Source: Thermoplasmata archaeon
GTDB lineage: Archaea; Thermoplasmatota; Thermoplasmata; Thermoplasmatales; Thermoplasmataceae
Assembly (NCBI GenBank): GCA_021821635.1
Contig: JAKACH010000012.1
Span: forward strand, 1 to 34,252
Reading direction: 5' to 3'
DNA length: 34,252 nucleotides
The position numbers and the translations under genes are program-made. The first letter of the stretch is position 1. Each line of letters starts with the position of its first letter. This document shows positions 1 to 34,252 of this stretch, piece by piece. The notes beneath the pieces were generated by a model that did not search any database, was not told where the DNA came from, and worked only from the letters and a program-made list of their open reading frames with translations.

Positions 1-238
1 TCAATTCCTGTTGCAGGCTTTGTGAATTGACCTCGTTCAACCACTCCCTTTCTTCCTTCAATGCGGGAAGGAGAACCGACGCATCCTTGTAACTCATCCC
101 TTTACCGGTTTCAACGTATCTCTTGTTCCTGGAATCAAGAAAATGATTCCATACAAACCTGCATGATCCGATGTGCTTTTCCAGGAGAAGTTGCTGTTCC
201 TCATCAGGATACAATCGGAACTTACAGGCTCTGAACAT
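1..238 (-). CDS. tnpB: TnpB-type RNA-guided nuclease / IS200-IS605 accessory protein, N-terminal part (cut by window edge)
   Basis: Reading the minus strand from an ATG at 238 gives 79 uninterrupted codons running off the left edge. The N-terminus begins MFRACKFRLYPDEEQQ and continues with SCRFVWNHFLDSRNKRY, followed by a KGMSYKDASVLLPALK stretch. This is the typical start of TnpB/IS1341-type proteins (K-F-R-L-Y-P, then CRFVxNxxL). TnpB is the RNA-guided DNA endonuclease of IS200/IS605 elements. The RuvC active site and zinc ribbon would lie outside the window, so I cannot say whether the gene is intact. A hairpin at 290-309, about 50 nt upstream of the start, fits the element end. No TnpA transposase is visible on this side. 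Confidence 0.85.
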   Translation of the reverse strand, partial: MFRACKFRLYPDEEQQLLLEKHIGSCRFVWNHFLDSRNKRYVETGKGMSYKDASVLLPALKEEREWLNEVNSQSLQQEL

Positions 239-289
239 GCTATTTATGTAATTGCTTTGTAATCATTAAAGATGTGTGTTTGCTTTCAT

Positions 290-309
290 CCCACCCCTGA
301 AGAGGTGGG
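290..309. repeat. IS200/IS605-type terminal hairpin
   Basis: CCCACC (290-295) pairs with GGTGGG (304-309); one further C-G pair encloses a TGAA loop, with one C-A mismatch between. It is followed on the plus strand by TTTT and CTACTC. Imperfect palindromes of the form CCCACC-N-TGAA-N-GGTGGG are common at the ends of archaeal tnpB elements, and this one lies just upstream of the tnpB start. It also resembles a plus-strand terminator, but no plus-strand gene ends here. Confidence 0.6.
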
Positions 310-314
310 TTTTC

Positions 315-1049
315 CTACTCGCAACTGATAAAAATTGCAGTTATGTCGTCGTTCTTCATTGCACCGCTTGAAATGAGCTCTCCGATGTAAGAATCCCAGT
401 TGTCGGCATTGTCCAGAATCTGCTGCCAAGGTTTGTTGAATTTATTCTGGAGCATCCATTTGGAGATTGCGTCCGTAGCCAAGATAAGTGTGTCGCCGTC
501 CTTTATCTTCCCATATTTGACTTCAAGTCCTGGAGGTTCTACATCCTTGCTCAGGCCGATTGGATACCCATGGCCGCTCCACATGAGTCTTGGAGTGTAG
601 TTTAGATCCCTGTAATCTGAAAAAGGAAACGACTCCATCTTTGGGCCGGAAAGATGGAACAGGCATGAATCGCCTATGGTGATGCACCGGTATCTCCTCG
701 GATTTTCCGGGGAATCAACCTGCAGCCCTAAAAATGTCGAGTATGATCCAAGGACTGCCTTGTTCTTCTGAAACCATGGAAGCGAGGTCCAGTCTATCCC
801 CTCATACCATTTCTTCCTGGCTTCGTCCAAAAGGTTCTTAACTGATTTTCTGTCGTTCATATCCATGGGAGGGGGGTTCTCGACAAACGTTGAGACCAGG
901 GCCCTAGCCCATATGTTTGAAAAACTAGACTCTGTGGCTCCGTCTGCTACTGCAAATTTGCCTCCATCAGCATCGATCGAGAATGCATCCTCATATTCTG
1001 ATTCCCGATACCCGGATTTGGGGCGGTGGAACTCTCTGACCGAAAGCAA
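315..1049 (-). CDS. PP2C-family serine/threonine protein phosphatase
   Basis: A 244-aa soluble protein with the metal-binding signature of PPM/PP2C phosphatases: EDAFSID (Glu20, Asp21), VADGA (Asp36-Gly37), a later ITIGDS, an ATDAIS Asp and a C-terminal NDDITAIFI motif. It would dephosphorylate phospho-Ser/Thr using two metal ions. The only start that keeps the N-terminal EDAF motif is a TTG directly behind the TAA stop of the upstream vWA gene, in the same frame and with no spacer. Expression therefore probably relies on termination-reinitiation or readthrough. No ATG or GTG alternative exists before the catalytic motif. The stop codon lies 5 nt from the hairpin of the neighbouring tnpB element. 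The partner is probably the vWA protein. Confidence 0.85.
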   Translation of the reverse strand: MLSVREFHRPKSGYRESEYEDAFSIDADGGKFAVADGATESSFSNIWARALVSTFVENPPPMDMNDRKSVKNLLDEARKKWYEGIDWTSLPWFQKNKAVLGSYSTFLGLQVDSPENPRRYRCITIGDSCLFHLSGPKMESFPFSDYRDLNYTPRLMWSGHGYPIGLSKDVEPPGLEVKYGKIKDGDTLILATDAISKWMLQNKFNKPWQQILDNADNWDSYIGELISSGAMKNDDITAIFISCE

Positions 1050-1889
1050 TTATTGCATCTGCCCCTGGGGACCTCTTGTTCCGATATCGATGAACTCAAC
1101 GAGTTGTTCTAGCTGGGCATTAAATACATATGCCCTGGCACTGTCCTTGAGATCTATCTGCATTTCCCTCGCGTATCCTATATATTGTGAAGGAAGAATG
1201 CTCGAGACGCCGAAGAGAGAGATTGCATACTTATCGTTTGGAAGCTCAGACTCGTCGGAAGGGAATGATACCGGTGTGGAGGGATTAGAAGATAGGTGGC
1301 AGTTCCAAATGAGTGTGTCACCGTCTGATGTCTTCAGTTCCTGAATCTCCTTGATGACGTCCTCCGGATTTCCATCGGTTGCCTGGCCGTCTGTAATATT
1401 GATAAGTATTGGCGGATATGATGACGGGTGCTCCTCGACCCAGTCCTTGATTGCGTCTCTTGCGAGAGACAGTGCCTTGCACATTGGCGTGTCACCATTT
1501 GCAACAGGATCAAACCATACTCCAAAGTCATAGTCCACATCTATAGTTCCGCCTGTTCCATCCGACACCTTCATCTTTCTCTTTTCTGTCCTTATGGGCG
1601 TTCCTGCCAATTCAGAAATTGGATGGATCAGATCCCCCTTCAGGATGGAACCTGCTTTACCTGTGACGTAACCATAACCAATGACGCCGAGATAGAAATA
1701 ATCACGAATTCCGTCGCTCTTTGTGCATCTGAGAACAAAGTCCCCAATCTGCCTGTTTATTGCATCTGATGCTTCCTGGGCCTTGGATCTTTCTCCGCCC
1801 GGCAACTTGTGGCTCATTGACCTTGATTGATCTATCAGGAACAATATCAAGGATGGGTTTGTGCGGCTTATTTCTGCTTCATATACCAT
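1050..1889 (-). CDS. von Willebrand factor type A domain protein (TerY-like)
   Basis: A 279-aa single vWA domain. The MIDAS metal site is complete: D20-Q-S22-R-S24 after a hydrophobic strand, a GDTPM threonine loop, and ITDGQATDG for the last Asp. There is no signal peptide or membrane segment, so it is cytoplasmic. The start is taken as the ATG at 1889 because a TATA box (TATTTATAAC on the minus strand, 1911-1920) lies 22-31 nt upstream, which fits a leaderless transcript; a TTG 21 nt further upstream is also open. vWA proteins paired with PP2C phosphatases and kinases occur in the TerY-P type phosphorylation triads. That role is inferred here from context. Confidence 0.85.
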   Translation of the reverse strand: MVYEAEISRTNPSLILFLIDQSRSMSHKLPGGERSKAQEASDAINRQIGDFVLRCTKSDGIRDYFYLGVIGYGYVTGKAGSILKGDLIHPISELAGTPIRTEKRKMKVSDGTGGTIDVDYDFGVWFDPVANGDTPMCKALSLARDAIKDWVEEHPSSYPPILINITDGQATDGNPEDVIKEIQELKTSDGDTLIWNCHLSSNPSTPVSFPSDESELPNDKYAISLFGVSSILPSQYIGYAREMQIDLKDSARAYVFNAQLEQLVEFIDIGTRGPQGQMQ

Positions 1890-1910
1890 AAGGGCTAAAG
1901 CATGATTCAA

Positions 1911-1920
1911 GTTATAAATA
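1911..1920 (-). promoter_or_regulatory. TATA box of the vWA-PP2C transcript
   Basis: TATTTATAAC on the minus strand, 22-31 nt from the ATG at 1889. This spacing is expected for an archaeal leaderless mRNA and is the main reason for choosing that start. Confidence 0.55.
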
Positions 1921-1965
1921 TTTCTGATCTGTACATTAGAATGAGAAGATTTTTTTACTCGAGGA

Positions 1966-2844
1966 CTAGTTCTTTCCGCCCTTTTTCATGATCTCGTATA
2001 CGATTCTCTTCGCTTCAGAGGTGTAACCCTTTCTCATCAGATTATCAGCTAGGTAAAGTGGCTCAACTTTTGAATAATAGAATATCCTTTTCATGGCAGT
2101 CTCATCACTTTCCGGAGAAAATTCTCTCACCAGTTCCCTGCTATGTCTGCGGGAGAAATCAAGTGTCACCGCTGCAATGTCAAAAGCATAGTCTCCGTAG
2201 AATGCGTCGCCCCAGTCTATTACCCCGCTGATCCTGTCATGCCTCGGTGAAATCAGTACGTTTCCCCGGTATAGATCGCCATGTGCCAGGGAAAAGCATT
2301 CCCCGCTTATTCCGGATAATGCGTCAATAAGCTCCTCCCTCAGTTCTGGGAAAAAGCTTGGTTCGGTTATCCCTGAAAGAGACTGCTCAAAGCTGTGAAG
2401 TATGCCCTGGTGTCGCTTCAGCCAGGAATACTTGTCGTAGATTGGTATCCCTGCAGATCTGGCAACGCTGATGTCTAAGTTTCTCAGGTATTTTAGTATG
2501 GCCTTAACATCCCGCATTATGCCTTTTCCCAGCGTTGATGAATTGTTCAGTGTTACACCGGGAATGATCGGATAACCAGCAAAAAATCTCTCCGAATCAG
2601 GGATGTGGGTGTAGTTGGGCAGGCTGACAGGAAATCCGGTTAGTTTCCTTATTAGCTTAATTTCTCTTTTCATACTTTTTTCAGCGCTTGGGCTTTTCGG
2701 GAACCTGAATACCATAGCATCATTGACTATGGCGACAAGATTGTCCCATCCCCTGTTATTTATTGTAATTTTTGATATCCCCAGTGAAGGGAATGATCCT
2801 TTGATAAGATCTATGAGATCTGATGCTGTTAGCTCTTCTTCCAT
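1966..2844 (-). CDS. Aminoglycoside phosphotransferase (APH)-fold kinase
   Basis: A 292-aa protein starting MEEELTASDL. The N-lobe has the GWDNLVAIVNDAMVFRFPK strand pair with the ATP-binding Lys. The catalytic loop is HGDLYRGN (H-x-D-x4-N) and the metal-binding Asp is in GVIDWGDAFYGD, the Brenner motif of APH/choline-kinase-like enzymes. It phosphorylates a small molecule or possibly a protein; the substrate cannot be read from the sequence. The reading frame is open for 78 more codons upstream, but those residues look unlike the family and would overlap the divergent methyltransferase, so the ATG at 2844 is preferred. It sits 76 nt upstream of the vWA gene, which seems to have its own promoter. 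It could be the kinase of a vWA/PP2C/kinase set or an unrelated metabolic kinase. Confidence 0.8.
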   Translation of the reverse strand: MEEELTASDLIDLIKGSFPSLGISKITINNRGWDNLVAIVNDAMVFRFPKSPSAEKSMKREIKLIRKLTGFPVSLPNYTHIPDSERFFAGYPIIPGVTLNNSSTLGKGIMRDVKAILKYLRNLDISVARSAGIPIYDKYSWLKRHQGILHSFEQSLSGITEPSFFPELREELIDALSGISGECFSLAHGDLYRGNVLISPRHDRISGVIDWGDAFYGDYAFDIAAVTLDFSRRHSRELVREFSPESDETAMKRIFYYSKVEPLYLADNLMRKGYTSEAKRIVYEIMKKGGKN

Positions 2845-2911
2845 AAGCAATCTCTGATGAAGCATGCAGAAAACAGTCTTAAATCCTGCCTTGTCTTTAT
2901 GTCTTTGTAAC

Positions 2912-4045
2912 ATGGAAACAGGTATCAAGAAACCTTCAAGAGACAGGAAATATTCAATGACTTCGAATGGTGAAAAAGTTAGCCGCTCCCTTGATGAAGG
3001 GAGGCTGGTTCGCGTCATCGAAGAGATCATTGCTTTAAGCGGCATTGATTCTAAAAGGAAGTATTTAGGTAATCTCAAGGAGGATCTGTTATTTGCGCAA
3101 TCCCCGCTTTTGAAGAATGCCGAAGCAACGGTGGATCAAGACACAGTTTCTCTTCCCTATCTGATGGGCGAACTTGATCAGGCAATGTCAGCCTTCACCG
3201 AAGAGAGGATGAATTACTATCTGAGGAGGCTTTCCAGATCACTTGGCGCCCAAAGAAACAACGGTGTAAATGATCTCAACCTTAATCAATGGAAAAAATA
3301 CAAAGACATAGTTACGGACAGTTACTGGCATCTTGAAAGAAGAGAAAGTTCAAAGGGTAATTCCGCGTGGTACTGGGGAAATTTTGTACCACAGATACCG
3401 AGGCAATTCATTCTAAGGTTCACCAGGAAGAACGATTGGGTTTTTGATCCTTTCGCGGGGAGCGGTACCACGCTTTTTGAAGCCGCAGCTCTGGGGAGGA
3501 ATTCTATTGGTATAGATTTGAACCCAGAGACAACTGCAAAAGCCAAGGACGCCCTGAGTATGCTGCAGAATAATCAAGATGTCATGTCTGTGATGCTTCA
3601 AGGAGATAGTCTTAGGGATGATTTCAAGCAAATTCTGAAGAATTTGAATGCACCCTCGCCGACGTTGATTATGCTGCATCCCCCATATTTTGACATCATA
3701 CGCTTCAGTAAGGATGAAAGGGATCTTTCGAATTCCACCAGTTTAGAAGTCTTTCTGCAGAGGATATACAGTGTAGGAAAAAAATGCTACGATCTACTAA
3801 CGGAAAAGGGGCACCTGGTAATGGTCATTGGCGACAAGTATTCGTCCGGTTCATGGATTCCGGTTGGCTTCTACTCAATGCAAAAACTCATAGAAACTGG
3901 TTTTACTCTAAAAAGTATCATAGTTAAGAATTTTGAAGGTACCAGGGGAAAAAGGAGCCAGGAAGAGCTGTGGAGATACCGTGCCCTAGCCGGAGGATAT
4001 TATGTATTCAAGCATGAGTACATATTCTTAATGCAGAAGCCGTAA
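2912..4045 (+). CDS. DNA methyltransferase (N4-cytosine / N6-adenine type), orphan
   Basis: A 377-aa SAM-dependent DNA methylase. Catalytic motif IV is LHPPYFDIIRFS (His256), placed before-after as in N4/N6 amino-MTases but with His in the first position of the usual D/N/S-P-P-Y. The SAM-binding motif I is FDPFAGSGTT (from Asp179), followed by the acidic strand GIDLNP. The 150-aa N-terminal region is not recognisable and may carry target recognition. A start at 2912 is chosen because a TATA-like CTTAAAT lies about 30 nt upstream; GTG/ATG codons at 2864 and 2957 are alternatives. No restriction endonuclease is adjacent, so it probably acts as a solitary methylase or defends against a foreign nuclease. 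Confidence 0.8.
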   Translation: METGIKKPSRDRKYSMTSNGEKVSRSLDEGRLVRVIEEIIALSGIDSKRKYLGNLKEDLLFAQSPLLKNAEATVDQDTVSLPYLMGELDQAMSAFTEERMNYYLRRLSRSLGAQRNNGVNDLNLNQWKKYKDIVTDSYWHLERRESSKGNSAWYWGNFVPQIPRQFILRFTRKNDWVFDPFAGSGTTLFEAAALGRNSIGIDLNPETTAKAKDALSMLQNNQDVMSVMLQGDSLRDDFKQILKNLNAPSPTLIMLHPPYFDIIRFSKDERDLSNSTSLEVFLQRIYSVGKKCYDLLTEKGHLVMVIGDKYSSGSWIPVGFYSMQKLIETGFTLKSIIVKNFEGTRGKRSQEELWRYRALAGGYYVFKHEYIFLMQKP

Positions 4046-4100
4046 TCAATCAATCGGATGGCTTCTTCATCTTGAATAAAACCTAATTCGTACCATTAAT

Positions 4101-4110
4101 TATATTAAAA
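4101..4110 (+). promoter_or_regulatory. TATA box of the S53 protease gene
   Basis: TATATTAAAA, 20-29 nt before the GTG at 4130, supporting a leaderless GTG start. Confidence 0.5.
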
Positions 4111-4129
4111 TGAATCCTTATTCCTTTGA

Positions 4130-7033
4130 GTGAAATACAAGCATATCGCATGCATAATAATAACAGCCTTTCTTTTTTCTGGGATGGGGCTGATGGAAAA
4201 TAATACTCATTTATCACAACCCGAACTCCGTTATACCGATCTTGTTTCTCAACATATCTCGGCCGCTGCATCCTGTACTTATCTTGGATCGGATGCCCAG
4301 TTAGGTCCGGTCAATCAGAGCAAGATACTGAATGTTCTTGTTACGCTTGAATACAGGAACTTGTCAGGGTTGAGCAATCTGCTCATGAATTTACAGGATC
4401 CGTTTTCTCCGCAATATCATAGATACCTGACAGATAGCCAGTTCATTTCCATGTTCTCTCCAGGCAATTCGGAATATGCATCATACGAGAGCTTTTTCAG
4501 ATCAAATGGTCTCACCGTGTCAAGAACATTTGCAGACAGGGTTTCCATCTCACTTACTGGTACTGTTTCACAGTTTGAGGATGTTTTTCACACACAGATC
4601 ATGCTTTACCATGCCCCGGGAAAGACATTTTTTGCCCCTGATGCCGCGCCAAGCGTAGATGCTAGCTTTGGAAAGATCGCATCGATTTCCGGGTTAAGCG
4701 ACAGGTTCACACCCACTCTGTCACCTCTCTTTACAGGCAGCGGTTCAACGCAGAACTTTTACGGATCAGACTTCCAGACTGCGTATCAGCTTAAGCAGCT
4801 TTATACGCAGTTCGGCTATCCATCGAATGAAACAGTAGCAACTATACTGTGGGCCGGTCACAACAGTTCCGGAACGTCTGTTGCACCATATAATCCTACA
4901 GACATATCGACCTATTTTGCAAAGGATCTGCCGTCGGGGGAACCTGCTCCATCTGTATATGGTTATCCTGTATGCGGTGCACTGCCACCGGGTCCATCTT
5001 CACAGTACGACTCAACTCATGCAAACATAGAAAGCACGCTCGATCTAGAGATGGCGGGTTCAACTGCTCCCGGAGCCTCTATAGTTGAAGTATACGGTTC
5101 TGCCCCGTGCCTAAGTGACCTTAATGTTGCTTTTGCCTCCGTACTTTCCCCAGGCTATAATACAACAGTTAACTCTGCGCTTTCGAAGGTCGTCGCAATT
5201 TCAAACTCATGGGGTACACCCGATTGCAACGACTCGACGTGGATGCAATATGAGATGGAAGCCGCAGCTCGAGGCATTACTGTTCTTGCCTCATCCGGAG
5301 ATAATGGAAACACACCGTCGCCTGTCCCTTCGTTTCCAGCTTCCATGGCATATAATGACTTCGGAACAATGGCAGTGGGAGGTTCTTATTCTGAATTATC
5401 TGGGACGCAGTCGAGTAATGGATCCGGAACAACCGGTATATTGTCTCAGGCTGTATGGTTCAACACCCCTTGCAAGGGAAATGGCTCCCAGGGCGGTGTA
5501 AGCAAGATTTTTTCCGAGCCTAATTGGCAACTCTCCTCGTCGGATGCGAGCGGAGTGATATCGGGGGCAGCAAATATAACTGGCGTTTCCTCCGGCAGAG
5601 GAACCCCGGACATTGCTGCAGATGGTGCGAACATGACAATTTACATCTCCATAAATGGTCAAACTGGCTATTTCCTTGTGGATGGTACAAGCATTGCATC
5701 ACCGCTAGTCGCTGGTCAAATAGCTACGATTGATCATTCACTTCACAGCCCCGAGGGTTTTATCAATCCCCTCCTTTACAAGTTTGGACAGGAACAGGTC
5801 TCTGGTTCACTTCATGGAAAACCGGTTTTCTACTTTATAAACAATGGATCAAACGCAGACTTCAAGGCTAACGACGGTTATAGCCTGGCAGTTGGATGGG
5901 GGAGTATAAACTCCTATAATCTCATAAACGCCCAACTGGGGCACAAAGTTAGTTTTAATGAAACTGGCCTATCGTCGGGCAAATGGTATGTAAACATTTC
6001 CGGCGCTTCCGAAGACGCATCGGCTGGTTCGAGTGTTGTATACTGCCTCCCGAATGGATCTTATTCTTTTAATGTTTCAAGCACTAATGAGTCTTACTCT
6101 TCTTATCCGTCTTCAGGTAATATCACCGTGAATGGATCATTAACGGTGGTGAATATCACATTCAAGGTCTCAAAGTTCGCTGCTTCGTTCTACCAATCAG
6201 GTCTGCCGTCAGGGATAACATGGTCGGTAGAGATCTCCAATTCATCCGGAAATTTGGTTACTCAGGACTCCTCTTCAACTTCAATACGATTCATGCTGAG
6301 TAATGGATCTTATAATTATTCTGCCAGAGATGCTAACCTGGACTACAAACCTGCGAATGGTCAAGGAACCTTCTTGGTTTCAGGAAATAGTACAACCTCA
6401 ATGACGATAAAGTTCTATCCAGTCTTATACAGAGAGACCTTTTCAGAGGTGGGAATGCCTGCCGACTACTGGTATGTGAACATAACGAATTCCTCCGGAA
6501 AAACTTTTCTTGCATCATCTAACAGCACGAATATCACCCTAGATTTGATGAACGGTACCTACACATATCGCGTAGGGACTACAAACAGGATTTACTATAA
6601 CTCTTCAACCGAAACGGTTGTACTTTCTGGTGGTAAACCGTCGACTATAACTGTAGAATTCAATACTTACCTGATTCCTGTAGTATTCAACGAAACTGGT
6701 CTACCAGATGGTATGTCATGGTCCGTCACGTTAGGGACCAAGACAATTACATCCAGCAACACGTCTATTGTCTTTTACGTATGCAATTCAACGCTTTCAT
6801 TCAATATTTCGAAATTAACGGGCTTCGATGCAACGCCTTCATTCGGATCAGTTACCGTTAACGGAAATGAAATAACAGAATCAATTACTTTTTCCGCCCT
6901 AAAGCAAACTGGAATAGTTAATCTGAATTACACCTCTATCTTATCGAACAGAGTTTTTCAGGTCTTCATTACACTAATAGGGTTAATCCTGATATCAACA
7001 GCGGCCATAGCTTTGGGACGCAGGCAGAAGTGA
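4130..7033 (+). CDS. Secreted S53 (sedolisin/kumamolisin-type) acid protease, membrane-anchored
   Basis: A 967-aa exported protease. An N-terminal signal segment (about residues 5-22) is followed by a pro-kumamolisin activation domain (about 60-200) and the S53 catalytic domain. The catalytic set is visible: Glu301 and Asp305 in IESTLD, Asp391 in SSGDNG (oxyanion hole), and Ser521 in GTSIASP. An Asp/GWG segment near residue 590 fits the calcium site. From residue 607 on there are four repeats of about 80 aa, beginning F-N/Q-E/S-T/G-GLP-x-G-x-W near 607, 685, 767 and 851. A C-terminal transmembrane helix ends in GRRQK. Many N-x-S/T sequons suggest glycosylation. The start is GTG at 4130; no in-frame ATG would retain the signal peptide. 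It probably digests extracellular protein at acid pH for peptide scavenging. Confidence 0.9.
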   Translation: MKYKHIACIIITAFLFSGMGLMENNTHLSQPELRYTDLVSQHISAAASCTYLGSDAQLGPVNQSKILNVLVTLEYRNLSGLSNLLMNLQDPFSPQYHRYLTDSQFISMFSPGNSEYASYESFFRSNGLTVSRTFADRVSISLTGTVSQFEDVFHTQIMLYHAPGKTFFAPDAAPSVDASFGKIASISGLSDRFTPTLSPLFTGSGSTQNFYGSDFQTAYQLKQLYTQFGYPSNETVATILWAGHNSSGTSVAPYNPTDISTYFAKDLPSGEPAPSVYGYPVCGALPPGPSSQYDSTHANIESTLDLEMAGSTAPGASIVEVYGSAPCLSDLNVAFASVLSPGYNTTVNSALSKVVAISNSWGTPDCNDSTWMQYEMEAAARGITVLASSGDNGNTPSPVPSFPASMAYNDFGTMAVGGSYSELSGTQSSNGSGTTGILSQAVWFNTPCKGNGSQGGVSKIFSEPNWQLSSSDASGVISGAANITGVSSGRGTPDIAADGANMTIYISINGQTGYFLVDGTSIASPLVAGQIATIDHSLHSPEGFINPLLYKFGQEQVSGSLHGKPVFYFINNGSNADFKANDGYSLAVGWGSINSYNLINAQLGHKVSFNETGLSSGKWYVNISGASEDASAGSSVVYCLPNGSYSFNVSSTNESYSSYPSSGNITVNGSLTVVNITFKVSKFAASFYQSGLPSGITWSVEISNSSGNLVTQDSSSTSIRFMLSNGSYNYSARDANLDYKPANGQGTFLVSGNSTTSMTIKFYPVLYRETFSEVGMPADYWYVNITNSSGKTFLASSNSTNITLDLMNGTYTYRVGTTNRIYYNSSTETVVLSGGKPSTITVEFNTYLIPVVFNETGLPDGMSWSVTLGTKTITSSNTSIVFYVCNSTLSFNISKLTGFDATPSFGSVTVNGNEITESITFSALKQTGIVNLNYTSILSNRVFQVFITLIGLILISTAAIALGRRQK

Positions 7034-7050
7034 TTGCATTTTTTTTTATC
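7034..7050 (+). terminator. T-tract terminator after the protease gene
   Basis: A run of eight to nine T follows the TGA within 10 nt, as in archaeal U-tract termination. No strong hairpin is seen. Confidence 0.45.
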
Positions 7051-7213
7051 TCATGTTATACATAATCAGAAGGTAATGTTTTCAATGCAAATTTAGAGCA
7101 ATAGTGTTTGAGAACAATAGTTGCACTGGAGACCTCCGAAATTTGGGAAACAATAAATATATTACAGATATATGATCGAGCGTGGATTATCTGAATTTCC
7201 GGTGTGGTGACTG

Positions 7214-9235
7214 ATGTACCTTTTCTCTATTCTACTTCTGGCTGGCGTCATTATTTCTATCTTACTTTTCCTCTATACCGTATATTCCCTGCTATGGTAT
7301 GCCTTCAAGATACCACAGAAAAAAGTGAAGATGAAGGCAAATGTCGGAAGAAGGCTCTTCTATGTCATAAGAAACGTTTTTCTGCAGGGGAAACTTTTCA
7401 AGGACTTATCCGGAGGAATAATGCATGCCATAATGTTCTGGGGATTTATTGCATTCGCCGGATATTCCCTCAGTTTCTTCTTTACTGGTCTTCTGCCCGG
7501 CAAGACGCTAATTCCGCCAGGCGGTTTTGCAGATGCCGTGTTCCTCACCGTGGATATTCTAGCTGTGATACTGATAGCGGACGTAATATACGCAGTATTG
7601 CGCAGGTGGGTCATCAAAATTCCAAGGTATCAGGGATATAACGGGTTTGAGGCAGCTTTCATACTCTTCCTGATTGGCACCCTGATGGTCACTTACTACA
7701 TACTCGGTATATTGAGAATTGACGGTGTATCGCAGTCAATTCCTGGAGCCATTATGGAAGGACTTCCGGTAAAATACACTCCAATAACGTATGCACTGGC
7801 AACTTCACTTCCAAAGATAACAGGGCCTGCTGGTTACTATCTTTACTGGACAACATGGACAATCCATGCACTAGATTTTCTTGTTTTCCTTGTATATATA
7901 CCAAGATCAAAGCACCTTCACCTGCTTGCGGCCCCGTTCAACGTCCTTCTGCTGAAAGACACTCCACAGGCACAGTTAATGCCGATAGATTTTGAAAAGG
8001 AGACCAAGTTTGGCGCAACTGATATCCGTGACTTCACGTGGAAGGATTACCTGGATTTCTACGCCTGCACTGAATGCGGAAGATGCACTGCAAACTGCCC
8101 CGCAGCAATGACAGGAAAAACACTCTCGCCGAGGGACATAATATGGGACCTCAGGGAGGTAGTACTTGCAGAAGGCCCAGAAGTCAGGAGGTCTCATGGA
8201 GATCCCGCCAAGTCTGACCTGACAAAACCAGTCATAGGATCAGCGATAGCAGAGGAGGATCTCTGGTCTTGCACGACCTGCATGGCATGTGTGGAGCAGT
8301 GCCCGGTGATGATTGATCATCTTGACAAGATCGTGAATATGAGGAGATCATTGGTGCTGAACGAAGGAAAGGCGCCCAAGGAAACAATTGACATGTACAG
8401 GAACCTTGAAATGTACAATTCACCATTTAACAATCCACAATCTACCAGGGCGGATTGGGCAAAGGATCTTGGAATTAACATTATATCCAAATCCCAAAGC
8501 GATGATTTTGATCTCCTTTACTGGGTTGGCTGTGTGTCGAGTTTTGATCCAAGGAACAGGGAGATAGCAAAATCTGTCGTCAAGATATTGAAAGAGGCAA
8601 AGATCAACTTTGCTATCCTGGGAGAAGAGGAAAAATGTACCGGCGATCCGGCTAAAAGAACTGGAAATGAATACATGGCACAGACTCTGGCGACCCAGAA
8701 TATTGAGACGCTGAAGAAACATAAAGTAAAGAAGATAATTACAGCATGTCCCCACTGCTTCAACTCACTAAAGAACGATTATGCCTCAATGGGATATTCA
8801 GTGGAGGTCTTCCACCATACAGAATATATTGCCAAGCTTATTGAAGATGGAAAAATAAAAGTTGCAAAGGAAGAGAATAAAGAAGAGAAATATACCTTCC
8901 ATGATCCATGTTATCTAGGAAGATACAACAGGGTATTTGATGCGCCACGGGAGGCGCTGGGCTCGGTATCAAGCAACGTAGTGGAGATGGCAATGAACAA
9001 GACAAAATCTTTGTGCTGTGGAGCCGGCGGTGGCAGGCTCTGGATGAACGAAACCGTTGGCACCAAAATATCCCATAAAAGAATGGAAATGGCGGATCAG
9101 ACTGGAGCTACAACGCTCGTCACAGCATGTCCATACTGTATGATCATGCTTGATGATGCCAGAAAGGTGACAAACAGGGAGGAGAAAATTAAAATTAACG
9201 ATCTATCGGAGATAATTGCAAGCAGGCTGCCCTGA
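7214..9235 (+). CDS. EtfD-like membrane-bound Fe-S oxidoreductase (ETF:quinone oxidoreductase type, HdrD-related)
   Basis: A 673-aa protein with an N-terminal membrane part of five to six helices (residues 1-240, NarI-like). Two [4Fe-4S] motifs follow: CTECGRCTANCP from Cys285 and CTTCMACVEQCP from Cys353. Two cysteine-rich CCG domains come after: GCVSSFD, a KCTGDP, CPHC; then DPCYLGRYN, CCGAGGG (Cys601-602) and CPYC. This architecture matches the HdrD-like proteins that pass electrons from electron-transfer flavoprotein to the quinone pool in beta-oxidation (EtfD/EMO type). No ETF genes are in the window, but the thiolase and acyl-CoA dehydrogenases 2-4 kb downstream agree with that role. 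The closest alternative is a heterodisulfide-reductase-like or lactate/glycolate-type oxidoreductase subunit. Confidence 0.8.
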   Translation: MYLFSILLLAGVIISILLFLYTVYSLLWYAFKIPQKKVKMKANVGRRLFYVIRNVFLQGKLFKDLSGGIMHAIMFWGFIAFAGYSLSFFFTGLLPGKTLIPPGGFADAVFLTVDILAVILIADVIYAVLRRWVIKIPRYQGYNGFEAAFILFLIGTLMVTYYILGILRIDGVSQSIPGAIMEGLPVKYTPITYALATSLPKITGPAGYYLYWTTWTIHALDFLVFLVYIPRSKHLHLLAAPFNVLLLKDTPQAQLMPIDFEKETKFGATDIRDFTWKDYLDFYACTECGRCTANCPAAMTGKTLSPRDIIWDLREVVLAEGPEVRRSHGDPAKSDLTKPVIGSAIAEEDLWSCTTCMACVEQCPVMIDHLDKIVNMRRSLVLNEGKAPKETIDMYRNLEMYNSPFNNPQSTRADWAKDLGINIISKSQSDDFDLLYWVGCVSSFDPRNREIAKSVVKILKEAKINFAILGEEEKCTGDPAKRTGNEYMAQTLATQNIETLKKHKVKKIITACPHCFNSLKNDYASMGYSVEVFHHTEYIAKLIEDGKIKVAKEENKEEKYTFHDPCYLGRYNRVFDAPREALGSVSSNVVEMAMNKTKSLCCGAGGGRLWMNETVGTKISHKRMEMADQTGATTLVTACPYCMIMLDDARKVTNREEKIKINDLSEIIASRLP

Positions 9236-9276
9236 TCCTTTTTAGAAGATATCGCCGAAACGCCTGCGGATCGATA

Positions 9277-9286
9277 GAATTAAACT
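9277..9286 (+). promoter_or_regulatory. TATA box of the M1 aminopeptidase gene
   Basis: GAATTAAACT, 21-30 nt before the ATG at 9307; the short gap to the ATG indicates a leaderless transcript. Confidence 0.45.
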
Positions 9287-9306
9287 TCAAGTGATATTCT
9301 CACCTT

Positions 9307-11700
9307 ATGAAAATAGAGAAATACGATATATCGTTAGACGTCGATTTTTCAGCCCACTCTTATGCCGGTGAGGAAACCATAACTACAGAAGGTGAATCCG
9401 AATCCCTGTTGCTGAACGTATCCGGTCCAGTAATTGATGCGATGGAACTTGACGGTTCCAAAGCCCAATTCCAAAAAGGATCCAAGAAAGATGAAGTTAT
9501 CGTAAAGGGCAAATTCGGAAAGAAATCATCCCTGAAGATCAGGTTTCACGCAGAAGCTTCCAAAACACTTATGGGCCTCTATCTTGCCAAAGCAGTTGAC
9601 GGGAGCGAGATGCTGACGACACAGTTTGAATCCACCGGAGCCAGGATGGCTTTTCCTTGCGTCGACGATCCAAGCTGGAAGGCTGTCTTCAGGCTCACTG
9701 TCAAGGTTGATGATGGCCTGGATGTAATCTCAAACATGCCTCCAAAGAATGTTGAAGCCTTGAAGGGCAGAAAGACCTATGTATTTCACGAGACACCGAA
9801 GATGTCCACATACCTCCTCTACCTGGGAATAGGAAAGTTTGAAACTAGAGCTGGAAAATACAAGGACAAGGATGTGTATCTAAGCGGCCTTGCAAATAAT
9901 CTTGACAGCACTGACTTTCCTATAACGGTGGGAAAGCAATCACTTGAGTTCTTTGACTCATACTTTGGAATAAATTATGCACTTCCCAAGATGCATCTCA
10001 TATCTGTGCCAGAATTTGGCGCAGGAGCAATGGAGAACTGGGGTGCCATCACTTTCAGGGAAACCGCTCTGCTTGTGAACAGGAATACAAGCGAGATAAC
10101 GAAGAAAAGAGTCGCTTCGGTAATAGCGCATGAAATAGCGCATCAGTGGTTTGGCGATCTTGTCACGATGAAATGGTGGAACGATCTCTGGCTCAACGAG
10201 AGTTTTGCCACATTCATGATGTACAAGATGGTTGAAAAATACTACCCGGACTGGTACATAACTGGCGAGATGATGCTCACACGAGCAGCTGGCGCATTCA
10301 ACGACGATTCACTTCAGAAAACGCATCCGATTGATGTGGATGTAAAGGATCCAGAGACCGTGGCCCAGATATTTGACCAGATAAGCTATGGAAAAGGGGG
10401 CATGATACTGAGAATGATTGAGAAATATGCAGGTTATGAAGAGTTCAGGGAGGGAATTCAATCCTATCTGACGACATTCTCCTACCAGAACGCAACTGGT
10501 GCAGACTTGTGGAAGAGCATTGAAAAGACTTCCGGCAAGCCTATCAGCAAGGTAATGGAAGCCTGGATCAAGCGGCCTGGATACCCGTATGTATTGGTGA
10601 AGCTCAATGGACAAAAGCTTCATCTGGAGCAGAAACGCTTCCTGCTTGATGGAACGCAGTCAAATGAGACCTGGCCGATTCCGCTCACTCTGAAGAGAAA
10701 GGGAAAGGAGGAGGCATTGTTGATGGAAGCAGACCATCTGGATATAGATGCTCATGATTTTGTTAAACTCAATGCCGACGAGTCAGGTTTCTACAGGGTC
10801 CTATATGATGAGGCGTTGCATGAGAACATGCTCAACAATATGAGGAGTATGAGTTATCTTGACAGATGGGGCATCGTATCAGACATGTTCGCATTCCTGG
10901 TGTCGGGCAAGCTTGATTTTGAAAAATATGCGCATTATCTTTCCAAATTCAACGGAGAACAGGATAACACTGTCGTGCAGGAAATCTCGTCACAGTACCA
11001 GCAGTTATATCTTCTCGATTACAGGAACAAGAAGCTCGTTGATCTTGCCACAAAGTTCTACAAAACACAGCTTGAAAGGCTTGGCAGCATGAAGAAGGGC
11101 GAATCCGTGAATGACACCATTCTACGCGGTACTTTAAGCGCAAGGCTCGCGATGATGAACCCTGGCTTTGCGTCGGAGCTTTCGAAGAAGTTTGATACTA
11201 TGGAAGAGGAGGTTCCAGACATGAGAGGGGCCATAGCACTTGCTGCTGCGCTGCACTTTTCTGATGTCAGGAAATTGGCTGACAAACTGGCAAAGGTAAA
11301 GAGCGATGAGGACCGGGTCAAGATCATATCGGCTATGGGCCACGTTAAAGGCGAAGAGAGTTACAACTTTGTGACCAAGCTGATTGATGATGAGAAGATC
11401 AAGAAGCAGGATATAACATCCTACTTCTCATCTCTCGGAGCAGATCCTGCCAACAGGGATCTTTCGTTCAAGGTACTCCCGGAAATTGTGAAAAGGATGT
11501 CCAGTGTTTTCGTGGGAACAGCAACGCCTGGCAGACTGGTATACGGAGTCACCCCATATGTTGGACTTGGGCGGTCAAAGGAGATGGAGGGACTGTTGAA
11601 AAAGATAAGTACTCCTTTGCTGGAGAGAGGAATCGCTCAGGGTCTTGAGTCATTAGCAATAAATGAAAAACTTTTAAGAGCTCTTCGAGCAGGTTCTTAA
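9307..11700 (+). CDS. M1 zinc aminopeptidase, tricorn protease interacting factor F2/F3 type
   Basis: A 797-aa cytosolic metallopeptidase. The exopeptidase motif GAMEN is at 240-244 and the zinc site HEIAH at 275-279, with the third ligand Glu298 in NES (HExxH-18-E). The N-terminal beta domain starts directly at MKIEKYDISLDVDFS, and an ERAP1-like helical C-terminal domain fills about 480-797. Length and motifs match the Thermoplasma tricorn interacting factors F2/F3 (about 780 aa), which trim tricorn products to free amino acids. I cannot separate F2 from F3 by eye. It is transcribed alone, with a TATA box about 25 nt upstream and a good hairpin terminator downstream. Confidence 0.92.
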   Translation: MKIEKYDISLDVDFSAHSYAGEETITTEGESESLLLNVSGPVIDAMELDGSKAQFQKGSKKDEVIVKGKFGKKSSLKIRFHAEASKTLMGLYLAKAVDGSEMLTTQFESTGARMAFPCVDDPSWKAVFRLTVKVDDGLDVISNMPPKNVEALKGRKTYVFHETPKMSTYLLYLGIGKFETRAGKYKDKDVYLSGLANNLDSTDFPITVGKQSLEFFDSYFGINYALPKMHLISVPEFGAGAMENWGAITFRETALLVNRNTSEITKKRVASVIAHEIAHQWFGDLVTMKWWNDLWLNESFATFMMYKMVEKYYPDWYITGEMMLTRAAGAFNDDSLQKTHPIDVDVKDPETVAQIFDQISYGKGGMILRMIEKYAGYEEFREGIQSYLTTFSYQNATGADLWKSIEKTSGKPISKVMEAWIKRPGYPYVLVKLNGQKLHLEQKRFLLDGTQSNETWPIPLTLKRKGKEEALLMEADHLDIDAHDFVKLNADESGFYRVLYDEALHENMLNNMRSMSYLDRWGIVSDMFAFLVSGKLDFEKYAHYLSKFNGEQDNTVVQEISSQYQQLYLLDYRNKKLVDLATKFYKTQLERLGSMKKGESVNDTILRGTLSARLAMMNPGFASELSKKFDTMEEEVPDMRGAIALAAALHFSDVRKLADKLAKVKSDEDRVKIISAMGHVKGEESYNFVTKLIDDEKIKKQDITSYFSSLGADPANRDLSFKVLPEIVKRMSSVFVGTATPGRLVYGVTPYVGLGRSKEMEGLLKKISTPLLERGIAQGLESLAINEKLLRALRAGS

Positions 11701-11720
11701 GTTTATTTCAATGAATTTTA

Positions 11721-11746
11721 GGGTCTATTGCGACCCATTTTTTTTT
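11721..11746 (+). terminator. Hairpin plus T9 terminator
   Basis: GGGTC (11721-11725) and GACCC (11732-11736) form a perfect 5-bp stem with a six-base loop, followed by nine T (11738-11746). It lies 20 nt after the aminopeptidase stop and resembles a bacterial intrinsic terminator. Confidence 0.65.
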
Positions 11747-11890
11747 AATTCTTATCGTATCCAGAGATGTCTCTCATTATTCAGGAATGGATCTTGACTC
11801 GAACTGCGATTTGTGACATTATTAAAATCTATCGGCACTCATATCAGCATAATTCATTTTAATACTACTTGTATCATGGAAGAGATAATT

Positions 11891-13081
11891 ATGCCCGAAC
11901 AGAAAGACGCTTTCATCGTTTACTATAAAAGGAGCCCGTTTTCAAGATCAAGACCAAATGACCCAGAACGTGATGCATTCAATGGAATCAGGATGGATGA
12001 GGTTCTTGCCAACCTCGTAAACGATTCTATTTCTTCCACGGGAGTGCACTCCCAGGAGATATCTGATTTAATTACAGGCTGTGCTCTCCAGGCAGACGAA
12101 AACTGGACATATGGTGGAAAACATCCAGCCCTGCTTTCAAAACTGCCTGTCAGCGTCCCGGCTATGGCAATAGATCGGGCGTGCTCCTCTTCCCTGAATG
12201 CAATAAGCATAGGTGCAATGGAGATCATGACGGGGAATGCGGATATTGTTCTGGCGGGAGGTATGGAGCACATGACGCATGTTCCACTTTCAAACAACCC
12301 GCATATCAAGCCTAACATCAAATTGCTTGTTCGACCGGAGTATGCCAGACTTGACATGAATACCGGCTACTCTATGGGTCTTACCGCTGAAAAGCTTGCA
12401 GATCTAAAGGGAATTGGAAGAAAGGAGATGGATGAGTTCTCCTTGAGGAGCCATAAGCTTGCAGCAGATTCCGGGGATAAATATCTTCCGGGTGAGATAC
12501 TTCCCGTCGAGGTCGAGAAGGACGGTAGCACCGTGAAGATAGATAAAGATCAGAGCATCAGGAAAGATACAAATCTCGAACAGTTGGAAAAACTGCAACC
12601 CGCATTCAAACCGGGAGGAAAAATAACTGCAGGAAACTCGTCCCCACTCAACGCAGGCGCATCTCTTGTAATGCTTATGTCCGGGGCAAAACTTAACGAA
12701 TATGGTATAAAACCGCTTAGTAAAATACGGGGTTTTGGATGGGCCGCTGTCGATCCATCCATAATGGGGGAAGGACCCGTTCCTGCAACCAAAAGAGCTT
12801 TGGCCAATACCGGGTTGACAGGGCAGGACATTGATCTCTGGGAGATTAACGAGGCTTTTGCCGTTGTCCCGTTGAATGCAATGAAGGAGCTCAATATTCC
12901 AATTGAAAAGGTGAATGTCCATGGGGGAGCAATCTCCATAGGTCATCCTCTCGGCGCATCTGGAGCAAGGTTGGCTGGAACACTTTCAAGAACGCTTCAG
13001 GAGAAGGGGAAGAATCTGGGTATAGCGACACTTTGCGTCGGCGGTGGACAGGGATATTCAATGGTTTTGGAAAGGGTGTGA
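11891..13081 (+). CDS. Acetyl-CoA C-acetyltransferase (thiolase)
   Basis: A 396-aa thiolase. The nucleophilic Cys98 is in RACSSSLNAI, the catalytic His352 in GHPLGASGARL and the second Cys382 in CVGGGQGYS. It carries out thiolytic cleavage of 3-ketoacyl-CoA, or the reverse condensation of two acetyl-CoA. The start is taken as ATG 11891, preceded by GGAAGAG at a good ribosome-binding distance; an in-frame ATG at 11876 and a GTG at 11813 would add residues atypical for the family. It is the first gene of a tight operon with two acyl-CoA dehydrogenase-type genes (4-nt gap, then a 4-nt overlap), which favours a degradative beta-oxidation role over mevalonate supply. Confidence 0.9.
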   Translation: MPEQKDAFIVYYKRSPFSRSRPNDPERDAFNGIRMDEVLANLVNDSISSTGVHSQEISDLITGCALQADENWTYGGKHPALLSKLPVSVPAMAIDRACSSSLNAISIGAMEIMTGNADIVLAGGMEHMTHVPLSNNPHIKPNIKLLVRPEYARLDMNTGYSMGLTAEKLADLKGIGRKEMDEFSLRSHKLAADSGDKYLPGEILPVEVEKDGSTVKIDKDQSIRKDTNLEQLEKLQPAFKPGGKITAGNSSPLNAGASLVMLMSGAKLNEYGIKPLSKIRGFGWAAVDPSIMGEGPVPATKRALANTGLTGQDIDLWEINEAFAVVPLNAMKELNIPIEKVNVHGGAISIGHPLGASGARLAGTLSRTLQEKGKNLGIATLCVGGGQGYSMVLERV

Positions 13082-13085
13082 AAAT

Positions 13086-14198
13086 ATGGATTTTGACTTG
13101 CCCGAGGATATAGTCCAACACAGGGATAAAGTAAGGGAATTTGCTCTGAAGGAATTTACTCCCGAGATTGCCAGGGAGCACGACTTGGAGGAGAAGTATC
13201 CCGATGCATTGAGGAAACTGGCATTTGACAGGGGAATTGTCGATTTCACAAGTCCATGGAAGACGCTTGTTGCCATTGAGGAACTGTGCAGGGTGGATCC
13301 AGGCCTCGGTATTTCTGTCACTGTTCCTTATTTTGGAGCTGAGACGATCATGCTTTTCGGAAGTGATCTGCTGAAGGAGAAGTATCTTGCGAAGGTCAAT
13401 GCAGGAAAAGCAATGATGGGGCTTGCAGTCACTGAACCAGGCGGAGGCAGCGATGTCGCTGGTATAAAGACAGAAGCAAAGAAAGTCGAGGATAAGTACA
13501 TAATAAATGGCGCAAAGATGTTCATCACAAATGGATCTATTGCCGATTTCTTCGTCATGCTTGTTCGTACATCGAAACCTGACAACAAGAGGCATCACGG
13601 CCTGAGTATATTCGTTGTGGATTCCAAGAGCAAGGGGTTCAGTGCAAACAAGCTCAAGGGAAAGCTCGGTGTTCGTGCAACAGATACTGCAGAGCTGGTG
13701 CTGAATAATGTTGAGGTACCTGCGGAGAACATGATTGGTGAGGAAGGCAAGGGTTTCTACTATATCATGACTTTTTTCAATATAAGCAGGATTTTTGTCG
13801 CAGCACAGGGTCTCGGCGTTGCCCAGGGCTCTCTTGACCGAACATTGGCAATCCTTAAAAACAGGAATGAAGGGTATAAAGGTATGGAGGAAGTTAATTT
13901 CACGATAGCCGATATGGCTACAAGAATAGAGGCTTCAAGGCTGCTCACGTACAAGGCAGCATCATTTCTTTTCCAGTTCAAGCCGAAACCTGAACTGACG
14001 AGCATGGCGAAGGCCTATGCTTCAGAGTCTGCGGTGTTCTGTGCCGAGAAGGCGCTCGAACTGACAGGGCTGGAAGGGATAACAGGAGATCTCGAGCGGT
14101 ATTTCAGGGATGCAAAGATACTTGAGATATGGGAGGGAACTAGCGAAGTTGAAAAACTTGTGATTTCGAGGTTCCTAACCAAGGAGGAGAAAGCATGA
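13086..14198 (+). CDS. Acyl-CoA dehydrogenase
   Basis: A 370-aa flavoprotein that introduces the alpha-beta double bond into acyl-CoA. It shows the family signatures: LAVTEPGGGSD in the FAD/substrate region, KMFITNGSIADF, and the C-terminal catalytic base Glu350 in EIWEGTSEVEKLV at the position used by medium- and short-chain enzymes. ATG 13086 is used because it follows the thiolase stop by 4 nt with a GGAAAGGG ribosome-binding sequence; upstream codons in this frame lie inside the thiolase gene. Its stop overlaps the start of the next gene (ATGA), so the two products are probably made in equal amounts and may form one complex. Confidence 0.92.
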   Translation: MDFDLPEDIVQHRDKVREFALKEFTPEIAREHDLEEKYPDALRKLAFDRGIVDFTSPWKTLVAIEELCRVDPGLGISVTVPYFGAETIMLFGSDLLKEKYLAKVNAGKAMMGLAVTEPGGGSDVAGIKTEAKKVEDKYIINGAKMFITNGSIADFFVMLVRTSKPDNKRHHGLSIFVVDSKSKGFSANKLKGKLGVRATDTAELVLNNVEVPAENMIGEEGKGFYYIMTFFNISRIFVAAQGLGVAQGSLDRTLAILKNRNEGYKGMEEVNFTIADMATRIEASRLLTYKAASFLFQFKPKPELTSMAKAYASESAVFCAEKALELTGLEGITGDLERYFRDAKILEIWEGTSEVEKLVISRFLTKEEKA

Positions 14199-15253
14199 GC
14201 GACGAGCAGAGATCTATGCTTATATCGGCCGCCGACGAATTTTTCTCCAAGAATGTCGAACCTGCAAATGCCTTGATGGAGAAGGATGGCATCAGCGGCG
14301 ACCTGATGTCAAGGATCGGATCCCAGGGATTCGTAGGACTGCTATTCCCCGAAGACATCGGTGGATCAAATGTCGATGCTGCAACATATTTGCTTATGCT
14401 TGAGGAATTTGCGAGGTTTTCCCCGTCGGTTGCCTTGCTGATAGCAGTGCAAAACAGCATCGCATATCCACTACTCTCGGCGACCGTGGAGGGCAAGGAG
14501 GTCCTAAAAGCAATTGCCATGGGCAAGAGGACCGCAGGAATTGCTCTTTCGGTATCAAGCATGAGCAGAGAATCCGTTGGGAACCTTAAATTGGAGAAGG
14601 GAGTCCTGACCGGCTCAAAGAATTACATTCTTTCTCCTTCTTCTGAAACAATAATCGCTCTTACAGATGATAAACCGGCGGCCATAATCGCAACTAAGAC
14701 GGGCCTTCCTGTGAAGAAATACCATGCACTTGGTTTTCGTGGGAATGGAGTGGGCGCTGCAACCTTTGATAATGCTGAGCACATGATTCTGATGAGAGAA
14801 AACGGAGATCAGAAAATGCGACAGATCTTTGACAACCTTGACCTTGATGTTGCGGCAATAGCGCTTGGGATAGCCAAGGGAGCAATGCAGAAGGCAATGG
14901 ACTATTCAAGAGTGAGAAGCACGTTCGGTCATCTTCTCAAAGACTATTCTCCTGTTGCATTCTCAGTTTCATCAATGCTTGAGGAAGTTTCACGTCTCAC
15001 GGCGGATCTTGAGCGCACTGTGGATTTAGATGCAGCCGCCAGAAAGCATTTCAAGATAAGAGCAATGGACCTTGCTGTCCAGGCTTCGAGGCAGTCTATC
15101 CAGACGCATGGCGGTTACGGCTACCTGCAGGATTTTGGCGTGGAAAAGTTTTACAGGGACTCAACCTCTTTGCTTGCAATCTTCGGCGAAGGCTACAGTG
15201 ACAAGAGGGACCTGGCAGATCAGGTTTACGGAGAAAAGTCTGGATTCCTTTAG
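14195..15253 (+). CDS. Noncanonical acyl-CoA dehydrogenase-like protein, probable partner subunit
   Basis: A 352-aa member of the acyl-CoA dehydrogenase fold: the N-terminal helical domain is followed by GFVGLLFPEDIGGSNVD, and the C-terminal helical domain ends RQSIQTHGGYGYLQDFGVEKFYRDS. Two family hallmarks are altered. The TEPxxGSD segment reads LSVSSMSRESVG. The catalytic I-Y-E-G is replaced by AIFGEGYSD, so Glu is not at its usual distance from the conserved YRD. It overlaps the preceding dehydrogenase by 4 nt. In actinobacterial steroid degradation such fused-operon pairs form alpha2beta2 enzymes where only one subunit is catalytic, and the same arrangement is inferred here. It could instead use another base and have its own substrate. 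Confidence 0.8.
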   Translation: MSDEQRSMLISAADEFFSKNVEPANALMEKDGISGDLMSRIGSQGFVGLLFPEDIGGSNVDAATYLLMLEEFARFSPSVALLIAVQNSIAYPLLSATVEGKEVLKAIAMGKRTAGIALSVSSMSRESVGNLKLEKGVLTGSKNYILSPSSETIIALTDDKPAAIIATKTGLPVKKYHALGFRGNGVGAATFDNAEHMILMRENGDQKMRQIFDNLDLDVAAIALGIAKGAMQKAMDYSRVRSTFGHLLKDYSPVAFSVSSMLEEVSRLTADLERTVDLDAAARKHFKIRAMDLAVQASRQSIQTHGGYGYLQDFGVEKFYRDSTSLLAIFGEGYSDKRDLADQVYGEKSGFL

Positions 15254-15254
15254 G

Positions 15255-15273
15255 AACCCGATACAGGGTTTTT
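15255..15273 (+). terminator. Hairpin terminator after the thiolase operon
   Basis: AACCC (15255-15259) pairs with GGGTT (15266-15270) and runs into further T residues, starting 2 nt after the TAG of the last operon gene. Confidence 0.5.
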
Positions 15274-15304
15274 CCATCAAGAGGTGCGGGATTTCAGCTA
15301 AGAA

Positions 15305-15709
15305 TTAGTATCCAGGCCTTACGAGGCCTCCTATTAGTCCTCCAAGCCCAGGCAACAGGACAAGATAGAATAATGTCTTCTCAACAAGCGTGAGGGTACC
15401 CAGATTTACGAGCGTCAGTATCTGAATGTCTGCATTCCTAAGGATGGAAAAAGTTGAGATATCGCCTAGCATACTGAACATGTATGTGTTTAGATTGAGC
15501 ACTGCAACAATTATGATAACTGCGACAAGTATGAAACCCGCAAGAACCGTCGAGAGCACTCCCCTTGTTACTCCTCGGGAAACAAGTGCAGCAATCAATC
15601 CTGCAAAAATAACTGCATAAACCGAAACCATGACCAGAAGGGGGATAAGTATAATTGCTGTTACAACTCCGCCCATGAAGCTTCCAAATCTCTTTGGTGT
15701 CTTAATCAT
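15305..15709 (-). CDS. Small polytopic membrane protein of unknown function
   Basis: A 134-aa protein made almost entirely of hydrophobic segments: about 14-36, 38-70 (glycine- and valine-rich, possibly two helices) and 105-130. Short charged ends read MIKTPKRFG and RPGY. The glycine-rich C-terminus (LPGLGGLIGGLVRPGY) and overall pattern resemble the small archaeal four-helix DUF5518-like proteins, but I do not recognise a function. It is convergent with the acyl-CoA dehydrogenase operon and divergent from the pantothenate kinase, so it is a single-gene unit starting at ATG 15709. Confidence 0.65.
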   Translation of the reverse strand: MIKTPKRFGSFMGGVVTAIILIPLLVMVSVYAVIFAGLIAALVSRGVTRGVLSTVLAGFILVAVIIIVAVLNLNTYMFSMLGDISTFSILRNADIQILTLVNLGTLTLVEKTLFYLVLLPGLGGLIGGLVRPGY

Positions 15710-15782
15710 CCTCTGATTGTATTGGAGAACGTTATTTAATTGTTCTTATGCAGATAGAAAGGTTCCAGGAAGACCTGTCAGG

Positions 15783-15790
15783 ATTTATAG
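15783..15790 (+). promoter_or_regulatory. TATA box of the pantothenate kinase gene
   Basis: ATTTATAG lies 23-30 nt before ATG 15813. It favours this ATG over longer reading-frame starts upstream. Confidence 0.5.
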
Positions 15791-15812
15791 TTACTTTGCA
15801 TACTGTCAAAAG

Positions 15813-16775
15813 ATGATCGCCGGCACAAATGCCTCTATGCAGAAAAAGTCGCCATACATCACTTTCAACAGAGAATCCTGGAAAGAACTGAGGAACTCAA
15901 CCCCGTTGACACTCAAGGCCTCAGACCTTGAGGAAATAAAGGGACTCAACGAAAAGATCTCCCTGGATGAGGTTGTTGACATATATCTGCCACTTTCAAG
16001 ACTGCTGCATTTATATTATCGGGCATCAAGGGAGCTTTACGCTGCGAGAAGGGAATTTCTTGGGATTAAGCATGAAAAAATCACATTCATAATTGGAATA
16101 GCGGGAAGCGTTGCTGTTGGGAAGAGCACAACTGCAAGACTCCTGAAAACACTAATATCCGCCTGGCCTGAAAAACCTTCGGTGGATCTTATACCCACTG
16201 ATGGCTACATTTTTCCAAATAAGATTCTGCAGGAAAGGAATATCATGAACAGGAAAGGTTTTCCTGAGAGCTTTAACGTGAAGGAGCTTATATCCTTCCT
16301 TTATGACCTGAAGTCTGGAATCGGTGGCCTGAAGGTTCCGGTATATTCACACCTTCTCTATGATATTGTACCTGGTGAATACATTAGAGTGGATACGCCT
16401 GACATACTGATTCTCGAAGGCCTCAATGTGTTACAGACAAGAGGGATGAAGCAGGCACCGGAGCCAGAGCTTTTTGTTTCTGATTTCTTTGATTTTTCCA
16501 TTTATCTGGATGCGAATGAGTCAGATATCAAGGAGTGGTTCATAGAGAGATTCAAGGTACTCATGAAAACTGCTTTCCAGAAAAGAGAGTCGTATTTCCA
16601 CTCGTATTCGGAGCTCGACCAGGATAAAGCTGTTCAGACCGCAGGGAAAATATGGGAGGAGATTAACGCCGTGAACCTGCGGGAAAACATTGCTCCAACT
16701 AAGTTCCATGCACACCTGATACTTGAAAAGCAGAATGATCATTCGATAGGTAAAGTGTTGATGAGGAGAATATAG
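15813..16775 (+). CDS. coaA: Type I (bacterial CoaA-like) pantothenate kinase
   Basis: A 320-aa kinase for the first step of CoA synthesis, pantothenate plus ATP to 4'-phosphopantothenate. The P-loop GSVAVGKST is at 98-106; further motifs are PTDGYIFPN, KGFPESFN, PVYSHLLYD, DILILEGLNVLQ and FVSDFFDFSIYLDA. These match Escherichia coli CoaA (316 aa) nearly word for word. The Arg and His that bind CoA in E. coli CoaA (STTAR, YSH) are present. The family is bacterial, and most archaea use pantoate kinase plus phosphopantothenate synthetase instead, so ancient transfer is likely; I recall a similar enzyme reported from Picrophilus. ATG 15813 is preferred on the TATA box and because the homologous region starts about 10 residues later. 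Confidence 0.9.
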   Translation: MIAGTNASMQKKSPYITFNRESWKELRNSTPLTLKASDLEEIKGLNEKISLDEVVDIYLPLSRLLHLYYRASRELYAARREFLGIKHEKITFIIGIAGSVAVGKSTTARLLKTLISAWPEKPSVDLIPTDGYIFPNKILQERNIMNRKGFPESFNVKELISFLYDLKSGIGGLKVPVYSHLLYDIVPGEYIRVDTPDILILEGLNVLQTRGMKQAPEPELFVSDFFDFSIYLDANESDIKEWFIERFKVLMKTAFQKRESYFHSYSELDQDKAVQTAGKIWEEINAVNLRENIAPTKFHAHLILEKQNDHSIGKVLMRRI

Positions 16776-16840
16776 GGAATCCAGCGTAAATGGATGAATG
16801 ATAACGATAAATAACAACCTGCGTATGCTCTTGCGTTAAC

Positions 16841-18157
16841 ATGGAAACTGGAAAAGAAGAACCCACCAACTACAACAATGGAAGTGGCCCAAGTTATATG
16901 GCACCTGTACTGGGCTCTTTTTTCGGCTGGCTAATGGACGGGTACGTGACGATAGCCTATCTAATCCAGGTATCCACGATCATTCCGCTTTTCTTTCCTG
17001 GCAGCCTTTATATTGTGTATTTCTTTATTTTTGTGGTAAACGGTATTGCACGCGCCATAGGTGCAATATTCCTTGGAAACTTTATTGGTGATAGGCTTGG
17101 AAGGCAACGAATGCTGGTTGTCACAATACTGATATTTTCGCTGACTAGCTTCGCCCTAGGCTTCCTGCCTACCTACGCCCATATTGGCGCACTTGCCCCA
17201 ATAACAATGGGAATACTCCTCTTCTTTATGGGTCTCTTCGCCGGCGCCGAGTATGGCGGTGGAACAGCGCTATCCATGGAGAGTGTTCCCCGGAACAAGA
17301 GAAACCTGCTTGGAGCGTTCGTTCAGAGCGGATTCGGCGTTGGATACGCTCTTGTCGCCTTTGTCTTCTATATACTCACCGACTTCTTTGGCAGCAATTA
17401 CAGCAATATCGGCTGGAGGATACTCTTCTTCACCACAATAGTACCTGGTCTTTCTACCTTTGTGATACGGTACAAGGTACGTGAATCCTCTGTTTTCGAG
17501 AAAGCGAAGGAGAATAAGGAGCTCCTGCAGAAACCTGTATTTTCATTGTTCAGGCAATCTCTCGTTCCATTGCTTATTGTTGTTGCAATCGCAGGGAGCC
17601 TCCTGTTTGTAAATACGGCAACATTCAGTCTTTATCCGACAATATTTGAGCAGGTCGATCACTTTTCCAATCCCACCACCGGATTCTGGATTGCAATAAT
17701 CAACCTGGTTTCCATTGGAGGTGTGGTTCTCGGCGGCGTCATTGCTAACAGATCTTTGAAGAAACTTGTTTTCATGAAAATTTACGTGGTTGCATTCATA
17801 ATAGTCTCTGTCTTCACAGACCTATTCGCCTTCAGAACAAACCTCTCTGCAGTGGTCATAGCATTCTCTGCACAGGTATTTGTGGAGGCCATGATCTTTT
17901 CCACGCTTCCGGCATTCATGGCTGAATCCTTCAGCAAGAAATATCGGACGACCGGTGTAGGTTTCGCATACAACCTGGGAGCCACCATAGGATCTGTTGC
18001 CTTATTGATAATCCCCTACTATGCGGTGATCTATGGCTGGGCTTATTACTGGATATTGGTCGTCCTTGCTTCGTCGTTTGTCCTGTTAGCTGGAATTTTT
18101 ATTGCGGGATATGCCGCTGCAGGGGAACAGAAGCAGGTCGATTACATAACTCAATAA
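16841..18157 (+). CDS. MFS transporter, metabolite:H+ symporter type
   Basis: A 438-aa carrier with 12 predicted helices. The MFS motif between helices 2 and 3 reads GDRLGRQRM, and helix 4 carries GLFAGAEYGGG, typical of the sugar/organic-acid branch that includes sialate/lactate:H+ symporters (SHS, Jen1) and proline/betaine carriers. The helix 4-5 loop is MESVPRNKR. The substrate is not identifiable; a monocarboxylate is plausible. GATAAATA lies about 33 nt upstream of ATG 16841, so it has its own promoter, and it converges with the amidohydrolase gene. Confidence 0.85.
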   Translation: METGKEEPTNYNNGSGPSYMAPVLGSFFGWLMDGYVTIAYLIQVSTIIPLFFPGSLYIVYFFIFVVNGIARAIGAIFLGNFIGDRLGRQRMLVVTILIFSLTSFALGFLPTYAHIGALAPITMGILLFFMGLFAGAEYGGGTALSMESVPRNKRNLLGAFVQSGFGVGYALVAFVFYILTDFFGSNYSNIGWRILFFTTIVPGLSTFVIRYKVRESSVFEKAKENKELLQKPVFSLFRQSLVPLLIVVAIAGSLLFVNTATFSLYPTIFEQVDHFSNPTTGFWIAIINLVSIGGVVLGGVIANRSLKKLVFMKIYVVAFIIVSVFTDLFAFRTNLSAVVIAFSAQVFVEAMIFSTLPAFMAESFSKKYRTTGVGFAYNLGATIGSVALLIIPYYAVIYGWAYYWILVVLASSFVLLAGIFIAGYAAAGEQKQVDYITQ

Positions 18158-18176
18158 TTGCAGTGACTATTAAGGA

Positions 18177-19304
18177 TCACTGCTCAACAAGGATCCTGCC
18201 CTCACCAATAACCATCGAAGGATGGCTGGTCAGATCAAATGGATCCCCTGACCATACTACCATGGATGATTTGTAGCCCTTCTTTACGCTCCCGATGCCC
18301 TCTGCTCCTATGATATGAGCGGTAGCACTTGTTACATGAGATATTGCTTCTGCCTTGCTCATCCCGAACCTAAGAAAGTGTCGCATAGTGTAGAACATAT
18401 TTCTCTGCAGAATAACGGGATGGTCGCTCATCATACCGAATTTAACGCCAGATTTCATAACATGCTCGCAGTTCCGCCACGTCTCATGCTTCAATTCGAC
18501 CTTGTAAGGATGCGAATCCAGAGGACCATAAATGAGCGGTATGTTGAGCTTCCTGAGATCCTCAAATGGCAAAGCCCGGAAAATGTCGAGCCCATGGTTC
18601 ACTACAAATTTAAACCCGAATTCCTTGGCAAGCTGTGTCGCAATGTAGAGGTCATCTTCCTTGTGCAGATGGATCATCAACTTGTATTTCCCGGAAAGTA
18701 TATCCATGAATACTTCAGTCAGTGGTTCCATTTCTTCTGGGAGCTTCTTCTTTTTGTCCAGAAGCTTTTTTGCCTTGACCGCCTTGGAGAAATTTTCACG
18801 TAATAAAGCCACCGCTCCCATCCTTGTCGAAGGTCTCTTGCCTTTCCATTCCACTGTACTTCGAGGATTGTAGCCGAGAGCGGCCTTGATTCCTATCTCC
18901 TTGATGAATGCATCTTTTGTGTTGCCGGCAAAGTTTCTTATCAGGGCAGCCTTTCCACCAATTGGGTTGCCGCTGCCCGGCAGCACAGTCGAGTAGAGAA
19001 CGCCAGACTCGACGGATTCCGTGAACGCATGATCATCCATATAAATGCTGTCAATGGCCCTTACAAGCGGGTAAATGGAGTCCATTTTTTCGTTCGCTTC
19101 GCCCTCGTACATGGGTTCCCCTGCCCTGTCCATTCCTATATGACTGTGACCATCAACTATTGCAGGCGTGACGATACCTTCAGCAATAAGCTCACCTTCT
19201 GGCCTCTTTTTCCCGATATAACTAATCTCATTATCAAACGCAATGTACTGGTCCCTGCTTTCTGTTGTCCCGTCATATAGAGTGGTAGCCTTGATTACTT
19301 TCAT
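18177..19304 (-). CDS. Amidohydrolase-superfamily metal-dependent hydrolase
   Basis: A 375-aa protein with the amidohydrolase TIM-barrel metal ligands: DGHSHIGM (HxH) at the end of strand 1, MIHLHKED (HxH), VNHGLD and the late MMSDHPV Asp. An N-terminal beta-sandwich (residues 1-45) and C-terminal VKKGYKSSMVVWSGDPFD segment are typical of imidazolonepropionase-like and related cyclic-amide hydrolases. The substrate is unknown. The DHP motif and overall layout resemble archaeal proteins annotated as imidazolonepropionase-related amidohydrolases, but no histidine-degradation genes are nearby. TTTATTTTTTA-like AT-rich sequence at 19325-19337 lies 21-33 nt from the ATG and may be its TATA element. 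Confidence 0.82.
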   Translation of the reverse strand: MKVIKATTLYDGTTESRDQYIAFDNEISYIGKKRPEGELIAEGIVTPAIVDGHSHIGMDRAGEPMYEGEANEKMDSIYPLVRAIDSIYMDDHAFTESVESGVLYSTVLPGSGNPIGGKAALIRNFAGNTKDAFIKEIGIKAALGYNPRSTVEWKGKRPSTRMGAVALLRENFSKAVKAKKLLDKKKKLPEEMEPLTEVFMDILSGKYKLMIHLHKEDDLYIATQLAKEFGFKFVVNHGLDIFRALPFEDLRKLNIPLIYGPLDSHPYKVELKHETWRNCEHVMKSGVKFGMMSDHPVILQRNMFYTMRHFLRFGMSKAEAISHVTSATAHIIGAEGIGSVKKGYKSSMVVWSGDPFDLTSHPSMVIGEGRILVEQ

Positions 19305-19450
19305 AATTTGTAACCTTATGATTGTATTTATTTTTTACATATCACTTTTTTTCATGATTTGCTCAGATCAATTCAGATAATTGAATGCATCTGAAGCATT
19401 TAAAACAACTTCGAATATCTTTCATCTTGATCTTCTTACGATCGCTTAAG

Positions 19451-19460
19451 AATTTTAATT
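19451..19460 (+). promoter_or_regulatory. TATA box of the 19482 gene
   Basis: AATTTTAATT, 22-31 nt before ATG 19482, consistent with a leaderless transcript. The 177-nt gap to the divergent amidohydrolase holds both promoters. Confidence 0.4.
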
Positions 19461-19481
19461 GTATTGCTAATGTGATCGATC

Positions 19482-19850
19482 ATGAGATGGAAATGGATCT
19501 GGGACGTTAAGGCCGCAGAGGTTTATTTGATCGTGAAGTTTGTTGCCTTCGGTCCATTTATGCTTTTGATTCACAGCAACCAGAATGTTGGATCGATTAT
19601 ATTTGCGGATAATCCATTTGCCTATTTCATGATAAATGCTCTGGTAGTCGCCACGCTGGCTGTGTGTTTCATGTTTGTTGTTGATTCTTTTTTAAAGAAA
19701 AAATACGGAAAAGTCGATCTGAACATATTTCGATATCTTGAATCGCGCTGCCCATTGGATCAGATGTGTGGTATATTGTGTCAACTTAGTACAAAAATAA
19801 CATATCCGGCGCTCCGATATGTGAAGGTTGAAGGGATCGCTTTATCGTAA
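19482..19850 (+). CDS. Small membrane protein of unknown function
   Basis: A 122-aa protein with two hydrophobic helices, about residues 14-32 (YLIVKFVAFGPFMLLI) and 45-68 (PFAYFMINALVVATLAVCFMFVV). A basic KKKYGK and a cysteine-containing tail (CPLDQMCGILC) follow. Six residues at the C-terminus overlap the next gene by 23 nt in another frame. I do not recognise the family. The close overlap suggests translational coupling to the Pop5-like protein downstream. Confidence 0.55.
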   Translation: MRWKWIWDVKAAEVYLIVKFVAFGPFMLLIHSNQNVGSIIFADNPFAYFMINALVVATLAVCFMFVVDSFLKKKYGKVDLNIFRYLESRCPLDQMCGILCQLSTKITYPALRYVKVEGIALS

Positions 19851-20085
19851 GAGATATGTGCTCATAAAGGCAGATAGCAACGAAGACCTTGGGATGGCAC
19901 TGGATAAGATCAGGAAAAGGTTCGGATCGAAGATGAAATTCAGGGAAGATCCCTATGCAATTGTTCTGACCGACCAGTTCCAGAAAGACAGTCTCTGTCT
20001 CTACATAGAGAAGGATCTCAAAGGCACAGTTGTAGTTACTGTAAGCGGTACGATCAAGAAGTGCAAGGAGAAAATCGGAGCCTAG
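19828..20085 (+). CDS. rnp2: Putative RNase P protein component 2 (Pop5/Rnp2-like)
   Basis: An 85-aa basic protein starting at a TTG that overlaps the upstream gene. The sequence KRYVLIKADSN, a central FGSKMKF, a beta strand AIVLTDQF and the C-terminal VSGTIKKCKEKIG resemble the Pop5/Rpp14 fold: an N-terminal strand with RYxL and a final S-G-T-I-K-K signature. Such proteins bind the catalytic domain of RNase P RNA in tRNA 5' maturation. It is shorter than usual (110-120 aa) and divergent, as expected in Thermoplasmatales, so the call is tentative. It converges with rfcL with a 3-nt gap. Confidence 0.5.
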   Translation: MKGSLYRKRYVLIKADSNEDLGMALDKIRKRFGSKMKFREDPYAIVLTDQFQKDSLCLYIEKDLKGTVVVTVSGTIKKCKEKIGA

Positions 20086-20088
20086 ACA

Positions 20089-21354
20089 TTACTTGCCGCC
20101 AATTATTCTGGCTTCTGCCTCGGACAGCAGCAACCTGGTTGCTAAAGATGAAAATTCCTGCCCGGAATATTGTGCAAGAAGCCGGAAAAACCATTCGTAT
20201 GCCGAGATTGTTCCAGTGGATGAATGATTGAATCTGGCGAGCTTCAGCTGAACAGATTTTCTGGCTTCCCTTGAATCCCTTACAGCAGACATCCTGCTGA
20301 GGAAAACAGGAAACTGGAACTTCAGGAAATGCTTCGGAGAATTTTCCAATACGGATCCAGTGAGAGCAGCTATTTCCTGTGCATAGCCCTGGAAAGCGAA
20401 ATGCTGTTTCTTGATCACATAGCCATTGTAAAGATCTGCGATTGCCAGGTTCTCGTAAGAGGATGCAAGATCCCCGGGGTTGTCCGCTACATCGACAAGA
20501 TTCTCATCAATCCAGAGCAGGAACTGATCGACTGTAAAATCCTTATCTGCAATTGACGCCAGGCTCTTTACCGGATCCCTGTCTATCAGGATGCTCTCGA
20601 GTGACCTGAAAATGTTGCTAGGCTCATCCCTGTCTCCCGATATTGTTGCCGAGACAGTTGATGCAGCGGCCTCTACGTCGTTCAAGATTGCACGTATATC
20701 AGTTCCATTTCGCTCAAATATCTCGTTGAGGATTTCCGGTCCCAGAGATTTCCCCTCCTTTACAAGGATTTCCCTCACACGCTTCAATAGCTTGAGCCTG
20801 AAATTCTTGGAATTGTTGTCATTTCTCCTTGCAAACTGCTTAAACTCTATTGCATCCGAACCGGATATTACAGTGTCTGCGCCATTCTTTCTCCTGAACT
20901 CGTAGAAGTCGTTCATTGTCAGGATTATGGGACATGCGGTGCTCCTGATTATGGAACCAAGCTCCCGAATTCCTCCTGAGTCTGTCCCGGTTCTACCAGC
21001 GTCTATGTTATCGGCCTCGTCTATCAGTATGATCTTATCTGGCTTCTTATCAGGTTCGGAATAGTTGGAAAAAATGTCTCTAGTCATAGCCGCATTGCCG
21101 GCGATTTCCTTCATCTTATCGCTGTTTCTCTGGGATGACCCGTTCATCTCTATAACAGGTATACCAAAACTGCTCGCAATGCAGTAAGCAGTACTGCTTT
21201 TCCCAGTTCCTGGCGGCCCATAGAGGATGAGTCCCTTCTTCTGGGGCCTTCCGGAAATCCATTTCTCCACCCAGGAATATATCTTGGTGTACAGGTCATC
21301 TGTTATGACTATATCCTGCAGTGTCTGCGGTCTGTATTTTTCACTCCATGGCAT
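20089..21354 (-). CDS. rfcL: Replication factor C large subunit (clamp loader)
   Basis: A 421-aa AAA+ ATPase that opens and loads the PCNA clamp with the small RFC subunits. It starts MPWSEKYRP, the RFC box of archaeal RfcL. Walker A GPPGTGKSS is at 46-54, Walker B IILIDEAD at 108-115, and sensor I lies in PIILTMNDFYEFRR. The C-terminal half is the helical collar domain. The last residues (LLSEAEARIIGGK) contain no obvious PIP box (QxxLxxFF), although many archaeal RfcL proteins end in one. ATG 21354 is supported by the motif start. It diverges from the flippase gene across an 88-nt region. Confidence 0.93.
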   Translation of the reverse strand: MPWSEKYRPQTLQDIVITDDLYTKIYSWVEKWISGRPQKKGLILYGPPGTGKSSTAYCIASSFGIPVIEMNGSSQRNSDKMKEIAGNAAMTRDIFSNYSEPDKKPDKIILIDEADNIDAGRTGTDSGGIRELGSIIRSTACPIILTMNDFYEFRRKNGADTVISGSDAIEFKQFARRNDNNSKNFRLKLLKRVREILVKEGKSLGPEILNEIFERNGTDIRAILNDVEAAASTVSATISGDRDEPSNIFRSLESILIDRDPVKSLASIADKDFTVDQFLLWIDENLVDVADNPGDLASSYENLAIADLYNGYVIKKQHFAFQGYAQEIAALTGSVLENSPKHFLKFQFPVFLSRMSAVRDSREARKSVQLKLARFNHSSTGTISAYEWFFRLLAQYSGQEFSSLATRLLLSEAEARIIGGK

Positions 21355-21413
21355 CCTGTCTTCATCCCAGGAAAGGAATTCCCCTCTCTGAATTCTGCAT
21401 TAACAGCATGGAT

Positions 21414-21423
21414 AATATTTATT
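21414..21423 (+). promoter_or_regulatory. TATA box of the flippase gene
   Basis: AATATTTATT, 20-29 nt before the GTG at 21443. The sequence is nearly symmetrical, so it may serve the divergent rfcL as well, though at a longer distance. Confidence 0.45.
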
Positions 21424-21442
21424 CTCTTTTTTAGATACCGGC

Positions 21443-22978
21443 GTGTTGTTTACATCCAAGACGCCTGTTCTTGTTGTTCAGAATTTTCTGAATAGTGTAT
21501 TCGGACTTGTTGGCGTTTACTTCATCACAAGGTACTATCCGGTTGCCTGGGGTATACTTTCATTCGGCATTGGATTTGTTGGAGTCATGTCGTTTCTTAC
21601 TGACATGGGTTATTCTACAGCATATGTCAGATACCTTTCATCGGGTGAGGATGAGGGATCTGCTAATTCCAATTACCTGCTGATCAAACTCGTACTTGGA
21701 TTCATCTTTGCAGTAGCAACTTACGGCGCCCTTCTCGTCTGGACGGCTATACTGCACAAGGGTTTCGAGTATTCGGTAGAATACTGGGTGGTCCTGGGCC
21801 TCATACCATACTATTTCTTCGTAAGCATGGGTTCTTTTCCGCAGTCATACCACAGATCGCATATGCGGGCAGCCAAATATGCCATTCCCCTTATCGCCGA
21901 TGCAATCATCAGAAATTCACTTTTCATAATGATAGGAGTAATCGCAGTCCTGAGACCTGGATTTCTTTCTGAGACCACTGCAGCTATTTTTGTTTCACTC
22001 GCATATGATTTCTCCTACTTTGCATATTTTGCCATATCCTACTACCTGGGCAGACCCTGGAAATTCTCTAAAATTAGCATGTCTGTTATAAAAAAGTATA
22101 CCCGGATAGCGGTTCCCCTTTCACTTGCGGCAATAATAGGAACGGTGAATGGAAACCTTGACAAGGTTATTGTCCAGTTCTTCTGGGGGGATTTTGCAAC
22201 GGGCGGTTTTTACCTTGCGCAAAAAATTGCACTGATACTTAGCAGTCTGGGCACAGCTATCACCACATTCTTCTTACCTGTGCTTTCAAGGTTGCATTCC
22301 GAGCAGGATTTGAAGAATCTTAACTCTCAGACAAACGAGTTCGAACGCCTTGTTGTTATTTTTATACTTCCATTTGTGGTTGTAAGTTTGTTCCTGAGCT
22401 ATAATATAATGAGGATATTCAGCGCGATATACACGCCATACTCCGACATTCTTGCAGTTCTTTCGATAAACGCGCTATTTGTTGTGCTGATGGTTCCTTC
22501 AAGTTCTGCCCTCATAGCGAAGGGAAAAGCAAGATCGGTTGGTCTCCTTACAGTCATCACGCTCATCATGAATATCGCACTTAACCTGATACTTATACCA
22601 AGAAGTCTTTTTGGAATAACGTTCCTGTCTCTCGGCCCTCTTGGGGGAGGTGTCAGCTCGCTCATTGCCAGCGTCTTCCTGTACCTGTCTCTCAGGCTTT
22701 CTCTATACAGGACTTCCGGGATTTCCTTCAGTGCTAAGACGTTCTACCCTGCGGTACCAGCAGCTGTTGAAGCCTTGTTCATTTTTGTGTTTACGATGTA
22801 TATCAATCCGCAGAGAATATTCATCCTTCTTCCGCTGGTCGTTGGTTCTGTGCTTCTCTTCATAGGTGTGCTTCTCCTGACAGGACAGATGCAGTGGAAG
22901 GATTTCTCTGCATTTGTGACAAACCTGCTGAACCCGTTTCACCTGACCAATACGCTGAAAAGCGAACGAAAGGAATGA
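21443..22978 (+). CDS. Polysaccharide/oligosaccharide flippase (MOP/MATE superfamily, Wzx-like)
   Basis: A 511-aa integral membrane protein with about 12-14 helices and the arrangement of the PST/Wzx flippases: an N-terminal VQNFLNSVFGLVGVYFITRYY helix, DKVIVQFFWGDFATGGFYLAQKIA in the middle and a long run of C-terminal helices. It would move lipid-linked sugars for S-layer glycosylation or glycolipids. No glycosyltransferases adjoin it. The start is GTG at 21443 (a TTG follows directly), placed by a TATA box about 25 nt upstream. Its stop is 2 nt from the stop of the convergent acyl-CoA dehydrogenase. Confidence 0.85.
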   Translation: MLFTSKTPVLVVQNFLNSVFGLVGVYFITRYYPVAWGILSFGIGFVGVMSFLTDMGYSTAYVRYLSSGEDEGSANSNYLLIKLVLGFIFAVATYGALLVWTAILHKGFEYSVEYWVVLGLIPYYFFVSMGSFPQSYHRSHMRAAKYAIPLIADAIIRNSLFIMIGVIAVLRPGFLSETTAAIFVSLAYDFSYFAYFAISYYLGRPWKFSKISMSVIKKYTRIAVPLSLAAIIGTVNGNLDKVIVQFFWGDFATGGFYLAQKIALILSSLGTAITTFFLPVLSRLHSEQDLKNLNSQTNEFERLVVIFILPFVVVSLFLSYNIMRIFSAIYTPYSDILAVLSINALFVVLMVPSSSALIAKGKARSVGLLTVITLIMNIALNLILIPRSLFGITFLSLGPLGGGVSSLIASVFLYLSLRLSLYRTSGISFSAKTFYPAVPAAVEALFIFVFTMYINPQRIFILLPLVVGSVLLFIGVLLLTGQMQWKDFSAFVTNLLNPFHLTNTLKSERKE

Positions 22979-22980
22979 AT

Positions 22981-24168
22981 TTACATATTTTCCTTGCCGA
23001 CGGTCTCCCTGGCTATGATGACTTTCATTATTTCCCTAGAACCCTCAGCCAGCTGGAATGATCTTATTCCCCTGAGAGCCCACTCTTCTGGACATTCCTT
23101 GGAATATCCGAAGGCACCCTGCCACTGAAGTGCATCGTTTATGGCGTCAAATGCCCATGTGGTGGTAAGGAGTTTTGCTACAGCAATTTCCTTGCTCACC
23201 TGGAACCTCGTGAAGCGTCCCGATTTTTGCTCTGCGGAATACATCCAGAGGGCCTTGTATGCAATGGTTCTGGCCGCTTCTATCCTGGCAACATGATCAG
23301 CCAGCTGGAACTGCAGACCCTGGAACTTGACAATAGGCTTGCCGAAGGCATCCCTTTGTTTCATGTATTCGACGCCGTTCTCCAGGGATTTAAGTGCGGC
23401 ACCGGCAGATATAACGGATATTAGACCGCGGGCAAATTCGAAGCCTTCGTGTATTATCTTGAAGCCGCCATTCAGGTTTCCAAGCATGTATTCCCTTGGT
23501 ATGCTGACGTCCTTGAAGCTGAATGCCGCCCAGGACGAACCTTCCCTCCCCATCTCCTCCAGGTAAGTAACATCAAATGATTTGTCGTACGGCATATAGA
23601 AGAGAGAGACTCCGTCTGTCTTCTTTGCCTGATCCGTCTTAAGAACAGTGACAAAACCTCCGCCAATCTCGGCTATGTCTCTGACAAGGCTGATATATGC
23701 CTTCTCGCCTGTTGCGAGATAGCTGCCTTTCTTCTCGATTGCATATGATTTCATTGACCCGATGTCGGATCCGTAATTAGGTTCAGTGGAAGCAATTCCA
23801 ACTATTCTTTCGCCTTTGACCACTTTTGGCAGCAACTCCTCCTTCAGTGTTTGCGTACCATACTTGGAGACCAGGTAGGACCACGCGTTGTCCACAAGGA
23901 AAAGAACAGGTATGGATGCTGTAGGATCGGCTCTTGATATCTCCTCGGCAACAATGGCGGTAGAGATTGGATCGGCCCCCATTCCACCGTACTCCTCGGG
24001 CACGTTCATTCCCAGGAAATTCATTTTTGCCATTGCCTTCCAGATAGACTGCGGCATCCTCCTGTCATGCATCATCTGCTTAATTTTGGGTGAAATTTCG
24101 CGTTCACAGAATTCCCTAGCAGTCTGGCGAAGAAGTTCTTGTTCATCACTAAAAGAATAATCCAGCAT
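22981..24168 (-). CDS. Acyl-CoA dehydrogenase
   Basis: A 395-aa canonical member: LDYSFSDEQELLRQTAREF start, GIASTEPNYGSD FAD/substrate segment, ARGLISVISAGAA helix, MKQRDAFGKPI and the catalytic base Glu375 in FQLAEGSREIMKVI. It oxidises an acyl-CoA and passes electrons to ETF. Unlike the operonic pair at 13086-15253 it is a single gene with its own promoter. The TATA box is embedded in a 6-bp inverted repeat about 30 nt upstream of the ATG, pointing to repressor control. Substrate chain length cannot be judged from the sequence. Confidence 0.92.
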   Translation of the reverse strand: MLDYSFSDEQELLRQTAREFCEREISPKIKQMMHDRRMPQSIWKAMAKMNFLGMNVPEEYGGMGADPISTAIVAEEISRADPTASIPVLFLVDNAWSYLVSKYGTQTLKEELLPKVVKGERIVGIASTEPNYGSDIGSMKSYAIEKKGSYLATGEKAYISLVRDIAEIGGGFVTVLKTDQAKKTDGVSLFYMPYDKSFDVTYLEEMGREGSSWAAFSFKDVSIPREYMLGNLNGGFKIIHEGFEFARGLISVISAGAALKSLENGVEYMKQRDAFGKPIVKFQGLQFQLADHVARIEAARTIAYKALWMYSAEQKSGRFTRFQVSKEIAVAKLLTTTWAFDAINDALQWQGAFGYSKECPEEWALRGIRSFQLAEGSREIMKVIIARETVGKENM

Positions 24169-24188
24169 AGATCATCAGCACATGATGC

Positions 24189-24208
24189 TTAGATTATATA
24201 ATATCTAA
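24189..24208 (-). promoter_or_regulatory. TATA box inside an inverted repeat (putative operator) upstream of acyl-CoA dehydrogenase
   Basis: TTAGAT (24189-24194) and ATCTAA (24203-24208) are perfect inverted arms around TATATAAT. On the minus strand the centre acts as a TATA box 27-34 nt from ATG 24168. A dimeric repressor bound here would block TBP. Confidence 0.5.
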
Positions 24209-24215
24209 ATGCCAT

Positions 24216-25154
24216 TCATATAGCAGAAAAATCGATCTTTGCCTTCGATGGATCCTTGCATATAAGTGAGACTCTGCTTTCCCTTCTCTCGGCTGTGTAT
24301 ACATAACCAAGATTTGCAGCTAATTTCCTTGAGAAATCTACAATAGAATCATGAGACGGCATATTGTCCTGGCTCAGGTTTGCTATGGATGCACCGACAT
24401 GGACATACCCCTTTGACTCAATGAAATCGGGTTCAGCCCGCCTATCCATTGCCGTATATTCCTCAAGGAATGGAAAGTTTATGTCCTTCACGAGAGTGTG
24501 CCTGATAACTTTCCTTGTATCAAGTGATGGAAGAAGGTCCAGTGTACGGTTGAAATTCTCCCAGGCATTTCCGATTGCAGGATTCAGGACACTGTTGAAT
24601 ACAGATTTAGTTGGTCCGGCCACCGTCACATAAAGTTGTGTCGGCAGAGGGTCGAGTTTTTCAAGAACCATTGGAAGGGTTCCGTTTGTAACAAGGAAGG
24701 TTGAGATGCCCCTCTTCCTCGCGAGTGCTATGAATTCACCAAGGCGTGAATAAAGAGTGGGTTCGCCTGTAAGTGATATTGCAATGTGCTTCGGATCCTG
24801 GGATTCTTCCCACTTCTCTTTCGACACCAAAGGGTTTCCCTTGAATCCTGTGAGTAGTTTCTTGTGCGCCTTTATGCTTTCATTGAGTATGAATTCCGGA
24901 TCGTCCTCGTCAGAGATGTGCATTCCGTCAAAGCCCTGGAACCGCCAACAGAAAGAGCAGTTTTCCGTACATGATGAAACAGCAGGTGTCATCTGAACGC
25001 ACTGGTGCGACTTAATGCCGTAGAAGGTCCCCTTATAACAACCCTCTCCACCTCTGAGCTCGCTCTTGGTCCAGTGGCAGACCTTTACCGCAGAGTGTTT
25101 GCCAACGAGCGAATAATGCTGCTTCTTGTAAATCTGCTCGTACTGAGTTTCCAC
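24216..25154 (-). CDS. taw1: 4-demethylwyosine synthase (TYW1/Taw1), radical SAM
   Basis: A 312-aa enzyme that builds the tricyclic base of wyosine from m1G37 of tRNA-Phe, using pyruvate and SAM. The radical-SAM cluster is SSCTENCSFCW (C-x3-C-x2-C). Three upstream cysteines in KVCHW, GEGCYKG and SHQC hold the second [4Fe-4S]. The spacing of all six Cys (13, 13, 10, 4, 3) equals that of Methanocaldococcus TYW1 as I recall it. The frame is open to a TTG at 25223 (335 aa). I prefer the GTG at 25154 because GCTTAAATAAAC (25172-25183) lies 18-29 nt upstream and the length then fits the archaeal family (about 311 aa). Confidence 0.9.
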   Translation of the reverse strand: METQYEQIYKKQHYSLVGKHSAVKVCHWTKSELRGGEGCYKGTFYGIKSHQCVQMTPAVSSCTENCSFCWRFQGFDGMHISDEDDPEFILNESIKAHKKLLTGFKGNPLVSKEKWEESQDPKHIAISLTGEPTLYSRLGEFIALARKRGISTFLVTNGTLPMVLEKLDPLPTQLYVTVAGPTKSVFNSVLNPAIGNAWENFNRTLDLLPSLDTRKVIRHTLVKDINFPFLEEYTAMDRRAEPDFIESKGYVHVGASIANLSQDNMPSHDSIVDFSRKLAANLGYVYTAERRESRVSLICKDPSKAKIDFSAI

Positions 25155-25171
25155 AGTTCCGGAATTAAGCT

Positions 25172-25183
25172 GTTTATTTAAGC
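25172..25183 (-). promoter_or_regulatory. TATA box of taw1
   Basis: GCTTAAATAAAC on the minus strand, 18-29 nt upstream of the preferred GTG start at 25154; it argues against the longer TTG start. Confidence 0.45.
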
Positions 25184-25504
25184 TTTGACCATAGATGTAT
25201 GTTATATCCTCTTTTAAAGCCAAAATGATTTGTCTTCTTCTCTTGTACTGGCCCTGGAATAATTGGACAATTTCTGGAATAAGTTGTTTGGCAACTTCTC
25301 ACATCATTTTCTATGGAAAAATTAACCTTTCAGGATTTAAATACCTCTTCCTTTTCATCAACTTGATTGAAGATGATTGGTTTAAAAAATCGATCATACA
25401 AATGCTATAAAATAAGCCTAATTATGCCCGAGGAGAAAAAAAATTGCGTAATAGTTGGATTGAAAAAAAAATGAGAAAGGAGAGGGTTGGTGTCTCCAGT
25501 ATTT

Positions 25505-25762
25505 TTATTGTTTTTTAGGTCCAAAGCCTTCTGGAATAACTTTGTTTCCGATTACCCCGCTGAACCATGTAACCAGAACACCAATCCATAAAATAGTCAG
25601 TCCAAGTGCCATAATAAGTTGTGATGACTTAGTTATGGCCAATATACCAACCAGGAGACCAACCCCGACCATGAGAAAGCCTACTACATATATCACAGTG
25701 TCTGAGACGTCTATTTTACCCTTATGGATGGTGTACCCTTCCTCTAATTGTTTTTCTGCCAT
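25505..25762 (-). CDS. Two-helix membrane protein coupled to the OFA carrier
   Basis: An 85-aa protein: a hydrophilic N-terminus (MAEKQLEEGYTIHKGKIDVSD) followed by two hydrophobic helices (about 23-43 and 48-70) and a short polar tail (IPEGFGPKKQ). Its ATG overlaps the TAA stop of the carrier gene by one base (TAATG), so the two proteins are probably made in fixed ratio. I do not recognise the family. The context suggests an auxiliary subunit of the oxalate-type carrier, analogous in arrangement to the small subunits found with some MFS carriers. A function in its own right cannot be excluded. Confidence 0.75.
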   Translation of the reverse strand: MAEKQLEEGYTIHKGKIDVSDTVIYVVGFLMVGVGLLVGILAITKSSQLIMALGLTILWIGVLVTWFSGVIGNKVIPEGFGPKKQ

Positions 25763-27333
25763 TATTCAGCACCTCCTGAAACTTCGTTGGATTCGGTTAA
25801 GTCAGGCGAAGGCTGCCGCGTTGCAGTTGGTAATGGAAGACCAAGCTTCTCCCGCGCCTTATAGTATTCTTCGATCGTTGGCTTCTTCTCATAAAACCAG
25901 ACAAGGGCAGCTGCAACCAATGCAAATATGGTTGCTACCAGGAATGCAAGTATCCAGGATAGATCTGTAAATGTCACGGTTCCTGTGTATGTACCAAACA
26001 CAGCTCCCCATCCATAGCCGCTTGCAAAAACAAGCAAGGTTGTTGCTCCTATTCCACCAAATGCGCCTCCAAAGACTTTCAGCGTGTAAGGAACAGACCA
26101 GTTGGTTGCAACGTAGTTCTCACCAAAGTAGTCAGAAATAATCAGCCAGTCAAATACAAAGCATGATCCGGAAACGGCGCCTGTGAGAACTGCAAGTACC
26201 GCCCATATAATTGCCTGATGCGCGAGGCCAGCAGCCAGCACTCCGAGACCGCCTATACCCATGAGTAAGTAGAATATGGTTACCGCTTTCCTTCTGCCTA
26301 TGAAGGTCGAGATCCAACCCTGAGTTGGTCTCCCTATGCCATCCGTAAAGGCAAATCCGGCTGCACCAACAGTAAAAGCTATGCCTCCGCCGAAGCCCAT
26401 TGCTGCACCGAAAGGCGCATAGAGAGATACATTGAACAATGAAGCCGCAAGCGCAAGTGTGAAGGAAATCATCTGAGCCTTTCCCTGCCTGGTTGCAAAA
26501 AATTCCTGAGTTGTGAACTGTGCAACTGCGGGAGGGTTTTCCTTAAGCTCCCTGGATTTGGAGGTTCCAGCTGCCACAGCTAGTGGATCGACTTCAGCTG
26601 GCCACCAGTTCTTTGGCGCATCGCAAACAAGGAATGATGCAACTAGAAGACCTGCAGCGATGATAGCACCTGTCATATAAAGAATAAACTGGAAGTCACC
26701 AGGATAAAATAGGCTAGGGTCCGTGTATATTATAATGAACGGGACTGCACCATATGCCCATGCTCCATTCGCGAGACCAAGCCTCCAACCTCTCTTGTCA
26801 GGAAACCATTTTGAAATTACTCCACCGCCTGCTGCGTATCCGAGACCGGATGCAAGTCCGCCTAACATTGCGTATCCGACATATGAGATCCATGGGGAAA
26901 ATGAGTTAGCGAAGAATATATAAGAAACTATGAGCAAAGCCGATCCCAGCCAGAGCATTCTCCTCAAGGAAAGGAGTCCTCTTTCCCTTAAACGTGAAAA
27001 TATGTAAGCAGCCACAGTCGCTTCAAACAATACATACACAGTGTAGTTGAAGAAACCTTCCACGGTAGACCAACCGTAGTGGGAAATAACCAGTGAGGAA
27101 GCAGCCCCCCAGCCGTATTCCAGAACACTACCAAAGAAGAAACACATCCAAGCCCCGAGAACCATTGTCCTCCTGCTTAGTCTGTAGCCCAAGATTTTCT
27201 TGGTAACATCCTCCGGACGTTCTCCAACCCTATACTGCCTACCGTTTTTGTCCTTAAGTATACGGTATTTCCCATATGGCGATTTAATACTGCCGACGGA
27301 ACCATCTATATTACTTTCAACTATATTAAACAC
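25762..27333 (-). CDS. OFA-family MFS carrier (oxalate/formate antiporter type, OxlT-like)
   Basis: A 523-aa carrier with 12 helices. Arg335 in DGIGRPTQGW (helix 8) and Lys419 in PYTLKVFGGAFGG (helix 11) align with the Arg/Lys pair that holds the oxalate dianion in OxlT of Oxalobacter (Arg272, Lys355). A roughly 50-residue cytosolic N-terminal extension (KSPYGKYRILKDKNGRQYRVG) is not found in OxlT. The start is GTG at 27333, with GGAGG directly abutting it and a TATA-like GAATATATTTTTT 20-32 nt upstream. With the oxalate oxidoreductase operon next door it is a likely oxalate importer. Other dicarboxylates or formate remain possible. Confidence 0.82.
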   Translation of the reverse strand: MFNIVESNIDGSVGSIKSPYGKYRILKDKNGRQYRVGERPEDVTKKILGYRLSRRTMVLGAWMCFFFGSVLEYGWGAASSLVISHYGWSTVEGFFNYTVYVLFEATVAAYIFSRLRERGLLSLRRMLWLGSALLIVSYIFFANSFSPWISYVGYAMLGGLASGLGYAAGGGVISKWFPDKRGWRLGLANGAWAYGAVPFIIIYTDPSLFYPGDFQFILYMTGAIIAAGLLVASFLVCDAPKNWWPAEVDPLAVAAGTSKSRELKENPPAVAQFTTQEFFATRQGKAQMISFTLALAASLFNVSLYAPFGAAMGFGGGIAFTVGAAGFAFTDGIGRPTQGWISTFIGRRKAVTIFYLLMGIGGLGVLAAGLAHQAIIWAVLAVLTGAVSGSCFVFDWLIISDYFGENYVATNWSVPYTLKVFGGAFGGIGATTLLVFASGYGWGAVFGTYTGTVTFTDLSWILAFLVATIFALVAAALVWFYEKKPTIEEYYKAREKLGLPLPTATRQPSPDLTESNEVSGGAE

Positions 27334-28408
27334 CCTCCTTAATTCTTGCTTGAAAAAATATATTCAGATAGTCATATATGAAAATTTATTGTTCCAGTTC
27401 AAGTTAAGCTTAAATATTAACTAATAAGATTTCTGTTTATTATTTTCATACTGCTTAATATCCATTCTTTTGTGGTTTTAACTCATTGTGTGTTACTTTG
27501 CTCTTAGGTGAAATTAAGTTTTGAAAATCAAGTAAAAGACTAGGGTAGCGAAAGTCCTGATTTAGGACGTTGCAGAAGGCGTTAGTTGAAATTTGCTTTT
27601 TGACACAGTCAAAGGCAGTTGTAATAAATAGATCGTTTAATTGATAGAAACTATAAAAGGTGACTGAAACAAGGCCATAGGAGTGCATTTGCACCTTCCC
27701 AGATAGACAACCACAGAAGAAATTGAATCTAGAATGAATTTGAATAATATGAACCGTTAAAATTATTAATCGAAAGAGTGACCACGTCCACAAATTGTGA
27801 TGAAATCCGGAAGAGTGGAATTCCAGATCGAGAGGTATTGGCGAATAAGCTAATTTCGTACCTGGGGAATGCTGAACTCTATAAATGGAAATAGCAAACC
27901 TCTGATGCTTCAGAGCTTACAAATTTATTAATGCCATAAATTATATTATTTTACAGTTAGCATTTTTGTAAGGAAGATAGTACTCCTTGAATAATCTAAT
28001 TGAAAACTTAACAACTATGTAAAAATTTTAAACACAATATTATATTCAAGCTTCTTTCGTGACACAGTGATAAAATCAGTCAAAGGAGATTTTTATTTAA
28101 ATGTAACTTTGATGACGAGGTTCCTCCGAACTAAAACTTTATTCGATCAACTTAGTGCAAAGCCGAACGGGATCTTTGAAATAAAAATTCTTATGTGCAT
28201 CCTGAGTAGATGAAATTTTAATCCATTTGAATGATTTCTTCTAGTATGTAGAGACTGTGTATATTAAGTCAGCGGACAATGGCTGGGATAGAACTAACTT
28301 ATTTCTGCTATAAAAAGAGGATATTCAATTTTGGAAAATTATAAGGTTGAACAAGTTCAAACAAAAGTAGTTAAGTTTTAGTTAGTTGTATAAGCAAGAG
28401 GATAAAGC
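27334..28408. other. 1.07-kb AT-rich region without a convincing gene
   Basis: No reading frame here shows a recognisable protein. Short inverted repeats are present: GTCCT/AGGAC (27554-27568), GTGCA/TGCAC (27683-27694), CACAA/TTGTG (27789-27799) and CTCTGA/TCAGAG (27900-27915). Two short plus-strand frames have protein-like composition: 27778-27894 (GTG start, 38 aa, ending NAELYKWK) and 28112-28213 (33 aa, beginning MTRFLRTK). Neither has a family I know. They may be remnants of a decayed gene. The region also holds the promoters of the flanking carrier (TATA at 27353-27365, minus) and of the OOR operon. Confidence 0.5.
27353..27365 (-). promoter_or_regulatory. TATA box of the OFA carrier gene
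   Basis: GAATATATTTTTT on the minus strand, 20-32 nt before the GTG at 27333. Confidence 0.4.
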
Positions 28409-29587
28409 ATGATGCAAACTCAAAAGCCGCATTTAATAAGACTAGAGGTGAATTATCGTGGGATTTTCCAGAAAACATTGGCTTACCATATTTCTGGAGA
28501 TGTAGTTTACGCTGCCCACAAGGAGGGAAAAACCGCGTTCTCTAATGGCAGGTACAGTGACGACCCACAGAGGAATGGTATACCGTGCGCAAACTTCGCC
28601 TATTTTTCAAAGGATCTTACTGAGGAAGACCTAGAAGCCGAGGCTAGCGCGTCCATGGATATCACGGAGGCTGAAGTTGTTGTGGTCCTAGACGACACGA
28701 TGGTGAAAGGACTTGAGCCATGGGGTGGCTATGGAATAAGACCAATCAATGAGAAGGTCGTGAAAGATGGCGTGGTGCTTATCGTGAGCAACAGGAAACC
28801 GGCTGACCTTATTGCACAGATGGAAAAGAAGAAATTCCCATATAGAATTGCAATTCTTCCAGGAGAAGCCAGCTTTGCAGGCTTGTGGTACTTCAAAGAT
28901 GACATGACAGATGTCAGGGTACTTGGCGCCATAGCAAAAGTAGCCCCTGAAATAGCATCAATTGACACAGTTGCTAATTATGTTGCCTCGAAGTACAAGA
29001 GTAAGGAAAAGGCTGCTGCTGCCAGAAAGGCATACGAGGAAGTCAAGGTATCAACGGTGAATGCAGGAGAAGGTATTGACTGGCCATATCCGAAGCCTAT
29101 TCTTCCTGGCTGGAAAGATTTTGACGAAGGCGTATATGTAAAAGGCGTTAAGAGAGGATTCCAGATGGGTCCCAGAGGTCAGAACCGGAACCCTGATTTC
29201 AAGCGTGGTACAAGTAAGACACAGAGACCTGTAGTAAGATTTGACCTGTGCACAAAGTGTACACTCTGCTGGTACGACTGCCCTGATGAGGTCTTTGACC
29301 CTACAACAGATGGTCTATACGATGTGAATTATGAGTACTGCACCGGGTGTGGCAGATGTGCAGAGGTATGTCCTGTTGAGGATTGCATCGTCATGGTCGA
29401 TGAACTTAAGTTTGAGAACCAGGATTCACCGTACGTCTTGTACAAGAAGGATCCGGAGAATTACGTCAAGTGGGCAGAAGACAAGAAGGGCAAGGAAAGA
29501 CTCATGCCAAGTCCTGTAACGGGAAAGGGAAGCACTGTTTCCAAGGTTGAGACTCCAAAGCCTTTCAAGAAGGGAGTGGTGAAATAA
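28409..29587 (+). CDS. Oxalate oxidoreductase-type 2-oxoacid:ferredoxin oxidoreductase, fused gamma-delta subunit
   Basis: A 392-aa fusion. Residues about 10-200 form the gamma domain (RLEVNYRGIFQKTLAYHIS; later EAEVVVVLDDTMVKG). Residues 270-340 are a two-[4Fe-4S] ferredoxin delta domain, with CTKCTLCWYDCP from Cys281 and CTGCGRCAEVCP from Cys311. The Fe-S part carries electrons from thiamine diphosphate to external ferredoxin. In most archaeal pyruvate enzymes gamma and delta are separate; the fused form with separate alpha and beta is the make-up of Moorella oxalate oxidoreductase. AGAGGA precedes the ATG at a normal ribosome-binding distance. It is the first gene of the operon, 1 nt before alpha. 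Confidence 0.85.
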   Translation: MMQTQKPHLIRLEVNYRGIFQKTLAYHISGDVVYAAHKEGKTAFSNGRYSDDPQRNGIPCANFAYFSKDLTEEDLEAEASASMDITEAEVVVVLDDTMVKGLEPWGGYGIRPINEKVVKDGVVLIVSNRKPADLIAQMEKKKFPYRIAILPGEASFAGLWYFKDDMTDVRVLGAIAKVAPEIASIDTVANYVASKYKSKEKAAAARKAYEEVKVSTVNAGEGIDWPYPKPILPGWKDFDEGVYVKGVKRGFQMGPRGQNRNPDFKRGTSKTQRPVVRFDLCTKCTLCWYDCPDEVFDPTTDGLYDVNYEYCTGCGRCAEVCPVEDCIVMVDELKFENQDSPYVLYKKDPENYVKWAEDKKGKERLMPSPVTGKGSTVSKVETPKPFKKGVVK

Positions 29588-29588
29588 A

Positions 29589-30797
29589 ATGGTTGTTAAA
29601 CAGGAAGAAAAATCCGTATTTGATCGCGAAGAATTGATGACTGGGACAGATGCAGTAGCAGAAGCTGTGAAGCTTGTCGACGTGGATGTCTTTGCTGCTT
29701 ATCCAATCAGGCCTTATACAGGCGTTATGGACAGGCTCGCAAGGTTCATTGCGAACGGCGACCTTGATGCAGAGTACATTGTTGCAGATGGCGAGCACTC
29801 ACAGTTTGAAATAGGAAAACATGCTTCGTCTGTCGGTGCAAGAGCGTTCGTTGGAAGCAGTGGAGTAGGATGGTTGTATGCAATGGAATCGATAGGAGTG
29901 ACAGCTACAGACAGGCTTCCGCTTGTTGCTCTAGTGGGAAACAGAGCTCTGGATGATCCTGGTGCATTTGGTGTAGAGCATAATGATGCACTGCTTGTCA
30001 GGGATCTTGGCTGGCTCCTTTGCTGGGCATCAACCGCTCAGGAAGCCCTGGACACAACTTTAATTGCCTACAGAGTGGCAGAGGATCCCAAAGTAAGAAT
30101 GCCGGCGGCCGTCGCAATGGATGGCGGTTACCTTACGCATTCACAACATATGGTTCGCGTCCCTACGAAAGAAGCTGTTCGTGATTTCCTTCCGACATAT
30201 GATCTGGGAAACAGAAGAATGCACCCAGACAACCCCGTATCTATTGCACCCCAGGTCAATGAAGACTGGGTAATGGAACTCAGAAGACAGAATTATGAAG
30301 CGGCAAAAAGATCCAGGAAAGTCATCACTTCCGCCTATGAGGAGTATAACAGCATATTCCACTCGGATTATGAGGATCCATTCATCGAAGAAACAAACGT
30401 CGAGGATGCAGATACAGTTCTAGTGGGAATGGGCAGCGCTGCAGTGGTAGCCAGATCAGTTGCAAATGAAATGAGAAGGGAAGGCAAAAAGGTAGGTTTC
30501 CTGAAAATAAGATGGTACCGTCCATACCCGACGGATGAGATCAGGAAGGCTCTTAGCAATGTTTCAAATGTTGGCATAATAGAGAGAAACTTTGCAATGG
30601 GTGCACCTGATGATGGAGCGATAACCATGCATGACCTGCAGTCCGCACTGTATGACAGCAAGAACCACCCAAGAGTTGTTGATTTCATTGCGGGTCTTGG
30701 TGGAAGGGAAATTTCAAAGAAAGAAGTGAGGAAGATGTTCGAAATGACAGCCGACAAGAAGTCTCCTAAGGTTTCGTGGATCGGTTTGAGGGAGTGA
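29589..30797 (+). CDS. Oxalate oxidoreductase-type alpha subunit (substrate-binding)
   Basis: A 402-aa alpha subunit of the PFOR superfamily; it supplies the pyrimidine side of thiamine diphosphate and the substrate pocket. Glu69 in DGEHSQ is the cofactor-activating Glu. The usual YPITP reads YPIRP with Arg41 in place of Thr. The next loop, NRALDDPGAF, carries Arg119, Asp122 and Phe127. These four sit exactly 10 positions after the residues I recall from the Moorella oxalate oxidoreductase structure (Arg31, Arg109, Asp112, Phe117), where they bind oxalate and form the switch loop. Pyruvate enzymes have Thr at the first position. Oxalate is therefore the predicted substrate. It begins 1 nt after the gamma-delta stop. 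Confidence 0.88.
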   Translation: MVVKQEEKSVFDREELMTGTDAVAEAVKLVDVDVFAAYPIRPYTGVMDRLARFIANGDLDAEYIVADGEHSQFEIGKHASSVGARAFVGSSGVGWLYAMESIGVTATDRLPLVALVGNRALDDPGAFGVEHNDALLVRDLGWLLCWASTAQEALDTTLIAYRVAEDPKVRMPAAVAMDGGYLTHSQHMVRVPTKEAVRDFLPTYDLGNRRMHPDNPVSIAPQVNEDWVMELRRQNYEAAKRSRKVITSAYEEYNSIFHSDYEDPFIEETNVEDADTVLVGMGSAAVVARSVANEMRREGKKVGFLKIRWYRPYPTDEIRKALSNVSNVGIIERNFAMGAPDDGAITMHDLQSALYDSKNHPRVVDFIAGLGGREISKKEVRKMFEMTADKKSPKVSWIGLRE

Positions 30798-30812
30798 AGG
30801 AGGTAGAATAAA

Positions 30813-31808
30813 ATGGTTGAAGAAGTTGAAGAATTTAAGAATGCAAATCTGTACAAAGGTGTACACGCTGTTGACCTAGAGGAGCTTTACACATCCGGGC
30901 ACAGGACGTGCCAGGGATGCGAGAGCGCGCTTGTAATGAGAGACTTTGTCAAGGCATCCGGCCCCAGAACAGTTGTGACAGGAGCCACTGGATGCATGTA
31001 TGTAGCGAATACCTCGTACATGACAACACCCTGGATTGTGCCATGGATGCACACGCAGCTGGCAGCAGGAGGAGCTTCGGCGGTTGGTATGGCTGCGGGC
31101 CTTAAAGCACTAATGAGGAAAGGAAAGATCCCGAAGGAGAAGATCAACGTTATTAACTTCTCGGGTGACCTTGGAGCAGGCGATGAAGGCCTCGGAGGTC
31201 TTTCAGGGGCTATGCAAAGCCCGTATGATCTTCTAGTTATCGTCTACGACAATGAGTCTGCTGCGAACACAGATATACAGGCATCTGGGCTTACAACATG
31301 GGGAGCCCAGACCACTTTCAGCCCAACTGGCCCTGCAAAAAGAATATTGCACGAAAGATGGAAGAAGAATCTTGCCGCAATGATGGCTATTGGCCACCCA
31401 AATGTCAAGTACGTTGCGACCTCTTGTGCTACATTCCCTCCAACTGACTACATGAACAAGGTAAAGAAGGCTCTCAGCATAGGTGGACCAACTCTCATTC
31501 ACACAATAGACCCGTGCCCCAAGGGATGGGATTATCACCCAAGATATTCACATGTACTGGGAGAACTTGCAGTCAAGACAGGCATATTTGCCGACTATGA
31601 AATAGTCAATGGCGAGGTCAGATATACATACGACCTTAGGAACAAGAAGAGAACCCCTGTAAGGGAATACTTGGAGAAACAGGGTAGGTTCAGCCACTTC
31701 CTTGACGAGGACTATGAATACGTTCAGGCAAAAGTAGATGAGATGTGGGATGAGTGGGAATTGCCGGGTATCCTGCCTATAAAGGCTGGCCTGAAAGTTA
31801 AAAAATAA
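30813..31808 (+). CDS. Oxalate oxidoreductase-type beta subunit (thiamine diphosphate and [4Fe-4S])
   Basis: A 331-aa beta subunit. Four cysteines for the proximal [4Fe-4S] cluster are present: CQGC (Cys33, Cys36), GATGCMY (Cys61) and ATSCAT (Cys205). The thiamine-diphosphate/Mg site is SGDLGAGDEGLGG followed by YDNESAANTDIQ. Here GDLGAGDEG departs from the GDGDxYDIG of pyruvate enzymes, and the Asn of NT remains. A strong ribosome-binding site GGAGGTAG precedes ATG 30813, 15 nt after the alpha stop. A T-rich stretch after the TAA probably ends the operon. Together with the other two subunits it would split oxalate into two CO2 and reduce ferredoxin. Confidence 0.86.
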   Translation: MVEEVEEFKNANLYKGVHAVDLEELYTSGHRTCQGCESALVMRDFVKASGPRTVVTGATGCMYVANTSYMTTPWIVPWMHTQLAAGGASAVGMAAGLKALMRKGKIPKEKINVINFSGDLGAGDEGLGGLSGAMQSPYDLLVIVYDNESAANTDIQASGLTTWGAQTTFSPTGPAKRILHERWKKNLAAMMAIGHPNVKYVATSCATFPPTDYMNKVKKALSIGGPTLIHTIDPCPKGWDYHPRYSHVLGELAVKTGIFADYEIVNGEVRYTYDLRNKKRTPVREYLEKQGRFSHFLDEDYEYVQAKVDEMWDEWELPGILPIKAGLKVKK

Positions 31809-31818
31809 TATTTTTTCT
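31808..31818 (+). terminator. T-tract terminator of the OOR operon
   Basis: ATTTTTTCTC directly follows the TAA of the beta gene, in the 30-nt gap to the convergent regulator gene. No hairpin is visible. Confidence 0.4.
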
Positions 31819-31838
31819 CAATTTTACGCCAGGGGTTT

Positions 31839-32672
31839 TTATACCTTGGCTTCTAATTTCTTTTCTGTGTTCATAAATGAATAATCGCTCGCCAGAAGCA
31901 CGTTGAATGTTTTTCTTTCTATTGATCTGAAATGATAGCTGAGAGTACTTTTTGGAATCTGGAGTTTCTTACTGAGTTCAGACATGTTAATTCTCCTTGG
32001 CCACTCAAAATAGCCATTATCCATCGCATTTAACAGAATGGTGCTTTCAGTTTCACTCAGTCTGTTAATAATATTCATAAGATTAAGCTGATAGAAAATA
32101 GAAGGATAATCGGAAATGAATTTCTTCTGCGATATGCTCTGAATTGATAACACAGTTGTGTTCTCATCGTTAATTGCCTCAGCTTTTAAAGGCGACCCAT
32201 TGCTTATGTAAAACCATTTTTCGACACCGTTATGCACAACAACAGGATGTATCCTGAAACCAATGTTTCCAAGTTTATTATACATGGAAGTCGCATCTGA
32301 AGTATAGAAAAGATTTGCCATTGCCCCCTGTTTGGATATTACTGTAAAGTTCTTAATTTGCGGCCTGCTGGAAAAGTATCTCAACGCTTCATCCAGTTTT
32401 TCCTCGCTTGGCGAATAAAAAAATGAGAACATTGTTTGCCTAGACCCATCAAACGAGGTGTGCATTATCAGGATGTAGAGTTTCCTGAATATCTGGCTGG
32501 TCTCAATATGAGGGCAATCATTCTGCTTTACTGTTATTTCTGAAATTATCGTATTTTCTAATTCCGATTGAAGTATTAAATCTATCTCTTGACACTTATG
32601 TTTATCATTTATAATATTCGACCGATACAAGTATATTTTGGAGTGCCTTCTAAGTAGCGTCATATAGCTCAT
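31839..32672 (-). CDS. HTH_10 (bacterio-opsin activator type) transcriptional regulator
   Basis: A 277-aa protein. Residues 205-254 are a textbook HTH_10: LSETESTILLNAMDNGYFEWPRR, then MSELSKKLQIPKSTLSYHFRSIERK. About 200 N-terminal residues form an unrecognised, mostly alpha/beta region that is presumably the sensor; no GAF or PAS signature is seen. The gene lies between the oxalate oxidoreductase operon and the second carrier on the opposite strand, which suggests control of one or both. ATG 32672 is the first codon of the open frame; an ATG three codons later is possible. Confidence 0.85.
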   Translation of the reverse strand: MSYMTLLRRHSKIYLYRSNIINDKHKCQEIDLILQSELENTIISEITVKQNDCPHIETSQIFRKLYILIMHTSFDGSRQTMFSFFYSPSEEKLDEALRYFSSRPQIKNFTVISKQGAMANLFYTSDATSMYNKLGNIGFRIHPVVVHNGVEKWFYISNGSPLKAEAINDENTTVLSIQSISQKKFISDYPSIFYQLNLMNIINRLSETESTILLNAMDNGYFEWPRRINMSELSKKLQIPKSTLSYHFRSIERKTFNVLLASDYSFMNTEKKLEAKV

Positions 32673-32858
32673 ATGTAAGCGTATGATTGGAAATATCCGC
32701 TAGTTACTGTCCTTTATGGTGTATCGCAAAAGTCTTTATTGTTTAAAATGCGGCCCTCCATGATAAACATGCCTTAGCAAGTTCGACTTGGATATTTTTG
32801 TTTGACTAGACATCATTTTTAGTCTGATATTTAATTTCAATTTTGGAGGTAGTTTAAG

Positions 32859-34163
32859 ATGACTGAGGAAACTGAAAAGCAAAAACAGATGGGGACTAGA
32901 ATTCCCCTTTGGTTGATTGTATTTAGCATGATTATAGCGATGGTATTTGTTAGCCCATATGAATATTCATGGTCTCTGTTTACTGCACCCCTTGGAAAAT
33001 TGTTTGGAATAAGTGCTACTGGATACATGATTTCCACAACGTTCTCCATATACATTATAGTGCAAGCATTGACGATGTTTTTCTCAGGGCGCTATCTTGA
33101 CAAGAGAAGACACCTTACACCCTATTTTGTGGTGATTGCAGGTGTGCTGACCAGTCTTGGTTGGATCCTGAGTTCATTTACATCGAAGTCCACTGGATTG
33201 TACTATTTGTATGTTGTTTACGGTATTGGAAGCCTTGGACCAGGAATAGTGTACGGAGTGGGCATATCGACAGCATTGAAGTGGTTTCATGGAAAGACAA
33301 GAGGGCTTGCAGTAGGCTTGATTGATCTCGGCTTTGGCGCAGGATCTTTCGGAGTCTCTCCTCTTGTGTTGTATATAATTAAGAATTACAATTTCCATGC
33401 TGCATTCTTGTACGTTGGTCTTTTGATGCTAGTCATCATACCGTTCGGGATGTTGGTAAGATATCCACCAGCAGATTATGTCCCTGCAGGCAAGACAGCA
33501 GCTGAGGCTGAAGTTGTCAGGAAAAGAGTGAAGAAGAGCGGGCTTGAAGATAATCCAAGACAGATGGTATCAAGATGGCAATTCTGGGCCATTTATATTG
33601 GATTCTTCTTTGTTGCCGGTGCTTATCTTGGGATAGTCGGGAAGCTACCTTCCATAGGCTTAACAGTGACAGGAGTAGCAGTTGCTGGATATATTGCAGT
33701 ATTTGTTTTCCCACTTTCAAATGGTATCGGAAGATTTGTTTCAGGTGTGGTTTCTGACTTCCTTGGAAGAAGAGAATCGATGCTACTGTTCTTTGGTATC
33801 GCGGGAATTGGCCTTCTTGCGTTGTTTTCGATGAAGTCTGCTGCGGCTTTTGTCGTGGTCATTATAATAGTTGCGTTCTGTTCCGGGCCACTATTTACTC
33901 TATGGCCCTCAATGGTAGGAGACTACTTTGGGGAGAAGAAGTCAGGCGGTAACTATGGTCTGGTTTATACTGCGAAAGCTATGGCGGGATTGTTTGCCGG
34001 GTACGGATTTGCAGTCTATTATACAGATTACGGAGTACATAACTCTCTGCTACTGACTGGTGCAATGATGATCATAGCAGCACTAATTGGATTCTCAATT
34101 GTTGTACCTAAGGTCAAGCAACATATGAATGCCGCCAAAGCAACAGCCCCTGGTAAACAATAA
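32859..34163 (+). CDS. OFA-family MFS carrier (oxalate/formate antiporter type, OxlT-like)
   Basis: A 434-aa, 12-helix carrier of normal OxlT length (418 aa in Oxalobacter). The start of helix 1 has VSPYEYSWSLFTAPL, the helix 2-3 loop GRYLDKRRHL and helix 4 GIGSLGPGIVYGVGISTALKWF. Arg292 in NGIGRFVSGVVSDFLGR and Lys373 in YTAKAMAGLFAGYG match OxlT Arg272 and Lys355, the two residues that neutralise oxalate. GGAGG lies 11 nt before ATG 32859 and GATATTTAAT about 25-34 nt before it. Adjacent to the oxalate oxidoreductase operon and its regulator, it is the better candidate for the main oxalate importer. Oxalate/formate exchange or uptake of another carboxylate is possible. Confidence 0.88.
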   Translation: MTEETEKQKQMGTRIPLWLIVFSMIIAMVFVSPYEYSWSLFTAPLGKLFGISATGYMISTTFSIYIIVQALTMFFSGRYLDKRRHLTPYFVVIAGVLTSLGWILSSFTSKSTGLYYLYVVYGIGSLGPGIVYGVGISTALKWFHGKTRGLAVGLIDLGFGAGSFGVSPLVLYIIKNYNFHAAFLYVGLLMLVIIPFGMLVRYPPADYVPAGKTAAEAEVVRKRVKKSGLEDNPRQMVSRWQFWAIYIGFFFVAGAYLGIVGKLPSIGLTVTGVAVAGYIAVFVFPLSNGIGRFVSGVVSDFLGRRESMLLFFGIAGIGLLALFSMKSAAAFVVVIIIVAFCSGPLFTLWPSMVGDYFGEKKSGGNYGLVYTAKAMAGLFAGYGFAVYYTDYGVHNSLLLTGAMMIIAALIGFSIVVPKVKQHMNAAKATAPGKQ

Positions 34164-34252
34164 AACCTACTTTATTAACTAACTCATTTTTATTTATTTT
34201 ATTTTTAATTTCTTTTGCCAATACCCTAGAGAATTTTCGAGCGCACTCTCTT

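Follow-up and report, generated by a model that had tools for sequence, protein, structure and literature searches.

A putative oxalate:ferredoxin oxidoreductase in a Thermoplasmatales archaeon, representing a probable new subfamily of OOR

Results

The operon and its surroundings

The window analyzed here, a stretch of 34,252 nucleotides from an acid-loving archaeon of the Thermoplasmataceae (contig JAKACH010000012.1), carries three intact and nearly abutting genes in the same direction (Table 1). They encode the γδ, α and β subunits of a ThDP- and ferredoxin-dependent 2-oxoacid oxidoreductase. Their order is shared with the loci of Moorella oxalate oxidoreductase (OOR), for example L091 (6014-6958, 6974-8167 and 8200-9141), and the reading frames are intact in congeners too. 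A preliminary description of this DNA held that the γδ fusion and the three-gene layout match OOR. The gene order bears this out, but the fusion is common rather than universal in OORs, as several Clostridia-type loci have a separate γ gene. A CDC48-type ATPase gene lies upstream at Moorella-type loci and is absent from the query window. Contamination was ruled out by the archaeal neighbors (RFC large subunit, TYW1) and by the gene order kept in the congeners L037 and L038. The HTH_10 protein is probably a dedicated regulator. The query clade described below has 10 loci in which a related gene adjoins the operon, and the copies in L040 and L046 are HTH_10 proteins as well.

Table 1. Coordinates of the operon and its neighboring genes in the window
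Feature	Length (aa)	Position	Strand	Remarks
OOR γδ fusion subunit	392	28409-29587	+	γ domain and 2x[4Fe-4S] ferredoxin domain
OOR α subunit	402	29589-30797	+	POR_N and PFOR_II domains; YPIRP (R41), R119, plug loop RALDDPGAFG (119-128)
OOR β subunit	331	30813-31808	+	ThDP-binding; proximal [4Fe-4S] Cys33, 36, 61, 235
OFA-family MFS transporter, candidate oxalate carrier	434	32859-34163	+	TIGR00890 best family
Second, divergent OFA-like MFS transporter, candidate carboxylate carrier	523	25762-27333	-	SfMCT and TIGR00890 sub-cut-off matches
HTH_10 (Bat-like) DNA-binding protein		31839-32672	-	Between β and OFA genes; PF04967 5.7e-16

Similarity of the subunits to known enzymes

The best solved-structure match for all three subunits is Moorella thermoacetica OOR (5C4I, 5EXD, 5EXE; EC 1.2.7.10), to which the α subunit is about 41% identical. 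The α subunit matched 5c4i_A with an E value of 2.8e-94 and the Methanosarcina acetivorans pyruvate:ferredoxin oxidoreductase (POR) 9bt4 with 5.5e-57; the β subunit matched 5c4i_C with 8.8e-77 and 9bt4_C with 3.5e-54. By sequence, the best match of the γδ subunit was 5c4i_B, and when its AF2 model (pLDDT 85.3) was compared with PDB folds, Moorella OOR chains took each of the top 8 places (lowest E value 2.6e-22, highest TMt 0.85). The OOR models of NCBIfam were also the best for each subunit, at scores below their cut-offs: NF045791 for α (373.8 bits, cut-off 500; close to the 351.7 bits of the PorA_Arch model), NF045792 for β (327.1 bits, cut-off 590) and NF045790 (OOR δ) for residues 6-336 of γδ (102.6 bits, cut-off 230). 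Other archaeal and Proteobacterial α subunits fail the cut-off too, and Moorella-type ones pass. The automatically assigned Pfam domains are of the POR kind; the preliminary description had anticipated automatic annotation as a pyruvate or 2-oxoacid:ferredoxin oxidoreductase.

Active-site residues

Alignment with 5c4i_A confirmed that Arg41, Arg119, Asp122 and Phe127 of the α subunit correspond to Moorella Arg31, Arg109, Asp112 and Phe117, with an offset of exactly +10 as first described. The YPIRP motif containing Arg31 is described as unique (PMC5020499). All four residues had been taken as marks of OOR. Chance does not explain the matches at Arg41, Asp122 and Phe127, which occur in every one of 72 OOR-like α subunits, a set gathered partly by a search with the string YPIRPYTG, and in none of 30 α subunits of the pyruvate/2-ketoisovalerate type. 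However, Arg119 is invariant in both sets and therefore not diagnostic; among Arg109, Asp112 and Phe117, only the latter two are. The query is OOR-like at 14 of 14 α positions that separate the two types, including Arg31, Asp112, Gly115, Phe117 and Gly118, and at 9 of 9 such β positions. Archaeal PorABGD (M. acetivorans 9BT4 and the Thermoplasmata PorA paralogues) shares the fold, the ThDP/ferredoxin chemistry and the Arg109 equivalent with the query. It differs by a YPITP motif where the query has YPIRP, by a plug loop that closes with (N/S)(I/V)W rather than GAFG, and by separate γ and δ genes where seen, and it lies outside the OOR-like branch.

In Moorella OOR, Asp116 has been named as the partner of Arg31 in a proposed bait-and-switch mechanism (PMC5020499). 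This switch residue is Ala126 in the query α subunit, and Moorella Pro113 in the plug loop is replaced by Asp. Position 116 is Ala in all sequences of the query clade and the Proteobacterial group, Asn in other archaea and Asp only in the Moorella type. In the β subunit, the ThDP motif GDG of Moorella is GDL (YDNESAANTDIQ), and the Tyr of YDNESYANT is Ala. A new Asp (Asp154), equivalent to Moorella Gly145, lies two residues past Asn152 (NESAANTD, compared with NESYANTG in Moorella). GDL or GDI and the Tyr to Ala change were present in all 26 query-clade β subunits examined. The catalytic Glu is retained, together with the Mg-binding Asp/Asn and the Cys residues of the cluster. The ferredoxin domain of γδ (residues about 264-332) contains 8 Cys in two CxxCxxCxxxC motifs, and most γδ Cys are invariant; the complex holds Cys ligands for three [4Fe-4S] clusters, as in Moorella. 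The γδ C-terminus is extended relative to Moorella OOR. The loss of Asp116 together with the new Asp at 113, the GDL motif and the non-diagnostic nature of Arg119 had been overlooked in the preliminary description.

Phylogeny

In the α tree, a branch with an SH-aLRT of 100 separates the 72 OOR-like sequences from those of the pyruvate/VOR type, and the β tree agrees in placing the query on the OOR-like side. Nesting of the query clade among PORs was rejected by the AU test (delta lnL 177, p-AU 9.7e-40). A tree placing α within the pyruvate or branched-chain enzymes, named at the outset as a refuting result, was thus not obtained. Grouping the query clade and the Proteobacterial group with POR against the other OOR-like sequences was not rejected (p-AU 0.41), a constraint that shifts only the root inside the OOR-like set and involves no nesting inside POR. 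These two groups may branch first within the set.

Judged by sequence, the query belongs to the OOR superfamily in the wide sense, based on the tree grouping, the diagnostic residues, the three-gene layout with its fusion and the cluster ligands. The same kind of evidence shows that the query and Moorella-type OOR are not orthologues: the query sits in a separate clade outside the Moorella-type one in both trees, fails all three NCBIfam cut-offs and lacks the switch Asp116. The original suggestion of a probable OOR in Thermoplasmatales is well supported for the enzyme type but not for a Moorella-type orthologue. The query clade is large, scores under the NCBIfam OOR cut-offs and includes Thermoplasmata, Nitrososphaerota, Acidobacteria, Chloroflexi and Myxococcota, with the Proteobacterial group as its sister. 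More archaeal OOR-like clades are found in Methanomethylicota, crenarchaea and Bathyarchaeota, and the query is not a lone archaeal case. The open papers searched contained no description of an OOR from archaea.

Transporters and the rest of the genome

A genome search detected only two oxalate/formate-antiporter-type (OFA-like) genes in the assembly, and both flank the operon. Both proteins keep equivalents of Arg272 and Lys355, which bind oxalate in OxlT (PMC10070484). The OFA-family protein scored 286.9 bits against TIGR00890 (cut-off 374.85) and is below the TIGR04259 cut-off as well. Its best solved match is OxlT of Oxalobacter formigenes (8HPJ/8HPK; E 8e-39 for 8hpj), with a nearly equal score for the lactate transporter 6g9x (E 8.2e-38), which has Cys at OxlT position 355. 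It has Glu in place of OxlT Gln34, a residue said to be strictly conserved across the OFA family (PMC10070484). The second protein scored 94.3 bits against SfMCT and 82.5 bits against TIGR00890; its gene adjoins the operon in congener L038 and lies downstream of it in L037.

OFA genes also neighbor OOR-like operons elsewhere: in a diverged locus of Nitrososphaerota (L047), in about ten Moorella-type loci, and in three crenarchaeal loci, where they follow β at a distance of 14-94 bp and in the same direction. Every copy covering the sites retains Arg272 and Lys355. No OFA gene adjoins the operon in the related Thermoplasmata loci L039-L041. Some relatives' operons adjoin TctA/TctC carboxylate carriers instead, and genes for a CoA ligase and an HpcH/HpaI aldolase precede the operon at two Proteobacterial loci. 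GGT-family genes occur in the vicinity of three loci of the query clade and three of the Moorella type; we claim no link to oxamate amidohydrolase, as the one GGT compared from the query clade (L061) is far from HpxW (5hft) and that of L088 (Moorella type) is closest to 2nlz.

An oxalyl-CoA route in the query genome was also rejected, since the genome search found no Frc and the best match to the Oxc model reached only 100 of 739 bits, which indicates no real Oxc. A separate PorA-like gene (C54) with a pyruvate-type loop motif is located elsewhere in the genome.

Discussion

The products of the three genes probably form an oxalate:ferredoxin oxidoreductase that represents a new subfamily of OOR, with oxalate as the substrate suggested by sequence comparison and gene context. 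We counted against the oxalate assignment the Asp116 to Ala126, GDG to GDL and Tyr to Ala changes, the sub-cut-off NCBIfam scores of the three subunits, the OFA scores near a lactate transporter, the Glu at Gln34, the L039-L041 operons without an adjoining OFA gene, and the possible first branching of the query clade and the Proteobacterial group within the OOR-like sequences. The POR-type Pfam domains and the similar PorA_Arch and OOR scores would fit an ordinary pyruvate or branched-chain 2-oxoacid:ferredoxin oxidoreductase in which Arg has incidentally replaced Thr. However, both trees and the AU test refute it phylogenetically. That the enzyme is not of this kind is well supported by these analyses together with the PDB matches, the 23 diagnostic positions, Arg for Thr in the YPITP motif, the flanking transporters and the pyruvate-type α subunit encoded elsewhere, and we regard the ordinary enzyme as highly improbable. 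The altered GDG motif, accompanied by Ala for Tyr in every query-clade β subunit examined, might instead suggest a degenerate or inactive OFOR. This too is highly improbable, as many phyla share the changes in fixed form, the catalytic, Mg-binding and cluster residues are kept, and congener reading frames are intact. Leu for Gly and Ala for Tyr co-occur and look like a size swap.

It is also conceivable, if unlikely, that an enzyme of the OOR lineage has come to use a different small C2-C3 acid, such as glyoxylate, oxamate, mesoxalate or tartronate-type acids. In that case, the altered plug loop and ThDP site would reflect the new acid, and the flanking carriers would import it. The fixed presence in the query clade of Ala for α Asp116, GDL for β GDG and Asp for β Gly145 is consistent with such a shift, as are the Glu34-bearing, lactate transporter-like OFA neighbor and the TctA/TctC, CoA ligase and aldolase genes beside some relatives. 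However, Arg31, Arg109, Asp112, Phe117 and other OOR-diagnostic positions are retained. In addition, Asp116 is missing from the members in Methanomethylicota and crenarchaea too, the crenarchaeal ones having an OFA gene closely downstream, and OFA carriers with Arg272 and Lys355 recur in distant lineages.

For the oxalate enzyme, a working model can be based on Moorella OOR. Oxalate would be imported by an OFA-type transporter. At the α/β interface, ThDP, held by β with Mg2+, would attack one oxalate carboxylate, the substrate being gripped by Arg41 and Arg119 of α. Release of the first CO2 would leave carboxy-ThDP, which would be oxidized in two one-electron steps with release of the second CO2 and without the use of CoA. 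The electrons would pass from the β [4Fe-4S] cluster through the two clusters of the γδ ferredoxin domain to an external ferredoxin. Their probable use is in respiration or biosynthesis; a haem-copper oxidase (COX1) is encoded in the genome. In Moorella, decarboxylation is triggered when the plug loop moves and Asp116 is swapped into the active site. In the query plug loop, positions 112 and 113 are Asp and position 116 is Ala, and β has a new Asp after Asn152; we therefore propose that the switch acid has been relocated.

The chances seem about even that these proteins form a subfamily of oxalate:ferredoxin oxidoreductases that is widespread in archaea and non-acetogen bacteria but has not been described before. 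Its members would use α Asp113 and/or β Asp145 (Moorella numbering) as the switch acid together with a modified ThDP motif, and would provide a direct route from oxalate to reduced ferredoxin in acid-mine Thermoplasmata, marine Proteobacteria and Nitrososphaerota. To our knowledge, OOR has so far been studied only in Moorella. Natural variants with Ala or Asn for Asp116 and possibly compensating changes render the proposed bait-and-switch mechanism directly testable. If our reading is right, a conserved enzyme family that current models leave as pyruvate or 2-oxoacid oxidoreductases would gain a function. Oxalate, an abundant metal chelator, would then be a direct low-potential electron source for archaea of acid mine drainage and for their relatives in soil and sea.

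Operon structure and subunit identity

Three closely spaced genes encode a γδ fusion, an α subunit and a β subunit, with gaps of 1 base between γδ and α and 15 bases between α and β. The preliminary description had placed all three correctly, and its key residues also held up: in an alignment with the Moorella oxalate oxidoreductase (OOR) chains, Arg41, Arg119, Asp122 and Phe127 in the α subunit are equivalent to Arg31, Arg109, Asp112 and Phe117. Moorella numbering is used below for α residues.

Features of the OOR-like operon and its surroundings
Feature	Position	Strand	Length (aa)	Basis or remark
MFS transporter, oxalate/formate antiporter type	25762-27333			flanks the operon
γδ fusion	28409-29587	+	392	ORF; dicluster ferredoxin (Pfam)
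α subunit	29589-30797	+	402	ORF; POR_N and PFOR_II (Pfam)
β subunit	30813-31808	+	331	ORF; ThDP-enzyme C (Pfam)
HTH_10 (Bat-like) regulator	31839-32672			conserved beside operons of Thermoplasmata and one Nitrososphaerales MAG
MFS transporter, oxalate/formate antiporter type	32859-34163			downstream of the operon

Among solved structures, the α and β subunits match Moorella OOR (2.8e-94 and 8.8e-77) better than Methanosarcina acetivorans pyruvate oxidoreductase (POR; 5.5e-57 and 3.5e-54). The γ half of γδ matches solved structures weakly in sequence; the top eight fold matches of the γδ AF2 model (pLDDT 85) are all Moorella OOR chains, ahead of any PFOR. The best NCBIfam match for every subunit is the OOR equivalog model, with all three scores under the curated cut-offs, so automatic annotation would not assign OOR.

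Phylogeny

Of the 147 relatives confirmed in a search across 84,980 species genomes, the best 80 were retained. The OOR-like side of the α tree contains five well-supported groups, which the β tree recovers: Moorella-type OOR (mostly Bacillota); crenarchaeal/bathyarchaeal; Methanomethylicota; Proteobacteria; and the query clade, with Thermoplasmata MAGs, Nitrososphaerota, Acidobacteriota, Chloroflexota and Myxococcota. Thermoplasmata PorA paralogues, VorA-model (2-ketoisovalerate) sequences and M. acetivorans PorA lie on the opposite side (support 100). Nesting the query and Proteobacterial groups among the pyruvate/VOR-type sequences cost 177 log units and was rejected (p-AU 9.7e-40). Within the OOR-like side, these two groups may form the first branch (p-AU 0.41).

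The gene is patchy in the class (9/300 genomes, 5/91 genera) yet present in 4/5 congeners, which suggests horizontal spread. Binning error was ruled out because the neighbouring RFC large subunit and TYW1 genes are archaeal and retained in congeners. In one relative from a low-completeness genome (L013, G011:C2), the operon is repeatedly frameshifted, which looks like assembly or sequencing error.

Diagnostic residues and the plug loop

Diagnostic columns were those with one residue in at least 97% of the OOR-like side and in less than 10% of pyruvate/VOR-type sequences. All 14 such columns in α and all 9 in β have the OOR-like residue in the query; two of the α columns, Arg31 and Tyr33, belonged to a search pattern and the others did not. 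Arg109 is common to both sides and thus not diagnostic.

An acid at 116 and Arg31 have been described as important in the Moorella bait-and-switch mechanism (PMC5020499). The plug loop is LDPPGDF in nearly all of 27 Moorella-type sequences, LDDPGNF in the crenarchaeal and Methanomethylicota sequences, and LDDPGAF in 33/33 query-clade and Proteobacterial sequences. The acid at 116 is therefore limited to the Moorella-type clade, and the remaining clades all carry one at 113. In the β subunit, the change of NTGIQ to NTDIQ coincides exactly with the two groups that have Ala at α 116. A joint change of GDG to GDL/I and of Tyr150 to Ala coincides exactly with the query clade and looks like a packing swap. 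These correlations suggest, rather than prove, compensation, since each reflects one or two events on the tree. Asp113, or Asp145 in β (query Asp154), would hypothetically assume the role of Asp116.

Genomic context

Both antiporter-type MFS genes found in the assembly (~80% complete) flank the operon. OxlT from Oxalobacter formigenes is the best solved match of the downstream product, by a hair's breadth over a lactate transporter. OxlT binds oxalate with Arg272 and Lys355 (PMC10070484); both are kept in this product and in every site-covering antiporter-family neighbour in related loci, whereas the lactate transporter has Cys in place of Lys355. As a caution, both window copies have Glu for the Gln34 of OxlT. 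Antiporter-family genes also adjoin the operon in Nitrososphaerota L047 (divergent), in crenarchaeal L083, L090 and L108 (same strand, 14-94 bp past β) and at about ten Moorella-type loci; TctA/TctC carboxylate carriers take their place at some Proteobacterial and bacterial query-clade loci.

The HTH_10-type regulator adjoins ten query-clade operons and is a candidate for an archaeal regulator that responds to oxalate. In Proteobacteria (L062-L068), a GltD-like pyridine-nucleotide flavoprotein gene lies close to the operon at five of nine loci, its product possibly relaying ferredoxin electrons to NAD(P). A formate-dehydrogenase-like pair (NADH-dehydrogenase-like and molybdopterin subunits) follows the operon at L070:9354-13834. 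At 25 Moorella-type loci (e.g. L091:3631-5853), the operon is preceded on its own strand by a CDC48-family AAA ATPase gene, whose product scores over the TIGR01243 cut-off and contains CDC48_N. In Methanomethylicota (L073-L079; e.g. L074:2362-5888), the genes ahead of the operon encode Pup-ligase-family proteins (PF03136), two of them in L074, together with a barrel-like protein of 95 aa.

The query genome encodes a further pyruvate-type α subunit (contig 54) and a haem-copper oxidase. In this ~80% complete assembly, no Frc and no convincing Oxc match were found.

Function

The substrate of the query complex is probably oxalate; the strongest alternative is that it acts on another small acid. 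No archaeal OOR was reported in the open literature searched. The query is classed as a new subfamily within the OOR superfamily and not as a Moorella-type OOR, because it has Ala at the switch position and scores under the NCBIfam cut-offs. Acting on oxalate, the complex would produce CO2 and reduced ferredoxin with a relocated switch acid.
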